Shown: positions 1-64,000 of the stretch, one piece after another
Numbering within the stretch: the first letter of the stretch is position 1
How the letters are laid out: each line of letters starts with the position of its first letter
Assembly: GCA_903847605.1 (NCBI GenBank)
Contig: CAINED010000059.1
Location: 124,001 to 188,000 of the forward strand
Origin: an uncultured Hyphomicrobiales bacterium
GTDB lineage: Bacteria > Pseudomonadota > Alphaproteobacteria > Rhizobiales > Beijerinckiaceae
DNA: 64,000 nt
Direction: 5' to 3'
Position numbers and translations under genes: made by a program
Notes under the pieces: model-generated
The model's database searches: none
The model's input: only the letters and a program-made list of their open reading frames with translations
Told to the model about the DNA's origin: nothing

Positions 1-526
1 CGCCGGGATTGGCGATCGACTCCATGAAGATTGCTTTCGTCTTCGGCGTGATCGCGGCTTCGAAGCTCGCGGGGTTATCGGGATCGGCCCATTTCACGAC
101 CCAGCCGAAATTTTTAAAACTGTGATTGAACTGGTTGATCGAGCCGCCATAGAGTTTTGTCGCGGCGATGAATTCGTCGCCCGGCTGCAAGAGCGTGTGC
201 ATCACGATCATCTGCGCGGCATGGCCCGACGCCACGGCGAGCGCCGCCGTGCCGCCTTCGAGCGCGGCGACGCGCTGTTCGAGGACGGCAGTCGTCGGGT
301 TGGTGATGCGCGTGTAGATATTGCCGAAGGCGCGCAGGTCGAACAAAGAGGCGGCGTGATCGACGTCTTCGAACACGAAAGATGTCGTCTGGTAGATCGG
401 CGTCGCGCGAGCGCCGGTGGCAGGATCGGGCGCAGCGCCGGCGTGGATGGCGAGGGTCGAGAAGCCGGGGGCGGGCGGCGCATCGCCCTCTTGCGGGGCC
501 ATGTCGTTCTGCTGGTCGTCGTTCAT
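1..526 (-). CDS. metY: O-acetylhomoserine sulfhydrylase (Cys/Met metabolism PLP enzyme), 3' end outside the window
   Basis: Only the N-terminal 175 codons are in the window; the gene continues past base 1. The product reads MNDDQQND, then FSTLAIHAGA, PIYQTTSFVFED, YTRITNPTTAVLEQRVAALEGG and LYGGSINQF, the hallmark order of the Cys/Met-metabolism PLP-dependent enzymes. The version with FEDVDHAASLFDLRAFGNIY is typical of O-acetylhomoserine aminocarboxypropyltransferase, which makes homocysteine from O-acetylhomoserine and sulfide in the cytoplasm. The PLP lysine lies beyond the edge. The ATG at 526 is preceded by a GAGGAG ribosome site. I looked upstream for a SAM-II type riboswitch and saw none. 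MetZ or a gamma-lyase is less likely given the N-terminal signature. Confidence 0.9.
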   Translation of the reverse strand, partial: MNDDQQNDMAPQEGDAPPAPGFSTLAIHAGAAPDPATGARATPIYQTTSFVFEDVDHAASLFDLRAFGNIYTRITNPTTAVLEQRVAALEGGTAALAVASGHAAQMIVMHTLLQPGDEFIAATKLYGGSINQFNHSFKNFGWVVKWADPDNPASFEAAITPKTKAIFMESIANPG

Positions 527-720
527 GAAAGGCTCCTCAACCCGGATTGCTGTGCGCGCTCTTCTGCGCGCCCGCAAAGCTAGCCCGCCCGGAGGCCGGC
601 TGGAAGAGGAAGACGCCCGATTTTCGGCAAAGGCCGCTGGCCGGGGCGGAGCGCAGGGCCGGAACATTGGCCTGGGACGGACGTTCGCTCTGGCAACCAA
701 AGCATTGCGAGGAGAGCGAA

Positions 721-918
721 ATGGCCGAAGCCGTCTATCAGGTCGAAAAAGAGGGTGCAGGCTGGGTGGTGCGGCATGATGGCGATACGTCCATTGAATA
801 TGCCTCGCGCGAAGCCGCGTTCGAGGCCGCCGTGCCTGCCGCTTCCCTGGCGGTGAAGCAGGGATTGTCAGTGATGATCACCGTGGCCGCGCCGCCAGCC
901 GGTTCGACAGTCCAGTGA
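721..918 (+). CDS. small DUF2188-like protein
   Basis: A 65-residue protein starting MAEAVYQVEKEGAGWVVRHDG, with a GAGGAG ribosome site eight bases before the ATG. The pattern of a short beta hairpin (Y-x-V ... GWVVRHDG), then a helix with EAAFEAAVPAASLAVKQG and a final strand resembles DUF2188 proteins, small cytoplasmic proteins of unknown role. There is no signal peptide or membrane segment. It stands alone between the divergent metY and the convergent ZIP gene. Function unknown. Confidence 0.65.
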   Translation: MAEAVYQVEKEGAGWVVRHDGDTSIEYASREAAFEAAVPAASLAVKQGLSVMITVAAPPAGSTVQ

Positions 919-925
919 CCCGTTA

Positions 926-1717
926 TTATTTAAACAGAACGAGACTGAGCGCCATCGCCGCCATACCTATCACGATGCCGTAAACGGTCTCGTGGCCCCT
1001 TGCATACCTGCGCGCGGCCGGAAGCAGTTCATCGAGCGCGAGAAAGACCATCGCGCCCGCAATGATGGCGAATACGGCGCCGAATACGAAATCGTTCAGG
1101 AACGGCGCCAGCAACATATAGCCCGCGACCGCGCCGAAGGGTTCAGCAAGGCCCGACAGGAACGTTGCCATTACGGCCTTTGTCTTCGAGCCCGTCGCAT
1201 AATAGACGGGGATTGCGATCGAGACGCCCTCGGGGATGTTGTGCACGGCAATGGCGAAGGCGAGCGGCGCTCCGACGACTGGATTGTCCAGCGTCGCAAA
1301 GAAAGTCGCGAGCCCCTCGGGCAGGTTATGCGCCGTGATTGCCAGTGCGGCCATGAGGCCGACACGGGCGATCTGCTTGCGGTCGACATCCTCGCCTTCG
1401 GGCCGCGAGAGAAGGCCAGCCTCGTTCGTGCCGCCATGCGGATTGGGAACCAGCCTGTCGATGGCGACCAGCATCGCGACGCCGGCAAAGAAAAACAGGG
1501 TCGCCCAAGTATAGCCCATCTTCTCGCCGGCGGATTTCGTGAAGGCGGCGTTCGCCTTCACGAAAATCTCCACCAACGACACGTAAACCATCGCTCCGCC
1601 CGAGAAGGCGAGGCCGAATGCCAGCAGCCTCGTGTTTGTCTGTTTGGCCGTCAGGACGAGCACGCTACCCAAGGTTGTGGCGAGACCGGCTCCAAAGCAA
1701 TGGCGAGCGCAATCCAT
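926..1717 (-). CDS. ZIP-family divalent metal transporter (ZupT-like), N terminus probably frameshifted
   Basis: The product has about seven hydrophobic segments and the ZIP signature helices HNLPEGLATFF and HNIPEGVSIAIP, whose His, Asn and Glu residues line the metal path; ZupT-type ZIP proteins import Zn, Fe or Mn across the inner membrane. The open frame starts at an ATG at 1717 giving MDCARHC, a poor membrane start. In the next frame an ATG at 1740 reads MDFSSTAVWIALAIA, a proper first transmembrane helix. One extra base near 1694-1696 would join it to GAGLATTLGSVLVL. The gene is therefore either truncated at the N terminus by a one-base deletion or affected by a sequence error. It lies upstream of, and in the same direction as, no obvious partner; mntH is the next minus-strand gene. 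Confidence 0.8.
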   Translation of the reverse strand: MDCARHCFGAGLATTLGSVLVLTAKQTNTRLLAFGLAFSGGAMVYVSLVEIFVKANAAFTKSAGEKMGYTWATLFFFAGVAMLVAIDRLVPNPHGGTNEAGLLSRPEGEDVDRKQIARVGLMAALAITAHNLPEGLATFFATLDNPVVGAPLAFAIAVHNIPEGVSIAIPVYYATGSKTKAVMATFLSGLAEPFGAVAGYMLLAPFLNDFVFGAVFAIIAGAMVFLALDELLPAARRYARGHETVYGIVIGMAAMALSLVLFK

Positions 1718-1827
1718 ACAGCGGTCGAAGAAAAGTCCATTGGGTGTCCGTCCGAAAATCGGTTTTTGGCTAATGCGTGAGCTAGTGCCCGCCGGGCGTC
1801 ATGATAAGGGGCATCCCGCGATCATGC

Positions 1828-3165
1828 TCAGTCGCCGAAGATCGCGTCGAAGATCAGTTTCACGTTCAGCGTCACGATGATCGCGGCGATGATGCAGGCG
1901 AGCGCCGTCTGCCATTTCGCTGCGACGAGTTCGCCGAGCATCTTTCGCGATGCCGTAAACCAGACGAGCGGGATCACCGCGAAGGGCAGGGCGAGCGACA
2001 GGATCACCTGCGAGAAGATCAGCAGCTTGCCGGTATAGGCCTCGCCGGCGATGGCGGTCACCGCCGCTGCGGGGATCAGCGCGATGCCGCGCGTCACGAG
2101 ACGTCGGGCGACCGGCGATATTTTTAGATGGATGAAACCCTCCATCACGATCTGGCCGGCGAGGGTCGCGGTCACCGTGGAATTCAGGCCGCAGGCCAGC
2201 AGCGCGATGCCGAAGAGATGCGCCGCCATGACGGTGCCCAGCAGGGGCGCGAGCAACTGGTGCGCCTGCTGCAATTCCGCGACGTCGGTCCGTCCCTTCG
2301 CATGAAAGGCCGCTGCGGCGAGGAGCAGGATCGAGCCGTTGATGATCAGGGCGAAGGCCAGCGCGATCGTGGAGTCGAGGGTCGCGAAGCGGATGGCTTC
2401 TTTCTTCTCGGGCAGGGTCGGGCCGATCTGGCGGGTGAGAACGATGCCCGAATGCAGATAGAGATTATGCGGCATGACCGTCGCGCCGAGGATGCCGAGC
2501 GCGAGGTAGAGCATTTCGGGGTTGGTCACGAGTTCGGCGCGCGGCACGAGGCCGCCGAGGATCGCGGCGATCTGCGGCTTGGCGAGGATGAGCTGTCCCG
2601 CGAAGGCGATGGCGATGACGATCAGCAGCGCGATGACGAAAGCTTCCAGCTTGCGGAAGCCGACACGCTGCAACATCAGGACTAAGAAGACGTCGAGCGC
2701 CGTCAGCAGCACGCCCCAGACGAGCGGCAGGCCGAACAGCAATTGCAGGCCGATGGCGGTGCCGATGACTTCGGCCAGATCGGTTGCGATGATCGCGGCT
2801 TCCGCGATGATCCAGAGCACGAAGGCAACCGCGCGCGGAAAGCGCGCCCGGCAGGCCTGCGCGAGGTCCATCCCCGTGCCGATGGCGAGGCGCGCCGACA
2901 GCGCCTGCAACAGGATCGCCATCAGGCTCGACAGCACCGCAATGAAGAGGAGCGCCGTTCCGAACTTGGAGCCGCCAGCCAGCGCCGTCGCCCAGTTGCC
3001 GGGGTCCATATAGCCGGTGGCCACGAGATAGCCCGGGCCAAGGAAGGCCATGAAGCGCCGCGTGCGCGAGCCGGACACCACGATGCTGGCATGGGACTCG
3101 GCGAGGGAAACGCGCCGGTCGCTGTTTCTTTGAAACACGTTGTCAGGCCTCGTCGCCACACTCAT
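1828..3165 (-). CDS. mntH: Nramp-family Mn2+/H+ symporter MntH
   Basis: A 445-residue Nramp transporter with about eleven membrane helices. The metal-binding first helix carries the expected DPGN motif ([21 protein letters not shown]) and helix six the [10 protein letters not shown] motif, the two unwound segments that bind Mn2+. The predicted role is proton-coupled manganese import at the inner membrane. The start MSVATRPDN at 3165 has an AAGGGA ribosome site. A palindrome matching the MntR operator lies 64-85 bases upstream, so repression by MntR under Mn-replete conditions is likely. I do not see mntR in the window. Confidence 0.95.
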
Positions 3166-3228
3166 TGCAGGCGTCCCTTAGTCCGAAAGGCGTTGTTTGG
3201 CGCAGCGGCGCGGCAGATTTATCGGAAT

Positions 3229-3250
3229 AAGTGTAGCATAGGCTACACTT
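3229..3250. promoter_or_regulatory. MntR-box operator upstream of mntH
   Basis: A perfect inverted repeat with 9-bp arms, AAGTGTAGC and GCTACACTT, separated by ATAG. Its core TAGCATAGGCTA matches the known enterobacterial MntR box (TAGCAAAGGCTA core) in sequence, symmetry and spacing. It sits 64 bases upstream of the mntH start, where bound MntR could block transcription. Confidence 0.8.
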
Positions 3251-3446
3251 CGCATACAATGCTTTCTTTTGGGGCTGGTACAACGGAAAGCCGTTCCGGC
3301 GGGTGGATTGTTGCAGAGCTGCAACAGCCGTTAAATCATTCGATTAAAGCCATCTTCCCCCGAAAAATGTGCCGCGTTTGTGCCATAAACCCAGCGCTAA
3401 GGTCGTCTCACTAGAGTTTTGGGGCTCGCAGTTCCCCGCGGAATCG

Positions 3447-4370
3447 ATGGCAGGTATGGGTAAGGCAAACGGCGTTTTCGACGGCACTGGCAAGGTGGGC
3501 AGCAATGCGGCTGTGGCGCCTGCGTCGCTTATTTTCGGAGCGGTTTTCGCGTCTGGCCTTATCGCTTTCGTCGCGGCTTCCGCTGCACTGGCGCTCGATG
3601 CGCAACCCGCGCCACCGGCCGCAGCAGTCGCGCCGCTTCCCATGTTCAAGGATCCGCGCGCAGCGTTACGCGCCGGGGCCGAAACGCTTCAGCGCGGCGA
3701 CGCCGTCAATTCGGTTGCGGCGCTTCGCTATGCGGCCGACGGCGGCGAAACGCTTGCGCAGTGGAAGCTTGGGCGCATGTATGCGGCGGGCGAGGGCGTC
3801 CAGAAGAACGACTTCACCGCCTACCAGTATTTCGCGCGCATCGTTCGCGAATATAACGAGGACCAGAGCAGCCCGCGCGAGTTGCCGGTGGTGGCGTCGG
3901 CCTTCGTTGCGATCGGCGTCTATTCGCTGGGCGGGATTCCCAACACCGCGGTGCGCCGCGATCCCGGACGTGCGCAGAGCATGTTCCACTATGCAGCGAC
4001 GACGTTCGGCGATCCCCATGCGCAGTTCAATCTCGCGCGCATGTATCTCGACGGCAACGGCGTTTCCAAGAGCGCGCGGCAGGCGGTGGCGTGGCTGAAT
4101 CTCGCGTCCGCCAAGAACCACATCGAGTCGCAGGCGCTGCTCGGAAATATCCTGTTCTATGGGGCGGACGGCGTTCCGAACCAGCGCGCGCGCGGGTTGA
4201 TGTATCTCACCGTCGCGCGCGACGCCGCCGGCGAGCAGGAAAAGCACGCCTGGATCGTGCCGCTCTATCAAAAGGCGATGGAACAGGCGACGGACTTCGA
4301 CCGCGAGGCGGCGCGCATCGAATTGCGCAAGCATTTGCGGCGGGGACGCGAGGCGTCATCTCTACGCTGA
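3447..4370 (+). CDS. exoR: ExoR-like Sel1-repeat periplasmic regulator
   Basis: A 307-residue protein with an N-terminal hydrophobic segment (about residues 27-48, FGAVFASGLIAFVAASAALA) followed by Sel1-type tetratricopeptide repeats such as AQWKLGRMYAAGEGV, AQFNLARMYLDGNG and ALLGNILFYGADG. The order and spacing, especially AATTFGDPHAQFNLARMYLDG and AVAWLNLASAKNHIESQALLGNILF, match ExoR of Sinorhizobium and Agrobacterium. In those genera it is a periplasmic repressor that holds the ExoS sensor kinase off and so controls exopolysaccharide and motility. The start at 3447 is uncertain: an ATG nine bases downstream and one at 3369 are in frame, and none has a strong ribosome site. The 3' end overlaps the convergent cyclase gene by nine bases. 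ExoS/ChvI are not in the window. Confidence 0.8.
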   Translation: MAGMGKANGVFDGTGKVGSNAAVAPASLIFGAVFASGLIAFVAASAALALDAQPAPPAAAVAPLPMFKDPRAALRAGAETLQRGDAVNSVAALRYAADGGETLAQWKLGRMYAAGEGVQKNDFTAYQYFARIVREYNEDQSSPRELPVVASAFVAIGVYSLGGIPNTAVRRDPGRAQSMFHYAATTFGDPHAQFNLARMYLDGNGVSKSARQAVAWLNLASAKNHIESQALLGNILFYGADGVPNQRARGLMYLTVARDAAGEQEKHAWIVPLYQKAMEQATDFDREAARIELRKHLRRGREASSLR

Positions 4371-6659
4371 GTTTTCAATCGCGGTCCTGTCGGCCTTGAC
4401 CCGGCGTTCTTCCGTTTCCAGTTTGTCGTAAAAGGCAAGGTAGCGCTGCGCGAGCGGATGCCTGCGCACCGCTTCAAGCCGTTCGGACAGGTCCGGCGCG
4501 CGGGTCGTCGCCGCTGCAAGCGCCCGTGCATGCAAGGCGGCGAATTCTTCGAATTGCGGGCCTGCTTCCGATTTCGGCCCGTGGAGCGCGAACACTTCCG
4601 TTTCCGTGGTCTTGCCCTTTAGCCCGGTTGCGCCGAGGTCGAGGAAGAGGAAATCGTCGGCGGCGGCGCGCGTGCCTTCCGAGGCGAGGATGGGAATGCC
4701 GAAATCCTTGGTTGCGGATTCGAGCCGCGCGGTGACGTTTACGGCATCGCCGATGATCGAATAGTCGAAACGCTGTTCGGAGCCCATGTTGCCGACAAAT
4801 ACGGTGCCGGTGTTGAGGCCGATGCCGATGCGTACGGGAATATGGGGACGGCCGGCCGCCTCTGTTTCCAATTTTATGCCCGCATCGATCTGCGGGATCA
4901 GTTCGATCATCGCGAGCGCCGCGCGGCAGGCGTTGTTGGCATGGCCGGGCACATCGAGCGGCGCGTTCCAGAAGGCCATCAATCCGTCGCCGATATATTT
5001 GTCGACGGTGCCGCCGGATTTCAGCACTTCCGCCGTCATTGGCGTGTGCAGCGCGTTGAGGAAACGCACCACGCCCTCGGCTTCCATGGTCTCGGACCGT
5101 TCGGTGAAGCCGCGCACGTCGGAGAACAGGATCGTGACCTCGCGGGTTTCGCCGCCGAGCGCCAGTTGCGAAGGGTCGGCAGCGATGCGTTCCACCATGG
5201 CTGGTGCGAGATAGCGCGAGAAAGCGCCGCGCACGAAACGCTTTTCGCGCTCGCTGCGCCTGAAAACGCCGATCGTGGCAGCGACATAGGTCGCGAGCCA
5301 TGTCGCGCCGGGGATCAGCGGGTCGATCAGGATCGAAAGGCGCGAGAAAGCCAGCCACGACAGCGCCGCGCCGCCGGCGATGAGAATGGCCGCGGCGGCG
5401 GCGGCCGTCAGCGGCGACGTCTTGCGAACGACAAAGATCAGAAGGAGGCCCGCGAACAGGATGGCGAGCGTTTCGGCATAGGGAGCCCAGAGCGGACGCA
5501 CGAGCGTCGCGCCCGAGACGATATGTTCGAGCGCCTCGGCGTGGATGTCGACACCGGCGACCAGCGGTTCGAGTGGCGTCGCCCGCAGGTCGAACAGGCT
5601 TGCGGCGCGCGATCCGATGAGGATGATGCGGCCGTCGATCTCGTCGCGGGGAACCGCGCCCTCGAACACTTTCCATGCAGGAATGGTGCGGCCGGCCTGT
5701 GTGCCCGCGTAATGGACGCGCAAGGCGCCATCGTGTTCGACCGGAATTTCGAATTGCCCGATCTTGATGCTGACGACGAAGGTTTGGCCGCCGAAACCGT
5801 ATTCGCCTGATGCCTGATTGGTCTTGATGATCGGCGTCGCGCTGCCCGGCGGCTGGGCGACGCGCAAGGCTTCTGCGGCGAGGCCCGGGACGATGATCTT
5901 CCCGTTCGCCGGTCCGGTGGCAAAGACCAGCGGCACACGGCGGATGATGAGATCCTGATCGGGGACATATTGGATGGCGCCCAGCCCGCTCGTCGCCTCG
6001 CGCAGGGCGGGCAGGGGTTGTACGAGCCCGGAAAACTGCCGCAGGGCGGGAACGGGATCGTCTCCCGCCAGCACGAATTGCGTTTTCATTTTCGCGTCGG
6101 GCGGCAGGGCCTGTTGCGTGAGGACGACGGCCAGAACGCTATTGGTTGCTGCGAGCGCGTCGCGCAGGGGGTCGGTGTCGAGTTCGCCCTTGAGGCGCAG
6201 AGCCTCGGCGAGCGCATTGCGCTCGGGCGATGGCGGCAGTTGCGAGAGGATGGCGCGCTGGGACAGGCGCTCTTCCTCGGCGAGGATGACATCGAAGGCG
6301 ACGACCGCCGCGCCGTTTTCCGTGAGCTTGCGCGTGAGTTCGGCGAGGCGCGCGCGCGGCCATGGCCATTGCCCCACCTTGGCCAGCGACTCCTCGTCGA
6401 TATCGACGACGCGCACCGGCAGATCCTTGTGCCATTCGCGCGGCTGCCAGCGCTGGTACTGGTCGAAGACGATGTAGCGGATGCGCTCGACCAGCGCGCT
6501 GTTGCTGAGCGCCAGCGCCAGCAACATGCCCAGGGCAATGGGAATGAGCAGGAAAGCGATGGCCGACAGGCGTTTCCAAAAGCTCCGCGCAAGACGAACG
6601 GGCAGCGGCGGGCGCTGCTTTTGCGCTGCAGATTCGCCGTGGGGAGCCGGTTGCGCCAC
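4362..6659 (-). CDS. CHASE2-domain class III adenylate cyclase
   Basis: A 765-residue membrane protein. Residues 32-52 form the first helix; about 55-385 is a periplasmic CHASE2 sensor domain; three more helices span about 396-468; a class III cyclase catalytic domain starts near 500. The catalytic residues are present: metal-binding D514 (FSDVRGFT) and D558 (YIGDG), purine-selecting K554 and D632, and transition-state N641 and R645 (NVTARLES). The K/D pair predicts ATP rather than GTP as substrate, hence cAMP. The CHASE2 ligand is unknown. It lies six bases behind xthA and is probably cotranscribed; its 3' end overlaps the convergent exoR-like gene. Confidence 0.93.
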   Translation of the reverse strand: MAQPAPHGESAAQKQRPPLPVRLARSFWKRLSAIAFLLIPIALGMLLALALSNSALVERIRYIVFDQYQRWQPREWHKDLPVRVVDIDEESLAKVGQWPWPRARLAELTRKLTENGAAVVAFDVILAEEERLSQRAILSQLPPSPERNALAEALRLKGELDTDPLRDALAATNSVLAVVLTQQALPPDAKMKTQFVLAGDDPVPALRQFSGLVQPLPALREATSGLGAIQYVPDQDLIIRRVPLVFATGPANGKIIVPGLAAEALRVAQPPGSATPIIKTNQASGEYGFGGQTFVVSIKIGQFEIPVEHDGALRVHYAGTQAGRTIPAWKVFEGAVPRDEIDGRIILIGSRAASLFDLRATPLEPLVAGVDIHAEALEHIVSGATLVRPLWAPYAETLAILFAGLLLIFVVRKTSPLTAAAAAAILIAGGAALSWLAFSRLSILIDPLIPGATWLATYVAATIGVFRRSEREKRFVRGAFSRYLAPAMVERIAADPSQLALGGETREVTILFSDVRGFTERSETMEAEGVVRFLNALHTPMTAEVLKSGGTVDKYIGDGLMAFWNAPLDVPGHANNACRAALAMIELIPQIDAGIKLETEAAGRPHIPVRIGIGLNTGTVFVGNMGSEQRFDYSIIGDAVNVTARLESATKDFGIPILASEGTRAAADDFLFLDLGATGLKGKTTETEVFALHGPKSEAGPQFEEFAALHARALAAATTRAPDLSERLEAVRRHPLAQRYLAFYDKLETEERRVKADRTAIENSA

Positions 6660-6665
6660 GTCCGT

Positions 6666-7442
6666 TCAGTCGAGTTCGATGCGAATGGGAACGTGGTCGG
6701 ACGGTTTTTCCCGCGCCCGCATCTCCTTGTCGATGGTCACGCTCTGGAGGCGGTCCGCCGCCTGCGGCGACAGAAGAAGATGGTCGATGCGGATGCCGTT
6801 GTTCCGCTGCCATGCGCCGGCCTGATAGTCCCAGAAGGTGTAGAGGCCAGCGTCGTCCGTCACCGTGCGCAGGGCATCGGCAAATCCGAGATTCAAAAGC
6901 GAGCGGAACTGCGCGCGCGTCTGCGGCAGGAACAATGCATCCTTTTCCCAGGCCGCGGGGTCCTTGGCGTCGCGGGGCTCGGGAATGACGTTGTAGTCCC
7001 CGGCGAGCACCAACGATTCCTCCAGTTCGAGAAGGCCCTTCGCATGGGCGCGCAAACGCTCCATCCACGCAAGCTTGTAGGTGTATTTTTCGGTCCCGGT
7101 CGGATTGCCGTTCGGTAGATAGATCGAGGCGATGCGCACGACGCCGTGTTCGTCCGGAACTTCCGCCTCGATGTAGCGCGATTGGGTATCGCTGTCGTCG
7201 CCCGGCAGGCCGCGCATCACTTCGATGGGGCGTTTGGAGAGAATGGCGACGCCGTTAAAGGTCTTCTGGCCGTGAACGGCGGCGTTGTAGCCTTCGGCTG
7301 CGACGGCGGCGAGGGGGAAGTCCTTCTCCTCGCACTTCAATTCCTGAAGGCAGAGCACATCCGGCGATACTTCGCGCAGATACCAGACGAGATGGTCGAG
7401 CCGCTGGCGGACGGAATTGACGTTCCATGTGGCGATGCGCAA
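6666..7442 (-). CDS. xthA: exodeoxyribonuclease III
   Basis: A 258-residue member of the EEP (endonuclease/exonuclease/phosphatase) family. Visible catalytic motifs are the N-terminal IATWNVNSVRQRL, LQELKCEE with the metal-binding Glu, IYLPNGN, GDYNVIP, and the C-terminal SDHVPI with the catalytic Asp-His. The length is normal for ExoIII. It is a cytoplasmic AP endonuclease and 3'-5' exonuclease of base excision repair. It is followed after six bases by the cyclase gene and preceded, in the same direction, by the lipid A acyltransferase gene. Confidence 0.95.
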   Translation of the reverse strand: MRIATWNVNSVRQRLDHLVWYLREVSPDVLCLQELKCEEKDFPLAAVAAEGYNAAVHGQKTFNGVAILSKRPIEVMRGLPGDDSDTQSRYIEAEVPDEHGVVRIASIYLPNGNPTGTEKYTYKLAWMERLRAHAKGLLELEESLVLAGDYNVIPEPRDAKDPAAWEKDALFLPQTRAQFRSLLNLGFADALRTVTDDAGLYTFWDYQAGAWQRNNGIRIDHLLLSPQAADRLQSVTIDKEMRAREKPSDHVPIRIELD

Positions 7443-7501
7443 GGCGGGCTCCGAAAAGGTCGAGACTCAAGACCACACAATAGCAGTAGCCTTCAGGTGT
7501 A

Positions 7502-8374
7502 TCAGCCCCAGCGGCGATGCGCCCACATCCATTGTTCCGGCCGCTCGCGGATGAATTCCTCGAAGACCGCATTGAGCGCGGCCGTTGCGGCGGCCACATC
7601 GGCGTCGCGGTCTTCGGTCCGGGCGACGGGGATGACCCGCAAGGCGACTTCGAAGCGCACGTTCTGCCCGCCGGACGGGACGCGGGCGACGCCGCCGGCG
7701 ACCAGCGGCACGCCTAACGTTCGCGCCGCCAACGCAGGAAATGTCACCGAAGGTGCAGGCCGGCCGAAAAACGGCACGGCGACACCGGATATGTCGCGCA
7801 GATCGCCCATGGTCGCGAAAGAGCCGCCGTTGCGGACGAGCGCAAGCACCTGCCGCGCCGCGCCGGAATTCTTCCGCATGAGCCCGCCGGGGTAAAAGGG
7901 CTCGCGCAGACTGCGGACGTAATTTTCGACCAGCGGGTTCTTGACGCGCTGATAGACGCCGGCTGCGCGTGCGCCGGCCAGCGACAGGGCGATGGCCGCC
8001 GCCTCCCAGTTGCCGAAATGCGGCGCGACGGCGATGAAGCGGCGGTCGGGCGGGAGGACATTTTCCGGTTCCGATCCCGCGGCGAAGGACACGCGTCCCG
8101 CTTTTGCGATCGTGTCGAGATGAAAACTCTCGGCGAAAACGCGCCCGAGATTTTCCCACATGCCCAGCGCGATCTGCTCGTGTTCCTCGAACTTCTTCTC
8201 GGGGAAAGCGATGGCGATGTGATCGAGCGCGCGGCGATGGCGGCTGAGCCACGGCGCGACGCGCCGCCAGCCCGCGCCTGACAGGCGCGAAGCCGTCTCC
8301 AGCGGCAGCGCACGGATCAGCGCCGCCGTCGCGCGAAACGCGATATATTCGATCCAATGCCTGAAGGAAGCCAA
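7502..8374 (-). CDS. lipid A biosynthesis acyltransferase (LpxL/HtrB family)
   Basis: A 290-residue member of the lysophospholipid/lipid A late acyltransferase family. The catalytic HX4E motif is seen in VAPHFGNWEAAA, followed by QRVKNPLVENYV and GDLRDISGVAVPFFGRPA. These enzymes add secondary acyl chains to Kdo2-lipid IVA at the cytoplasmic face of the inner membrane. Which acyl chain (laurate, myristate or very long chain) cannot be read from sequence. It ends PEQWMWAHRRWG, the conserved C-terminal WxxHRR motif. It is the first of three minus-strand genes ending at the cyclase. Confidence 0.9.
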   Translation of the reverse strand: MASFRHWIEYIAFRATAALIRALPLETASRLSGAGWRRVAPWLSRHRRALDHIAIAFPEKKFEEHEQIALGMWENLGRVFAESFHLDTIAKAGRVSFAAGSEPENVLPPDRRFIAVAPHFGNWEAAAIALSLAGARAAGVYQRVKNPLVENYVRSLREPFYPGGLMRKNSGAARQVLALVRNGGSFATMGDLRDISGVAVPFFGRPAPSVTFPALAARTLGVPLVAGGVARVPSGGQNVRFEVALRVIPVARTEDRDADVAAATAALNAVFEEFIRERPEQWMWAHRRWG

Positions 8375-8453
8375 TGTCGCCCGCCTTTTGGCGTTGCGTG
8401 CCGGGCAGGGGGCAGGGAGTCAAGGGCGCAGCGGGATGCAGCGTTCGGTTATT

Positions 8454-8482
8454 TTGACTGTCTCGATTGTTTCGAGTATTAT
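8454..8482 (+). promoter_or_regulatory. sigma-70-type promoter of the HTH/PIN toxin-antitoxin module, with an inverted repeat in the spacer
   Basis: A -35 box TTGACT (8454-8459) and a -10 box TATTAT (8477-8482) are separated by exactly 17 bases. The spacer contains the inverted repeat CTCGA-TTGTT-TCGAG (8462-8476), which fills the space between the boxes and is well placed as an autoregulatory operator for the antitoxin. Transcription would begin six to eight bases past the -10 box, i.e. at or next to the ATG at 8490. Confidence 0.7.
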
Positions 8483-8489
8483 CGCCGCC

Positions 8490-8954
8490 ATGCGAAAAGC
8501 CGGAGAAAAGCGTTCAGTTCGCAATGCTGCGGGCGCGAAGTCCGACGCAGGAGCCGATGCGGCGCGGGCCGCGGCGGAAGTCTTGCATCTGCTTCCAGCC
8601 GCCGCCAATGGGCTCGCGCTCGTGGTCGGTACTGCGGGCAAGAAACAGGCGCGGATCGAAATTCCGGTCGCTGCCCTGCCGGGCATTCGCCGTGCGCTCG
8701 AACAGGTAGCGCGCCAGCCCGGGGCGGCTTTGGATATGACCACCCAGCAAGCCGCGGACCTGCTCGGCGTATCACGGCCGCATGTCGTCAAACTGCTGAA
8801 GGACGGCAAACTCGCGTATCGCAAGGTCGGCTCGCATCGCAGGCTGAGGCGCGCGGATGTCGAGGCCTTCAGGAAGGCCAGCATCGTCGAGCGGACGCAG
8901 GCGCTTGATGAACTTGCGGAGCTGTCGCAGGATATGCGCCTTTACGATCTTTAA
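8490..8954 (+). CDS. excisionase-type HTH protein, probable antitoxin of a PIN-toxin module
   Basis: A 154-residue protein whose C-terminal half has an excisionase/MerR-type winged helix: MTTQQAADLLGVSRPHVVKLLKDGKL followed by YRKVGSHRRLRRADVEAFR. This is the HTH_17 pattern. The last 30 residues (KASIVERTQALDELAELSQDMRLYDL) are helical and probably wrap the toxin. The N-terminal part is Ala-rich. The gene is followed 14 bases later by a PIN-domain gene, the usual order for this kind of toxin-antitoxin pair. I choose the ATG at 8490 because the promoter predicts transcription start there; longer in-frame starts at 8388 and 8436 lie in or upstream of the promoter. Confidence 0.8.
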   Translation: MRKAGEKRSVRNAAGAKSDAGADAARAAAEVLHLLPAAANGLALVVGTAGKKQARIEIPVAALPGIRRALEQVARQPGAALDMTTQQAADLLGVSRPHVVKLLKDGKLAYRKVGSHRRLRRADVEAFRKASIVERTQALDELAELSQDMRLYDL

Positions 8955-8968
8955 TCGTCGACCTTCGC

Positions 8969-9529
8969 TTGATTGTATTTCTCGACGCCAACGTCTTGTT
9001 TGCGGCTGCGCTGCGTGACTTGCTCATGCAACTCGCAGTCGCGGGCGTGTTTGCGCCGAAATGGAGCGAGCTCATTGAAGACGAATGGTTGAGAAACCTG
9101 TTGGCCGTGCGCCCCGATCTGAACTCGGCATCGCTCGCACGCACGCGCGATCTGATGCGAATTGCTGCGCCGGATTGTCTTGTCGCACCGGACGAGGCAT
9201 TGGTCAGCAGCATAGAGCTTCCGGATCGAGACGACCGCCACGTTCTTGCAGCGGCCATGACCTGCAAGGCGGATGTGTTGCTGACATTCAACCTGCGGGA
9301 CTTTCCCGCAGGATGTCTGCCGGAGGGCTCGCCGGAAATCCTGCATCCCGACGCATTTCTCAGGCGCCTCGCGGAGCGGGATGGATCGATCCTTCTTGCA
9401 GCTTGCGAAACATGCCGTTCGCGGTTGCGCAACCCCGCGCTCACCGCCGCTGAATATGTGGCCGCGCTTGTGCGCAACGGATTGCCTATCACCAGCAGCT
9501 ACGTCGAAAACCATATTTGCGACGAATAA
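8969..9529 (+). CDS. PIN-domain ribonuclease, probable toxin
   Basis: A 186-residue protein with an N-terminal PIN domain (about 1-115). The acidic residues expected at a PIN active site are D6 (FLDANV), E34/E37/E39 (SELIEDEW), D88/D89 (PDRDDRHVLAAA) and D111 (NLRDF). PIN toxins of the VapC type cleave RNA, often tRNA or rRNA. The extra 70-residue C-terminal part, rich in helices, is longer than in classical VapC (about 130 aa) and matches the larger PIN proteins that pair with HTH_17 antitoxins. The start is a TTG at 8969; no ATG or GTG fits in this frame before the D6 motif. Confidence 0.8.
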   Translation: MIVFLDANVLFAAALRDLLMQLAVAGVFAPKWSELIEDEWLRNLLAVRPDLNSASLARTRDLMRIAAPDCLVAPDEALVSSIELPDRDDRHVLAAAMTCKADVLLTFNLRDFPAGCLPEGSPEILHPDAFLRRLAERDGSILLAACETCRSRLRNPALTAAEYVAALVRNGLPITSSYVENHICDE

Positions 9530-9535
9530 GCCATA

Positions 9536-10870
9536 TCACGCCCACCGGCTCCTGGGCCGCTTCAGTTCCATGTGATCGCGCAGCGTCGCGCCTTCGTAGC
9601 CGACGCGAATAAGGCCGCGGTTCTGCAATTCCGGTACAAGCGTCTCGGCGATCTCGTCGAGATTGCCGGGCATGGTCGAGGGTTGCATGATGAAACCGTC
9701 GCAGGCGTGCGCGTGAAACCATTGCGCCATGGTGTCGGCGATCTCGACGGGCGTTCCGCGCAAGGTGAGCTTGCCGTGCGAGCCGGCGAGCTTCATGTAG
9801 ATGCCGCGGATCGTCAGGTTCTCGCGTTCCGCCATCGCCTTGACGCTGTTGGCGATGCCGGCTTTGGAGCGCGTCTTGCTCTCGCGGTCGGGAAGTTTGT
9901 CGTCGACATCGCAATCGCTGAGATCGAGGCCGAGCAGAGTGCCGACATATTCACGCCCGACGACGGGATGGATGAGTTCGGCGAGTTCGCGCTCCCTGTC
10001 TCGCGCCTCTGCCGCTGTCTTGCCGCAGAAAATCGTCAGGCCCGGCAGGATGCGCAATTCGTCCGGCGCGCGATCATATTTCGCCATGCGCTTCTTGATG
10101 TCGCTGTAATGCGCCTGCGAGCGCTCGATGGTGAGTTCGCCCGAAAAGACGCCTTCTGCGGTCGCCGCCGCGAGTTCGCGTCCGGCCTCCGATATTCCCG
10201 CCTGAAAGATGACCGGATGGCCCTGTGGCGGGCGCGGCACGTTGAGCGGCCCGCGCACCTTGAAGTATTTCCCGACGTGATTGAGTCTGTGCATCTTCTG
10301 CGGATCGAAGAAGCGCCCGCCCGCGCGATCGTAGAGAAAGGCGTCGTCGTCCCAGCTGTCCCAGAGCCCCTTGACGACCTCGACGAATTCCTGCGCGCGC
10401 AGATAGCGCTCGTCGTGTTCGTAATGCTCGTCGCGTCCGAAGTTGAGGGCTTCGGCATCGTTGCCTGACGTCACGACATTCCAGCCGGCGCGTCCGGCGC
10501 TGAGATGATCGAGCGAAGCGAAGCGCCGCGCGATATTGTAGGGCTCGTTATAGCTCGTGGTCTGCGTCGCCACGAGGCCGATGCGCTCGGTCGCCGTCGC
10601 GAGCGAGGCGAGCAAGGTCGTCGGTTCGAAATAGGCCGTATATTGCGAGGAGCGGTGCAGCGAGTCGATATGTGCCTCGCGCGTCGCGGCGCTGTCGGCG
10701 TAGAAGAGGAAATCGAACCCCGCGCGTTCCGCCGTCTGCGCGCAGGCGACATAGTGTTTGAGATTGATGCCCGCGTCCGGCTGGGAGTCGGGCGAGCGCC
10801 AGGCGGCGATGTGATGGCCCGTGTTCTTGAAGAACGCGCCGATGTGCATCTTTTCTTTTCTCTGATCCAT
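9536..10870 (-). CDS. LLM-class flavin-dependent monooxygenase (NtaA/SnaA/DszA type)
   Basis: A 444-residue luciferase-like TIM-barrel protein. Diagnostic stretches include MHIGAFFKNTGHHIAAWR, RFASLDHLSAGRAGWNVVTS, RAQEFVEVVKGLWDSW, HVGKYFKVRGPLNVPRPPQGHPV and FQAGISEAGRELAA, as in nitrilotriacetate and dibenzothiophene-sulfone monooxygenases. Such enzymes use FMNH2 from a partner reductase to oxidise small organic, often sulfur- or nitrogen-containing, compounds; the substrate here is unknown. The ATG at 10870 (MDQRKEK) is chosen; another ATG at 10849 is possible. No flavin reductase or transporter gene is adjacent, and the AEC carrier gene diverges from it. Confidence 0.85.
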   Translation of the reverse strand: MDQRKEKMHIGAFFKNTGHHIAAWRSPDSQPDAGINLKHYVACAQTAERAGFDFLFYADSAATREAHIDSLHRSSQYTAYFEPTTLLASLATATERIGLVATQTTSYNEPYNIARRFASLDHLSAGRAGWNVVTSGNDAEALNFGRDEHYEHDERYLRAQEFVEVVKGLWDSWDDDAFLYDRAGGRFFDPQKMHRLNHVGKYFKVRGPLNVPRPPQGHPVIFQAGISEAGRELAAATAEGVFSGELTIERSQAHYSDIKKRMAKYDRAPDELRILPGLTIFCGKTAAEARDRERELAELIHPVVGREYVGTLLGLDLSDCDVDDKLPDRESKTRSKAGIANSVKAMAERENLTIRGIYMKLAGSHGKLTLRGTPVEIADTMAQWFHAHACDGFIMQPSTMPGNLDEIAETLVPELQNRGLIRVGYEGATLRDHMELKRPRSRWA

Positions 10871-11060
10871 CGGGCTCCGCCCTTGATGTCCGGCTGCCAC
10901 GCAGCGCGCCGGATCGTTCTTGCTTTTGCGTTCAGTGTTTCCGCCCGCGCCGCGCCGGTCAAGGCGGCTGATCGGCCATGCTCCGGTCACGTTGACACAG
11001 GGGGAGGGCGCTCATATCGCTGGCGCGCCGGCGGAGGGCCCGCGCGGCGCAGAGGGCGCA

Positions 11061-12098
11061 GTGCAGAAGCTCAGGCCGCTCATATTGCCGGTGACGGCTT
11101 TTGCCGCGCTGATGTCGCTCGGCACGATTGCGCCGGCGCTCGACAGCGTCTTGTCGCTGGCGCTGCCGTTCTTCGGGCTGATCCTGCTCGGCTATGTGTG
11201 CGGCAAGCTGATCGACATCCCCGAAGCGGGCCTTGCGTGGATGAACGCCTTCATCATCTACGTTGCGCTGCCCGCGCTGTTCTTCAATCTCGTGCATGTG
11301 ACGCCGATCGAGCAACTCGCGAACTGGCGCTTCATCCTTATCACCACGGCCTGCACGGCGCTCGCCTTCACGCTCGCCTTTGCGCTTGGCTGGTTCGTCA
11401 CCGGCCGCATCGACCAGGCGACGATACAGGGCGTTGCGGGCGGCTATTCCAACGTCGGCTACATGGGGCCGGGTCTCACGCTCGCGACTTTCGGCCCGCC
11501 GTCCGTCGTGCCGACGGCGCTGATCTTCGTCTTCGACTCGACCTTCTTCTTCACCATCGTGCCCGTGATGATGGCCTTTGCCGGCGCGCGCATCATGTCC
11601 ATGGGCCATACGCTGAAGCTGGTGGCGTGGCGCGTCTGCACGCATCCCTTCAACATCGCGACGGCGCTCGGGGTGCTGGCCGCCGCCGTGCATTTTCAGC
11701 CGCCGGCGGCGGCGGCCAAGATGTTGACGATCCTGCAAGGCGCAGCTGCGCCCTGCGCGCTGTTCGTGATGGGCGTGACCGTGGCGCAGCGGCCGTTGCA
11801 ACGCATCAGTGCGGAAATGCCGGCGCTGCTCCTGCTGAAACTCGTGCTGCATCCCCTCAGCGTCTGGATCGCACTTTCGAGTCTTGGCGATTTCGGTTCG
11901 GTCTGGACGATGACCGCCGTGCTGATGGCGGCATTGCCGCCCGCGCTCAACGTCTTCGTGATGGCGAATCAGTACGGCGTCTATGTGCAGCAGGCCTCGG
12001 GCATTATCCTGATCGGCACAATCGTTTCAGTCGTGACTGTCACGGCGCTGCTCTATCTCATCACTGCGGGCAGCGTGTCCTACCGGTTGTTCAATTGA
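11061..12098 (+). CDS. AEC (auxin efflux carrier) family permease
   Basis: A membrane protein of about ten helices. The first, VLSLALPFFGLILLGYVCGK, and the following YVALPALFFNLVH and GGYSNVGYMGPGL motifs are typical of the AEC family, which exports or exchanges small organic anions such as malate or malonate. The start is a GTG at 11061 behind AGAGGG; an ATG at 11112 would also leave the first helix intact. The 3' end overlaps the convergent UbiH-like gene by 19 bases. Substrate unknown. Confidence 0.85.
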   Translation: MQKLRPLILPVTAFAALMSLGTIAPALDSVLSLALPFFGLILLGYVCGKLIDIPEAGLAWMNAFIIYVALPALFFNLVHVTPIEQLANWRFILITTACTALAFTLAFALGWFVTGRIDQATIQGVAGGYSNVGYMGPGLTLATFGPPSVVPTALIFVFDSTFFFTIVPVMMAFAGARIMSMGHTLKLVAWRVCTHPFNIATALGVLAAAVHFQPPAAAAKMLTILQGAAAPCALFVMGVTVAQRPLQRISAEMPALLLLKLVLHPLSVWIALSSLGDFGSVWTMTAVLMAALPPALNVFVMANQYGVYVQQASGIILIGTIVSVVTVTALLYLITAGSVSYRLFN

Positions 12099-13306
12099 TT
12101 TTCAGTCTGCCTCATCATTGAAGGCACATTGCCTTGCGGCATGATGCCTTCGCGCATGGCGAGGCGGCGGAGCGGCTTCACATTGGCGAGCAGGCGCAGG
12201 CCCGCGCCGCGCGCGAAATCAACCGGCAGGATCGGCGTCAGCAGGGAGCGGTTGAGCATGTCCACTCCGTATGTACGCGAGGAGATGTCTGTCCGGCGCA
12301 GGCGCGCGAAGGCGTCAAGCACGGATGGGTCGCCGGGATCGTCCGCGCCGTATTTTTCGATGCAGTCACGCAGATGCGCTACATCGCGCAAGCCGAGATT
12401 GAGCCCCTGCGCGCCGATGGGGGGGAAGGCATGGGCGGCTTCGCCGGCGAGCGCGAGGCGGGGCGCTGCAAAGTCGCGGGCGATCAGCCCTTCCATCGGC
12501 ACGAAGCCGGGACCGCGCTCGAGCGTCATCGCGCCCAGAATGTGATGCGCCGCCTTTTCGATTTCGCGGGTCAGTGTTTCGAGATCGAGCCTTTCGCGCC
12601 GCTTGGCCTCGCGCGGATGCATCACCCAGACGAGGCTGGAACGGTGGCCCCGGTCGCTTCCATTCGGCAGCGGCACGAATGTGCAGGGGCCTTCGCGCGT
12701 ATGGAATTCGGTCGAGACTTCCTCGTGCGAGATCGTGTGTTTGAGGATCGCGGTCAGCGCCGTCTGCGGATAGGACCATGTTTGCGCGGCGATATGCGCG
12801 CTCTCGCGCGCCAGCGATTTCATGCCGTCGCAGGCGACGAGCAACCTGCCGGAAATGTCTTCGCCTCCCGCGAGCCGCATCGTGACGGCGTCCGCGGCGA
12901 AGGCATAACTTTCGGCGAAGGCTGCGATGTGGCGGATGCGCGGATTGTTGAGCGCGGCCTCGGCGAGCAGACCGAGCAGAATGCCGTTCTCGATATTCCA
13001 GCCGAAGGCGTCGAGGCCGATCTCGCCGGCGTCGAATTCGGCGGGGCTGCCACGAAAGAGCGATCCGGTATCGTCGACGATGCGCATGACGCGCAGGGGC
13101 GCGCCCTTCGCCTCGATCCTTTCGCGCAAGCCCAGCGCGCCGAAGAAGCGCATGGAGCCGTCGAGCAGAGCAACGGTGCGTGTCGTCGCTCGCAGGTCGA
13201 TGGGACCGGCGAGGATAACCTGCCGTCCAGCCTGCGCCAATGCCAGCGCCGCCGCGAGCCCCGCAAGGCCCGCGCCGGCGACGATGATTTCGTCCTTTGC
13301 GTTCAT
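12080..13306 (-). CDS. UbiH/UbiF-family FAD-dependent hydroxylase
   Basis: A 408-residue FAD monooxygenase. The N terminus has the Rossmann fingerprint VAGAGLAGLAAALALAQAG, the middle the short CDGMKS motif, and the C-terminal FAD ribose motif is LALAGEAAHAFPPIGAQGLNLGLRD. The last is the UbiH-type GDAAH variant with Glu for Asp. Members hydroxylate the aromatic ring of ubiquinone precursors. Which ring position this copy modifies cannot be told from sequence. It is 58 bases downstream of cynS and may be read through from the cyanate operon. Confidence 0.85.
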   Translation of the reverse strand: MNAKDEIIVAGAGLAGLAAALALAQAGRQVILAGPIDLRATTRTVALLDGSMRFFGALGLRERIEAKGAPLRVMRIVDDTGSLFRGSPAEFDAGEIGLDAFGWNIENGILLGLLAEAALNNPRIRHIAAFAESYAFAADAVTMRLAGGEDISGRLLVACDGMKSLARESAHIAAQTWSYPQTALTAILKHTISHEEVSTEFHTREGPCTFVPLPNGSDRGHRSSLVWVMHPREAKRRERLDLETLTREIEKAAHHILGAMTLERGPGFVPMEGLIARDFAAPRLALAGEAAHAFPPIGAQGLNLGLRDVAHLRDCIEKYGADDPGDPSVLDAFARLRRTDISSRTYGVDMLNRSLLTPILPVDFARGAGLRLLANVKPLRRLAMREGIMPQGNVPSMMRQTENQLNNR

Positions 13307-13364
13307 GCGCCCAATCTATGGCCCGCATCGCCCGAAAGCGAGGGGACCATTGCGCGCGGAGGCG

Positions 13365-13850
13365 TCAGGCTTCCTTGTAGCCGAGCTCCTGAACGCCCTG
13401 ACCCGCGCCGTAATAGCGATAGGGCAGGAACTTGCCGGACATGGTGATCTTGACGCGGTCGCCGTTGGCGTGCGGCAGGCGCTCCATCACGAAGTCGAAG
13501 TCGATGGCCGACATGATGCCATCGCCGAATTCTTCCTCGATCAGGGCCTTCCAGGCCGGGCCATTGATCATCACGAGTTCGTAGAAGCGATAGATCAGCG
13601 GATCGGTCGGCGGCATCTGTGTGCCGCGCAAGGGCACTTCGTTGAGCATCTTCTGCTCCTCGGCGCTGAGGCCGAAGAGTTTGGCGGCATTGGCCGCGAG
13701 CGGCTTGACCAGTTTCATCTGGCCGAGCAAAGCGCCGACGACGAGCACCGGCGACAGCGGCCCGATCTCCTTGCAGATATAATCCCAGGTCCAGCCCTTC
13801 TCGCGCTTGATGTCGAGAATCTTTTCCGTGAGCTGTTCGCGCTTCATCAT
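13365..13850 (-). CDS. cynS: cyanate hydratase (cyanase)
   Basis: A 161-residue cyanase. It converts cyanate and bicarbonate to ammonia and CO2 (through carbamate) in the cytoplasm. Residues 1-75 form the helical N-terminal domain; the catalytic domain has R88 and E91 (IYRFYELV) and S114 (GIMSAIDF), the equivalents of the known Arg-Glu-Ser catalytic set. The C-terminal GKFLPYRYYG is typical; about ten extra residues follow. The ribosome site AGAGGAGTG precedes the ATG at 13850. It is the last gene of the cyanate uptake operon, 41 bases after the ATPase gene. Confidence 0.97.
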   Translation of the reverse strand: MMKREQLTEKILDIKREKGWTWDYICKEIGPLSPVLVVGALLGQMKLVKPLAANAAKLFGLSAEEQKMLNEVPLRGTQMPPTDPLIYRFYELVMINGPAWKALIEEEFGDGIMSAIDFDFVMERLPHANGDRVKITMSGKFLPYRYYGAGQGVQELGYKEA

Positions 13851-13891
13851 TCACTCCTCTGGTGTGCTTGGTTGACGGATCGTTTCGTGGT

Positions 13892-14812
13892 TCAGGCGGC
13901 CTTGCGATCGCCGGGGGTGAGCGGCTTGTCGGCACCCGGGCGCACGAGCGGCGGCTTGCGCGGGTCGTAACCCGCGGGAATGTTGTCGCGGAAAATCTTC
14001 GAGCCCGTGACGAGGAAGTCGATGAGGTGATTTCGCACCGCATAGTAATCCGGCAGCTTGTGCAGGTTGATGCGGTCGCGGTTGCGCGGCAGCGGGTTTT
14101 CGACGATCTCCGCCACCATCGCGCCGGGACCATTTGTCATCAGCACGATCTTGTCTGCGAGGTAGATGGCTTCATCGACATCGTGGGTGATCATGAATGT
14201 GGATTGCCCGGTGTCGAGGCAGATGCGGCGCACCTCGTCCTGCAGAGAGCCGCGCGTCAGCGCATCGAGCGCAGAGAAAGGCTCGTCCATCAGCATCATC
14301 TTCGGCTCGATGGAGAGGGCGCGTGCGATGCCGACGCGCTGCTTCATGCCGCCGGAGAGTTCGGACGGCCGCTTGTGCAGGCTCGCGCCGAGACCGACGA
14401 GTTCGATATATTTCTGCGCGTGGGCGTTGACCTTGTCCTTTTTCCAGTCGCGCCACTTGGACGACACGGCATAGGCGACATTGCCGAGCACCGTGCGCCA
14501 CGGCAGCAGCGCATGGCTCTGGAAGATCACCGCGCGATCGAGCGATGGGCCTTCGATGGCGTAGCCATCGACGATATTGACGCCATCGTCTGGCAGTTCG
14601 AGACCGGCGAGCATATTGAGCACGGTCGTCTTGCCGCATCCGGAATGGCCGATCACGCAGCAGAACTCGCCGCGCTTCATCGAGAACCAGATATTCTCGA
14701 AGATCGTCGTTGAGCCGCCGCCGGGCGCAGGGTAACGCCGGGCGATGCCTTCGATGGAGATGAACTTTTCGTTCGCGGCTGTGTCGTTGACTACAAGATT
14801 CACGGGCGTCAT
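13892..14812 (-). CDS. ABC transporter ATPase, nitrate/taurine/cyanate type
   Basis: A 306-residue ABC ATPase with Walker A GHSGCGKTT (residues about 55-63), signature LSGGMKQRVGIARAL, Walker B MMLMDEPFSALD and the switch His in ITHDVDEA. The family is that of NrtD/SsuB/CynD ATPases. The start codon overlaps the stop of the permease gene by four bases, indicating translational coupling. With the permease and binding protein it should import cyanate, judging from cynS in the same operon. Confidence 0.9.
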   Translation of the reverse strand: MTPVNLVVNDTAANEKFISIEGIARRYPAPGGGSTTIFENIWFSMKRGEFCCVIGHSGCGKTTVLNMLAGLELPDDGVNIVDGYAIEGPSLDRAVIFQSHALLPWRTVLGNVAYAVSSKWRDWKKDKVNAHAQKYIELVGLGASLHKRPSELSGGMKQRVGIARALSIEPKMMLMDEPFSALDALTRGSLQDEVRRICLDTGQSTFMITHDVDEAIYLADKIVLMTNGPGAMVAEIVENPLPRNRDRINLHKLPDYYAVRNHLIDFLVTGSKIFRDNIPAGYDPRKPPLVRPGADKPLTPGDRKAA

Positions 14813-15648
14813 TCCGGATAGGTGACCATGCGGGCGAACATGGCGAGGATCTGATCAAGGACCATGCCGACGAGCCCGATGACGAGGATGGAGACAATCA
14901 CGTTGGAGATCGAAAGGTTGTTCCATTCGTTCCAGACGAAGTAGCCGATGCCTGTGCCGCCCACGAGCATTTCGGCGGCGACGATGACGAGCCATGCAAT
15001 GCCGATGGAAATGCGCATGCCCGTGAAAATCGTCGGCGCGGCCGCGGGAAGAATGATCGTGAAGGCCTTGCGGATCGGCGTCACTTCAAGCGTGCGCGCG
15101 ACGTTCAGCCATTCCTTGCGCACGCTGGCGACGCCGAAGGCCGTGTTGATCAGCATCGGCCAGACCGAGCAGATGAAGATCACGAAGATCGAGGAGATCG
15201 ACGAGTCCTTGATCGTGTAAAGCGCAAGCGGCATCCAGGCGAGCGGCGATACCGGCTTCATGATCTGGATGAAGGGATCGAGCGCCTTGCTCATCATCGG
15301 CGACATGCCGATGAGAAAGCCGAGCGGAAGCGCGACCAGTACGGCGATGAAATAACCCGTCATCACACGCGCGATGGAATAGGCGAGCTGAATGCCGATG
15401 CCCTTGTCGTTGGGGCCGCGATCGTAAAAGGGAGACTTCAGATGCTCCCATATTTTCGCGGCGACATCGAGCGGGCCGGGCATGGCGGACGTGCCCTTCG
15501 TCGCGGTGAGGCCCATGAGCTTGGCGTATTCCGGATCCATCTGCTGCACGGAGCCGGAGCCTTGCGTCGCGAGATGCCAGGCCAGCAGGAAGACACCGAA
15601 GATCAGCAACGAGACGATCAGGGCGCGCTGGTTGAGTGAGGTAAGCAT
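14809..15648 (-). CDS. ABC transporter permease, nitrate/cyanate type
   Basis: A 279-residue inner-membrane permease with a first helix ALIVSLLIFGVFLLAWHLA and the BPD-type EAA-loop region (KALDPFIQIMKPVSPLAWMPLAL and EMLVGGTGIGYFVWNEWNNL) of the NrtB/SsuC/CynB family. It follows the binding-protein gene by 16 bases and overlaps the ATPase gene by four. Cyanate as substrate is inferred from the operon. Confidence 0.9.
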   Translation of the reverse strand: MLTSLNQRALIVSLLIFGVFLLAWHLATQGSGSVQQMDPEYAKLMGLTATKGTSAMPGPLDVAAKIWEHLKSPFYDRGPNDKGIGIQLAYSIARVMTGYFIAVLVALPLGFLIGMSPMMSKALDPFIQIMKPVSPLAWMPLALYTIKDSSISSIFVIFICSVWPMLINTAFGVASVRKEWLNVARTLEVTPIRKAFTIILPAAAPTIFTGMRISIGIAWLVIVAAEMLVGGTGIGYFVWNEWNNLSISNVIVSILVIGLVGMVLDQILAMFARMVTYPE

Positions 15649-15664
15649 GATTTATCCTGCTGCG

Positions 15665-17050
15665 TCAGGAGTCGCGACGGATCGCAAAACTCTTGAGATA
15701 GTCGTCGGCTTTGTCGGGATCGAAGATCTTGCCCATCACCGAGAAGGTTTTGGTTGTGCTCGACGGCGCCACGAGGCCCATTTCCTTCATGACCTTCGTC
15801 GTGTCGGTGGCGAGGAAGACCTGACGCGCGACGCCCTTGTAGTCGACATCGCCCTTGATCTGGCCCCAGCGCTTCATCTGGGTGAGAATCCACACGGCAA
15901 AGGATTCCCACGGGAAGGGATCGAAATCGACGCGGTCGGGCACGCGTTTGATTTGCCCGAGGCCATCGGCATAGGTGCCGGTGAGAACCTGTTCGACAAC
16001 GGTCAATGGCTGGTTGAGATAGTTCGGCGGCGCAATGGCCGCTGCAATTTCCTTGCGGTTCTCGGCTTTCGACGCATAGGCGGTTGCTTCGATGATGGCT
16101 TTCAGCAGCGCAGCGTAAGTGTTTGGCGCTGATGTCACGAATTCGCGCGAGGCCGCGAAGGCGCAGCAGGGATGACGATCCCATATCTCTTTCGAGAGCA
16201 TGTGGATGAAGCCGACGCCATCATAGACGGCGCGCTGATTGACGGGATCTGGCGCAAGGAAGCCGTCGATATTGTCGGCGCGCAGGTTGGCGACCATATC
16301 TGGCGGCGGCACGGCGCGGATTTGCACGTCCTTGTCGGGATCGAGACCAGCCTCGGCAAGATAGTAGCGCAAGAGATAATTGTGCATTGAATAGTCGAAG
16401 GGCACGGCGAATTTCATGCCCTTCCACGTTTTCGGGTCGCGCCTGTCCTTGTGCTTCATCGCCAGCGTGATGGCCTGTCCGTTGATGTTCTCGACGGCGG
16501 GCATCGTGTAGGGGATCGGGTTCGAGCCGATGCCCATGGTGATCGCGAGAGGCATGGGCGAAAGCATGTGCGCGGCGTCGTATTCCTTGTTGAGCGTCTT
16601 GTCGCGAATGACCGCCCAGCCTGCGGCCTTGTTCACTTCGACGTTGAGGCCGTGCTTTTTATAAAAGCCCATCGGCTCGGCCATGATGATCGGCGTTGCG
16701 CAGGTGATGGGGATGAAGCCGACCTTGAGATCGGTTCTTTCGAGTTTGGCAGCCTGTGCGAAGACATCTGTTGCTGCGGCAATGGGGAAGAGTGTCGAAA
16801 GCGCTGCCGCCGCCGTTGAGGCGCCTGCAGCGTTCAGGAAGGCGCGGCGTGTCGCATCATGCGGGAAGATCGCGCGCATGACCGCAGCTTCGACAACGCG
16901 CCTGTAGGCGCTTTCTTCGCCGGCAGTCGCCGTATCGACGGCTTCGGCGCGAAAGGCGCGCGCATGGTCTTCCTGCGTCGCGTGCTGTCCGCATTCGCAG
17001 CCGCGCGACAGGCGCATCTTTCCGTTGAACGGATTGCCAAACATCGACAT
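15665..17050 (-). CDS. cyanate/nitrate-type ABC substrate-binding protein
   Basis: A 461-residue periplasmic binding protein of the NrtA/CmpA family. It has an unusually long N-terminal extension of about 65 residues with a Cys-x-Cys-x2-His cluster (SRGCECGQH), followed by a twin-arginine segment ATRRAFLNAAGAS and a hydrophobic stretch ending at VFAQA, so Tat export is likely. The mature part has VGFIPITCATPIIMAEPMGFYKKHGL, the family's ligand-domain start. The ATG at 17050 is behind GGAGGGG. It is the first gene of the operon and lies 26 bases past the start predicted from the sigma-54 promoter. Confidence 0.9.
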   Translation of the reverse strand: MSMFGNPFNGKMRLSRGCECGQHATQEDHARAFRAEAVDTATAGEESAYRRVVEAAVMRAIFPHDATRRAFLNAAGASTAAAALSTLFPIAAATDVFAQAAKLERTDLKVGFIPITCATPIIMAEPMGFYKKHGLNVEVNKAAGWAVIRDKTLNKEYDAAHMLSPMPLAITMGIGSNPIPYTMPAVENINGQAITLAMKHKDRRDPKTWKGMKFAVPFDYSMHNYLLRYYLAEAGLDPDKDVQIRAVPPPDMVANLRADNIDGFLAPDPVNQRAVYDGVGFIHMLSKEIWDRHPCCAFAASREFVTSAPNTYAALLKAIIEATAYASKAENRKEIAAAIAPPNYLNQPLTVVEQVLTGTYADGLGQIKRVPDRVDFDPFPWESFAVWILTQMKRWGQIKGDVDYKGVARQVFLATDTTKVMKEMGLVAPSSTTKTFSVMGKIFDPDKADDYLKSFAIRRDS

Positions 17051-17086
17051 AGGACCCCTCCGGTTGCTGGTTGTTGCCTCCTAAAG

Positions 17087-17103
17087 AGCAACCTGCGTGC
17101 CAG
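17087..17103 (-). promoter_or_regulatory. sigma-54 (RpoN) promoter of the cyanate operon
   Basis: On the minus strand the sequence reads CTGGCACG-CAGG-TTGCT, which matches the sigma-54 consensus YTGGCACG-N4-TTGCW at every defined position. It lies 37 bases upstream of the binding-protein start codon, a normal leader length. RpoN dependence implies an enhancer-binding activator; NtrC under nitrogen limitation is the obvious candidate for cyanate use. I did not find a convincing NtrC site between here and 17190. Confidence 0.85.
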
Positions 17104-17190
17104 ATGGCGATGCTGCCGAATGAACAGTCACGTTCGTCCCGATAGACGGGAAAAAAGTGCAAGAGAAGCGCTTTTGAGATAAAAATGAAC

Positions 17191-17221
17191 TGCGCGGGCC
17201 GACATGATGCCGTCCCGCGCA
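17191..17221 (-). terminator. hairpin terminator downstream of the gene at 17283-17996
   Basis: TGCGCGGG and CCCGCGCA form an 8-bp stem around a 15-base loop. On the minus strand it is followed by GTTCATTTTT, a short T run. It would separate the upstream secreted-protein gene from the sigma-54 cyanate promoter. Confidence 0.55.
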
Positions 17222-17282
17222 CGTATTTGCCTTTAAATTGTTCAGATAAGTTTCTGTGTCTGCCGTATTTACAGGCAGATGC

Positions 17283-17996
17283 TCAGCCGTAATTCAGGAA
17301 GAGCCGCGCATATGGCTGCTTCAAGGTCTTGATGGCTGCCTTTATATTGGTCACATCGCCTGTCACGACGGCCTGCCGCAGGTCTTCGACGCTCTTGCGC
17401 ACGGCCGCGAGCGCCGTTTCGTAGTTGCCGTCGCGATCTGCGGGCGGGTTGACGACGATTTCCTGAAGAAGAAATGCGAGGACCGCCGTGTCGTCGCGCA
17501 GCGCAGCGACGCCGCGGGCATCGAAGCCGTCGTATTTGCCGAGCAGGATCTTTTCCATCTGCTCGTGATAGGCGTTCATGCGATCGGAAAAGACGACCAC
17601 GCCGTTGCGGCGGCGCAGGGCGCCAAGTTCGTCGCGGATCTTTTCGAGCGTTTCATGGGCTTCAGCGAGTTTGCCCGAAACGGCTTCCTTGCGGGCCTCG
17701 CCGAGGATGTCAGCCACTTTCGCGAGCGTCCCTTTAAATCCCTTGTCGTCGGCATATTGCGGCGGCGGCGTTGCCGACCATTTCGCGGTCAGCGCCTGCC
17801 ACTTGCCGCCCATGCGGTCGATGGCGGCCTCGCTGGCGGCTTTGTCGTTCGCGTTGGTGCGGAACAGGGCCGCCCGGTAATCGGCGTAGGCGGCGCGCAG
17901 TTCGCGCTCGAAATCCTGAACGGGGCCGGCGATAGCGGGCAGGGAAGGGAGGGCAAGGGCAGCGGCGAGCAGGAGGGCATGCCGGCGGGAGATCAT
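17283..17996 (-). CDS. secreted helical protein of unknown function
   Basis: A 237-residue protein starting MISRRHALLLAAALALPSLPAIA, a signal peptide with a double Arg (possibly Tat). The mature part is almost entirely helical and charged, with amphipathic stretches such as AHETLEKIRDELGALRRRNG and YHEQMEKILLGKYDG, and looks like a four-helix bundle. There is no CXXCH, so it is not a c-type cytochrome. I do not recognise the family. A longer start at 18062 would add 22 residues before the signal peptide and is unlikely. It diverges from pcs. Confidence 0.75.
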   Translation of the reverse strand: MISRRHALLLAAALALPSLPAIAGPVQDFERELRAAYADYRAALFRTNANDKAASEAAIDRMGGKWQALTAKWSATPPPQYADDKGFKGTLAKVADILGEARKEAVSGKLAEAHETLEKIRDELGALRRRNGVVVFSDRMNAYHEQMEKILLGKYDGFDARGVAALRDDTAVLAFLLQEIVVNPPADRDGNYETALAAVRKSVEDLRQAVVTGDVTNIKAAIKTLKQPYARLFLNYG

Positions 17997-18105
17997 GGGG
18001 CGGCCTTTCGTCTGGTTGCGACGTGTGAAACAAGAACAGGATGGCAGGCCTTTCATATTCAATCCTTGCTATATATCAATCGCCGCATTGGCGAAGGAAA
18101 ACGCG

Positions 18106-18786
18106 ATGAAGGCGAGGCTGGCGGCTCTCGGCGTCCATATTCTCACCGCCTCGGGCGCGGCGATCGGTCTGCTGGCGCTGGAGCGGGCGGCCGCCCGGGA
18201 CTTCCCCGTCATGTTCGGCTGGCTGGCTTTGGCCCTTTTCGTCGATGGCATCGACGGCACGCTGGCGCGCATGGCCAGGGTGCGCGAGCATGCGCCGTGG
18301 TTCGACGGCGACACGCTCGATCTCGTCGTCGACTTCCTCACCTATGTGATCGTGCCGGCGGTGGCGATCTGGCAGGCTGGCCTGATGCCGCCGGTCATGG
18401 CCGGGGTGGCGCTGCTGACCCTGGCGACGGCCTCGGCGCTCTATTTCGCCGACACGCGCATGAAGACGGCCGATCATTGGTTCCGGGGCTTCCCGGCGAT
18501 CTGGAACGTGGTGGCGCTCTATCTGCTGGTCTTTCCGCTGCCGTCCTGGGCGGTGTTCGCGATCATCCTGTTTCTCTGCGCGCAGATGTTCGTGCCGCTG
18601 GTTTTCGTGCATCCGATGCGGGTCGCGCAATGGCGGGTCTTCACTCACGCCGTCGGCGCGGTCTGGTGCGTCTGCGCGGCGCTGGTGCTTTTCGACGGCA
18701 TGCGCGGCCCATGGCTCGCCAGGGCGGGCCTGCTGGCGACGGCGCTGTATTTCGTCCTGCTGCCACTGGCGCGGCGGCGGCAATAA
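18106..18786 (+). CDS. pcs: phosphatidylcholine synthase
   Basis: A 226-residue membrane protein with the CDP-alcohol phosphotransferase motif DG-x2-DG-x2-AR-x8-G-x3-D-x3-D: DGIDGTLARM, then GDTLDLVVD. The family variant is that of Pcs, which condenses CDP-diacylglycerol with choline to make phosphatidylcholine in the inner membrane, a pathway typical of rhizobia and relatives. About seven or eight helices are seen. The ATG at 18106 follows AAGGAAA. Phosphatidylserine synthase is the alternative, but the length and LYFADTRMKTADHWFRGFPA segment fit Pcs. Confidence 0.9.
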   Translation: MKARLAALGVHILTASGAAIGLLALERAAARDFPVMFGWLALALFVDGIDGTLARMARVREHAPWFDGDTLDLVVDFLTYVIVPAVAIWQAGLMPPVMAGVALLTLATASALYFADTRMKTADHWFRGFPAIWNVVALYLLVFPLPSWAVFAIILFLCAQMFVPLVFVHPMRVAQWRVFTHAVGAVWCVCAALVLFDGMRGPWLARAGLLATALYFVLLPLARRRQ

Positions 18787-18866
18787 ACTCAAGCTGAGCG
18801 GGATTGATTGTGACAAAGCGATGACCGCAATATGCGGCCGTCAGTATGCAGGGCAGGGGTAAGACG

Positions 18867-19838
18867 ATGAGCAAGGCGGTACGCGTTCACGAGACTGGCG
18901 GTCCGGAAGTCATGAAACTCGAGGATATCGAGGTCGGCGATCCCGGCCCCGGCCAGGTCAAACTGCGCCATCGCGCCATCGGCCTCAATTTCATCGACAT
19001 CTATTTCCGCCAGGGCATGTATCCGCAGCCGCTGCCGTTCACGCCGGGCAACGAGGGCGCGGGCGATATCGTCGCCATCGGCAAGGGCGTGAAGGGTTTC
19101 AAGGTCGGCGACCGCGTCGCCTATTGCTCGGCCATCGGCTCTTATTGCGAGGAGCGCCTCATCGACGTGAAGACGCTCGTCAAGCTGCCCAAGGAGATCA
19201 GCTACGAACAGGGCGCGGCGATGATGCTGAAAGGCCTCACGGCGCAATATCTCCTGCGCCAGACCTATAAGGTGAAGAAGGGCGACACGATCCTCGTGCA
19301 TGCGGCGGCTGGCGGCGTCGGCCTGTTGTTGTGCCAGTGGGGCAAGGCGCTCGGCGCAACCGTCATCGGCACTGTGGGATCGCCTGAAAAAGCGGCCATC
19401 GCGAAAAAGGCCGGCGCAAAACATACGATCGACTACAGCAAGGAAGATTTCGTCTCGCGCGTCGCCGAGATCACCAAGGGCAGGAAATGCGATGTCGTCT
19501 ATGACGGCGTCGGCAAGGCCACGTTCCCCGGATCGCTCGATTGCCTGCGTCCCTTCGGCATGTTCGCGTCCTTCGGTTCGGCGTCCGGTCCCATCGACGC
19601 CTTCAACATCGGCATCCTCTCGACGAAGGGTTCGCTCTTCGCGACGCGTCCGACGCTGTTCACTTTCGCCGCCGACAGAAAGCTCTTCGACAAGATGGCG
19701 AAGGATCTGTTCCGCGTCGTTGCCTCGGGCAAGGTCAAGATCAAGATCAACCAGCGCTTTGCGCTGTCCGATGTCGTGATGGCGCATCAGGCGTTGTCGA
19801 ACCGCAACACGACGGGCGCGACGATCATCGTGCCGTAA
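18867..19838 (+). CDS. qor: NADPH:quinone oxidoreductase (zeta-crystallin type)
   Basis: A 323-residue medium-chain dehydrogenase/reductase without the zinc ligands. The substrate end shows IGLNFIDIYFRQG, FTPGNEGAG and GDRVAY; the NADPH site is VHAAAGGVGLLLCQWGKALGA. It reduces quinones with NADPH in the cytoplasm. The ATG at 18867 is preceded by GGGGTAAG; an earlier in-frame ATG at 18846 is less likely. It lies 80 bases downstream of pcs in the same direction. Confidence 0.9.
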   Translation: MSKAVRVHETGGPEVMKLEDIEVGDPGPGQVKLRHRAIGLNFIDIYFRQGMYPQPLPFTPGNEGAGDIVAIGKGVKGFKVGDRVAYCSAIGSYCEERLIDVKTLVKLPKEISYEQGAAMMLKGLTAQYLLRQTYKVKKGDTILVHAAAGGVGLLLCQWGKALGATVIGTVGSPEKAAIAKKAGAKHTIDYSKEDFVSRVAEITKGRKCDVVYDGVGKATFPGSLDCLRPFGMFASFGSASGPIDAFNIGILSTKGSLFATRPTLFTFAADRKLFDKMAKDLFRVVASGKVKIKINQRFALSDVVMAHQALSNRNTTGATIIVP

Positions 19839-19919
19839 AATTTATGTGACTTGAGACGCCCGTATTTTCGCGCGGCGGTGTTGCGATTGTGCAACCACAA
19901 GCGCGATCGGAGACGCTAT

Positions 19920-20018
19920 GTAGCGCGCGTTGCGAGAGAGGGCACCTCCCGTCCTCGTCGATCGCTACCAACTCATGAAGCCCGGCTGTGCGTCCTTCGG
20001 ACCGGCCGGGCTTTCTTT
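19920..20018 (+). ncRNA. candidate small RNA with a CCTCCC loop
   Basis: The 185 bases between qor and the next gene encode no protein. From 19932 to 19965 the sequence can fold as GCGA...TCGC and GAGG...CCTC around a loop containing CACCTCCC, an anti-Shine-Dalgarno motif typical of several alphaproteobacterial trans-acting sRNAs. It is followed by the intrinsic terminator at 19978-20018. I did not find a convincing promoter. It may instead be only the 3' untranslated region of qor. Confidence 0.3.
19978..20018 (+). terminator. intrinsic terminator
   Basis: AAGCCCGGC (19978-19986) pairs perfectly with GCCGGGCTT (20005-20013), followed by TTTCTTTAT. The loop holds a smaller GTCC/GGAC hairpin. 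It ends transcription from qor or from the candidate sRNA. Confidence 0.75.
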
Positions 20019-20023
20019 ATGGA

Positions 20024-20338
20024 TCAGCCGCAGACATCGATCAGCTTGCGATTGACCCAGCCGGTCACCTTGCGCGCGGATTCGCCTTTTGCGATGCGGT
20101 CGCCCGCGGGCCAGTAGATCACTTTTTCCCAACCGCCGCGGCGCTCGCCGGCGAGTTGCACTTCGTCGCTCGCCTTCATGCGCGCGATCAGTTTGCCGGC
20201 AGGCTCGGGGGATCCGCGCAACGCCACGAAGCCATCGCGCGTCTTCGCCACTTCGCAGAATTCGGTTGCGAAGGATGGCGTCGCGGCAATGAGTGAAATG
20301 ACGATAACAGAGGAGGCGATGGCAAGCGGCGCGCGCAT
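20024..20338 (-). CDS. secreted SH3-like domain protein
   Basis: A 104-residue protein: signal peptide MRAPLAIASSVIVISLIAATPSFA, then one bacterial SH3-like domain with GFVALRGSPEPAGKLIARM and GWEKVIYWP, and a terminal WVNRKLIDVCG. Two cysteines (CEVAKT and the C-terminal Cys) could form a disulfide. Such domains bind peptidoglycan or peptides in the periplasm. It is 33 bases downstream of another small secreted-protein gene in the same direction. Confidence 0.75.
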   Translation of the reverse strand: MRAPLAIASSVIVISLIAATPSFATEFCEVAKTRDGFVALRGSPEPAGKLIARMKASDEVQLAGERRGGWEKVIYWPAGDRIAKGESARKVTGWVNRKLIDVCG

Positions 20339-20371
20339 GTATATCTCCCGACGATCAAGACGATGGAACGA

Positions 20372-20782
20372 CTATCCCTGCAACTGCGCCGGCTTGCAAC
20401 GCACGAAATCCTCGGGTCTGCCGGGGCCATTGCGTATGAAGAGCGTGTCTTTGCCTTGCAGGCGCAATTCGAGGCTGGCGCGTCGCGTGCCGCGTTTGCC
20501 TTCCTCGCGGTTCACGCCTTCGACGCGAAACCAGCCTTCCTTCTGGCTGGCGATGCGCGAGATCGTCAGCGTGTTGTCGGCGAACTGAACCTGTTTCGGC
20601 GTAACGTGCAGGCGGCCATCGCTCTGGATGTCCGTGCAGTCGACCTCCTCGCGGCCCCACGAGCCCAGCATTTCCGCAGGCAGTGCAGCGGGCGGCGGCG
20701 TGCGCGTTTGCGCCGTGATCGGCGCGGATGCGGCAGTGCAGACGATCAGGGCGAAAGCAGCGATCCCGCGCCGGAAGAACAT
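20372..20782 (-). CDS. small secreted protein of unknown function
   Basis: A 136-residue protein with the signal peptide MFFRRGIAAFALIVCTAASAPITAQ. The mature part starts with a Pro-rich linker, then LPAEMLGSWGREEVDCTD and ends LFIRNGPGRPEDFVRCKPAQLQG. The 'GxW ... C ... FVRC' layout is that of a lipocalin-like small beta-barrel with one disulfide. The family is not recognised. It starts five bases after the rimO stop, so it is probably cotranscribed with rimO. Confidence 0.7.
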   Translation of the reverse strand: MFFRRGIAAFALIVCTAASAPITAQTRTPPPAALPAEMLGSWGREEVDCTDIQSDGRLHVTPKQVQFADNTLTISRIASQKEGWFRVEGVNREEGKRGTRRASLELRLQGKDTLFIRNGPGRPEDFVRCKPAQLQG

Positions 20783-20787
20783 TTATG

Positions 20788-22140
20788 CTAACCCGCTGTT
20801 CCGTGCAGATCGTAAGCGTCCGCGCGCTCGATCTTCACGCTGACGATATCGCCTGCTCTTAATGGCCGTCGTGAGGCGACATAGACATTGCCGTCGATCT
20901 CGGGCGCATCGGCTTTGGAGCGGCCTTTTGCTATCGTCGTACCGGGTTCGTCGATGATGACCTGAAGGCGTTTGCCGACCTTGTTGCGCAGTATGCGCGC
21001 GCTGATCTCCTGCTGAGTCTCCATCAGCTTCTTGTAGCGGCGCTCCTTCACCTCGTCTGGCACGAGCGGAAGTCCCAGCGATTCGGACACGGCGCCGGCC
21101 ACCGGCTCGTATTTGAACGCGCCGGCGCGCTCGATCTTCGCCTCGCGCAGCCAGTCGAGCAGGAATTCGAAATCCTCTTCCGTCTCGCCGGGAAAGCCGA
21201 CGATGAAGGTCGAGCGCAGGGTGAGATCGGGGCAGGCAGCGCGCCATTTCAGGATGCGATCGAGCGTGCGCTCGTGATCGGCGGGGCGCTTCATGGCTTT
21301 CAGCACGGAGGGGCTCGCGTGCTGGAAGGGAATGTCGAGATAGGGCAGCACCGCGCCGTCCGCCATCAACTCAATGACGTCGTCCACATGCGGATAGGGA
21401 TAGACGTAGTGCAGGCGCACCCAGGCGCCGAGCGAACCGAGTTCGCGCGCGAGGTCGAGAAAACGGGTGCGCACGATGCGGTCGTGGAATTGCGATTCGG
21501 CATAACGCGAATCGATGCCGTAAGCTGATGTATCCTGCGAAATGACCAGCAATTCCTTCACGCCGGCCTTCACCAGCTTTTCGGCCTCGCGCAAGACATC
21601 GCCGGCCGGGCGCGAGACGAGCTTTCCGCGCAATTTCGGGATGATGCAGAAGGTGCAGGTGTTGTTGCAGCCCTCGGAAATCTTGAGATAGGCGTAGTGC
21701 CTCGGCGTCAGCTTGACGCCCTGTTCGGGCACAAGGTCGATAAAGGGATCGTGCGCGGGCGGCACCGCCCTGTGAACGGCGTCCATGACGCTGTCGTAGG
21801 CCTGCGGTCCCGTGATCGACAGCAGGTTCGGATATTCTTTCGTGATGGCGTCGGGCTCCGCGCCCATGCAGCCGGTGACGATGACCTTGCCGTTTTCCTT
21901 GAGCGCCGCGCCGATGGCTTCGAGCGATTCGGCCTTGGCCGAATCGAGAAAGCCGCAGGTGTTGACGATGACGGCGTCCGCGCCCGTATGGCTGCGCGTG
22001 ATCTCATAGCCCTCGGCGCGCAGGCGCGTGATGATTCGCTCGGAATCGACGAGCGCCTTCGGGCAGCCCAGCGACACGAAGGAAATCGAGGGGGCAGGGC
22101 GGGCAGAGACGGGCTGATGGGACGCTGATGGATCTGACAT
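20788..22140 (-). CDS. rimO: ribosomal protein S12 methylthiotransferase RimO
   Basis: A 450-residue radical-SAM methylthiotransferase. The N-terminal UPF0004 domain has three cluster cysteines, C26 ([12 protein letters not shown]), C62 (NTCGFLD) and C91 (TGCMGAEPD). The radical-SAM CxxxCxxC is C158-C162-C165 ([13 protein letters not shown]). A C-terminal TRAM domain (about 385-450) is present. The [12 protein letters not shown] signature distinguishes RimO from MiaB. It modifies Asp88 of ribosomal protein S12. I use the ATG at 22140; an in-frame ATG at 22164 and TTG at 22179 would reach into the upstream terminator region. Confidence 0.95.
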
Positions 22141-22169
22141 GAAGGCCGATTGCCACGGGAGCATGCGAA

Positions 22170-22262
22170 CAGGCAACAAAAAAGCCCGAGCGAACCCGGG
22201 CTTTTCCGATGATTGCGAGCCGAAGGTCCGGATATCTCAGTACTTGGCGACGACCGGGCCGG
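22170..22262. repeat. 93-bp repeat copy A at the 3' end of the first OMP gene
   Basis: This block, covering the last codons of the outer-membrane protein gene, its 3' untranslated region and its terminator, matches 23141-23233 at 90 of 93 positions. The three differences are A/G in the terminator loop side, T/G after GATGA and T/C after CGAAGG. Confidence 0.9.
22178..22205 (-). terminator. intrinsic terminator of the first OMP gene
   Basis: AAAAGCCCG and CGGGCTTTT form a 9-bp stem with an 8-base loop; on the minus strand the stem is followed by TTTTTTG. It lies between the OMP gene and rimO and works in either direction. Confidence 0.85.
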
Positions 22263-23004
22263 TAACGCTGCCAAACTGGTAATCCAGCGTCAGCTTTACA
22301 ACGTGATCGCGCTTGCTGGACCGAATCAAGTCGTTTGGAGCGCCGTTATTTTGAAGCCTGAAGGTGTGGTTGCCGAAATCGACGTAGTTATACTGCGCAC
22401 CGAGGATCCAATTCGAAGTGAGCTTGTAGTTAATGCCCGCACCGATCGTCCAACCAAGGCGGGTTTCGCTGGCCCCGTCGTCGTTAAAGTTGGAGACTGT
22501 CGTCAGACGAATTTTATGCTGGCCAACAGCCAGACCACCTTGCGCAAAAACCAGGAAGCGGTCGAAGGCCACGCCGATACGTCCTTGGACGAGACCAAAC
22601 CACGCCTGGCGCATCGAAAACCATTCACCCGGGAAAAAGGGACTGGCAATGGTCCTGCGCACGTTGGCTCCAGAGACCGAAAGATCGATGCCGGCCACGA
22701 GCGTACCGAACTGCTGCATATACCCTGCCTGCAAACCGCCAATGGAGCCGGTATGGGAGAGCGCAGCGCGGGCTCCGTTAAACCCCGCCCAAACACCCGC
22801 GCCCACGGCGCCGTTGGTGAAATTCCAACGGTCACGCGCGTCCATGCCGCCGACATGGACGCCTACGTAGAAACCGGTCCAGTTCATCGCCACCAACACT
22901 GGAGCAGGGGCAACGGCCGGGCCGCGGTCTGGGAGGTCGGCCGCGAAGGCGCTGGAAGAGAGAAAGGCGGCTGCCGCAACAAGCGAGCGGAAAGTTTTAC
23001 GCAT
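22237..23004 (-). CDS. outer-membrane beta-barrel protein, Omp25/RopB-like (copy 1)
   Basis: A 255-residue protein with signal peptide MRKTFRSLVAAAAFLSSSAFA, then ADLPDRGPAVAPAPVLVAMNWTGFYVGVHVGG, the family's typical entry into an eight-stranded barrel. The strands alternate hydrophobic residues and end in GPVVAKY, with a terminal aromatic residue as usual for barrels. Such proteins are abundant structural porin-like proteins of Hyphomicrobiales. The second copy lies just upstream in the same direction. They share signal peptide, entry motif and 3' end but diverge in the loops. Confidence 0.88.
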   Translation of the reverse strand: MRKTFRSLVAAAAFLSSSAFAADLPDRGPAVAPAPVLVAMNWTGFYVGVHVGGMDARDRWNFTNGAVGAGVWAGFNGARAALSHTGSIGGLQAGYMQQFGTLVAGIDLSVSGANVRRTIASPFFPGEWFSMRQAWFGLVQGRIGVAFDRFLVFAQGGLAVGQHKIRLTTVSNFNDDGASETRLGWTIGAGINYKLTSNWILGAQYNYVDFGNHTFRLQNNGAPNDLIRSSKRDHVVKLTLDYQFGSVTGPVVAKY

Positions 23005-23140
23005 TCTTTTGCCATTGCTTAAATGTTGCCGCCGACATCTTTAGGCTGGACCTTGATCAAGCAAGAGCGGCCCTTGTCGAATCCGGCGCTATTCCGAACA
23101 AGTGATGCAATCCTGCAACGCCCCAAAAGGACGCTACGTG

Positions 23141-23233
23141 CAGGCAACAAAAAAGCCCGGGCGAACCCGGGCTTTTCCGATGAGTGCGAGCCGAAGGCCC
23201 GGATATCTCAGTACTTGGCGACGACCGGGCCGG
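23141..23233. repeat. 93-bp repeat copy B at the 3' end of the second OMP gene
   Basis: Direct repeat of 22170-22262 (90 of 93 bases identical), spanning the terminator, the 3' untranslated region and the last codons of the second outer-membrane protein gene. Confidence 0.9.
23149..23176 (-). terminator. intrinsic terminator of the second OMP gene
   Basis: AAAAGCCCGGG and CCCGGGCTTTT form an 11-bp perfect stem with a CGAA (TTCG on the minus strand) tetraloop, followed on the minus strand by a run of Ts. It should end the upstream copy's transcript before the downstream copy. Confidence 0.88.
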
Positions 23234-23951
23234 CCGGGCCACCGAACAAATAGCTCAGGCCGACGCGAACCGAATGATCCTTGTAGTCGTACTGAAGGCT
23301 GCCATCGAAGGCCGGAGCCGTATTGTAACGGTGGTTGCCGAGATCGCGATAGCGGTATTCGGCGCGGGCCGTCCAGTTGTTGGTGATCGCGTATTCCAGA
23401 CCGCCGCCGATCGTCCAGCCGGCTGCCGTGTGGCTGCTGCGCACGGTCGTGTTGGCGCCGAAATTGAGGACCGAATCGTTCACTTCGGCAAAGGCAACAC
23501 CACCAGTGACGTAAAGGAGCGCGCGGTTGAAAGCCACACCGACGCGAGCACGCAACGATCCCTGCCAGTCGGACGAAGTGCGATAACGGTCGCCGTTAGC
23601 GAAGGTGAACGAGCCGCGAGCGCCTGTCGCCTCGATATCGCCCTCGATGCCGAGGACGAGCGAACCGATCTGATGGTTATAACCCGCGTGCAGGCCACCG
23701 AAGAAGCCATCGGGACTGGTGTTGCGATTGCTGGAGAAAGGGAAGATCACGCCAGCGAGGTCGCGGAAATCGTGAGTGCTTTCACCCCAGCTGTAGCCGA
23801 TCTGGGCGCCGATATAGAAGCCCGTCCAGTTCATCCCCACGAAGATGGGAGCCGGGGCGACGGCCGGGCCGCGGACGGGAAGGTCGGCGGCGAAGGCGCC
23901 GGAAGAGAGAACGGCTGCAGCCGCAACAGTCGAGAGGAAAAGCTTACGCAT
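23208..23951 (-). CDS. outer-membrane beta-barrel protein, Omp25/RopB-like (copy 2)
   Basis: A 247-residue barrel protein: signal peptide MRKLFLSTVAAAAVLSSGAFA, then ADLPVRGPAVAPAPIFVGMNWTGFYIGAQIGYSWG and a C terminus GPAGPVVAKY. AEYRYRDLGNHRYNT is a typical late strand of the family. The ATG at 23951 follows a GGAG ribosome site; an earlier in-frame start at 24005 would bury the signal peptide. It is probably an abundant outer-membrane protein. It is transcribed from its own promoter and has its own terminator. Confidence 0.9.
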   Translation of the reverse strand: MRKLFLSTVAAAAVLSSGAFAADLPVRGPAVAPAPIFVGMNWTGFYIGAQIGYSWGESTHDFRDLAGVIFPFSSNRNTSPDGFFGGLHAGYNHQIGSLVLGIEGDIEATGARGSFTFANGDRYRTSSDWQGSLRARVGVAFNRALLYVTGGVAFAEVNDSVLNFGANTTVRSSHTAAGWTIGGGLEYAITNNWTARAEYRYRDLGNHRYNTAPAFDGSLQYDYKDHSVRVGLSYLFGGPAGPVVAKY

Positions 23952-24206
23952 GTTTTTTTGCTCCAGTTTCAAAACCGATGCGATTTTATACTTTCCAAGC
24001 TGCACAAAAAAAAGCGGTAAAGCGGGGCGGCGAATTCATTTTCGTCACGTGATGCAAATCGGCAACGAACCGTTAATCGGGGCCGAAGATTCGTGGTGAA
24101 CGAAGTGTTTTGTTCACGAAATGTTTGCATTCAGACTTGGGCTGGGGCACAATCGAAAGGCTGAGCGTGGTTGGCGTTCGCATAGGGCCTTTCAAGGGAG
24201 TTTATC

Positions 24207-24653
24207 ATGCGTGGTATCGTTTGGACGCTGGCGATGGCCGGCCTGGCAGGCACATTCGTTATGGTCGGGGCTGGCGCGGCAGCCGCCAAGGACGTCGAAA
24301 TCAGGCGTACCCTTAAGGCAGGCGAGGCGGCTGAATTGCTGCAGCATTCTTCCATGCGCGGCGAATGCGAGAGCAAGGTTCCCAAGATTCGCATTCTCGA
24401 TCAGCCGCGAAACGGCACGACAGCGGTCAGGGAAGGCGAGCGCAAATTCGAGCGCGGCACCGGCAATTTCGCCAAGTGCGACGGCAAAATCGGGGTTGCG
24501 GGCCGCGTCGTCTATACGCCGAAATCCGGCTTCGAGGGCGCCGACAAGTTCCGCTACGAGGTCACGTTCGATTCGGGGACTGTGACCACCTATGCTGTGA
24601 GCCTGCGCGTGGGGCGGCAGGATCAGTCCGGCTGGACCAAGCCGAAGCAGTAA
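24207..24653 (+). CDS. secreted protein with a cadherin/Ig-like beta fold
   Basis: A 148-residue protein with signal peptide MRGIVWTLAMAGLAGTFVMVGAGAAAA. The mature part has two cysteines (RGECESKV and AKCDGKI) and a C-terminal stretch GRVVYTPKSGFEGADKFRYEVTFDSGTVTTYAVSLRVG, the pattern of a tandem beta-sandwich domain (YTP-x-GFxGxDxFxYxV). Its role is unknown, possibly adhesion or envelope structure. An AAGGGAG ribosome site precedes the ATG. Confidence 0.75.
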   Translation: MRGIVWTLAMAGLAGTFVMVGAGAAAAKDVEIRRTLKAGEAAELLQHSSMRGECESKVPKIRILDQPRNGTTAVREGERKFERGTGNFAKCDGKIGVAGRVVYTPKSGFEGADKFRYEVTFDSGTVTTYAVSLRVGRQDQSGWTKPKQ

Positions 24654-24687
24654 CCCGCGACTACAGACACCTTGGACGAAAACGGCA

Positions 24688-24709
24688 AGGGCGGGATTTC
24701 TCCCGCCCT
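24688..24709. terminator. convergent hairpin
   Basis: AGGGCGGGA and TCCCGCCCT form a perfect 9-bp stem with a TTTC loop between two convergent genes. There is no strong T run on either side, so its strength as a terminator is uncertain. Confidence 0.5.
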
Positions 24710-24749
24710 CGTGAATTCCAAGTCGTGATTTCTAAATCTCGATCGGCCG

Positions 24750-25463
24750 TCAGAAAAGGCCGAGCGGATCGGGGCTCGCAACCAGCAAGCTGCCGGGGAT
24801 GATATCGTTGGTCTGCGCCGCGGCGGACGTATCGAAGGCGAGGGCGGCGGAAACCGCCGGTGGTTTGGACGCGACAACCGGATCGGAAACGCCAAGCGCT
24901 GCCGCCATTGCAGCGAGTATTTCGGCCTTGGTCAGGGGGGCGGTAGCCGGGGCCGGGGTGCCCGGCACAACAACGTCCTTGGGTGAGCCGGCCGGCGGCG
25001 GCGTACCAGTGCCCGTTTCGCCGCCTGGCGTCTGTGGACCCGTTCCTTCGGTCGTGGTTGACCCTGATCCGCCCGGAAACTGCGGATTTGTTCCCTCCGG
25101 CGTCGACGGACCCGTGCCGCCCGGCGTCTGAGGGCCTGTTCCCTCGGGAGATGGATTGTCGCCCGAGCCCGGCGATGTTCCGGAGCCCGGCGTCTGCGGA
25201 CCCGTTCCCCCCGGATACGTAGACTCCACATCCCACAGCAGCGTGTCGAAACCTGCCTGTTTGTCGAAGGCGGTGCTGATCGATGTCGAGGAATAAAGCA
25301 GATCGTCGAGGGTTTGCGATGCCGCCTGATAAACAAAGGACTGGCCGGCAAAACCTTCCAGAGAGGGATCGCCCGGGGCGCCGGAAATGAGGCCATCAGC
25401 CTCGCCCGGATCGAACTGGCCGGCGAGGTTCGTCGCCGATCGGAAAATGTTGGCGTTGCTCAC
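24750..25463 (-). CDS. orphan protein with Pro/Gly/Thr octapeptide repeats
   Basis: A 237-residue protein with no signal peptide. Residues 1-83 form a first region (MSNANIFRSATNLAGQFDPG ... TAFDKQAGFDTLLWDVESTY). About 84-160 is low complexity with an 8-residue period, units such as GGTGPQTP, EGTGPQTP, GGTGPSTP and EGTNPQFP. About 160-237 is an Ala-rich end finishing SPDPLGLF. The start is a GTG at 25463 behind ATAGGTAA. I do not recognise the family. The layout of head, flexible linker and tail suggests a surface or secreted protein exported without a cleaved signal, but this is inference. Confidence 0.7.
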   Translation of the reverse strand: MSNANIFRSATNLAGQFDPGEADGLISGAPGDPSLEGFAGQSFVYQAASQTLDDLLYSSTSISTAFDKQAGFDTLLWDVESTYPGGTGPQTPGSGTSPGSGDNPSPEGTGPQTPGGTGPSTPEGTNPQFPGGSGSTTTEGTGPQTPGGETGTGTPPPAGSPKDVVVPGTPAPATAPLTKAEILAAMAAALGVSDPVVASKPPAVSAALAFDTSAAAQTNDIIPGSLLVASPDPLGLF

Positions 25464-25571
25464 GTCTGTTACCTATCGATTTTTTTTCGAATTACACTGA
25501 GACTACGACAAGTAGATTACAAACGTAAAGGCCAGGTTTGCGTGAGAGCGCACACAGCCCGGCCGGTCGCC

Positions 25572-26354
25572 TCAACCGCAATCGGCCTTGCCGCATTTGC
25601 GGATGTTGTCGATCTTGCCCTGCAGGGTCTGCAGGCCGACCGCGCCGACGACGACCTCGTCGCCGACGACATAGGATGGCGTGCCCGTCAGGCTCAGCGC
25701 ATCGGCGATCTGCATCACCTCCTGCAGGCCGGAGCGCACGGCCTCGCCGTTCATGGCGGCCTCGAGTTTTTCCATATCGGCGCCGCTGGCTTTCGCCGCC
25801 GCGAGCGCCTGAGCCCGTCCGACCTGTCCGCGCGCCGTCATCAGGCGCTGGTGGAAGGCGAGATATTTCTCGCCGTCGAACTGCAGATGGAGGGCGGAAG
25901 CGACCTGCGCCGCCTCGACGGAGCCGGGCCCTAGAACTGGAAATTCCTTAAGAACCATGCGGACATCCGGGTTTTTCTTGATGATTTCCATCATATCGGC
26001 CATGGCCCGCTTGCAGTAGCCGCAGTTGTAATCGAAGAACTCGACGATCTGGACTTTCCCGTTGGGATTGCCGAGCACGACCTGCGCTTTCGACTGAAAG
26101 AGTTTCGGCGACAGATCCGCGACGGCCTTGGAGCGCTGCGCGGCTTCGTCCGCCTTGGCGCGCTTCTCCATTTCGGTCAGCGCCTCGCGCAATACGTCCG
26201 GATTCTTGATCAGGTAGTCCTTGATGATCGACTGGATTTCCGTGCGCTGCGCCGGCGTGAAGGCGTTCTGCGCCGAAGCCGGGGCGGCGATCAGGGCGGC
26301 CGCAAGGGGGAGGGCGAGCGCTGCCTGGCGCAGGAAGGATTTCATAAAGGTCAT
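25572..26354 (-). CDS. DsbA/ScsC-like periplasmic thiol oxidoreductase
   Basis: A 260-residue protein: signal peptide ending ASAQ near residue 29, a helical N-terminal segment (about 30-85) like the oligomerisation arm of ScsC, then a thioredoxin fold with the active site C111-G-Y-C114 (EFFDYNCGYCKRAM) and the cis-Pro loop TGTPSYVVGD. Two more cysteines lie at the C terminus (RKCGKADCG). It should form or rearrange disulfides in the periplasm. The ATG at 26354 is behind GGAGACG. It is downstream of the M48 protease gene in the same direction. Confidence 0.9.
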   Translation of the reverse strand: MTFMKSFLRQAALALPLAAALIAAPASAQNAFTPAQRTEIQSIIKDYLIKNPDVLREALTEMEKRAKADEAAQRSKAVADLSPKLFQSKAQVVLGNPNGKVQIVEFFDYNCGYCKRAMADMMEIIKKNPDVRMVLKEFPVLGPGSVEAAQVASALHLQFDGEKYLAFHQRLMTARGQVGRAQALAAAKASGADMEKLEAAMNGEAVRSGLQEVMQIADALSLTGTPSYVVGDEVVVGAVGLQTLQGKIDNIRKCGKADCG

Positions 26355-26462
26355 ATTCGTCTCCGGCCGCCGTCTCCGGCGAAATTCGCATAACTCGAAC
26401 CGCATATACCGTGGATTGGTTTACAGGTCGAAGCCCCCGATTACACGAGTGCGTGACGGCGC

Positions 26463-27824
26463 TCACTCTTTCGGCGGGCGGTAGTTCAGGATGTCGTCGG
26501 CCTTCAGCCAGCCGGGCGTGCCCTGCTGGAACTGCTTCTGCGCCCGGCTCGCCTGCGTGCGCGCCTCGACATAACGGCCCGCCAGAAACAGGGCCTGCGC
26601 GGCGCTGAGCTGCGCCATCGCGGGGTCGCCCTTCCGCTCGTAGGCCATGGCCAGATACTGGAAAGCGTCGCCGTTCTCGTGTTCCTGCTGGGTGACGCGG
26701 GTCAGGATCGGAATGGCTTCCGCCGCCGATTGCGGATTGCCGGTCGCAACCAGCGCGTGGCCGAGCATGACGCGAATCGGTGCGGCGGACGGGGCGAGCG
26801 CGACGGCCTGTTTCAGCGGCGCGATCGCCTGGCCCGCGCGTCCGGCCTCCAGCAGGGTCTGGCCTTTCAATTCGTGAAAATAGGGATTCTTGGGTTGCGC
26901 CTTGATCAGCATGTCGATCTGGACGATCGCCTCGTTGACTCGGCCGAAGCGATAGGCGGCGATGGCGCGCGCATACCGGGCCGCCATGGAATTGTCGGAG
27001 ATCGGATAGCGCCTGTTGGTCTCGTTGGCGTCGGCCAGAAAGCCGACGAGCTTGGCGCGCACGAGATCGTGCCGCGCCTGGCGCGCCGGGGGATCCTTCA
27101 CTGAAAAAGCCGGGCTCTGCCGCGCGGCTGTCGACAGAAACGACATGCGCTCGGTCGGCAGCGGATGAGAGAGCAGATAGGGGTCGATGCGGCTCGATGC
27201 GAACAGCGCCTGCCGGTTGAAGCGCTCGAGGGTCGTCAGCAGACCTGCCGCCGACTGGTTCGTCGCGGAAAGATATTTGACCGCCGCGATATCGGCCGCC
27301 TGTTCCTCGCCGCGCTGATAGGCGAGCAGCGAGCGGCGGATGATTTCCTGCGGGCCCAGCATGATTCCGGCGGGGGCGGCGCCTTCCATGCCGACCTGCC
27401 GGTTGCGCGCCGTACCCGCCAGCGCTCCGGCCGACAGCAGCATGCCCGCGACGGCCATGATCGCGGCGCGGTCGAGCGCCATGCGCTGGCGCGCCAGATG
27501 GCCGCCCGCGATATGCGCGATTTCATGGGCGAGAACGCCGATGATCTCGTTCGGCGTTTCCGTCTCCATCAACGCGCCGACGTTGATGAAGATGTTGCGT
27601 CCCTCGGCGACGAAAGCGTTGAAGGTGCGGTCGCTGACGAGATAAATCTTGGTCGCGCCGGCGTTCACCTTTGCCGCGCCCAGGAGCGGCGTTGCATAGT
27701 CGCGCACCAACTGCTCGATTTCGGCATCGCGAATGAGCCCGGGCGGACGTCCCTGGGCCAGCGCGGGCGAAAGAGTCTGAACGGCGAAAGACGCAGCAAC
27801 CAGCACGGCCGAAATGGCTCTCAT
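26463..27824 (-). CDS. secreted M48-family metalloprotease with TPR repeats (BepA-like)
   Basis: A 453-residue protein: signal peptide MRAISAVLVAASFAVQTLSPALAQ, then an M48 zinc peptidase domain with H100-E-x2-H104 (VLAHEIAHIAGGH) and the downstream Glu in QRGEEQAADIAAV, then C-terminal tetratricopeptide repeats. Family members such as BepA act in the periplasm in outer-membrane protein assembly and quality control. I chose the ATG at 27824 for its clean signal peptide; an ATG at 27905 has a better ribosome site and would add 27 residues. It diverges from the aminotransferase gene. Confidence 0.9.
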   Translation of the reverse strand: MRAISAVLVAASFAVQTLSPALAQGRPPGLIRDAEIEQLVRDYATPLLGAAKVNAGATKIYLVSDRTFNAFVAEGRNIFINVGALMETETPNEIIGVLAHEIAHIAGGHLARQRMALDRAAIMAVAGMLLSAGALAGTARNRQVGMEGAAPAGIMLGPQEIIRRSLLAYQRGEEQAADIAAVKYLSATNQSAAGLLTTLERFNRQALFASSRIDPYLLSHPLPTERMSFLSTAARQSPAFSVKDPPARQARHDLVRAKLVGFLADANETNRRYPISDNSMAARYARAIAAYRFGRVNEAIVQIDMLIKAQPKNPYFHELKGQTLLEAGRAGQAIAPLKQAVALAPSAAPIRVMLGHALVATGNPQSAAEAIPILTRVTQQEHENGDAFQYLAMAYERKGDPAMAQLSAAQALFLAGRYVEARTQASRAQKQFQQGTPGWLKADDILNYRPPKE

Positions 27825-27960
27825 GCGCGCGGCAACTGGCTTCGCGCAGCGGCTCTTGCTAGAGCCTGCGGCCAGCGGGAAGAAACCTGTGCGTGCCGAC
27901 GCCATTCTCGATCCTGCTTTCGTGCGCATCATGAAACCGGAAACATCAGGGTCAGGCAAT

Positions 27961-29154
27961 ATGGCGGCAGCGGGGCAGAGCGCAACTGGGCAAGGCAGCA
28001 GCCTCCTCACGCCGGCGAAGCGGAGCGCCGTTGCGCCGTTTCTCGCGATGGACGTGTTCAAGAAGGCCGCCGATCTCATGCTCGCGGGCAAGGATATCGT
28101 GCGCATGGAAGCGGGCGAGCCCGGAGCGCCGGCGCCGCGCCGCGTGCGCGAAGCGGCGATGCGCGCGCTGGAGGACGGGCGCATCGGCTATACGCAAACT
28201 CTCGGCATTCCCTCGCTGCGCGAGGCCATCGCGCGTCACTACCGGAGCGCCTATGGGGTGACAGTCGATCCCGCCCGCGTCGGCGTGACGACAGGATCGT
28301 CGGGCGGTTTCGTGCTGGCCTTTCTGGGCCTCTTCGACGTGGGCGCGCGCGTCGCCATTGCCTCGCCGGGCTATCCTGCCTATCGCAACATTCTCGAAGC
28401 CCTCGGCATCGAAGTCGTCACGCTCGAGACGCGCGCAGCGGATCGTCATGTCGTCACCGCTGCCATGATCGAAGAGGCGCATCGCGCGAAAAAGCTCGAC
28501 GGCGTCTTGCTGATGAGCCCCGCCAATCCCACGGGCACAATGATGAGCGCGGACGCGTTGCGCGATGTATGCGAAACCTGCGACCGCCTCGGCATCACCT
28601 TCATATCGGATGAAATCTATCACGGCCTCACTTACGCGTTCGAGGCGCAGACGGCGCTGAAGTTTTCGCAGAATGCCGTGATCGTGAATTCCTTCTCGAA
28701 ATATTATTGCATGACGGGCTGGCGCATCGGCTGGCTGATCCTGCCCGAAAACATCGTTCGCCCGGTCGAGCGTCTCGCGCAGTCGCTGGCGATTTCCGCG
28801 CCGACCCTGTCGCAGATCGCGGCGGAAGCGGCTTTTGCCGCGCGCGAGGAACTCGAAGCCGTCAAGCGCAGCTACGAGATCAGCCGCGCCATGCTGATGG
28901 AAGAATTGCCGCGCATCGGCCTCGGCGATTTCCATCCGGTGGACGGCGCTTTCTACGTCTATGTCAACGTCAGCCGCTTCACCAACGACAGCATGGATTT
29001 CTGCAAGCGCATGCTGGAGGAAGCGGGCGTTGCCGCGACGCCGGGGCCCGATTTCGACAGGGAGCATGGCGCGAATGCGATGCGCTTGTCTTTCGCGGGA
29101 ACGCCCGACGATGTGCGCAAGGGGATTGCGCGCCTGAAGGCGTGGCTGCGGTAA
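27961..29154 (+). CDS. class I/II PLP-dependent aminotransferase
   Basis: A 397-residue aspartate-aminotransferase-fold protein. Motifs are MEAGEPGAPAPRRV, YTQTLGIPSLREAIARHY, SPANPTGTMM, ISDEIYHGLTY and the PLP-lysine region NSFSKYYCMTGWRIGWL. The substrate amino acid cannot be assigned; the sequence resembles broad-specificity aspartate/aromatic aminotransferases. The ATG at 27961 follows CAGGGTCAGG; in-frame starts at 27931 and 27814 exist but lack a ribosome site. Confidence 0.9.
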   Translation: MAAAGQSATGQGSSLLTPAKRSAVAPFLAMDVFKKAADLMLAGKDIVRMEAGEPGAPAPRRVREAAMRALEDGRIGYTQTLGIPSLREAIARHYRSAYGVTVDPARVGVTTGSSGGFVLAFLGLFDVGARVAIASPGYPAYRNILEALGIEVVTLETRAADRHVVTAAMIEEAHRAKKLDGVLLMSPANPTGTMMSADALRDVCETCDRLGITFISDEIYHGLTYAFEAQTALKFSQNAVIVNSFSKYYCMTGWRIGWLILPENIVRPVERLAQSLAISAPTLSQIAAEAAFAAREELEAVKRSYEISRAMLMEELPRIGLGDFHPVDGAFYVYVNVSRFTNDSMDFCKRMLEEAGVAATPGPDFDREHGANAMRLSFAGTPDDVRKGIARLKAWLR

Positions 29155-29163
29155 CAGAGCGCT

Positions 29164-29196
29164 GTCATCCCGGCCGAGCGAAGCGAGAGCCGGGAC
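29164..29196. repeat. REP-like palindromic element
   Basis: GTCATCCCGGC followed by GAGCGAAGCGAGA and GCCGGGA, a hairpin of CCCGGC/GCCGGG. It begins with the same GTCATCCCGG as the terminal repeat of the 143-bp element at 59041. It lies in the 161-base gap before the receptor gene. Confidence 0.6.
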
Positions 29197-29315
29197 CGCT
29201 CAGAGATTATTTTCGTTTCGATCACGGATCGCCTACGGCATCCGGGCCGACACCATGATCGTCTTGCGCCTCGCGTCCTATCCGCTAACATCAGCGCAAA
29301 TATCAGGAGGACAAC

Positions 29316-30335
29316 TTGCCCAAATTCGTCATCGCCGCCGCATTCTCTTTGCTCGCCTCGTCCGCGCTTGCTCAGGATTTCTACGCGGGCAAGCAGATCA
29401 GCATGCTCATCGGTTCAGGCGTCGGCGGCGGCTACGATGCCTATGCGCGTCTCGTCGTGCGGCATCTGCCCAAGCACATTCCGGGCAGGCCGAACATCGT
29501 CGCGCAGAACATGCCGGCGGCGGGATCGCTCGTCGCCATGAACCTTCTGGCCAATACCGCGCCGCGCGACGGGCTGACCATCGGGGCGGTGCAGACGCAT
29601 ATCGGCGTCGAGCCGATCATGGGCGTCACCGGCCCCGCGTCCAACGCGAAATACGACGGGCGCAAGATGAACTGGCTGGGATCGACGGCGAAGGAATTTC
29701 CGGTCGTCGTGATGTGGCACAAGTCGGGCATCACGACTTTCAAACAGCTCATGGAAAAGGAAGTCATCGTCGGCGCGAGCGGCGTTGCGACATCGGACGC
29801 GGTCTATGCGCGCGTGATGAACGAACTCATCGGCACGAAATTCCGCCTGATCGACGGCTACAAGGGCAATCCCGAAATGATCCTTGCGACGGAGCAGGGG
29901 GAAATGTCGGGCCGCGCCGGCTGGTTTTTATCCAGCCTGATGTCGACGCAAAAAGCGCCGCTCGACGACGGTCGGCTCAAGATCGTCGCGCAGGTCGCAC
30001 TGGAAAAGCATCCCAACCTGCAGGCCGTGCCGCTCGTCGGCGAATTCCTCGACTCCCCCGAGAAGAAAAGGCTGCTCGATTTCTCGCTGAGCTGGCTGCC
30101 GATGGGCCGCCCCTATGTTGCGCCGCCCGACGTGCCGGCCGACCGCGTGAAAATTCTGCGCGAGGCCTTCATGAAGGCGATGAAAGATCCGGAACTTCTG
30201 GCGGAAGCGGAGAAGCAGAATCTCGAAATACTGCCGATGTCGGGCGAGGATATTAACGCACTGCTCGACCGGCTCTATGCGACGCCGAAAGAGGTCGTCG
30301 ATCGCGTGCGCGAGATCATGCTGCCGAAGAAGTGA
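29316..30335 (+). CDS. tripartite tricarboxylate transporter receptor (TctC/Bug family)
   Basis: A 339-residue periplasmic binding protein: signal peptide MPKFVIAAAFSLLASSALAQ, then DFYAGKQISMLIGSGVGGGYDAYARLVVRHLPKHIPG and IVAQNMPAAGSLVAMN, the Bug-family pattern for carboxylate receptors. The start is a TTG at 29316 behind a strong AGGAGG. No TctA or TctB membrane gene is in the window, so its transport partner is elsewhere. The ligand is unknown. Confidence 0.88.
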   Translation: MPKFVIAAAFSLLASSALAQDFYAGKQISMLIGSGVGGGYDAYARLVVRHLPKHIPGRPNIVAQNMPAAGSLVAMNLLANTAPRDGLTIGAVQTHIGVEPIMGVTGPASNAKYDGRKMNWLGSTAKEFPVVVMWHKSGITTFKQLMEKEVIVGASGVATSDAVYARVMNELIGTKFRLIDGYKGNPEMILATEQGEMSGRAGWFLSSLMSTQKAPLDDGRLKIVAQVALEKHPNLQAVPLVGEFLDSPEKKRLLDFSLSWLPMGRPYVAPPDVPADRVKILREAFMKAMKDPELLAEAEKQNLEILPMSGEDINALLDRLYATPKEVVDRVREIMLPKK

Positions 30336-30352
30336 GCGACAAGGAGTTTTGC

Positions 30353-31489
30353 ATGCCTCTCCTCACACGTCTGATCGAAATCGGAGAGAAACTAGCCGCA
30401 AATCGCTATCGGAATGAAACAGATGTACGTGAAGCAATAGTACTTCCTGTACTTAGCGATCTCGGTTGGGATATCTTTGATACAGACCGGGTCCGGCGTG
30501 AGTACTCAGTTGGGGGCCGGCGGGTTGATTATGCTCTGTTTACAAATGCAACATCACCGTCGGTTTTTGTAGAAGTTAAAGCTCCAAACGCAGCCAAAGA
30601 CGGCGACAGGCAACTCTTCGAGTATGCTTTTCACGAAGGTGCTCCCTTTGCCATTTTAGTTGATGGAAGAGAGTGGAGCTTCTATCTGCCAGGTGAACAG
30701 GGAAATTACGCGGAACGACGGGTACAGAAAGTTGACATAACCGAACGTGATGCAAGTGATTCCTGCTCTGTCTTTGAAAGGTATCTGCGAGCCGATAGAG
30801 TTAAAGATGGAAGTGCTTTGCGCGATGCTAGGGAAGATTACAAGAGTGCGTCGAGATTGAGAGAGGCCGTGACTTATATCCCAAAGGCATGGGGCGAACT
30901 TGTAAATGAATCAGACGACCTTCTAATTGATTTAATCGCCGAAAAGGTCGTTTCGCTCGTGGGTTTTAGGCCAGATGATGAACAGGTTGAGGCATTTCTA
31001 GCGAAACTTCAAACTGAGAATTTGTCCAAGCCTTCCTCAGCTACGGAGAAGCGCAATAACAGCGCCTCTCTTGAAACGAGTCGTGTCACTCAACCGGACT
31101 TAACTGATATAAGGAAAATTTCATCGCAAAAAGGATTGCGACAAGTACCGCTGATAATTTTTGGAAATCGGAGCGAACATGCTGATGCCATATCGGCGTT
31201 AATTTATATACTCAAGTATTTCGCTTCTAGGGACAATAATTTTTTGGAAAGGTTTGCGGAAAAAGCACCTGGAAGAAGACGCAATCATATCTCCAAGGTT
31301 CGATCCCAAGTATACCCAGCCAAACCAGAACTAGAGATTTATACAACAGACGATCTAGGAGGCGGCTGGTGGCTTGGAACGAACATCGCCAACCGAGAGA
31401 AGGAGCGGTTGATAAAAATCGCCTGTGAAGTAGCGGGTTTCTCTTTCGGGCGCGACGTGCAAATTGAATTGCCCAATACTCATGGTTGA
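30353..31489 (+). CDS. lone HsdR-N-type restriction nuclease with an unassigned C-terminal domain
   Basis: A 378-residue protein. Residues about 15-150 match the N-terminal nuclease domain of type I restriction R subunits: TDVREAIVLPVLSDLGWD, GGRRVDYAL (catalytic Asp) and SVFVEVKAPN (E-x-K of the PD-(D/E)xK fold). A linker (about 190-265, Ser/Asn-rich) leads to a C-terminal domain (about 268-378) with GGGWWLGTNIANREKERLIKIAC, which I do not recognise. There is no helicase, methylase or specificity gene nearby. Its base composition is far lower in GC than its neighbours (two 60-base samples gave 42% and 32% GC), so it was probably acquired. The ATG at 30353 follows AAGGAG; a GTG at 30332 overlaps the preceding stop. 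Confidence 0.85.
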   Translation: MPLLTRLIEIGEKLAANRYRNETDVREAIVLPVLSDLGWDIFDTDRVRREYSVGGRRVDYALFTNATSPSVFVEVKAPNAAKDGDRQLFEYAFHEGAPFAILVDGREWSFYLPGEQGNYAERRVQKVDITERDASDSCSVFERYLRADRVKDGSALRDAREDYKSASRLREAVTYIPKAWGELVNESDDLLIDLIAEKVVSLVGFRPDDEQVEAFLAKLQTENLSKPSSATEKRNNSASLETSRVTQPDLTDIRKISSQKGLRQVPLIIFGNRSEHADAISALIYILKYFASRDNNFLERFAEKAPGRRRNHISKVRSQVYPAKPELEIYTTDDLGGGWWLGTNIANREKERLIKIACEVAGFSFGRDVQIELPNTHG

Positions 31490-31542
31490 TTCACAGTATT
31501 GCAGCATCGGAGAAGCGATGCGAGACGCCGAATACAGAATGC

Positions 31543-32562
31543 TCACCCCCCGTTAATCAGCGCATCCGGTATCGTGTAGGTCTCCGCGCCACTGTCGATG
31601 GTGACGATGGTGTTGTCGTCCTGCCGGCTTTGCGTGACCGACTGCGCCGCCTGCAGCGATGATGCCTTGCCGGCGCTGAAGCCGAGCACGCGTTTTTGTC
31701 CCCTCGGCCCCGTGATGAAGACTGTCGCAATGCCCGTTTGCCCGCGCGTCACGCCGAAATCGCATTGCGTTGGCGCGGCAGATTCGAAGCTGCATGCGAT
31801 CTTTCCGGTGGCGTGATAATTCGTGCCGGGCACCAGCGCATCGTTCGGTCTCGGGTTGCTGCCCGGCGCGGCGCCTTCGCGCAGGAAGCGGCCCTGCACC
31901 CAGCCCTGCGCGCCGCCAGCCGACAGTTCGATGCGGCACCACCTTTCGCGTCCATTCATCCGGCAGCCGAGATTCCTGGCGGCTGCGCCATTCTCGATGC
32001 GGGTGATTGATGATGCTCGTGTTCGCGGCTCAGCGCGCACCGTGAGTTTCGCGCCTCGTCCAAGCCCGCGCACCTGCCAGTAATCGGGGCCGCCTGCGAG
32101 GCCATCGGCAAAGTCCGGCTTGGCCTGCGCCGCGCTCGGCGATTCGATCATCAGGGTGTAGCGGGCGGTTTCGTTGCGCCGCGCGGCGTTGCTCATCAAG
32201 TATACCTGGATGACGTAGTCGCCGGCATCAGCCACGGGCGCGTCAAACGCGTTGCCGGCGACAGAGCCATTGTGAAGAGCTTCCTCGCTGTTTGCCGGCT
32301 TGAGGTTGAAGTAGGAACTGCGGTTCGATGTCCGCATCGAAACCCGCAGGCGCTGGCCCGGCGCAACGGTCAGCCTGTAGTCCACGGACTGGTACCCGCG
32401 GATCGTGTCGTGCTGGATCGACCTCTGGGGATTTCCTGCCAAAGATACGGTTACGGTTCGAACTTCGGCAGTCTGCGCGTTCGCGGGACATTGGGAGGAT
32501 ATCGAAAGCACCGCGCACGCCGCGAACAGCCAATTCCGTTTCGCAATGATAGAAAGTCGCAC
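31543..32562 (-). CDS. secreted SH3-domain protein
   Basis: A 339-residue protein from a GTG at 32562 behind AGGGAG. The signal peptide is RLSIIAKRNWLFAACAVLSISSQCPANA. A pre-peptidase-like beta domain follows (DYRLTVAPGQRLRVSMRTSN, GDYVIQVYLM), then a bacterial SH3 domain about 185-255 (LTVRAEPRTRASSITRIENG ... GWVQGRFLREG), then a C-terminal domain with IACSFESAAPTQCDFGVTRG. The role is unknown, probably in the cell envelope. The alternative start at 32670 would precede the signal peptide by 36 residues. Confidence 0.8.
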   Translation of the reverse strand: MRLSIIAKRNWLFAACAVLSISSQCPANAQTAEVRTVTVSLAGNPQRSIQHDTIRGYQSVDYRLTVAPGQRLRVSMRTSNRSSYFNLKPANSEEALHNGSVAGNAFDAPVADAGDYVIQVYLMSNAARRNETARYTLMIESPSAAQAKPDFADGLAGGPDYWQVRGLGRGAKLTVRAEPRTRASSITRIENGAAARNLGCRMNGRERWCRIELSAGGAQGWVQGRFLREGAAPGSNPRPNDALVPGTNYHATGKIACSFESAAPTQCDFGVTRGQTGIATVFITGPRGQKRVLGFSAGKASSLQAAQSVTQSRQDDNTIVTIDSGAETYTIPDALINGG

Positions 32563-32702
32563 TCGAAACTCCCTGATTGGAAGCGGATGGACCAAATCAG
32601 ACTTTAACGCACTTCGATCCACCGCGGATTTGTCTGGCGAGACGGCATGGCGCAACATGTCCGGGCGCATGTCAACGCGATGACCATGTCGCAGGAGGCA
32701 AT

Positions 32703-33101
32703 ATGCACGACGCCAGCCAAAACGGAATGCTCACCGGTAGCGCCGCCGTTTTCGCGGTGAAGGATGTCGCCGCGAGCCTGCCTTATTATCGCGATGTCCT
32801 CGGCTTTGCTGTCGAATTCCTTTGGGGCGAGCCGCCGACCTATGCCTGCCTCTGCCGTGATGCGGTGGCTCTGCATCTGGTCGCCGAGACGATTGCAGAC
32901 CGGCCCGCGGGGCAGGGGCATCTTTGTGTCTTCGTGCGCGATGTCGACGTCCTGCATGGCGAACTGCTCGAAAAAGGCGCCCGCATCGCCAAACCGCCGC
33001 AGACCTATCCCTACGGGATGCGGGAATTCGATCTTTCCGATGCCGACGGCAATCGCATCGTGATGGGGATGGGCGTCAACGGCGCGAACAGCGCGCCGTA
33101 A
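32703..33101 (+). CDS. VOC-family (glyoxalase/bleomycin-resistance fold) protein
   Basis: A 132-residue protein with paired VOC beta-alpha-beta-beta-beta modules: AVFAVKDVAASLPYYRDVLGFAVEFLWG and LCVFVRDVDVLHGELLEKGARI, ending REFDLSDADGNRIVMGMG. Metal-binding residues typical of the fold are present (H-x in VALHLVAE and E in REFDLSD). The reaction is not predictable. A strong GGAGG ribosome site sits before the ATG at 32703. Confidence 0.85.
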   Translation: MHDASQNGMLTGSAAVFAVKDVAASLPYYRDVLGFAVEFLWGEPPTYACLCRDAVALHLVAETIADRPAGQGHLCVFVRDVDVLHGELLEKGARIAKPPQTYPYGMREFDLSDADGNRIVMGMGVNGANSAP

Positions 33102-33202
33102 CTGGAATCGTTCGCGGCGGATCAGCCGATTGATCCTGATATTTATAGCTTCGCTCTTGCGAAAAACCGGAAACGCTTTTTCGCGCGATGCTATAAGGCC
33201 GC

Positions 33203-34666
33203 ATGACCGCGCCCGAAAGTCAGACACAGCCAGCCCTCACGCCCGCCGATCGCGCTACCATCATGATCTCGCTGATGTGCGTGATGATGCTCGCCGCGCT
33301 GGAGACGACGATCATCGCGCCGGCCATGCCGTCGATCGGGCGCGATCTCGGCGGCGTCGAGCATATGTCGTGGATCGTCACTGCCTATCTCGTCATCTCG
33401 ACCGCGCTGACGCCGCTCTACGGCAAGATGGCCGACATCAAGGGGCGGCGCATCGTTATCGTCTTTGCGGCGCTGAGTTTTCTGATCGGCTCGCTGGCCT
33501 GCGCACTGGCGGATTCGATGCTGACCCTGATCCTCGCGCGCTGCCTGCAGGGCATCGGCGGCGGCGGCATTTTCGCGATGACGCAGACGATCATCGGCGA
33601 CATCGTGCCGGTGCGCGAGCGCCCGCAGTACCAGGTCTATACGTCGACGGTCTGGCTGCTCGCCAACATGCTGGGGCCGGTGCTCGGGGGGCTGCTCACC
33701 GATTACATGCACTGGTCGATGATCTTCTGGATCAACCTGCCGCTCGGCATTCCCGCGCTGCTCATCCTCTGGCCGAGGCTCGCCAGACTCCCGCGCCACG
33801 AGCGTCCTCATTCGCTGGATATCATCGGGGCGCTGCTGATCATCGTCGCGACAGTGCTCATTATGCTGGCGCTGAGCTGGGGCGGCGCGCGCTACGCCTG
33901 GACGTCGTTCGAAATGATCGGGCTGATCGCCGCGACGGTCTTCGCCTGGATCTTGCTGGCCCTGCGCCAGCTCACGGCGCGCGAGCCGCTGATCTCGCTC
34001 GCCGTGCTCGGCAATGCCCACGTGCGCAAGGCCGTGCTGACCAGCTTTTGCGCCATGGGAGCCTATATCGGCATCGTCATCTGGCTGCCAGTCTGGTTGC
34101 AGACCGTCGAGGGGATGAGCGTGACAGCGGCGGGCCTGTGGACGCTGCCGCTGATGGCGGCTTCAACCATCGGCGCGCAATGGGGCGCGCGGGCCATGCG
34201 CAGCAGCGGCAATTTTCACTACATTCCCCGCCTCGGCATGATCGTTGCGACCTTGGGATCGGCGGTATTGGCGGTCTTTGCGCAGGGCATGCCGATCTGG
34301 CTGTTCGTGTTGGCGACGAGCGCGATATCAGCCGGCATCGGCGCGATCTTTCCGATGCTGACCGTCAGCCTGCAATCCGCGGTCGCGCCGCACGATCTCG
34401 GTACGACGATGGGACTCAACGTCTTCATGCGTTCGTTGGGATCGGCAATCGGGGTCGCGGTTCTCGGCGCGATCCTGATCGGCATCGCGGGCGCAGCCGC
34501 CCTCGAAAAGCACGGCGTGCCGGGCGCGGCGAGCGCAGAACTGATCTACGCCTTTCGCCTTGCCTATGCGGCGTCGGCTGCCGGCTTTGCACTGGGCTTC
34601 GTTTCGCTTCTGCTACTCGGCAGGCCCTCGATGGGGCGGCCCGAAAGCCGGGCCTTCCGCAATTAA
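33203..34666 (+). CDS. DHA2-family MFS drug efflux transporter
   Basis: A 487-residue protein with 14 membrane helices. Motif A appears as LYGKMADIKGRRIVI, motif C-like residues as WLLANMLGPVLGGLLTDY, and the start ALETTIIAPAMPSIGRDLGG is typical of EmrB/QacA drug:H+ antiporters. It exports hydrophobic compounds across the inner membrane. There is no EmrA-type adaptor next to it. A bidirectional terminator lies between it and rne. Confidence 0.9.
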   Translation: MTAPESQTQPALTPADRATIMISLMCVMMLAALETTIIAPAMPSIGRDLGGVEHMSWIVTAYLVISTALTPLYGKMADIKGRRIVIVFAALSFLIGSLACALADSMLTLILARCLQGIGGGGIFAMTQTIIGDIVPVRERPQYQVYTSTVWLLANMLGPVLGGLLTDYMHWSMIFWINLPLGIPALLILWPRLARLPRHERPHSLDIIGALLIIVATVLIMLALSWGGARYAWTSFEMIGLIAATVFAWILLALRQLTAREPLISLAVLGNAHVRKAVLTSFCAMGAYIGIVIWLPVWLQTVEGMSVTAAGLWTLPLMAASTIGAQWGARAMRSSGNFHYIPRLGMIVATLGSAVLAVFAQGMPIWLFVLATSAISAGIGAIFPMLTVSLQSAVAPHDLGTTMGLNVFMRSLGSAIGVAVLGAILIGIAGAAALEKHGVPGAASAELIYAFRLAYAASAAGFALGFVSLLLLGRPSMGRPESRAFRN

Positions 34667-34668
34667 AA

Positions 34669-34693
34669 AACCGGGGCGTGGCGCGCCCCGGTT
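34669..34693. terminator. bidirectional intrinsic terminator between the MFS gene and rne
   Basis: AACCGGGGCG and CGCCCCGGTT form a perfect 10-bp stem with a TGGCG loop. On the plus strand it is followed by CAATATTTT, and on the minus strand by TTTTTTAATT. It ends both convergent transcripts. Confidence 0.88.
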
Positions 34694-34718
34694 CAATATT
34701 TTCTTGGCGTTGGAGCGA

Positions 34719-37700
34719 TCAGCCGCCGCTCATCGCGTTGCGCGCGCGCTGCCACCAGCCGCCCTTTTTCTCGGGCGGGGGCGGCGCTTCGGGCAGCACC
34801 TCGACCGGTCGGCGCTCGACGGGTTTTTCGTCTGCGGCCGGTTCCGGCGCAGCGGCGATGTCGGGTTGCCGAGGCTGAACCGGTGCGGATGCCATGGGTT
34901 CGGCGGCGGGTTCCGAAACAACCGGCGCGGCAGGCTCCTGCACAGGGGGAGAGGGTTCGACAGCAGCGGGTTCGCCGGCTGGCGGCGTGAACATACTCGG
35001 CTGAAACATGCTGGGCTGATCGAGCGCGGCCGGAGCCCAGGCGCCCGAAGGCTGCTGGCTGGAAGGCGCGACGTCGCCCTCCTGAGATTCGGGCGTGCGG
35101 ACCCAAGACCCCGTTTGCGCAGCGCCGTTTTCGGCGCCCTCTTCGCCATTGCCGAAGCGCGGGCGGACTTCGCCGTCCCGGCCACGTCCGCCACGACGGC
35201 GACGTCCGTTACGGCGATTGCGATCGTAGCCGCCAGCCTCGCCTGTTTCCTGCGCCTCGCCTTCGGGCGCGGCTTCAATGTCCGAAGCCGGCGCGAGTTC
35301 GCCGCCTTCGCGGGGAACGGCGGGCTGATTGGCGTAGGCGGCCATCGCCGCCAGCGCCTCGTCGGACGGCTGCGGCGCGTCGGCCTCGATCCCCGATGAT
35401 TCGCGATTGCGTCCGCCGCGGCGGCGACGGCGGCGGCGACGGCTGCGCTCGGCATCGCCGGCTGCGCCTTCCGCCGTTGTCTCCTCTTCGCTCTCGTCGC
35501 CCTCGGCCTCGTCAGCGTCGTCAGCTGTCGTGTCAGCCGAAGTGTCGTCGTCTTCGTAGAGCGGCGCGATCGTATCGACGCGGATCTGCTGCGGCCGTTG
35601 AATCTGCACCGGAGCCAGAACGGGCTCGCCGCGCTCCAGCGCGTGGTAGTTCGTGCCGGACAGCGTATCGTCGGCGGAGACGATCACGGTCACGCCGAAG
35701 CGTTCCTCGATCTCGCGCAGGTGGGCGCGCTTCTGGTTGAGAATGTAGAGCGCGACCTCGGTGCGCGTGCGAACCGTCAGGTTGAACTGGTTGTTGCGGA
35801 TCAGCGCGTCCTCCATCAGGCGCAGCACATGCAGCGCGATGGAGGCCGTGGAGCGCACGGTGCCCGCGCCCATGCAATGCGGGCAGGGGACGCTCGAGCC
35901 TTCGAGCACGCCGGTGCGCATGCGCTGGCGCGACATTTCCAGCAGGCCGAAATGCGAGATGCGGCCGACCTGGATTCGCGCGCGGTCGCTCTTCAGCGCT
36001 TCCTTCATGCGCCGCTCGACCGAACGGTTGTTGCGGTATTCCTCCATGTCGATGAAGTCGACGACGATCAGGCCCGCAAGGTCGCGCAGGCGCAATTGGC
36101 GCGCGACTTCGTCGGCCGCCTCGAGGTTGGTGCGAAGCGCCGTGTCCTCGATATTGTGCTCGCGCGTCGAGCGGCCGGAGTTCACGTCGATGGCGACGAG
36201 GGCTTCGGTCTGGTTGACGACGATGTAGCCGCCTGATTTCAGCGTCACGACATTGGAGAACATGGAATCGAGCTGCTGCTCGACGCCGTATTTCGCGAAG
36301 ACCGGTTGCGGCTCTCTCCAGTCGCGCACGTTGTTCACATGCGAGGGCATCAGCATGCCCATGAAGTCGCGCGCTTCCTTGTAGCCTTCCTGACCTGAAA
36401 CGATGACCTCGTCGATCTCCTTGCCGTAGAGGTCGCGGATCGAGCGCTTGATGAGCGAGCCTTCCTCGTAAACGAGGGCAGGGGCCATGGAGCGCAGGGT
36501 CAGTTCGCGCACGCTCTCCCACATGCGCAGGAGATATTCGAAATCGCGCTGCACCTCATCCTTACCGCGCGCCGCGCCGGCGGTGCGCAGGATGACGCCC
36601 ATGCCTTCGGGCACGTCAAGCGCGCCGGCGATTTCGCGCAGACGCTTGCGGTCGTCGCTGTCGGTGATCTTGCGGGAAATGCCGCCGCCGCGCGCCGTGT
36701 TCGGCATCAGCACCGAATAGCGGCCGGCGAGCGAAAGGTAGGTCGTCAGCGCCGCGCCCTTGTTGCCGCGCTCTTCCTTGACCACCTGCACCAGCAGAAC
36801 CTGCCGGCGCTTGATGACTTCCTGAATCTTGTACTGGCGGCGGGTGCGGCGCGCCGGACGGGCCATTTCCTCGACGTCGTCGCCGCCGAGCTGCTCGACG
36901 GTTTCCTCTTCCTCCTCGGAATCGTCGTTGTCTTCCTCGCCTTCGTCGGCGTCGTTGTCCTCGGACGGCGCGCGGGCGAAAGTTTCCCCGCCTTCATGGG
37001 TGTCGGAGCCTTCAGCCACAGGGAAATCCGTCGGCTGGGCGGCGACGGCCTGTGCATGCTCGACTTCTTCGACGGCGGGCGTCGTTTCGGCCGGCGGCTC
37101 GGCAGCATTTTCAGCAGTTGAAGTGGCGGCGGGTTCGCTGACTTGCGCGTCAGAAGATGTAGCGAGGGTAGGGGCTTCCTGGCCGGCGGCGTGTTCGGAA
37201 GTCGCGGGCGCGTTGTCGTAGTGCGTCCCCGTTGAAACCTCCGTCGAGGACTCGACTGCCGACGGGAAATCGTTCGAGGAGCTCTCAGTCGCTTCGCCGA
37301 ATGCGGGTTGCGGCGCATCGGCGGCGATAACCTCGTCGCCCTGCATGGCGCGCTGGGCGTTGCGGTCGCCATTGCGGCCGCGGAAGCGGCGGTTGCGGCG
37401 CTGCTGACCCTGCTGCTGGGGTGGACGGGTGCGGCGGCGCTCTTCTTCCTCTTCCTCGTCGCGGCGCTCGAGGGCCTCCGCTTCGAGAAGCGCCTGCCGG
37501 TCGGCCACGGGGATCTGATAATAATCCGGGTGGATTTCGGAGAAGGCGAGGAAGCCGTGCCGGTTGCCGCCGTATTCGACGAAAGCCGCCTGCAGCGAGG
37601 GTTCTACCCGCGTGACTTTGGCTAGATAGATATTGCCGCGGAGCGGTTTCTTGCTGGCAGACTCGAAGTCGAATTCTTCGATCCGGTTACCACGCAGCAC

Positions 37701-37757
37701 CACAACCCGGGTTTCCTCCGGGTGCGATGCATCGATGAGCATCTTGTTGTTGGCCAT
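34719..37757 (-). CDS. rne: ribonuclease E
   Basis: A 1012-residue RNase E. The S1 RNA-binding domain begins near residue 37 but is interrupted by a long Gln/Arg- then Glu/Asp-rich insert (about 95-305), an alphaproteobacterial trait. The catalytic core follows with metal-binding D524 (VAIDVNSG) and D567/D570 (VVDFIDMEEYRNN). The Zn-link cysteines are C625 and C628 (VPCPHCMGAG). From about 705 on, a disordered tail rich in Arg, Pro and acidic residues should bind the degradosome partners. It initiates mRNA decay and rRNA/tRNA maturation. The ATG at 37757 is chosen over 37805. Confidence 0.96.
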   Translation of the reverse strand: MANNKMLIDASHPEETRVVVLRGNRIEEFDFESASKKPLRGNIYLAKVTRVEPSLQAAFVEYGGNRHGFLAFSEIHPDYYQIPVADRQALLEAEALERRDEEEEEERRRTRPPQQQGQQRRNRRFRGRNGDRNAQRAMQGDEVIAADAPQPAFGEATESSSNDFPSAVESSTEVSTGTHYDNAPATSEHAAGQEAPTLATSSDAQVSEPAATSTAENAAEPPAETTPAVEEVEHAQAVAAQPTDFPVAEGSDTHEGGETFARAPSEDNDADEGEEDNDDSEEEEETVEQLGGDDVEEMARPARRTRRQYKIQEVIKRRQVLLVQVVKEERGNKGAALTTYLSLAGRYSVLMPNTARGGGISRKITDSDDRKRLREIAGALDVPEGMGVILRTAGAARGKDEVQRDFEYLLRMWESVRELTLRSMAPALVYEEGSLIKRSIRDLYGKEIDEVIVSGQEGYKEARDFMGMLMPSHVNNVRDWREPQPVFAKYGVEQQLDSMFSNVVTLKSGGYIVVNQTEALVAIDVNSGRSTREHNIEDTALRTNLEAADEVARQLRLRDLAGLIVVDFIDMEEYRNNRSVERRMKEALKSDRARIQVGRISHFGLLEMSRQRMRTGVLEGSSVPCPHCMGAGTVRSTASIALHVLRLMEDALIRNNQFNLTVRTRTEVALYILNQKRAHLREIEERFGVTVIVSADDTLSGTNYHALERGEPVLAPVQIQRPQQIRVDTIAPLYEDDDTSADTTADDADEAEGDESEEETTAEGAAGDAERSRRRRRRRRGGRNRESSGIEADAPQPSDEALAAMAAYANQPAVPREGGELAPASDIEAAPEGEAQETGEAGGYDRNRRNGRRRRGGRGRDGEVRPRFGNGEEGAENGAAQTGSWVRTPESQEGDVAPSSQQPSGAWAPAALDQPSMFQPSMFTPPAGEPAAVEPSPPVQEPAAPVVSEPAAEPMASAPVQPRQPDIAAAPEPAADEKPVERRPVEVLPEAPPPPEKKGGWWQRARNAMSGG

Positions 37758-38087
37758 GTTTGTCTCTTGAAGCGGGGCCTGCGCGCATATCGCTGGCGGT
37801 CGCATGGACGCGTGAGCGTCCGGCCGCGATGGCGCCTGTTGGTGCGCCGGCCCGGGTTGTTGCTGGAAGGGAGGGGGGAAGATCGCTCCCCTTGACTGCT
37901 GTCCGGGCTGTTGCCGGGACCGAAGTCAAGAAAGGGCGAGGTTGATTCACGACGCGAAAGTTCGGACCCGCCGCTCCGACGCCGGGACCACGGGCAAGCA
38001 CGACCGGCTTTCCGTAGAGCGTCTGGAGAGTCCTCGCGGGCGAACGGCCCGGGGCGGACGAATACATAATTTTGTCACCTGTCATGC

Positions 38088-38108
38088 CCGGATTGCGGTG
38101 CAATCCGG
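38088..38108. repeat. perfect hairpin in the rne upstream region
   Basis: CCGGATTGC and GCAATCCGG, 9-bp arms, GGT loop, 331 bases upstream of the rne start. It may be part of the rne leader structure or a REP-like element (it follows GTCATGC, similar to the GTCATCC of the other elements). Confidence 0.5.
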
Positions 38109-38402
38109 CCGTTCATCCGGTCTGCGCAATCTGGCCCGCCATGCGACGCCAGTGCGCTCCGTCTTCCGGTCCGCCGGACGATCCTTGCCCTATGCCATCA
38201 GCCATTCCGGCTCGTAAGGCGCTGCTGGGCTTCGGATCCGTCGTCCGGCGCGAGGATTCGCGGGGGCCCGAATGAACAAGCCATTCTTAATGTCACAATG
38301 GCCGGTTTGGCAAGTTTTCTCCCAACTGTTGCATAACGGCAACTAAACGGCAGAACCGCCGCGCTGATGGTTACCGGGCATTAACCGGGGCGTGGCTATG
38401 GA

Positions 38403-38417
38403 TTAACACTTCGCAAA
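38403..38417 (+). promoter_or_regulatory. shared motif upstream of amiC
   Basis: TTAACACTTCGCAAA, 52 bases before the amiC start. It matches TTAATGCTTCGCAAA at 49451-49465, upstream of the M23 peptidase gene, at 13 of 15 positions. Confidence 0.3.
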
Positions 38418-38468
38418 CGATGCCGGTCCGGCCGCCGATTCTGCGGCCGGCGGGGTTCGAGGTCCTTG

Positions 38469-39854
38469 ATGGCAAAGGCCAAACGCCCATCCAATGACAT
38501 TTTCCGGCAGCGCGCGCTGTCGGGCGTTGCTTTGGCAGGGCTTTTCGCGGTCTTCGCTGTCGGCCCGCTTCGTGCGCAGGAAAGTCCCAAGCTCAATTTG
38601 CGGGCAGGGATCACCGATGGCGCTGGCGAAAGGCCGGCCGGGAGGCGCGACGTACCCCTGGTCACGGCGATCGACGTGCAAAAAAGCGGCACGAAGACTC
38701 GCGTCATCTTTCTGTTGAGTTCGCCCGTCGACGCCTCGGCCTATCTCCTCGCCAATCCCGAGCGCGCCGTCGTCGATCTGCCGGAAGTCGAATTCAGGCC
38801 GGGCGCGAGCGCCAACGCCGCGGCTCTGAAGCGCGGCGGCTTTCTGGTCTCGGGCTATCGCGCCGGGCTGCTGGAAGCCGGGAAATCGCGCGCGGTCTTC
38901 GATCTTGCCGGCAGCGTGCGGATCGCGTCCTCGCGCCTCGAAACGGCTGACGGCGCGCATCGTTTCGTCGTTGAATTCGAACCGGCGAGCCGCGAGGCGT
39001 TTCTGGGCGCTGTGCAAAGCGGCGTGCCCTTGGGCGGCGGACAGCATGGTCCCGCGAGCCCGGCCAGGCCGCATCTTCCGGATGGAAAACCCGTCATCGT
39101 CCTCGACCCCGGCCATGGCGGCATCGACGCGGGTGCACGGGGAATCACCAACGCCTGGGAAAAGGAGGTGGTTCTCGCCTTCGCGAAGTCTCTTGGAGAA
39201 AAGCTAGAACAAACGGGACATTATCGCGTGATCTTCACGCGGAATGACGATTTTTTCGTGTCGCTTCCCGATCGCGTGAAGATCGCGCGCGAGGCTGGCG
39301 CCAAGCTCTTCATATCGATCCACGCGGACACGCTGAACGAGCGTTGGGTCGAGGGGGCGACCGTCTATACGGTCTCGGATCGCGCCTCGGACATTCATGC
39401 CGCGCGTCTCGCCGAGAAGGAAAATCAGGCCGACAAGATGGCGGGCGTCGAGGCCGGTGAGGAGACTGGCGAAGTCTCGGACATTCTGTTCGATCTCACC
39501 CGCAAGGAGACACGGGCCTTCAGCCACTATTTCGCGCGCTCGCTCGTCGGCTACTGGAAAGGCGCGAGCGCGCTGAACAAGAATCCGCTGCGCTCCGCTG
39601 GGTTTCGCGTGCTGATGGCCCCGGACGTGCCCTCGGTGCTTCTGGAACTCGGTTATCTCTCGAGCCGGACGGAGGCTGCGAAGCTGTCGCAGCCGGAATG
39701 GCGGGCGAAGGCGGCAGGGGCCGTGGTCAGGTCGGTTGAGGCGTTTTTCGCCGCGCCCGGCGGCCCCCGGCAGGGACTGGCGCAGGAGGCTCAATCCGTG
39801 CCAATAGAGGCCGTTCCCTCGCCAAAAGCTGACGTTGCGTCGAAGGTGCGTTAA
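38469..39854 (+). CDS. amiC: N-acetylmuramoyl-L-alanine amidase with AMIN domain
   Basis: A 461-residue secreted amidase. It has an N-terminal hydrophobic export segment (about 10-35), an AMIN domain (about 60-165) for septal targeting, and an Amidase_3 catalytic domain (about 210-440) with the zinc ligands H in VLDPGHGGID, E in NAWEKEVVL and H in FISIHADTLN and the catalytic E in LLELGYLS. It cuts the amide between MurNAc and the stem peptide to split septal peptidoglycan. An ATG at 38469 (or the adjoining TTG) is the start. It is followed by the PBP1A gene in the same direction. Confidence 0.93.
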   Translation: MAKAKRPSNDIFRQRALSGVALAGLFAVFAVGPLRAQESPKLNLRAGITDGAGERPAGRRDVPLVTAIDVQKSGTKTRVIFLLSSPVDASAYLLANPERAVVDLPEVEFRPGASANAAALKRGGFLVSGYRAGLLEAGKSRAVFDLAGSVRIASSRLETADGAHRFVVEFEPASREAFLGAVQSGVPLGGGQHGPASPARPHLPDGKPVIVLDPGHGGIDAGARGITNAWEKEVVLAFAKSLGEKLEQTGHYRVIFTRNDDFFVSLPDRVKIAREAGAKLFISIHADTLNERWVEGATVYTVSDRASDIHAARLAEKENQADKMAGVEAGEETGEVSDILFDLTRKETRAFSHYFARSLVGYWKGASALNKNPLRSAGFRVLMAPDVPSVLLELGYLSSRTEAAKLSQPEWRAKAAGAVVRSVEAFFAAPGGPRQGLAQEAQSVPIEAVPSPKADVASKVR

Positions 39855-40032
39855 AAGAGGTGCGGGTGGTCCGGTTGCAGGCCTTTGAGTCTTGCCCGTC
39901 TGCCCCCAAATTACCATAAACGCCCGGCAAGCCGGTCGGGCTAGATCGTCGTTTTCCCGGCCACGATTCCGGGCAATATGATCCGTCGATGGCGCGACTT
40001 GGGGCGACCGGCGGAAGGACAAAGGCCACACC

Positions 40033-42447
40033 ATGCGCCGCATAGGTCGGTTTCTAGGATTTCTGTTTGCAACAGGCGCGATCCTGTTCCTGATCGGCGC
40101 GGCGGCGGCCGGCCTGATGATCTGGCACTACGACAAGGATCTGCCCGATTATACGCAGCTGCGGAATTACGAACCGCCTGTCATGACCCGCATGCATGCG
40201 GCCGACGGCAGCCTGCTCGCGGAATATTCGCGCGAGCGCCGCCTGTTTCTGCCCAGCAATGCGATCCCCGATCTCGTGAAGAACGCTTTCCTCTCGGCGG
40301 AAGACAAGAATTTCTACGAGCATCCCGGCATCGATCCGGAAGGCATCGCGCGCGCGGCGATGATCATGTTCCGTGGCGACAGGCGCGTGCAGGGCGCTTC
40401 GACGATCACGCAGCAGGTGGCGAAGAACTTCCTGCTCACCAACGAGCGCACCTTCGACCGCAAGATCAAGGAAATGCTCCTCGCGTTCCGGATCGAGGCG
40501 GCCTATTCGAAGGACAAGATCCTCGAACTCTATCTCAACGAAATCTATCTCGGCCTCGGCAACTATGGTGTCGCGGCGGCAGCGCTCGGATATTACGGCA
40601 AGTCTGTGCATGAGCTGACGCTGCCGGAAGCCGCATATCTGGCGGCGCTGCCGAAAGCCCCAAGCGACCTGCATCCCTTCCGCAACCGTGAACGCGCGCT
40701 GGAACGGCGCGGCTATGTGCTCGACCGCATGGTGGCCGACGGCCATATCACGCGCGATGTCGCGGACAAGGCGAAGAAGGAGCCGCTGGGCGTCAATCCG
40801 CGCCAGCTGTCGCCGAACTCGCTCGTCGCCGGCTATTTCGCGGAAGAAGTCCGCCGCGAACTGCTCGACCGCTACGGCGAAAAGAAACTCTACGAGGGTG
40901 GTCTGTCCGTCCGCACCACGCTCGATCCGAGATTGCAACTGGTGGCGCGCAAGGTGCTGGTCGACGGTCTCGTGCGTTACGATGAGGCGCAAGGCTTCCG
41001 CGGTCCGATGCGCGTCGTGGAAATCAACAACGACTGGGGAACGGCGCTTGCCGAAGTTCCCGCGCTCGGCGACGTGAAGCCGTGGCAGCTTGCCGTCGTT
41101 CTGGAGATCAGCGGGACGAGCGCGCGCATCGGCTTGCAGCCGCCGCGCGAAACCTCCGGCGCAGTCAGCCGCGAACGCCTGACCGGCACCTTGTCGCCTG
41201 AGGGCATCCGCTGGACGCGCCAGAACAATGTCGGCGCAATCCTGCGGCCCGGCGACGTCGTCTATGTCGAGGCGATGGGCGAGCGTTCCAGTCAATATCG
41301 TCTGCGCCAGATTCCCGAAGTCTCCGGCGCAATCGTTGCGCAGGATCCCTTCACCGGCCGCGTGCTGGCGATGGTTGGCGGCTTCTCCTTCGACCAGTCC
41401 TCGTTCAACCGCGCGACGCAGGCGATGCGCCAGCCGGGTTCCTCGTTCAAGCCTTTCGTTTATGCGACGGCGCTCGACAACGGCTATACGCCGTCCTCGG
41501 TGGTTCTCGACGAGCCCATCGAAATCGCCCAGGGTAACGGCGAAGTGTGGCGGCCAACGAACTACGGCGGCGCAGTCGGAACCGGCGCGCACACGCTGCG
41601 CTACGGCATTACCTTCTCGAAGAACCTGATGACCGTGCGCCTCGCACGCGATGTCGGCATGCCCCTGATCGCGGAATATTCGAAGCGCTTCGGCGTCTAC
41701 GACGAACTCGGTCTTTATCTGCCGATGGCGCTCGGCGCAGGCGAAACCACTGTGCTGCGTCAGGTGACCGGCTATTCGATGTTCGCCAACGGCGGGCGCA
41801 AGATCAAGCCGACGCTGATCGACCGCATCCAGGATCGCTGGGGTCGCACGATCTTCCGCCACGACGAACGCCAATGCCGCGGTTGCGCCGCCGAAAAATG
41901 GGACGGCCAGAACGAGCCGGTGCTGGTCGACCGTCGCGAGCAGGTGCTCGATCCGCTCACCGCCTATCAGATCACGTCGATGATGCAGGGCGTCGTCGAG
42001 CGCGGCACGGCGACTGTGGTCAAGCAGATGGTCGGCAAGCAGCTCGCCGGCAAGACCGGCACGACCAACGACGCGAAGGACGTGTGGTTCGTCGGCTTCT
42101 CGCCCGACATGACCGTCGGCCTCTATCTCGGCTACGACCGTCCGCGTTCCCTCGGCTCCAGCGCGACGGGCGGCCAGTATTCCGCGCCGATCTTCGGCAA
42201 CTTCATGAAGGAAGCGCTGAAGGACAAGCCCGATACGCCGTTCCGCGTGCCGCCGGGCATCAAGCTCATCTCGATCAACCCGACGACGGGGATGCGCGCC
42301 TCGGGCGGCGGCTCGATCCTCGAAGCCTTCAAGCCGGGCACGGCGCCGCCGGATTCCTATTCGGTCGTCGGCGGTTCGCCGGGCAAGGTGTCGATCACGC
42401 CGACTTCCGAGCGGCGCATCGGCTCGGGCACGGGCGGGCTTTACTGA
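40033..42447 (+). CDS. mrcA: penicillin-binding protein 1A (bifunctional glycosyltransferase/transpeptidase)
   Basis: An 804-residue class A PBP. One transmembrane helix (about 8-30), then the GT51 glycosyltransferase with catalytic E90 (LSAEDKNFYEHPGID) and TITQQ, then an OB-like insert, then the transpeptidase with S470-x2-K473 (QPGSSFKPF), S529-x-N531 (ITFSKNL) and KTGT (LAGKTGTTNDAKDVWFVG). It polymerises and crosslinks peptidoglycan at the periplasmic face. It lies 178 bases after amiC, forming a cell-wall cluster. Confidence 0.95.
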   Translation: MRRIGRFLGFLFATGAILFLIGAAAAGLMIWHYDKDLPDYTQLRNYEPPVMTRMHAADGSLLAEYSRERRLFLPSNAIPDLVKNAFLSAEDKNFYEHPGIDPEGIARAAMIMFRGDRRVQGASTITQQVAKNFLLTNERTFDRKIKEMLLAFRIEAAYSKDKILELYLNEIYLGLGNYGVAAAALGYYGKSVHELTLPEAAYLAALPKAPSDLHPFRNRERALERRGYVLDRMVADGHITRDVADKAKKEPLGVNPRQLSPNSLVAGYFAEEVRRELLDRYGEKKLYEGGLSVRTTLDPRLQLVARKVLVDGLVRYDEAQGFRGPMRVVEINNDWGTALAEVPALGDVKPWQLAVVLEISGTSARIGLQPPRETSGAVSRERLTGTLSPEGIRWTRQNNVGAILRPGDVVYVEAMGERSSQYRLRQIPEVSGAIVAQDPFTGRVLAMVGGFSFDQSSFNRATQAMRQPGSSFKPFVYATALDNGYTPSSVVLDEPIEIAQGNGEVWRPTNYGGAVGTGAHTLRYGITFSKNLMTVRLARDVGMPLIAEYSKRFGVYDELGLYLPMALGAGETTVLRQVTGYSMFANGGRKIKPTLIDRIQDRWGRTIFRHDERQCRGCAAEKWDGQNEPVLVDRREQVLDPLTAYQITSMMQGVVERGTATVVKQMVGKQLAGKTGTTNDAKDVWFVGFSPDMTVGLYLGYDRPRSLGSSATGGQYSAPIFGNFMKEALKDKPDTPFRVPPGIKLISINPTTGMRASGGGSILEAFKPGTAPPDSYSVVGGSPGKVSITPTSERRIGSGTGGLY

Positions 42448-42566
42448 CATCGCAGGTGCAGGCGGCGGCGTTTACACGCGTGCGCTTGCTCCTTAAGAAC
42501 ACGCCCGGACGGGTTCGCCGCCGGGCGATTCCAGATCACTATCCAAGTTCAATCATCGAGGTTCAC

Positions 42567-43697
<1,131 letters not shown>

Positions 43698-43698
<1 letters not shown>

Positions 43699-44048
43699 TG
43701 GGAAGCAATGTGAACAAGACCGCGCTTTATGCTCTGGCGTTGCTTCCTGTTTTTGCGGCGTCCGCATATGCGCAACCACAATCACAACCACAACCACAGC
43801 AAAAGCAGCCTGACTATCCCTTCGTCGGAAAATGGGATTGCGAAGTCGCGACCTTCACCTTCACGAACACGACATACAACAACGGGTCAGAGACGTTGCG
43901 CATGACGAAGGTCGAGAAGAAGGGCAATATCTACGTCCTGACCTTCCCGAAAAATTACCGCATCGGCCTCTCGTCCATCTCCGCGACGCGAATGAGCTGG
44001 GCGTCGGAGGCGACCGGCGACGGGTTCAATTGCAGGAAGGTGAAGTAG
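43698..44048 (+). CDS. small secreted protein of unknown function
   Basis: A 116-residue protein whose ATG overlaps the prfB stop by one base (TGATG), so it is translationally coupled. It has a signal peptide MGSNVNKTALYALALLPVFAASAYA, a short Gln/Pro repeat (QPQSQPQPQQKQP) and a compact domain PFVGKWDCEVATFTFTN ... GFNCRKVK with two cysteines. The GKWDCE start resembles lipocalin-like small barrels. Family not recognised. Confidence 0.8.
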
Positions 44049-44065
44049 GGACTGGCTGACTTTCC

Positions 44066-46033
44066 CTATTTCTTCTCCTTCGCTACCCACGCCGCAATGT
44101 GCCAATCGACCCTGATGCTTTCGGCGCAGGAATTGTCGAACTTGCGACGGGGATTGTCGATGAACGCCACGCCCATCTCGGATACGCAGGGCTGATAGAT
44201 CAGCGCGCCATGCCCGGCCTCCGGGATCATGAAGGCCTGGGCATTGGTCAGTCTCTCGATGGCCGTGCGGGCCCAACTGGCCGGTGTTTGCGTGTCGAAC
44301 AGACTGCCGAAGGAAAGCGTGGGAATGTCGCTCACGACAGGCACGAGCCAGTTTTCGCGCGGCTGGGCCTTGAATGCATCGCAGCTCGCGTGAAAGAGTT
44401 TCGCGAGCGTGTCCGTCATGCTCGCAGCCTTCGGGTAGCGCAGCGTCGCGTTGATCTGCTTGTATCCTTCGGGCGAATTGAAGGGCCTGTCTTCCTGACA
44501 GGCGTACACATCGAGATACAAGCCGGACAGAAACTTGCTGAAGCCGGTATAGCTGTCGCGACGGATGATCGAAAACGATCCCGCCACTTCCACAGGGTTC
44601 ATGCTGGCAATCAGGCTCACCAGCCTGTCTCTCGATGCACCCGAGAAATGAGCCGTCACGAAGGCTTGCAATCTTTCCTTCGAGGGTTGCGCCGTTTGCA
44701 TCGAGGTGTAATCGGCCATCACGTCCTGCAGCCTGGACTTGTCGCCGCGCAGCGTTTCAATCATCGCGGACGCCAGTTCGTCGTCGAACATGCGGGCGAC
44801 CGGACCGATAATGCGCGAACTCTCGATCGAATTGCGCAGGGCGGAAATCGCGCGCCCGAGAGATTGTTCGGCGCGGGCGGAAATGGCGAGATTGTCCAGG
44901 ATCTGGCGAACGAAGTCCTGCTGCTCGCGGTTCAGCTTGCTCGCCGCCTTCATGACATCTTCGTCTCTGGGCTTCGGCGTGTCGAACTTCGCCTCCACCA
45001 GCAATTCGACTGTCGGCATCTCCTTGCCGCGCCAAAGCTCGTACACGTATGCGGGAATATACTTTGTTACAGGCGATGAATCGTATTTTCCGTTTCGCAT
45101 GAGCACAGGCATCATCACGAGTTCGACGGGTGCTTTTTCCCCCCTGAACATGATCTCGCCGGCGGCCGCCTTGGCCAGCGTCTCGTTGAATATCCTGCCG
45201 AGGTCCGGATAGGCGTCGTTGCATGCCTTGTCGGCGGCGCATTGATCGACGACATGCTGGATCGCTTCATCGTTCTTCAGGGCGAGGGAATCGTAGAGCC
45301 GCACCCAGGACGGCGCGACGCCGTCGATGATGACCGAGCGCACGCCTGCGGGGGCTACGCGCATCACTTCGAGCGCCAGCTTCGTGCCGTAGGAAATGCC
45401 GTAGATGTTGTAGGTCTGGTAGCCGAGGGCATTGACCACGGCCTGCACGTCCATGGCATTCTGGGTCGTGTTGTAGACGGGCAGGGGAAGCTTCTGCTGT
45501 TCGAGTTCTGCGACGCATTTCTTCAGAAGTGCGGGGTCCGCCATTCCGCTGATCGCAGCCGGATCGTTCGGTTTGGCGATTGCCAGCACGTTGTCCGACA
45601 GCGCCTTGAAACAATTCACCGACGAACCCGATATTCCGGCCGAACGCTGGTCGAACATGACGATATCGCGCCGGTCACGCCATGGCCGGAATATACGCTC
45701 GAACAGGGCAATTCCCTTGACGGCGCTGCCACCCGGTCCGCCTTCCAGATAAACCACAGGATCTGGTTCGGGGAATTTGGAGCTAGCGCGCAGAACGGCA
45801 AACGCGAGGGCGAGTTTCCGACCGTCGATTTTAGCTCGATCCTCGGGAACGTCGACCGTCCCGCAGATTACGGTAACCCCTTCAATTTCCGCCGTTGGCA
45901 GCGGACGCGGGCAGGGCGTAAGCGTGACTGCAGAACCCGGCAGCAGCGATGCCTGACGCAGGCGGGAATAAGCTCCGGTATCCGGCGATCCTGAAAGAGC
46001 GGCAACAAGCGCGAGGACGTGAGTATGATCCAT
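44066..46033 (-). CDS. secreted alpha/beta hydrolase, TAP-like (proline iminopeptidase type)
   Basis: A 655-residue hydrolase. The N terminus may be a signal segment. The alpha/beta fold begins with VVYLEGGPGGSAVKG (oxyanion HGGPG-type motif) and has the nucleophile elbow YGISYGTKLALE. The TAP-like C-terminal domain carries LSFGSLFDTQTPASWA (acid) and PEAGHGALIYQPC (catalytic His). About 200 residues of helical cap lie between. The family includes secreted tripeptidyl aminopeptidases and esterases; the substrate is not known. It converges with the prfB operon, 17 bases apart. Confidence 0.85.
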   Translation of the reverse strand: MDHTHVLALVAALSGSPDTGAYSRLRQASLLPGSAVTLTPCPRPLPTAEIEGVTVICGTVDVPEDRAKIDGRKLALAFAVLRASSKFPEPDPVVYLEGGPGGSAVKGIALFERIFRPWRDRRDIVMFDQRSAGISGSSVNCFKALSDNVLAIAKPNDPAAISGMADPALLKKCVAELEQQKLPLPVYNTTQNAMDVQAVVNALGYQTYNIYGISYGTKLALEVMRVAPAGVRSVIIDGVAPSWVRLYDSLALKNDEAIQHVVDQCAADKACNDAYPDLGRIFNETLAKAAAGEIMFRGEKAPVELVMMPVLMRNGKYDSSPVTKYIPAYVYELWRGKEMPTVELLVEAKFDTPKPRDEDVMKAASKLNREQQDFVRQILDNLAISARAEQSLGRAISALRNSIESSRIIGPVARMFDDELASAMIETLRGDKSRLQDVMADYTSMQTAQPSKERLQAFVTAHFSGASRDRLVSLIASMNPVEVAGSFSIIRRDSYTGFSKFLSGLYLDVYACQEDRPFNSPEGYKQINATLRYPKAASMTDTLAKLFHASCDAFKAQPRENWLVPVVSDIPTLSFGSLFDTQTPASWARTAIERLTNAQAFMIPEAGHGALIYQPCVSEMGVAFIDNPRRKFDNSCAESIRVDWHIAAWVAKEKK

Positions 46034-46137
46034 TGATCTTCCCGCAATCGGAAGTAATTTCGGTCAAGCTTCGCACTGATCCGGCCCGTGGGCAATCTTC
46101 GAATAAAAGATTCAACGCCGGAATTGCAGGCGCGAAA

Positions 46138-46563
46138 TCAATCAATCACAGCGATCGCGTTGATCTCGACGATGCAGCGCGGATCGGTGGCAAGCTGCAC
46201 GACCTGCACGGTCGTCGTCGTTGGCTTGGCGTCCTTGAAGAATTCGGCCCATACGCGGTTGAGCGCATCCTGATCACTGAGATCCGTGACGAAGCGGTCC
46301 GCCCTTATGACATCGGCGAAAGTCGCGCCGACGGACTCCAGCCCGCGCTTCAGGTTTTCAAGCGCGGCGCGCGTTTGCCCCTCCATGGTCGCGGACATTT
46401 TGTCGAACTCTTCGGGGCGATGGGGATGATGGTGATAGACGGGCGCTGCCGTCACGCCCGCGAGATAGACTGTTGTCCCGCCCTTCACCTTGATGGCCGG
46501 CGCATAGGGCATCCACATATCCGGCGCGTCGGGCCAGTGAATGTGTTCGATAGATTTGGACAT
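46138..46563 (-). CDS. RidA-family (YjgF/YER057c) protein
   Basis: A 141-residue member of the Rid superfamily. It has VYLAGVTAAP, the helix NLKRGLESVGATFADVIRADRFVTDLSD and the end DPRCIVEINAIAV. RidA itself deaminates reactive enamine/imine intermediates; here the family Arg is replaced in the usual position by DPRCIVEI, which keeps the Arg and Glu. Some Rid subgroups lack activity, so the exact reaction is uncertain. The ATG at 46563 follows GGAGAG. Confidence 0.88.
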   Translation of the reverse strand: MSKSIEHIHWPDAPDMWMPYAPAIKVKGGTTVYLAGVTAAPVYHHHPHRPEEFDKMSATMEGQTRAALENLKRGLESVGATFADVIRADRFVTDLSDQDALNRVWAEFFKDAKPTTTTVQVVQLATDPRCIVEINAIAVID

Positions 46564-46591
46564 GCTTCGCTCTCCGTTCAGGCCGCCAAGA

Positions 46592-46969
46592 TTATGACAG
46601 CCATCGCGCGATCCACAATGCCGTGATGACGACTGCCGCGAGCCAGATCGCAAGGACCGCGAGCAGTCCGGCGCGGCTCGCGGGCAAGTCTTCGATGCGT
46701 GCAGCGCGCTCGCGCAAATCCTGCATCAGCCCCGCGGGCATCATCCGCAGCAGCAGAAGGATTCCGAGCGGCAGGATCACAATGTCGTCGAGAAGGCCGA
46801 GAACCGGCACGAAATCGGGAATGAGATCGATAGGGCTGAGCGCATAGGCGACGAGCGCGATCGCCAGATATTTCGCAAGACGCGGCGTGCGCGGATCGCG
46901 CGCGGCGAGCCAGAGAGCGGCGACGTCGCGCTTGATGCTCCTGGCCCACGCTTTCGCGCGGTCGAACAT
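46592..46969 (-). CDS. DUF1232 (YkvA-like) membrane protein
   Basis: A 125-residue protein with an N-terminal amphipathic helix, then LAKYLAIALVAYALSPIDLIPDFVPVLGLLDDIVILPLGILLLLRMMP, the YALSPIDLIPDFIPVLGxLDD motif that defines DUF1232, and a C-terminal membrane helix. Function unknown. It starts two bases after the EamA transporter gene ends and is cotranscribed with it. Confidence 0.9.
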   Translation of the reverse strand: MFDRAKAWARSIKRDVAALWLAARDPRTPRLAKYLAIALVAYALSPIDLIPDFVPVLGLLDDIVILPLGILLLLRMMPAGLMQDLRERAARIEDLPASRAGLLAVLAIWLAAVVITALWIARWLS

Positions 46970-46971
46970 TT

Positions 46972-47889
46972 TCACTTTCTCGCTGCGAGCCACACGCCGG
47001 CCAGGATCATCGCAAATCCGGCGATGTGGAAGAGGCGCAGTTGTTCGCCGAGCAGGCTGGTTGCGAGGAGCGCGCCATAGATGGGAATGAGATGCAGGAA
47101 GATCGCGGCGCGCGAGGCGCCGACCTGCTCCTGACCATTGTTCCAGCAGATATAGGCGAGCACGCCGGGAAAGATTGAGACATAGGCCATCACGAAGAAC
47201 GTGCGCCATGTCGGCTGAAACCACGGGCCTTGCGATGCTTCCCAGAAATAGAAGGGAATGAGCAGAAGGCCCGTGAGCAAAGCCAGCACGAAGGTAAAGC
47301 TGAGCGGATGCACCTTCGGCGCAAGGCGCAGGCAGGCGCAGTAGATGGCCCATATTGCCATGTTGATGAGCAGCCAGACGTCGCCGTAGTTGAACGTCAG
47401 CGTCGTCAGGACGTGAAAGTCTCCGCGCGCGGCAATGACGAAGACGCCCGCAAGCGAGACGAGAATGCCGGCCATCTGCAACCGCGTAAAGCGATCGCGA
47501 AAAAGCAGCGCGCCTGCCGCGCCGATCACCACAGGCGCGAAGGAGTTGAAGATCGAGGCGTTGAGCGCGATCGTGTGATTGAGCGCGTAATACTGGATCG
47601 CGCTGAACATGCAGCCGCCGCCGATGATCAGCGGCAGCACGACCTTCCATTTCGCCATGAGGATCGGCACGTCGTGGCGCAGGTGCTTGTAGACGAAAGG
47701 CCAGAGGAGCATCGCGCCGATCAGCCAGCGGATCCCGGCCATGCTGATGGGCGGCACATGTCCCGCCGCCGCGCGCCCCGCAATGTGATTGCCCGACCAG
47801 AACAGGCCGGCGAGCGCGAGCAACACGTATGGATTGGTCAGGATGGCAAGAAAGCCCGACTTGCCTGGCGACGTTGCGTCCTGCTGCAT
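46972..47889 (-). CDS. EamA/DMT-superfamily transporter
   Basis: A 305-residue protein with ten membrane helices in two EamA repeats; MAGIRWLIGAMLLWPF and AGVFVIAARGD are typical first-repeat sites. Substrate unknown, likely a metabolite exporter. The ATG at 47889 is behind GGAGGGGGAGG; an earlier start at 47946 would lack a ribosome site. Confidence 0.88.
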   Translation of the reverse strand: MQQDATSPGKSGFLAILTNPYVLLALAGLFWSGNHIAGRAAAGHVPPISMAGIRWLIGAMLLWPFVYKHLRHDVPILMAKWKVVLPLIIGGGCMFSAIQYYALNHTIALNASIFNSFAPVVIGAAGALLFRDRFTRLQMAGILVSLAGVFVIAARGDFHVLTTLTFNYGDVWLLINMAIWAIYCACLRLAPKVHPLSFTFVLALLTGLLLIPFYFWEASQGPWFQPTWRTFFVMAYVSIFPGVLAYICWNNGQEQVGASRAAIFLHLIPIYGALLATSLLGEQLRLFHIAGFAMILAGVWLAARK

Positions 47890-47983
47890 GATTCCTCCCC
47901 CTCCCGATCCGTAACAGGGAGAGAGGACAAAAGAAAAGGCTGGCAACGATTACCAGCCATGCAGCAGGGAGGTGTGACTGCTC

Positions 47984-49387
47984 TCAGCGCTCGGCGAGCT
48001 TCTGGCCGGCGGCGAGGAAGCGGCGGGGATCGAGTGGCTGGTCGTTGTAGCGCACTTCGTAATGCAAGTGCGGACCTGTCGAACGGCCCGTGGAGCCGAG
48101 GCGGCCAAGCACTGTTCCCGTGCTGACGGTCTGGCCTGACTTCACGATGACGGCCGAGAGGTGGGCGTAGCGGGAGATAACGCCATTGCCGTGGTCGATG
48201 TCGACCATATTGCCATAACCGCCGTTATGCCCGGCCGAGATGACCGTGCCGGCCGCGGCAGCGCGCACGGGCGATCCCCAGGCCTGGCGGAAGTCGATGC
48301 CGGTGTGGCTGGCAAGGCGGCCATTGAAGGGATCGACGCGCGAACCATAGCCCGACGTGATTTCGGGATCGCCGGCGAGCGGCTTGCGCAGGGGCAGGCG
48401 GTTGGCGATCCGGCGCAGCTTGTCGGCGTTGGCGACATGGCCCTGCATGCGCAGCACTTCGCGCTCAAAGGGCGAGCCGTTCGCATCGAGTTTGAAGGGA
48501 ACGAAGGGGCCGCCGGTCGCAGCCTGACCGCTCGCCGGCGCCTGCAGCTTGTCGGCAGGAAGCCCCGTGGCGGCGATCGCCTGGCGCAGCGTATTTTCGG
48601 TCTGGCGCGCCTGTCCGGCGATCAGTCCGACGGCGCGGACCTGCTCGCTTTCGATCCGGTCGAGCGACTGGATCAGCGCTCCAAGGCGTACTTCCGGGGG
48701 AAGCGAAGTATCGGCCGCCAGTTGAGCAGCCCTCGGATCGATCAGAGACGCGCCGCGCTGCGGTTTGGCGGCAGGCTGCGCGCCAGACTGGATTTCGACC
48801 GGCCCGGGACGCGGCGCAGCGCGGAGCGCAGGCGCCCCGACATGCGGCCCGCCCGAGGGCGCAAAGCCCAGCGCATTGGCGGGCAGGGCAGGGCTCCCGG
48901 CCTTGCCGAGCAGGGGATTGGAATTGATCGCCTGTTGCGCCGTCGCGGGCGCTGCAGGAGCCGAGGGACCTTTTGCGGCAGTCGAGACGCCGGCGCTCTC
49001 GGCGAGCGTTGCAACCACCGTCGTGCGATTTTCGAGCCGCGCCTGGCGAGACAGAAGATCGTGCATGCGCGCTTCGAGGGAATTCTGATCGAGAAGCTGG
49101 GCTGACGTCACGCGGTCGAGTTGCATGCGCATCGCCGCAAGCCTGTCCTCATAGGCAACCTGCATCGCGCTTTGGCGGTGCATGAGCGCAGCCAGCATGT
49201 CGTCGCGCATGACAAAGAGGAGCGTGGAGGCAAGATAGATCAGCGCCGCTATCGGGAAGACCGCGCCGATCGCCCAAAGCGCCCAGGGTTTGATCGCGAA
49301 GCACCGGGCGTCGTCGCCGCGGGCAAAGGTCACGAAATAGTGGGACTGCGGCAGACGAGCCCTGGGGAATTCGGTACGCGCTGACAT
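47984..49387 (-). CDS. M23-family peptidoglycan endopeptidase
   Basis: A 467-residue protein with one N-terminal membrane helix (about 36-58), a coiled-coil and Ala/Pro-rich region, and a C-terminal M23 (LytM) domain. All zinc and catalytic residues are present: H and D in SHTGIDFRQ, and HLHYEV. So it should be an active endopeptidase cutting peptidoglycan crosslinks rather than a degenerate EnvC-type activator. It starts 104 bases from the convergent-facing bcp region. A TTAA-N2-CTTCGCAAA motif lies upstream. Confidence 0.92.
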   Translation of the reverse strand: MSARTEFPRARLPQSHYFVTFARGDDARCFAIKPWALWAIGAVFPIAALIYLASTLLFVMRDDMLAALMHRQSAMQVAYEDRLAAMRMQLDRVTSAQLLDQNSLEARMHDLLSRQARLENRTTVVATLAESAGVSTAAKGPSAPAAPATAQQAINSNPLLGKAGSPALPANALGFAPSGGPHVGAPALRAAPRPGPVEIQSGAQPAAKPQRGASLIDPRAAQLAADTSLPPEVRLGALIQSLDRIESEQVRAVGLIAGQARQTENTLRQAIAATGLPADKLQAPASGQAATGGPFVPFKLDANGSPFEREVLRMQGHVANADKLRRIANRLPLRKPLAGDPEITSGYGSRVDPFNGRLASHTGIDFRQAWGSPVRAAAAGTVISAGHNGGYGNMVDIDHGNGVISRYAHLSAVIVKSGQTVSTGTVLGRLGSTGRSTGPHLHYEVRYNDQPLDPRRFLAAGQKLAER

Positions 49388-49450
49388 CGGGCGACTCCGG
49401 GAACGTGGGCTGGGCCACGTCGAAACCGCTGCGATTACGCCTCATTAAGG

Positions 49451-49465
49451 TTAATGCTTCGCAAA
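49451..49465 (+). promoter_or_regulatory. shared motif upstream of the M23 peptidase
   Basis: TTAATGCTTCGCAAA, about 64 bases upstream of the M23 gene start and in opposite orientation to the gene. TTAACC is on the minus strand at 49449-49454. See the matching motif at 38403. Confidence 0.3.
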
Positions 49466-49520
49466 ACCTGCGGGGCGTCAACGCAAATTTTTTCCCATGC
49501 CGTAGCGTAACTTACGAAAT

Positions 49521-49991
49521 TTAAAGCGCCTTTGCGGCCGCAAGCACCTCTTCGGCATGGCCGGGAACTTTCACCTTGTTCCAGACTTGGGCGATCTTGC
49601 CGTCGGCGCCGATAAGGAATGTCGTGCGCTCGACGCCCATATATTTGCGGCCATACATGCTCTTTTCGGTCCAGACGCCATAGGCCTCGAGCATTTCCTT
49701 CGATTCGTCCGAGAGCAGGGCAATGCCGAGCTTGTGCTTTGCGACGAACTTGTCGTGCGCCTTCACCGCATCGGGCGACACGCCGATGACTTCCGCGCCG
49801 GCTTTGGCGAACTGCGCCTTCAGCGCCGTGAAGTCGATCGCCTCCTTTGTGCAGCCGGACGTATCGTCCTTCGGATAGAAATAGAGAACGAGTTTTTTAC
49901 CCTTGAGCGAGGCAAGAGACATCTTGCCGGAGCCATCCCGCGGCAGATTGAATGAGGGGGCCTTGTCGCCGACGCCGGGTTTAGCCGTCAT
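49521..49991 (-). CDS. bcp: Bcp-type thiol peroxidase (peroxiredoxin), lacking a resolving Cys
   Basis: A 156-residue PrxQ/BCP peroxiredoxin. The peroxidatic Cys is in KDDTSGCTKEAIDF. In E. coli BCP a resolving Cys lies five residues on; here that position is not Cys and the protein has no other cysteine. So it must act as a 1-Cys enzyme with an external thiol partner. It reduces hydrogen peroxide and organic hydroperoxides in the cytoplasm. It diverges from the AsmA-like gene. Confidence 0.93.
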   Translation of the reverse strand: MTAKPGVGDKAPSFNLPRDGSGKMSLASLKGKKLVLYFYPKDDTSGCTKEAIDFTALKAQFAKAGAEVIGVSPDAVKAHDKFVAKHKLGIALLSDESKEMLEAYGVWTEKSMYGRKYMGVERTTFLIGADGKIAQVWNKVKVPGHAEEVLAAAKAL

Positions 49992-50046
49992 ATTGCCATC
50001 CTTTTCGCACAGAAATTCTCAGAGATTTCGGGCTGGAAGCGGTTAG

Positions 50047-50054
50047 TTAACCAT
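50047..50054 (+). promoter_or_regulatory. possible CtrA half-site
   Basis: TTAACCAT matches the alphaproteobacterial CtrA half-site between the divergent bcp and AsmA-like genes. The motif is short and may be chance. Confidence 0.25.
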
Positions 50055-50132
50055 TCGGAACCCGAATTGCCTATAGTGCGCAGCTAGCTGGGCGCAACCC
50101 CTGCGCAGCTTTTCCGGCCGCATCGGCCGAAG

Positions 50133-53100
50133 TTGGACGAGGATTTGGAGCAGAAGCCGGTAGATCACGAAGGCCTGTCCGCAGGCGTCGAACCTGTGCC
50201 TGCACCCCCCGCAGACATCGGGCGGCTTCGTGCGCGCGGCGGACGGCGCAAGCGCTGGCCTGCGCCTTTGCGCTGGCTCGCGATTGTTCTCAGCATTACC
50301 GGCGGTCTTGGCATCTGCGGGCTTCTGGCAGGCGTCTACTTCGTAGCGCGTCTGGAGAAGGGGCCGATTCTCGTCGAGGGGCTTGGTCCGCGCATCGCGG
50401 CGCGATTGCAGGAACGCTTCGGCGACGGACAGAATTTTCGCCTCGGCGAAACCATGATCGAGAAGGGCGAGAACGGCCCCGAACTGACGATCAACGGATT
50501 CAGCGTCGCCGGCGCGAATGGCGAAGTGATCCTCGCCGCGCCCAAGGCGCGCGTCTCCCTCGATCCTTTCGCGCTGGTTATTGGCGATGTGACGCCGCGC
50601 AAGCTCGATATCGTCGGACTCGAATTGCGCATGTCCGTGATGCCCGATGGCGCGTTTGCGATTACCGCGGGCAACAAGCCCATCGTCTTGACGGCTGCAG
50701 CAGGCGCCAAGCCTCCAGTGGCGCCCGCGCCCGAATCGAGCGGCGCAGCGTCGCTGGGCGCGAAGGAGGAACCCGCAGTTGCAAACCCGTCGCCCGATGC
50801 GCCTGCGCCGCAAGCCGGCGATATCGAGGAGAAACAGGATCGCTCCGCTCGTGAAGCCATGCGGCCGGCGGCGGATGCGCTGCGCCAGTTGCTTGCCATA
50901 GCGACAAGCAAGCGCTCGCCGCTCGGCGCTCTCGGGCAGTTCGGCATCGTCGACGGCAAGCTTGTTTTCGAAGACAAGAAATCCGGCGCGGAAACCGTCT
51001 TCGACAATATGCAGATGCAGTTCCAGCGTTCGCCCCAGCAGGCGAAACTGCTCGTCTCCGTCAACGGGCCAAGCAAACGCTGGCAGATGACCGTGACGGC
51101 GTCGAACGAGCGCGATGATGAATCCTCGATCGCGCGCACTCTCGAAGTCGAGTTCTCAAATCTGTCGCTCGACGAAATCAGCCTGTTTTCCGGCATTCGC
51201 GAATTGCCATTCGATGCGGATACGCCCATCGGCGTGAAGTTTCGCATCGGCGCCGGCGGAGATGGCGAATTCCGCATGGCGCGCGGCAGCTTTTCGCTCG
51301 GCAGAGGTTATATCTCATTCCGCGATCAGGATCAGGAGCCCGTGCTGATCGATCGCGTCACCGGCTCGTTTCACTGGAACGACGATACGCGCCGCTTCGT
51401 GCTCGATCCGACCTCGCTCGAAAGCGGCGAAACGAGTTTGATGTTCGGCGGCGAAGTGCTGCCGCCGCAATCCAACGATGGCCTCTGGTCGATACGCCTC
51501 GCCAGTATCGGCGATGGCTATATTGGCGGCGACAGGCCCGGACAGTCGAAGCTTGCACTGTCGAAGATCGATTTTGCCGCCGTCGTCGATCCGCAGAACA
51601 AGTGGATCAAGGTCGAGAATATCGAACTGGCAGGGCCGCAAGTTCACTTGAAAGGCGCGGCGACATTCGCCGTCGAGCCCGACGGACGCAGGTTCAAAGC
51701 CAGTCTCTCCGGCGAGCGCATGCCGGTTGCCGCCATCATGCGGCTCTGGCCGTCCGCCGCCGGCGCACAGGTACGCGCATGGATGCTGCAGAACCTGAAG
51801 GCCGGCACGGTCAGCAAAGGTTCGATGGAAATCGACTACGGCGAGGAAGCCTTCGCGGCGCTGAAGATGCGCCGTCCCGTTCCTGACGAAGCCATGCGCC
51901 TCACGTTCGATCTGCACGATGGCGTGCTGCAATTCCTGCCCGGCGTTTCTCCCGTGCGCGGTGTCGCCGGGACCGGCCTCGTCACCGGCAAACATTCGAA
52001 ACTGACCATTACCCAGGGACATATCGATGGCGCAGGCCGGCAGATCGCGATATCCGGCGGGGCCTTCACGTCGACAAATATGTCGCCGGCGGCTTCACCG
52101 GCGTCTGTTAGTGTAAATCTAGCCGGGCAGGTCGATACGCTTGCAACGATTCTTGCGGAGCCTGGTCTCAAGCAACACGCTGCGCTTGTGCTTGACCCTT
52201 CCACGTTGAAAGGACGCATCGAAGGAAAGCTGACCGTCGATTTCAAGTTCGGCGCGAAAGCCTCGAATGCCGATGTCAGCATTCGCGCTCAGGCCAATGC
52301 GACGAACGTCTCCATCGAACGTCTGATGGCGAAGGAGCGTCTTGAGAACGCCAGCCTGCAGATGACCATCGACGGCAAGGATCTCACCGCCAAAGGGTTG
52401 GGCCGGATGTTCGGCGCGCCCGCGACCTTCTCCTTCGACAAGGTCGGCAAGGGCGATGTCAACGCAGTGCTGTCACTCGTTCTCGACGATCAGGCAAGAC
52501 AGCGTCTGGGCTGGTCCACCGGAGCGCGGCTGACCGGCCCGGTGGCAATGAAGATATCCGGTCCGCTCAGCAAGCCGGACACGCTGCAGGGCAATGTCGA
52601 ATTCGATCTCACGCGCGCAGCCATCGGCGAAATCGCGCCGGGGCTTTCCAAGCCGGCCGGACGTCCCGCGAAGGCAACGTTCAAACTCGTGCCGGGCAAT
52701 GCGGGAACGTCGCTTCAGAACTTCACCTATCAGGCGGGTTCGACCAGCGCGCGCGGAACCATCGAACTCGACCGCAAGGGCGCTTTCACTTCGGCTGCGC
52801 TGAGCAGCCTGAAAGTGTCGCCCGGCGACGAGATGAGTGGAGACGTTTCGGCCTCCGGCGGCAATTTGCAGGTGACCCTGCGCGGCGCATCCATCGATCT
52901 GCGGCCTTTCATTCAGGCGATAACGAGTGCGCGCCCGACCAGCGGCGTCGAAGGCTCGGGGACGCCGGCGGGGCGTCTCTCCATCGATATGCAGAGCAAG
53001 CTGGCGACCGGGCACAACCGGCAGGCGCTGGCCGACTTTTCGCTCAAGCTGACGCGCTCATCGACAAGTGTCGAGCGCTTCGATCTCACCGCCCGGGCAG

Positions 53101-53798
53101 GGCGCGCGCCTGTGCGCGGCCAACTGGTCCCCGGCACGGCGCGCGTGGATGTCAGCGCAGGCGATGGCGGCGCCGTCATGTCGTTCCTCGACTTCTACAA
53201 ACGCATGGAGGGCGGCGCGCTGACGCTCTCGGCAAACGTGACGAGCACGCGCGTCGATGGCGTCCTCAGCGTCCAGAACTTCGTGTTGCGTGACGAACCG
53301 GCGTTGCGCCGCCTCGTCGCCGAAGGCGCGCCGCGTACCGATGCGGACGGGCGTGTGAAGATCGATCCGTCGATGGTGAATTTCGAAAGGCTGCGGCTCT
53401 CCTTCACGAAGGAAGGCGGGCGCATCCAGTTGCATGACGGAATCATCAGCGGGCCGCAAATCGGCACGACGCTCGAAGGCGTCGTCGACTTCCCGCGCGA
53501 TCAGGTGAACATGAAAGGCACTTTCGTGCCGGCCTACGGGCTCAACAACATGTTCGCCAAGGTGCCGCTGTTCGGACCTATTCTCGGCGGCGGTCGCAAT
53601 GAAGGACTGGTCGGCGTGAATTTTTCGGTGACAGGCAAGGCGTCTGCGCCATTCCTCAACGTCAATCCGCTGTCGGCGATCACGCCGGGCTTCCTGCGCA
53701 AGATTTTCGGCGCGGTCGGTTCCATCGACGCCAATGCGCAGCAAGCGCCGCCGCGCCCGCAAATGCCGCTGACTTTGACGCCCGCGCCCGTGCGGTGA
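50133..53798 (+). CDS. AsmA-like protein with DUF3971 (YhdP/TamB-related)
   Basis: A 1221-residue protein. After a charged, Arg-rich N terminus there is one membrane helix (about 46-70), then a very long periplasmic region of repeating beta strands, with DUF3971 in the middle and an AsmA-like C-terminal region (about 800-1200, with GTTLEGVVDFPRDQVNMKGTFVPAYGLNNMF, as in the AsmA family). Such proteins form hydrophobic grooves bridging the inner and outer membranes and move phospholipids. The start is a TTG at 50133; another TTG at 50145 is behind ACGAGGAT. It converges on tyrS, nine bases apart. Confidence 0.88.
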   Translation: MDEDLEQKPVDHEGLSAGVEPVPAPPADIGRLRARGGRRKRWPAPLRWLAIVLSITGGLGICGLLAGVYFVARLEKGPILVEGLGPRIAARLQERFGDGQNFRLGETMIEKGENGPELTINGFSVAGANGEVILAAPKARVSLDPFALVIGDVTPRKLDIVGLELRMSVMPDGAFAITAGNKPIVLTAAAGAKPPVAPAPESSGAASLGAKEEPAVANPSPDAPAPQAGDIEEKQDRSAREAMRPAADALRQLLAIATSKRSPLGALGQFGIVDGKLVFEDKKSGAETVFDNMQMQFQRSPQQAKLLVSVNGPSKRWQMTVTASNERDDESSIARTLEVEFSNLSLDEISLFSGIRELPFDADTPIGVKFRIGAGGDGEFRMARGSFSLGRGYISFRDQDQEPVLIDRVTGSFHWNDDTRRFVLDPTSLESGETSLMFGGEVLPPQSNDGLWSIRLASIGDGYIGGDRPGQSKLALSKIDFAAVVDPQNKWIKVENIELAGPQVHLKGAATFAVEPDGRRFKASLSGERMPVAAIMRLWPSAAGAQVRAWMLQNLKAGTVSKGSMEIDYGEEAFAALKMRRPVPDEAMRLTFDLHDGVLQFLPGVSPVRGVAGTGLVTGKHSKLTITQGHIDGAGRQIAISGGAFTSTNMSPAASPASVSVNLAGQVDTLATILAEPGLKQHAALVLDPSTLKGRIEGKLTVDFKFGAKASNADVSIRAQANATNVSIERLMAKERLENASLQMTIDGKDLTAKGLGRMFGAPATFSFDKVGKGDVNAVLSLVLDDQARQRLGWSTGARLTGPVAMKISGPLSKPDTLQGNVEFDLTRAAIGEIAPGLSKPAGRPAKATFKLVPGNAGTSLQNFTYQAGSTSARGTIELDRKGAFTSAALSSLKVSPGDEMSGDVSASGGNLQVTLRGASIDLRPFIQAITSARPTSGVEGSGTPAGRLSIDMQSKLATGHNRQALADFSLKLTRSSTSVERFDLTARAGRAPVRGQLVPGTARVDVSAGDGGAVMSFLDFYKRMEGGALTLSANVTSTRVDGVLSVQNFVLRDEPALRRLVAEGAPRTDADGRVKIDPSMVNFERLRLSFTKEGGRIQLHDGIISGPQIGTTLEGVVDFPRDQVNMKGTFVPAYGLNNMFAKVPLFGPILGGGRNEGLVGVNFSVTGKASAPFLNVNPLSAITPGFLRKIFGAVGSIDANAQQAPPRPQMPLTLTPAPVR

Positions 53799-53807
53799 CC
53801 GTTCCGG

Positions 53808-55070
53808 CTATTCCGGCCGGATCAGTACGTGCTTCTTCTTGCCGAGCGAAAGTTTGATTACGCCTTCCGACGTGAGTTGCGTGCGCGATAGCGATGCGCG
53901 CTCGTCGGTCACCGGTTCGTCGTTGATGCGCAAGCCGCCGCCCTTGATCTGGCGGCGCGCTTCGCCGGTCGAAGCCACGAGGCCGGCTTTCACGAAGGCG
54001 GTGAGAACGCCCATGCCGGCGTCGAATTCGGATGCTGCCATGCCGACGGTCGGCAGGCTTTCCGCCAGCACGCCTTCTTCAAATGTCTTGCGCGCGGTTT
54101 CCGCGGCGGCTTGCGCCTTGTCGCGGCCGTGAACCATCGCGGTGGCTTCCGTTGCGAGAACCTTCTTGGCCTCGTTGATCTCTGCGCCGCCCAGAGCTTC
54201 GAGCCGCGCGATCTCGTCGAGCGGCAGTTCGGTGAACAGTTTTAGAAAACGCCCGACGTCGCCGTCCTCGCAATTGCGCCAGAACTGCCAGTAGTCATAG
54301 ACGGGCAGCATGTCTTCGTTGAGCCAGATCGCGCCGGCGGCGGTCTTGCCCATCTTGGCGCCGGAGGCGGTGGTGAGCAGCGGCGAAGTCAGCGCATAAA
54401 GCTGCGGCGTGCCCATGCGGCGGCCGAGGTCGATGCCGGTGACGATATTGCCCCACTGATCGGAGCCGCCCATCTGCGCGATCACGCCATAGCGCTTGTT
54501 GAGCTCCACGAAATCGTAGGCCTGCAGGCACATGTAGTTGAACTCGATGAAGGACAATTCCTGATCGCGTTCGAGCCGCATCTTCACCGAGTCCATGCTC
54601 AGCATGCGATTGACCGAAAAGTGGCGGCCGACGTCGCGCAGGAAGTCGATGTAGTTCAACTTCGTCAGCCATTCCGCATTGTCCGACATGAAGGCGTCGG
54701 TCTTGCCTTCGCCGAAGGTCAGGAATTTGGAAAAGACCTGGCGGATGCCCGCCTTGTTCTCGTCGATCTTCTCGATGGTGAGGAGCTGGCGGCTCTCGTC
54801 GCGGCCCGAGGGGTCGCCGACGCGGGTCGTGCCCCCGCCCATCAGAGGAACAGGCTTGTTGCCGGTCTTCTGAAGCCAGCGCAGCAGCATGATCGGCAGG
54901 AGCGAGCCGACATGCAGGGAGGAAGCGGTGCAGTCGAAGCCGATATAGGCGATCAACTCGCCCTTGGCGGCCTTTTCGTCGAGGCCGGAGAAATCCGAAC
55001 ATTGATGCACGTAGCCGCGCGCCATGATTGTCGCGAGAAAATCGGATTTCGGCTTGAACTGGTCGGACAT
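53808..55070 (-). CDS. tyrS: tyrosyl-tRNA synthetase
   Basis: A 420-residue class I aminoacyl-tRNA synthetase. The HIGH-like motif is [10 protein letters not shown] and the KMSKS-like motif is [10 protein letters not shown]; the tyrosine pocket motif [10 protein letters not shown] and the C-terminal S4 RNA-binding domain (about 350-420, [17 protein letters not shown]) are present. The ATG at 55070 gives the [12 protein letters not shown] start normal for the family. An in-frame start at 55208 would add 46 unconserved residues. Confidence 0.96.
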
Positions 55071-55240
55071 GGCTGGCCTGTGGAGATTCGTCGCCCCGCC
55101 CTGTATTTCTGGACGAAGCCTCGCTTTTCGGGCGTGGTTTAGGCGCTCGCAGCCCTGCGCGCAATGCCGGAGGGCAGGCTTGTAGGCAGGCTGAGCCTCG
55201 ACTATCAATCCGCAGCCAACAATTTTACGGAGGAAGACCC

Positions 55241-55759
55241 ATGTCGCTTTATGCCCATTCCATACCCACCTACCAGCAGATCCTCGGGGGCATGCTTAAC
55301 GTGATGGACAAGGCCATCGCCCATGCAACCGCGAAGAAATGGGACGAGGCGTTCCTGCTCAACGATCGCTTCTATCCGGACATGTTCAACTTCGCCAAGC
55401 AGGTGCAGTCCTTCACCGATCACGCGAGCCGCTCCAGCCTGCTGTGCGCCGGCAAGCCCTCCGATCCGCCGCCGCGCGACGAGATCACGCTGGCCGGCCT
55501 GCGCGAGCGCGTGGCCAAGGCTCTGGCCGCTGTCAATTCCGTGACAGCAGCCGAAGTCGACGCCAATGCGGACAAGGACGTGACCTTCCCCATGGGACCG
55601 CGCCAGGTCACGATGAAGGCAAAAGACTACATGATGCACTTCGCCTTCCCGAACTTCTATTTCCACGCCACGACCGCCTATGGCCTTTGCCGCCATCGCG
55701 GCGTCGAAATCGGCAAGCGTGACTTTTTGGGCGTCATTCCCGGCTTCCCGAAGATGTGA
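55241..55759 (+). CDS. DUF1993 family protein
   Basis: A 172-residue protein with the DUF1993 pattern: [36 protein letters not shown], and the C-terminal [31 protein letters not shown]. It folds as a four-helix DinB-like bundle by family assignment. Function unknown. A GGAGG ribosome site precedes the ATG. It ends in a strong terminator. Confidence 0.9.
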
Positions 55760-55786
55760 TTTCAGGGCGGTTTGGAACAAGGCTTC

Positions 55787-55812
55787 GGCCGGGGTTCGCC
55801 CCGGCCTTTTTT
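55787..55812 (+). terminator. intrinsic terminator after the DUF1993 gene
   Basis: GGCCGGGG and CCCCGGCC form a perfect 8-bp stem with a TTCG tetraloop, followed by six Ts. Confidence 0.95.
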
Positions 55813-55848
55813 GTTTTGGGGCTTTGCTTGACTCTGGTATCTTGTGCG

Positions 55849-55862
55849 CTGCTCGATAGCAG
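55849..55862. promoter_or_regulatory. candidate parD operator
   Basis: CTGCT-CGAT-AGCAG, 5-bp arms, 14 bases upstream of the parD start. A TTGACT hexamer lies at 55828-55833, but no convincing -10 box is seen at the right distance, so the promoter is not called. Confidence 0.35.
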
Positions 55863-55876
55863 AGTTGGAGGCGTTA

Positions 55877-56140
55877 ATGCCTATTTCCGCCGATCTCGGC
55901 GAAACCCTGGAAGCCGTCGTTGCGGACCTCGTGAAATCGGGGCGTTACGGCTCGGAGAGCGACGTTTTGCGCGACGCCATGCTGATGCTGCAGGACCGTG
56001 AGATGAAGCTTGCGGCTCTCGATGCAGCGATTGCACGGGGAATCGCTTCGGCGGATGCCGGCCTCGGGCGGCCGATGGACGAGGTATTCGACGAACTCGA
56101 AGCCAAGTATCAGGCTATGGTCGACGTCGCTGCCGAATGA
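55877..56140 (+). CDS. parD: ParD-family ribbon-helix-helix antitoxin
   Basis: An 87-residue protein: an N-terminal ribbon-helix-helix domain (ISADLGETLEAVVADLVKSGRYGSESDVLRDAMLML) followed by a C-terminal helix that wraps the toxin. This is a ParD antitoxin, which represses its own operon and neutralises ParE. The ATG at 55877 follows GGAGG. An inverted repeat CTGCT-CGAT-AGCAG lies at 55849-55862, just upstream, and could be its operator. The last codons overlap the start of parE (ATGA). Confidence 0.9.
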   Translation: MPISADLGETLEAVVADLVKSGRYGSESDVLRDAMLMLQDREMKLAALDAAIARGIASADAGLGRPMDEVFDELEAKYQAMVDVAAE

Positions 56141-56436
56141 AAGTCATCATCATGCCGGAGGCGTGTGCGGACATGGTCCGCATCGCCGAGTTTGTCGCGC
56201 AAACCAATCCTTCGCGTGCGGTTTCGGTCCTGATCGATTTGCGCAGGCAATGCGCGCGGCTTCGCGAGATGCCCCGACGATTTCCGCTGGTGCCGCGGTT
56301 CGAGGCATCCGGCATCAGGCGTTGCGTCCACCGCAACTAACTTATTTTCTATCGTGTAACCGACACGCAGGTCGAAGTCTTGCACGTTTTTCACGGAGCC
56401 ATGGACTACGAGTCTATCCTGTTCCCTCGCAACTGA
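56137..56436 (+). pseudogene. parE: ParE-family toxin interrupted by an in-frame stop
   Basis: ParE toxins poison DNA gyrase. The frame from 56137 reads MKVIIMPEACADMVRIAEF through GIRRCVHRN and then TAA (56338-56340). The same frame continues without another stop as LIFYRVTDTQVEVLHVFHG, then AMDYESILFPRN, to TGA at 56434-56436. Family members usually have NYLIFYRV here, so the TAA replaces a Tyr codon (TAT or TAC) by one base change. The product would be cut from 99 to 67 residues and lose the C-terminal strands with the active site, so the toxin should be dead unless readthrough occurs. The four-base overlap with parD is intact. Confidence 0.9.
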
Positions 56437-56466
56437 TCTCTTAACGCGCATGTGCGAGATTGCGGT

Positions 56467-57567
56467 ATGAGCACACTCAAAGCCATCGGCATGATGTCCG
56501 GCACGTCAATGGACGGCGTCGATATCGCGCTGCTTGAAACCGATGGCGAAGCGCGGGTAAAGCGCGGCCCCTCTGCAAGCTATGCCTATTCCCCTGAAGA
56601 TCGCGCCTTGCTGCGGCAAGCGCTCTCCGACGCCGCCGGCATGAAGGATCGCAGCGCGCGGCCCGGCGCGCTCGCAGCAGCTGAAGCGATGATCACGCAA
56701 CGCCATGCGGAGTCGGTGCGCGCGTTTCTCGCGGCGCATGCCATCGAACCAAGCGCCATCGATGTTCTCGGCTTTCACGGGCAGACCGTGTTGCACCGGC
56801 CGCAGGATCGTCTCACCGTGCAGATCGGCGATGGCGCAGCGCTGGCGCGCATCACGGGCATTCGAACCGTTTTCGATCTGCGCGCTGCGGATGTCGCCGC
56901 GGGCGGGCAGGGCGCGCCTCTGGTGCCGGTGTATCATCGCGCGCTGGTGGCGGCGTCCGGGCTCGAAGGTCCGGTCGCCCTGGTCAATATCGGCGGCGTG
57001 GCCAATGTCACCTATGTCGCGAGCGGCGCTGCCGCACCCGTCGCTTTCGACACCGGGCCCGGCAATGCGCTGATCGACGATCTGATGCTGGAACGCACGG
57101 GCGTCGCCGTCGATCGCGATGGCGCGACGGCCGCAAGGGGGCAGGCGCACGAGGCGATCCTGTCGACCATGCTCGCGCATCCCTATTTCGCGAGGCCTTA
57201 TCCGAAATCGCTGGACCGCAACGATTTCTCGCGCACGGCTGTCGCCGAACTTTCAACCGAAGATGCGGCGGCGACGCTGACGGCTTTTACGGCCCGTTCC
57301 ATCGGCCTCGCGCTCGATGCTTTGCCGCAAAGGCCGCGCATGCTGATCGTCTGCGGCGGCGGCGCGCGCAACCCGACGCTGATGCAGGCATTGCGCAACG
57401 TCTGCGAAGACGTTCGCACGGCCGACGATTTTGGCTGGTCCGCCGATGCGATGGAGGCGGAAGCCTTCGCCTATCTCGCCGTGCGCTCGCTGAAGGGACT
57501 GCCGATCACCTTTCCCGGCACGACAGGCGTCGCCAGCGCGATGACAGGCGGCGTGGCGACGTCTTAG
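56467..57567 (+). CDS. anmK: anhydro-N-acetylmuramic acid kinase
   Basis: A 366-residue sugar kinase of the ASKHA fold. The N-terminal IGMMSGTSMDGVDIALLETDG, then GFHGQTVLHRPQDRLTVQIGDGA, NIGGVANVTYV and DTGPGNALIDDLM are diagnostic. It turns anhydro-MurNAc from recycled peptidoglycan into MurNAc-6-phosphate in the cytoplasm. The ATG at 56467 is the family start; a GTG at 56452 is in frame upstream. Confidence 0.95.
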   Translation: MSTLKAIGMMSGTSMDGVDIALLETDGEARVKRGPSASYAYSPEDRALLRQALSDAAGMKDRSARPGALAAAEAMITQRHAESVRAFLAAHAIEPSAIDVLGFHGQTVLHRPQDRLTVQIGDGAALARITGIRTVFDLRAADVAAGGQGAPLVPVYHRALVAASGLEGPVALVNIGGVANVTYVASGAAAPVAFDTGPGNALIDDLMLERTGVAVDRDGATAARGQAHEAILSTMLAHPYFARPYPKSLDRNDFSRTAVAELSTEDAAATLTAFTARSIGLALDALPQRPRMLIVCGGGARNPTLMQALRNVCEDVRTADDFGWSADAMEAEAFAYLAVRSLKGLPITFPGTTGVASAMTGGVATS

Positions 57568-57588
57568 AGAATTCCAGCTCAGCCATCG

Positions 57589-58299
57589 TCAGTTCGCGCC
57601 CATCGTCATGAACTCGCGCATCAGGCGCGTGAATTCCTGGGGCTGCTCGACAGAGACGAAATGGCCCGCGCCCTCGATGATTTCGAGCCGGCTGCCGGGA
57701 ATGGCGTCGGCCATTTCCTTGTGCTGCGCCGGCGTCGACCATTCGTCCTGCGCGCCGCAGATCACCATGGCAGGGCAGCGGATAGTCGCGAGCAAGGGCG
57801 TCGCATCGGGACGTTCCACCAGCGCCTTGATCTGCTTTTCGTGATCTTCGGGCGAAAAGCGCCTGATCATATCGATCAGTGGTTTCTGGAAAGCCGCATC
57901 CTTGCGCCGTGACGGCGCAAGCATCGGCGGCAGCCAAACGGCGGCGAGCGCCTCCATGCCCTTTTTGTTGGCGAGATCGACGACGACCTTGCGTTTCTCC
58001 GCGCCGCCCGCCGGTTCGGCTGTCGCGCCGGTGTCGAAGAGACAGAGCCGCTCCACGCGCTCGCCCGCAAGGCGCATCACCTGCAACGCCACGCGTCCAC
58101 CCATGGAAAAGCCGGCGAGCGAGAATTTCGGCGGCGCATCATCGATCACGGATTGCGCCATCGCGACGATGGAATCGAAGCCTCCAAAATGCGGCGTGCG
58201 CACCTCGCAAATGTCGGCAAGATCCCGCTTCTGGGCCTCGAAGATCGATCCATCGCAGAGGAGGCCGGGCAGAATGTAGAGAACGGGCTTTGCGGACAT
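57589..58299 (-). CDS. alpha/beta-fold hydrolase
   Basis: A 236-residue hydrolase with the nucleophile elbow LAGFSMGGRVALQV, the acid in ICGAQDEWSTP and the catalytic His in EGAGHFVSVEQPQEF. The short form without an N-terminal signal suggests a cytoplasmic esterase or lactonase-like enzyme. Substrate unknown. It converges with anmK, 21 bases apart. Confidence 0.88.
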   Translation of the reverse strand: MSAKPVLYILPGLLCDGSIFEAQKRDLADICEVRTPHFGGFDSIVAMAQSVIDDAPPKFSLAGFSMGGRVALQVMRLAGERVERLCLFDTGATAEPAGGAEKRKVVVDLANKKGMEALAAVWLPPMLAPSRRKDAAFQKPLIDMIRRFSPEDHEKQIKALVERPDATPLLATIRCPAMVICGAQDEWSTPAQHKEMADAIPGSRLEIIEGAGHFVSVEQPQEFTRLMREFMTMGAN

Positions 58300-58460
58300 G
58301 AAGGCTCCTGTTTCGCCGCCTGCTTAAAGTGGCGCCGGACAGGCTGCAACCTTGGGATTTGGCCCGCTTTACGAAACTTTACGCGGCGCACACATCTGCG
58401 AAGTCAGGCCCATTCATTCTGCGCCCATGCCGCGATGACGGCTGGAACCGAAGGAGTGGA

Positions 58461-59027
58461 ATGATGACCGACGCACAGAACAATACACCCGAACCCGTGG
58501 TGATCCGGCCCACGCCGAAGCAGCGCTCGCGCAAGGGCTGGCTCATTGTCGGCGGCGTGGCCGTGGCCGGACTTGTGGCTCTCGGCGCGGTCCAGGCGAT
58601 TTCGCAGCCGTTCGGCGGCGGGTTCGGCCCGCATGGAATGGGTCCGCGCCATCACATGATGGGCTGGGGTTTCGATCCCGCACGCGCCGCCGCCCGCATC
58701 GATTACGGCACGGATATCATTCTGGGCCGGGTCGGCGCGAACGACGAACAGAAGCGCAAGATCGCCGACCTCATCAAGGCCAATCTGAAGGAAATTCCCG
58801 CTCTGCGGGAGCAGCATCAGGCGGCCCGCGCCCGCGTATTGGAACTTCTGAAGGCCGAGAAGTTCGACAAGGCCGAACTCGAGAAGCTGCGCGCGCAGCA
58901 GATCGCGACCGCCGAGCAGATTTCGAAGCGACTGACGCAATCGGTCGGCGAGGCCAGCGACATTCTCTCGCCGAAGCAGCGGCAGGAGCTGATCTCGCTG
59001 TGGGAGAAGCGGCCCGGCTGGCGCTGA
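58461..59027 (+). CDS. Spy/CpxP-like periplasmic protein
   Basis: A 188-residue protein with a cytoplasmic N terminus of about 25 residues and one membrane anchor (WLIVGGVAVAGLVALGAVQA). The soluble part has a His/Met-rich entry (HGMGPRHHMMGWG) and long helices with LREQHQAARARVLELLKAEKFDKAELEKLRAQQ and LSPKQRQELISLW (LTxxQ-like), as in Spy/CpxP/ZraP periplasmic stress proteins. The His/Met cluster may bind metal. The ATG at 58461 follows AAGGAGTGGA. A two-component system follows downstream and could sense or regulate it. Confidence 0.85.
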   Translation: MMTDAQNNTPEPVVIRPTPKQRSRKGWLIVGGVAVAGLVALGAVQAISQPFGGGFGPHGMGPRHHMMGWGFDPARAAARIDYGTDIILGRVGANDEQKRKIADLIKANLKEIPALREQHQAARARVLELLKAEKFDKAELEKLRAQQIATAEQISKRLTQSVGEASDILSPKQRQELISLWEKRPGWR

Positions 59028-59040
59028 GTTCCGCCGGTAT

Positions 59041-59183
59041 CCGTCATCCCGGGCGCCGATAGGGCGTCGAAAGACGCCCGTCTTTCGACGGGCTATGGCG
59101 ACCCGGGCTCGCCCCGTTGTTCTATGCTAATCATCAAGCGATCCCGGCGCGCGCTGCGCTTGGCCGGGATGCCGGGATGACGG
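59041..59183. repeat. 143-bp element bounded by 12-bp perfect inverted repeats
   Basis: CCGTCATCCCGG (59041-59052) and its exact complement CCGGGATGACGG (59172-59183) bound the element. Inside is a second perfect inverted repeat, GTCGAAAGAC-GCCC-GTCTTTCGAC. No coding capacity. It sits between the Spy-like gene and the response-regulator gene, whose start is 31 bases past its end. It looks like a REP/BIME or small MITE. Confidence 0.8.
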
Positions 59184-59214
59184 CCCTCTGGCATTTGCGG
59201 AAAATCGAGGTTCA

Positions 59215-59925
59215 ATGCCGCGCATTCTCATGATCGAGGACGATGTCCGTCTCGCCGCCATGGTGCGCGATTATCTCGCCGCCAATGGTTTCGAGGTCGG
59301 CCATGCGGAAACGGGCGCGGCGGGGTTGAGCGAACTTCAGCGCCACGCAACCGATATCATCCTGCTCGACCTGATGCTGCCCGATGGCGATGGTCTCGAT
59401 ATCTTCAAACGCATTCGCGCGCTGCCGCAGGGCAAGGGGTCTGCGCCCGTCATCATGCTGACGGCGCGCGGCGATCCTGCCGACCGTGTCGTCGGTCTCG
59501 AAATCGGGGCTGACGACTATGTGCCGAAACCTTTCGAGCCGCGCGAGTTGTTAGCGCGCATCCGCGTTGTGTTGCGCGGCAAGGGCGGCGGCGCCACCGA
59601 TGCTCAGGACGTTCTGCGCTTCGGCCGGCTCGAGGTGGACCGCGGCGCGCATATCGCGCGTCTTGACGGCAATGACTTGCCGCTGACGAGCCATCAGTTT
59701 TCGCTGTTGAATGCAATGGCCGAACGGCCGGGCCGCGTGCTGTCGCGCGAGCAGTTGATGGAATACGCCAAGGGCGAGCCCCATCCCTACGATCCCGCCT
59801 TCGATCGTTCGATCGACGTTCACATCGCGCGCATCCGTTCCGCTATCGAGGACGATCCGAAAGCGCCGCGCCGGATCATCACCATTCGCGGCGCGGGATA
59901 TGTTTTTGCGAAGGCGCAGGACTGA
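59215..59925 (+). CDS. OmpR-family response regulator
   Basis: A 236-residue response regulator. The receiver domain has the acidic pocket D9/D10, phosphorylated D52 (LLDLMLPDGDG), T83 and K105 (DYVPKPFEPRELLARI). The DNA-binding winged helix (about 135-235) ends IRGAGYVF. It is 31 bases past the 143-bp element and overlaps the kinase gene by one base (TGATG), so the two are translationally coupled. Confidence 0.95.
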   Translation: MPRILMIEDDVRLAAMVRDYLAANGFEVGHAETGAAGLSELQRHATDIILLDLMLPDGDGLDIFKRIRALPQGKGSAPVIMLTARGDPADRVVGLEIGADDYVPKPFEPRELLARIRVVLRGKGGGATDAQDVLRFGRLEVDRGAHIARLDGNDLPLTSHQFSLLNAMAERPGRVLSREQLMEYAKGEPHPYDPAFDRSIDVHIARIRSAIEDDPKAPRRIITIRGAGYVFAKAQD

Positions 59926-61187
59926 TGCGGCGGCTCTATCTTCGCATCTATTTGGCGGTGCTGGTTTCCATTGCGTTGTCGGTCGCGCTGGCGGGATTGG
60001 CATGGCGTTTTGCCGCCGGCCCGGAAAACTTCATGCCGCGGCAGCAGTTCGTTCAGGCGGTGGCGGAGCGAATGCTGCCGCCGGCGAACGCCACTCCCGC
60101 GCAGATGCGCGAAAGTCTCGAACGCTGGCAGCAATTGAGCGGCTTCGACTTCGCGCTCGTTGCGCCGGACGGGCGACTCCTTGCGAGCGTGGGCGGCGAG
60201 ATCTGGGACGAGGCGGCGCGCGCCGAATTGCGGCGCGGTTCCTTCGCGCGCCATTCGATTGTTCTTGCCGATGGCCGCAGGCTCCTTGCCCAGCCGCCGC
60301 CGTCGATGCGCGGGCCGTTTCGCGGCCTTGGCTGGCTGCTCGCTCTGCTTGGCATCGCTGTCATCGTCGCCCTCTGCGCATGGCCTGTCGTGCGGCGTCT
60401 CACGCGCGATCTCGAAAAGCTGGAATCCGGCGTTGCGTCCTTCGGCGCAGGGCAATTGTCGGCGCGCGTGCATGTGAAGAGCAAGGACGAGGTCGGCCGC
60501 CTCTCCCATACATTCAACGAGACAGCCGAGCGCATCGAAACGCTCGTGCGCGCCAATCGCGCGCTGCTTGCCAATGCAAGTCACGAACTGCGCTCGCCGC
60601 TGGCGCGTCTGCGCATGAGCGTCGAAAGCATCGGCGCCGATACGTCACCGTCTGTGCGTGAGGAGATTGCGCGGAATATCCGGGAACTCGATTCGCTCGT
60701 CGATGAAATCCTGACATCCAGCCGATTGGATGCGCGCCCCGATAGCGGCTTGAAGATCGAGCCTGTCGACCTGCGTCCGCTCGCCGCCGAGGAATGTGCG
60801 CGCTCAGGCGCGGAGTTTCACGCGGGCCCCGGTTCGGACGCCGAAGTGCGCGGCGATGCGCGCCTCTTGCAGCGCGTGATGCGCAATCTTCTCGAAAACG
60901 CAATTCGCTACGGCAATGGTTCGCGCGTCGAAGCCTCGCTCTACGTATCCGGGAATGAAATGCGTTTCGATGTCTGTGATCGCGGGCCGGGGGTCAGCGA
61001 GAGCGAACGCGAGCGCATCTTCGAACCGTTTTACCGGCCCGCCGGCGCAAGCGAGCGCTCCGGCGGCGTCGGCCTCGGCCTTGCGCTGGTGCGCCAGATC
61101 GCACGCGCCCATGGCGGCGATGCGCTCTGCCTGCCGAGGGATGGGGGTGGAGCGTGTTTTCGCGTCACGCTACCGGACGCGAAATGA
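59925..61187 (+). CDS. sensor histidine kinase
   Basis: A 420-residue membrane kinase: helices about 7-27 and 135-155 enclose a periplasmic sensor of about 105 residues; HAMP about 156-207; H-box NASHELRSPLARLRM with phospho-acceptor H220; N box RNLLENAIRYG and G boxes DRGPGV and GVGLGLALVRQ. The sensor type is CpxA/RstB-like. The stimulus is unknown; the nearby Spy/CpxP-like gene suggests envelope stress or metals. The alpha/beta hydrolase gene converges six bases away. Confidence 0.94.
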   Translation: MRRLYLRIYLAVLVSIALSVALAGLAWRFAAGPENFMPRQQFVQAVAERMLPPANATPAQMRESLERWQQLSGFDFALVAPDGRLLASVGGEIWDEAARAELRRGSFARHSIVLADGRRLLAQPPPSMRGPFRGLGWLLALLGIAVIVALCAWPVVRRLTRDLEKLESGVASFGAGQLSARVHVKSKDEVGRLSHTFNETAERIETLVRANRALLANASHELRSPLARLRMSVESIGADTSPSVREEIARNIRELDSLVDEILTSSRLDARPDSGLKIEPVDLRPLAAEECARSGAEFHAGPGSDAEVRGDARLLQRVMRNLLENAIRYGNGSRVEASLYVSGNEMRFDVCDRGPGVSESERERIFEPFYRPAGASERSGGVGLGLALVRQIARAHGGDALCLPRDGGGACFRVTLPDAK

Positions 61188-61193
61188 AGACCT

Positions 61194-62066
61194 TCATGCC
61201 CCAACCGGAAAGAACTTATCAAGCCATCCCTTGATGAGATGACGCGCATATAGTCCGTCGCCCGCCAGCGGAAAATGCGAAACGCCGGTCATCAGGAACA
61301 ATTCAGTCGGCTGTCCCGCTTTTTCGAACAGGCGCAGTGATTGCTCCGTCGGCGTGATCGTATCATTGGCGATATGCAACAGCAGAAGCGGACGCGGCGC
61401 TATCTTCGCCACCACATCTTCCGCGCGAAAATCGAACATGCTTTGCGCTGTGTCGGCCGTCACCCGGTCCTGCGCCTTCTTTGGCAAATGAACGCGCAGA
61501 TGCTCGGGGATCGGCACCACATCCCAGCGTGAAACCCAGAGCGGCTCGCCAGTCTTCGCCTTGTGTTCGCGCCCGCGTGCGAGCATGTCGATAAACGCCT
61601 TCCACTTTTCCGGGCCGGGATGCTGGCCCTGAAACTTGCGTTCGCCATGGCCCCATCCGCAGGATGAAATGACCGCAGCCACGCGCTCGTCGACACCGCC
61701 CGTATAGACTGAAACGGCTGCGCCAAAACTGTGGCCGATGAGCCCGATGCGCGCGGGGTCGATTTCCGGCTGGGTCGCGAGCCAGCTCAGCGCGTTGCGC
61801 GTATCGGCGACCTGATCTTCGCAGAGTATGTAACCGCGCATGCCGCCGGATTCGCCGCATCCCCTGAAGTCGATGCGCAGCGCCGCATAGCCCCAGCCCT
61901 CCAGCATTTTCGCCTGAATTTCCGCATGGCTCTCATCCTTCGAGCCGAGAAATCCGTGCAGCACGATAAACGCCGGCAAGCGCTCGCCCGCCTTGTGTCC
62001 TTCGGGAATGTGCAGCACGCCGGCTATATCGAGGCCATCGGATTTGAAGGTGACATTGCGCTGCAT
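61194..62066 (-). CDS. alpha/beta hydrolase (S9/DLH-like serine esterase)
   Basis: A 290-residue hydrolase. The fold shows LHGFLGSKDESHAEIQAKM (oxyanion turn), the nucleophile in LIGHSFGAAVSVYTGG, and a late catalytic His in GVSHFPLAGDG, with Asp in HIANDTITPTEQ. Similar proteins act on esters or peptides; the substrate is unknown. It converges with the kinase gene. Confidence 0.87.
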   Translation of the reverse strand: MQRNVTFKSDGLDIAGVLHIPEGHKAGERLPAFIVLHGFLGSKDESHAEIQAKMLEGWGYAALRIDFRGCGESGGMRGYILCEDQVADTRNALSWLATQPEIDPARIGLIGHSFGAAVSVYTGGVDERVAAVISSCGWGHGERKFQGQHPGPEKWKAFIDMLARGREHKAKTGEPLWVSRWDVVPIPEHLRVHLPKKAQDRVTADTAQSMFDFRAEDVVAKIAPRPLLLLHIANDTITPTEQSLRLFEKAGQPTELFLMTGVSHFPLAGDGLYARHLIKGWLDKFFPVGA

Positions 62067-62243
62067 GAAGGACCTGCCGAGCTATTGGTAAGTGGTCATG
62101 TATCTGCGAATTTTTTCGGGATTGGAAGCGCCGAGAACGGGCAAAAAGGGATTTGTCCCATCGACACTTGCAAGAGGGGGAGGGCGCGTGCAATTTTTCC
62201 CGCGAGGGATGGCGCGGCGAATGCCGTGCAACGGGAGGAATAT

Positions 62244-63215
62244 GTGTTGAATATGAAACTCAGTCGCAGGCAGGCTCTGCTCGGCATGGCGTCTGCGGCA
62301 GTCCTGCCCACACCGGCACTCGCGGCCTGGCCGGATCGTCCGGTTACGATCCTGCATGGGTTCGCCGCAGGCGGAAATGCCGATGTCGTCGCGCGTATTA
62401 TTGGCGAGGCGCTTGGCCGCCGTCTCAACCAGAGTTTTGTCGTCGAGCCGAAACCGGGCGCCGGCGGCACGATTGCCGCCGGTCTCATCGCCCGCGCCAA
62501 TCCGGACGGATATACAGTGGGCATATTGCCGGGCGGTCATGCCGTTTCCGCCGCCATCTACAAGAAACTGCCGTTCAACCCGGTCGATGATTTTTCCACC
62601 ATTGGTCTGATCAGCGACTTTCCGTTCGTGCTGGTCACACATTCCGGTCATGCCGCGAAAAACCTCAAGCAAATGCTGGAACAGGGCGAGAAGAGCGAAT
62701 TGACCTATGGCAGTCCCGGCAATGGAACCGGACAGCACATGGCCGCCGAACTGCTGATTTCGCAAACCGGCATCAAGATGCGTCATGTGCCCTATAAGGG
62801 TGGCTCCGCCGCGATTGTCGACCTGCTGGCCGGACGACTGGACATGGTCATGGATACGCCGACCGTGACGATCGAACACGTCAAGGCAAAGACGCTGACA
62901 GGCATTGGCGTCACGGGCGCAAGACGTTTCTTTGCATTGCCTGAAGTCCCCACGATCGCCGAGCAGGGCGTCAACGGCTATGAAACATCGTCATGGCTGG
63001 GCCTTGCTGCGCCGGCGGGGTTGCCGCAGGATATTCTGACGAAGCTCAATGCCGATCTGCGCGCTGTTCTGAATGATCCGGATACGGCGGAGAAGTTGCG
63101 CAAGATCGGCGGAAACCCGAACCCGACCAGCAGCGCAGATTTCCGCAAACTGATGTCCGGCGATATCGCCAAGTGGCAGCGGGTTGTCGAACAGCGCAAC
63201 ATCCCGAGAATCTAG
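62244..63215 (+). CDS. Bug-family tripartite receptor (TctC-like), second copy
   Basis: A 323-residue periplasmic receptor with a Tat-like signal peptide MKLSRRQALLGMASAAVLPTPALA. The mature start AWPDRPVTILHGFAAGGNADVVARIIGEALG and VEPKPGAGGTIAAGLIARANPDGYTVG are typical Bug-family motifs for carboxylate binding. A GTG at 62244 is behind GGAGG at normal spacing; an ATG at 62253 is the alternative and gives the signal peptide directly. No TctAB membrane genes are adjacent. It resembles, but is not close to, the receptor at 29316. Confidence 0.9.
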   Translation: MLNMKLSRRQALLGMASAAVLPTPALAAWPDRPVTILHGFAAGGNADVVARIIGEALGRRLNQSFVVEPKPGAGGTIAAGLIARANPDGYTVGILPGGHAVSAAIYKKLPFNPVDDFSTIGLISDFPFVLVTHSGHAAKNLKQMLEQGEKSELTYGSPGNGTGQHMAAELLISQTGIKMRHVPYKGGSAAIVDLLAGRLDMVMDTPTVTIEHVKAKTLTGIGVTGARRFFALPEVPTIAEQGVNGYETSSWLGLAAPAGLPQDILTKLNADLRAVLNDPDTAEKLRKIGGNPNPTSSADFRKLMSGDIAKWQRVVEQRNIPRI

Positions 63216-63252
63216 CGCGGGCGCTGGCGGCACCGCATATCATGCAACATGC

Positions 63253-63273
63253 GCGGGCCGTCCTTTGGCCCGC
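63253..63273. terminator. convergent hairpin
   Basis: GCGGGCC and GGCCCGC form a 7-bp stem with a GTCCTTT loop between the convergent Bug receptor and alpha-hydroxy-acid dehydrogenase genes. There is no long T run. Confidence 0.5.
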
Positions 63274-63304
63274 CATCGGCTTTAAGCGACCAGCAATCGC
63301 CGCT

Positions 63305-64000
63305 CTATTTCCCCATCCAAATCGTCTTGTCCGAAATATCGCTCACCTTCTGGCAGCCGGTGAAGCCCATCACCGTCTCGAATTCGTTCTTCAGGAACTG
63401 GAAGGCCTTGTAGGCGCCGGCTTCGCCTGCGACCGACGTGCCGTAAAGGCCGGGGCGGCCCGAGAGAACCGCATCCGCGCCGAGCGCCAGCGCCTTCACG
63501 ATATCGCCGCCGCGGCGCACGCCGCTGTCGACGATGATCGTTCCCTTGCCGCCGATGGCGCTCTTGATATCGGGCAGCACGTCGAGCGAGGAGACGGCCG
63601 TGTCGAGATTGCGGCCGCCGTGATTTGAAATGATCACGCCCTCGCAGCCCTCGGCAATCGCGCGTTCGGCGTCTTCGGCGAGATGCACGCCCTTGAGAAG
63701 GATCGGGCCCTTCCAGATGTCGCGCAGGCGCTTGATGTCGTCCCATGTTAGGTTGTCGCCGCGCAGGTTCGGCACCACGCTGCGGGGCTGTTTGGGCTGC
63801 GGCTGGGCGACGCCGTGGCCGCCTTCCTTGGGATAGTGGGCGAGCTTGGGCAGGCCGCCGTTCATCCAGTAGCGGCCCATCACCGAGGCGAGCCATGTCG
63901 GATGCGCGGCCATGTCGGCGAGCGCGGTAAAGTTCGGCACGAAGGGCATGGAGAAGCCGTTGCGGCGGTTATATTCGCGCACGGGCGCGACGGCCGTGTC
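63305..64000 (-). CDS. FMN-dependent alpha-hydroxy-acid dehydrogenase (L-lactate dehydrogenase-like), 5' end outside the window
   Basis: The frame is open to base 64000 and enters with DTAVAPVREYNRRNGF, so the gene starts beyond the right edge; 231 codons are seen. The TIM-barrel motifs of the LldD/glycolate oxidase family are present: LLKGVHLAEDAERAIAEGCEG, ISNHGGRNLD (catalytic His and Arg) and VDSGVRRGGDIVKALALGADAV. It oxidises an L-2-hydroxy acid to the keto acid with FMN. Lactate is the best guess; mandelate or glycolate are possible. Confidence 0.92.
   Translation of the reverse strand, partial: DTAVAPVREYNRRNGFSMPFVPNFTALADMAAHPTWLASVMGRYWMNGGLPKLAHYPKEGGHGVAQPQPKQPRSVVPNLRGDNLTWDDIKRLRDIWKGPILLKGVHLAEDAERAIAEGCEGVIISNHGGRNLDTAVSSLDVLPDIKSAIGGKGTIIVDSGVRRGGDIVKALALGADAVLSGRPGLYGTSVAGEAGAYKAFQFLKNEFETVMGFTGCQKVSDISDKTIWMGK

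What the first reader, a model, noticed from the sequence alone, without database searches (positions are those of the whole stretch)
30353..31489. A lone AT-rich HsdR-N nuclease gene as a one-gene island
The gene has a PD-(D/E)xK type I restriction nuclease domain but no helicase part of its own, and no HsdM or HsdS genes nearby. Its C-terminal domain of about 110 residues (core GGGWWLGTNIANREKERLIK) is not one I recognise. Hand counts of two 60-base samples gave 42% and 32% GC, far below the flanking genes, and the change in composition coincides with the gene. The nuclease fold is seen; horizontal transfer and a defence role are inference. This is the best candidate in the window for an undescribed activity.
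Basis: partly seen in the sequence, partly recalled or inferred. Interest (0 to 1): 0.7.

Follow-up and report, generated by a model that had tools for sequence, protein, structure and literature searches.

The report
Nuclease fused to SeqA-like DNA reader
A lone, probably acquired bacterial gene joins a DNA-cutting domain to a relative of SeqA, the E. coli protein that recognises half-methylated DNA, so it may be an enzyme that cuts foreign DNA by reading its chemical marks.

Summary
In detail: 30353-31489 (+) encodes 378 residues at 46.5% GC (adjacent genes 62-63%), with an HSDR_N-type PD-(D/E)xK domain, no helicase and no R-M partner in the window. A profile of 33 such domains hits five SeqA sequences in the PDB (E 7e-6 to 5e-5; next 0.29), Foldseek ranks five SeqA chains first, and the profile retrieves true SeqA proteins from genomes. 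A SeqA-only profile ranks 37 family members above the first decoy, though not the window protein itself. Catalytic residues are invariant in 33 of 33; SeqA DNA-contact positions 116, 118 and 150 are largely kept, 152 varies (Ala in the window).

65 relatives in at least 10 phyla, no conserved partner, patchy presence and an empty site in a genus-mate suggest a mobile stand-alone gene. Best reading: a modification-dependent (type IV-like) restriction enzyme with a new, SeqA-type reader. Function is inferred. Carriers are not depleted in Dam-family methylases (10 of 50 vs 31 of 194), so GATC methylation need not be the target. No description was found in the searched library.

The parts
30353..31489 (+). 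HSDR_N-SeqA-like fusion nuclease, 378 aa (alternative GTG start at 30332)
30416..30625 (+). PD-(D/E)xK core, residues 22-91: E22, R57, D59, E74, K76, Q87 and Y91, each identical in 33 of 33 aligned members
   Evidence: Pfam HSDR_N; Foldseek matches to DrdV, BpuSI and HsdR
31028..31135 (+). flexible linker, residues 226-261, pLDDT below 50
31124..31486 (+). SeqA-like C-terminal DNA-binding domain, residues 258-378
31271..31282 (+). G307-R308-R309-R310, aligned with SeqA G115-R116-T117-R118 (contact loop)
   Evidence: contact residues from PMC6225831
31379..31390 (+). T343-N344-I345-A346, aligned with SeqA T149-N150-T151-N152 (contact loop; N152 replaced by Ala)
   Evidence: PMC6225831
31543..32670 (-). 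flanking bacterial-SH3-domain gene, normal GC; also absent from the syntenic genus-mate region; not thought part of the enzyme

Best explanation
A stand-alone, modification-dependent (type IV-like) restriction endonuclease. The SeqA-type C-terminal domain docks on a short DNA site through its G-R/K-x-R loop and its T-N loop and responds to the methylation state there; the tethered HSDR_N PD-(D/E)xK domain, probably as a dimer, then cuts the DNA. No partner methylase and no ATP motor are needed. It guards its host against phages or plasmids that carry a methylation pattern the host lacks, and moves between lineages as a single gene. Shown: domain make-up, homology of the C-terminal domain to SeqA, intact catalytic residues, lack of a conserved partner, patchy presence. 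Inferred: DNA binding, methyl sensing, cutting, dimerisation, defence. Homology to SeqA I hold at about 0.95; the functional reading at 0.5.
For: SeqA homology: profile of 33 C-terminal domains against PDB sequences gives five SeqA sequences at E 7.1e-6 to 5.1e-5, next hit 0.29; Pfam SeqA in 26 of 33 members at E <= 1, best 1.2e-7; hhalign to E. coli SeqA E 1.3e-5, probability 81; Foldseek of the domain model (pLDDT 92.0) ranks five SeqA chains (3fmt A and B, 1lrr, 1iu3, 3sk7) first, probability 0.99-1.00, TM 0.55-0.61, all others at most 0.14; the profile finds SeqA proteins L132, L133, L134 and L143; reverse search ranks 37 family members or fragments above the first reversed decoy. Catalytic residues E22, D59, E74, K76, Q87, Y91 in 33 of 33. 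Contact positions: R116 = R in 23, K in 9 of 33; R118 = R in 30; N150 = N in 30. Stand-alone: the largest shared-neighbour group covers 4 of 65 loci; methylase genes found within three ORFs at 3 of 65 loci. Mobility. Own genome has no Dam match. Stand-alone occurrence is the argument used for winged-helix 6mA-dependent endonucleases (PMC11037411 section 15).
Against: No biochemistry. Dam-family genes are not rarer in carriers: 10 of 50 over cut-off (23 of 50 at E <= 0.001) against 31 of 194 (67 of 194) Verrucomicrobiota controls, so a strict taste for Gm6ATC in every member is unlikely. Position 152 is N in 15, S in 13, A in 3 of 33, and Ala in the window protein. Window protein alone is weak: Pfam SeqA E 0.083 to 0.14, below cut-off, no PDB SeqA hit by phmmer, and absent at E <= 10 from the reverse search. 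Foldseek E-values are not below 0.001 (6e-3 to 0.14). Neighbours are not clearly defence islands; most families among them occur once.
Confidence: 0.5

Rival explanations
1. The SeqA fold serves only as a sequence-specific DNA-binding module and does not sense methylation; the protein is a solitary site-specific nuclease whose host sites are rare, masked, or protected by an unlinked methylase.
For: Variation at position 152; no depletion of Dam-family genes in carriers; the own genome has an N6/N4 methylase of 213.8 bits that might protect an unlinked site.
Against: No conserved methylase in the neighbourhood of 65 loci; an unguarded site-specific nuclease that moves between hosts would kill many of them (inference).
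Confidence: 0.2
2. A replication- or repair-coupled enzyme that acts on the host's own hemimethylated DNA behind the fork, like MutH (a hemimethylated-GATC nicking enzyme; recalled).
For: SeqA's known ligand is hemimethylated GATC (PMC6225831 and PMC12707154 passages); the linker resembles SeqA's flexible linker (PMC6225831).
Against: Full-length gene in 3 of 101 relatives and 1 of 397 genomes of the order; cross-phylum mixing; own genome without Dam. A house-keeping role would predict steady presence.
Confidence: 0.1
3. A selfish or element-borne nuclease (homing-like, or used by a mobile element against rivals), not a host defence gene.
For: One-gene mobility; transposase or integrase-core genes next to a few members (2 each of 104 nearest neighbours).
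Against: No full-length relative in IMG/VR, in 50,697 phage records (8 partial) or 72,556 plasmid records (10 partial), at those sensitivities; no repeats beyond short chance-like ones at the edges.
Confidence: 0.07
4. A non-functional leftover of a restriction gene.
For: Several relatives are interrupted, e.g. L029, L063 and L080, so the gene decays often.
Against: Window copy: intact frame, ribosome-binding-like sequence, all catalytic residues.
Confidence: 0.05

Closest known systems
PD-(D/E)XK-wH type IV endonucleases (FcyTI, Psp4BI; PMC11037411, abstract, sections 15, 17, 29 and passages seen)
   Same: PD-(D/E)xK nuclease joined to a DNA-methylation reader, mostly stand-alone genes.
   Different: Their reader is a winged helix; here it is a SeqA fold. 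The section on 6mA readers lists YTH, ASCH, HARE-HTH and RAMA besides winged helix, not SeqA.
SeqA (E. coli; PDB 1lrr, 1iu3, 3fmt, 3sk7)
   Same: C-terminal DNA-binding fold and most of its DNA-contact residues; flexible linker before it.
   Different: SeqA's N-terminal oligomerisation domain is replaced by a nuclease; position 152 differs in the window; wide phylum range and no tie to Dam.
HsdR of type I restriction and type IIG nucleases (DrdV, BpuSI)
   Same: HSDR_N PD-(D/E)xK domain.
   Different: No helicase motor, no methylase or specificity part, 378 aa.
Lone HSDR_N proteins of bacteria, phages and plasmids (e.g. 'endonuclease', phrog_4225)
   Same: N-terminal nuclease domain.
   Different: The phage and plasmid matches and 19 of the 22 matching genomes align over the N-terminal part only.

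Membership tests
Type I restriction subunit HsdR | HSDR_N nuclease domain | tested here: met
   Pfam E 1.5e-11, over cut-off; 33 of 33 members
Type I restriction subunit HsdR | SF2 helicase/translocase motor | tested here: not met
   378 aa, no helicase family at E <= 10
Type I restriction subunit HsdR | HsdM and HsdS partners | tested here: not met
   no R-M model among 48 other window ORFs; linked type I genes at only a few of 65 relatives
SeqA | C-terminal hemimethyl-DNA-binding fold | tested here: met
   for the family; the window protein alone is below Pfam's cut-off
SeqA | contact residues R116, R118, N150, N152 | tested here: inconclusive
   first three kept in the window, fourth Ala; family counts
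SeqA | N-terminal oligomerisation domain | tested here: not met
   N-terminus is HSDR_N
SeqA | specific binding of hemimethylated GATC | not testable with these tools
   needs DNA-binding assays
Modification-dependent (type IV) endonuclease | nuclease domain joined to a reader-type domain | tested here: met
   HSDR_N plus SeqA fold; methyl reading itself untested
Modification-dependent (type IV) endonuclease | stand-alone, no cognate methylase | tested here: met
   methylase genes seen within three ORFs at 3 of 65 loci; motif screen, not exhaustive
Modification-dependent (type IV) endonuclease | host lacks the recognised modification | tested here: inconclusive
   target unknown; own genome lacks Dam, but carriers 10 of 50 against 31 of 194 controls show no Dam avoidance
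Modification-dependent (type IV) endonuclease | cuts modified but not unmodified DNA | not testable with these tools
   needs assays

The most novel reading that the evidence does not exclude
A hemimethylation-triggered restriction enzyme: like SeqA it ignores unmethylated and fully methylated DNA and binds only the half-methylated state. Invading DNA methylated in its former host becomes permanently hemimethylated after its first replication in a host without that methylase, and is cut only then, so the enzyme senses 'replicating newcomer' and not merely 'modified'. No restriction enzyme that demands the hemimethylated state is known to me (recalled).
Probability: 0.15. Interest if true: 0.88.

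Novelty: new variant of a known kind. Interest (0 to 1): 0.62.

Why it matters
If true, it adds a SeqA-type domain to the short list of adenine-methylation readers used by restriction enzymes, takes the SeqA fold well beyond chromosome-replication control, and gives a small single-chain enzyme family (65 relatives in one scan) that could be tested at once with Dam+ and Dam- laboratory strains. A hemimethylation-specific cutter would also be a useful reagent for mapping newly replicated DNA.

Tried and rejected
Ordinary orphan HsdR fragment: rejected, because the C-terminal domain is conserved across phyla with the nuclease. C-terminal domain as a new fold: rejected. R-M system with a linked methylase: not supported. 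Dam avoidance as support for GATC reading: tried, negative; the control is Verrucomicrobiota only while carriers span phyla, and Dam-family hits need not all methylate GATC. Viral carriage: none confirmed. Flanking repeats or attachment sites: only 10-16 base, chance-like repeats. Promoter and terminator scan gave nothing that I use. NCBIfam: no hit. PADLOC: only a weak MTase_I-model hit on the nuclease part. Single-sequence searches of the PDB found no SeqA. Papers with SeqA and HSDR_N together: none held; searches listed nothing on a SeqA-nuclease fusion in titles and abstract starts; of the listed papers I opened three (passages or sections of PMC6225831, PMC12707154, PMC11037411).

Rows dropped before counts: of 65 loci 12 with an ORF under 330 aa and 5 with odd or broken C-termini (L052, L067, L075, L083, L086) were left out, giving 48 loci plus the window for the tree, thinned at 78% identity to 32 loci plus the window for A2 and A3. 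Nine loci were left out of the Pfam and PADLOC tallies of neighbours; the clustering and motif screen used all 65.

Full report
What is there. The ORF at 30353-31489 (+) is real and intact: ATG with AAGGAG upstream, 378 residues. GC is 46.5% and GC3 40.5%, against 61.8% and 62.9% GC in the two adjacent genes; its codon usage is the most deviant of 41 window ORFs. Pfam finds HSDR_N (E 1.5e-11) and no helicase. No other window ORF of the 48 scanned matches a restriction or methylation model in PADLOC at 1e-15.

The C-terminal domain. By itself the window domain is almost invisible: Pfam SeqA at E 0.083 to 0.14, under cut-off, and no SeqA by phmmer in the PDB. With relatives it becomes clear. A scan of genome contigs gave 65 relatives. 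A profile of 33 non-redundant C-terminal domains hits five PDB sequences, all SeqA, at E 7.1e-6 to 5.1e-5, and the next hit is at 0.29. Members scanned singly match Pfam SeqA in 26 of 33 cases at E <= 1, best 1.2e-7. hhalign against E. coli SeqA gives E 1.3e-5, probability 81. The AlphaFold2 model of the domain (mean pLDDT 92.0) matches five SeqA chains from four entries first in Foldseek, probability 0.99-1.00, TM-score 0.55-0.61, E 6e-3 to 0.14; every other match has probability 0.14 or less. The full-length model (pLDDT 87.1) matches type IIG nucleases DrdV and BpuSI and an HsdR fragment with its N-terminus and SeqA with its C-terminus.

Two blind tests agree. The profile, run over 398 genomes of the phylum, hit 9: three SeqA proteins with the typical N-terminus (L132-L134), two SeqA-like short proteins of the same class (L130, L131), the own gene, a second full nuclease (L127), one domain at a contig start (L128) and one weak, broken hit. 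Over 288 genomes of another phylum (that of L034, titled Verrucomicrobiota) it hit 5: four genomes already in my set and one SeqA-like protein (L143). In reverse, a profile of four SeqA proteins only (three of them found by the first profile) was run against 2573 ORFs and their 2573 reversals: the first 37 hits are all members or fragments of this family, the first decoy comes at E 1.8. Most of those hits are individually weak (best E 1.1e-4), and the window protein is not listed at E <= 10.

Residues. E22, R57, D59, E74, K76, Q87 and Y91 are identical in 33 of 33 members, as expected of an active PD-(D/E)xK enzyme. SeqA's DNA-contact residues are Arg116, Thr117, Arg118, Asn150 and Asn152 (PMC6225831, passages; the original structure paper is not held). 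In the family the position of 116 is R in 23 and K in 9 of 33, 118 is R in 30, 150 is N in 30, and 152 is N in 15, S in 13 and A in 3; 117 is mostly K. The window has R, R, R, N and A.

Distribution and context. Full-length matches occur in 3 of 101 relatives, two of them in the genus, which counts 51 genomes; and in 1 of 397 genomes of the order, where 19 others match only the nuclease part and 2 only the C-terminal domain. In genus-mate G030 the order aminotransferase - TctC-type gene - MFS gene is kept with 128 bp between the last two, where the window has 2.9 kb holding the nuclease, an SH3-domain gene and a glyoxalase-like ORF. None of ten fetched regions with the TctC-type gene matches the window between 30339 and 33259; only two of them also hold the aminotransferase. 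The tree of 49 rows mixes 10 phylum labels: Verrucomicrobiota (17 rows) needs 7 changes and Pseudomonadota (13 rows) 9; starred branches force at least 4 and 5. Wrongly binned contigs could add to this. The relatives' genes are poorer in GC than their flanks by 5 points or more in 23 of 53 loci, richer in 5, similar in 25. No neighbour family is shared by more than 4 of 65 loci. DNA methylase genes were found within three ORFs at 3 of 65 loci (L034, L044, L065), by a motif screen that is not exhaustive. Neighbours are mostly unrelated, with some type I restriction parts and transposase genes.

How it most likely works. A nuclease without partner, joined to a domain whose known relatives read hemimethylated GATC, is most simply a modification-dependent restriction enzyme. 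The closest worked example is the PD-(D/E)XK-wH group, where the stand-alone habit was used as the same argument (PMC11037411 section 15). I hold this at 0.5. Against it stands my own test: Dam-family methylases are as common in carriers (10 of 50 over cut-off) as in a control set (31 of 194). Since a cutter of (hemi)methylated GATC should kill a Dam+ host, at least some members must read something else, or be tightly held, or not read methylation. The variable residue at position 152 would fit diverged targets. The own genome lacks Dam but has an N6/N4 methylase of 213.8 bits, which I take to be CcrM-like by recall only; hemimethylated sites of that enzyme could not be the target.

Bold reading. 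SeqA binds hemimethylated, not fully methylated or unmethylated, Dam sites, and Dam-methylated DNA entering a Dam- host becomes permanently hemimethylated at its first replication (PMC12707154, passage). Nothing here shows this; nothing excludes it.

Novelty. Eight literature searches found no paper on a SeqA-nuclease fusion in what they listed (titles and abstract starts only, except three papers opened). The library holds open-licence PMC papers only. The discussion of 6mA readers in PMC11037411 (section 29) does not name SeqA. I file it as a new variant of a known kind: reader-nuclease fusion, with a reader not seen there before.

Noticed in passing
L004:1210-1764 (+), L026:1495-2097 (-), L130:1489-2049 (-), L131:1225-1809 (+): Short stand-alone proteins with a SeqA-like C-terminal domain in genomes of the window's order or class; L004 also shows a faint SeqA N-terminal match (Pfam E 0.03).
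   Followed up: partly
L143:1372-2043 (-): A SeqA-like protein, N-terminal part included by eye, in a genome drawn from the phylum of L034 (Verrucomicrobiota by record title), outside the usual gammaproteobacterial range.
   Followed up: no
L026:2142-3166 (+): The SeqA-like gene of L026 lies beside what looks, by eye, like an Xre/RES-type toxin-antitoxin pair; not tested.
   Followed up: no
L003:128-1422 (+): Near one relative of the nuclease lie genes that look by eye like an AAA ATPase and an RloB-like protein, a defence-type pair; not tested.
   Followed up: no
L029:8001-9092, L063:5219-6346, L080:3006-4135: Interrupted copies of the fusion gene, with the C-terminal domain in a separate frame; decay or assembly error.
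   Followed up: no
window 31543-32670 (-): SH3-domain gene next to the nuclease is itself rare in the genus: the own full match and two partial ones in 51 genomes, yet its GC is normal (62.9%).
   Followed up: partly
window, one of 48 ORFs: One ORF matches the PADLOC Pycsar cyclase model at 1.5e-29; which ORF was not traced, and it may be an ordinary nucleotide cyclase.
   Followed up: no
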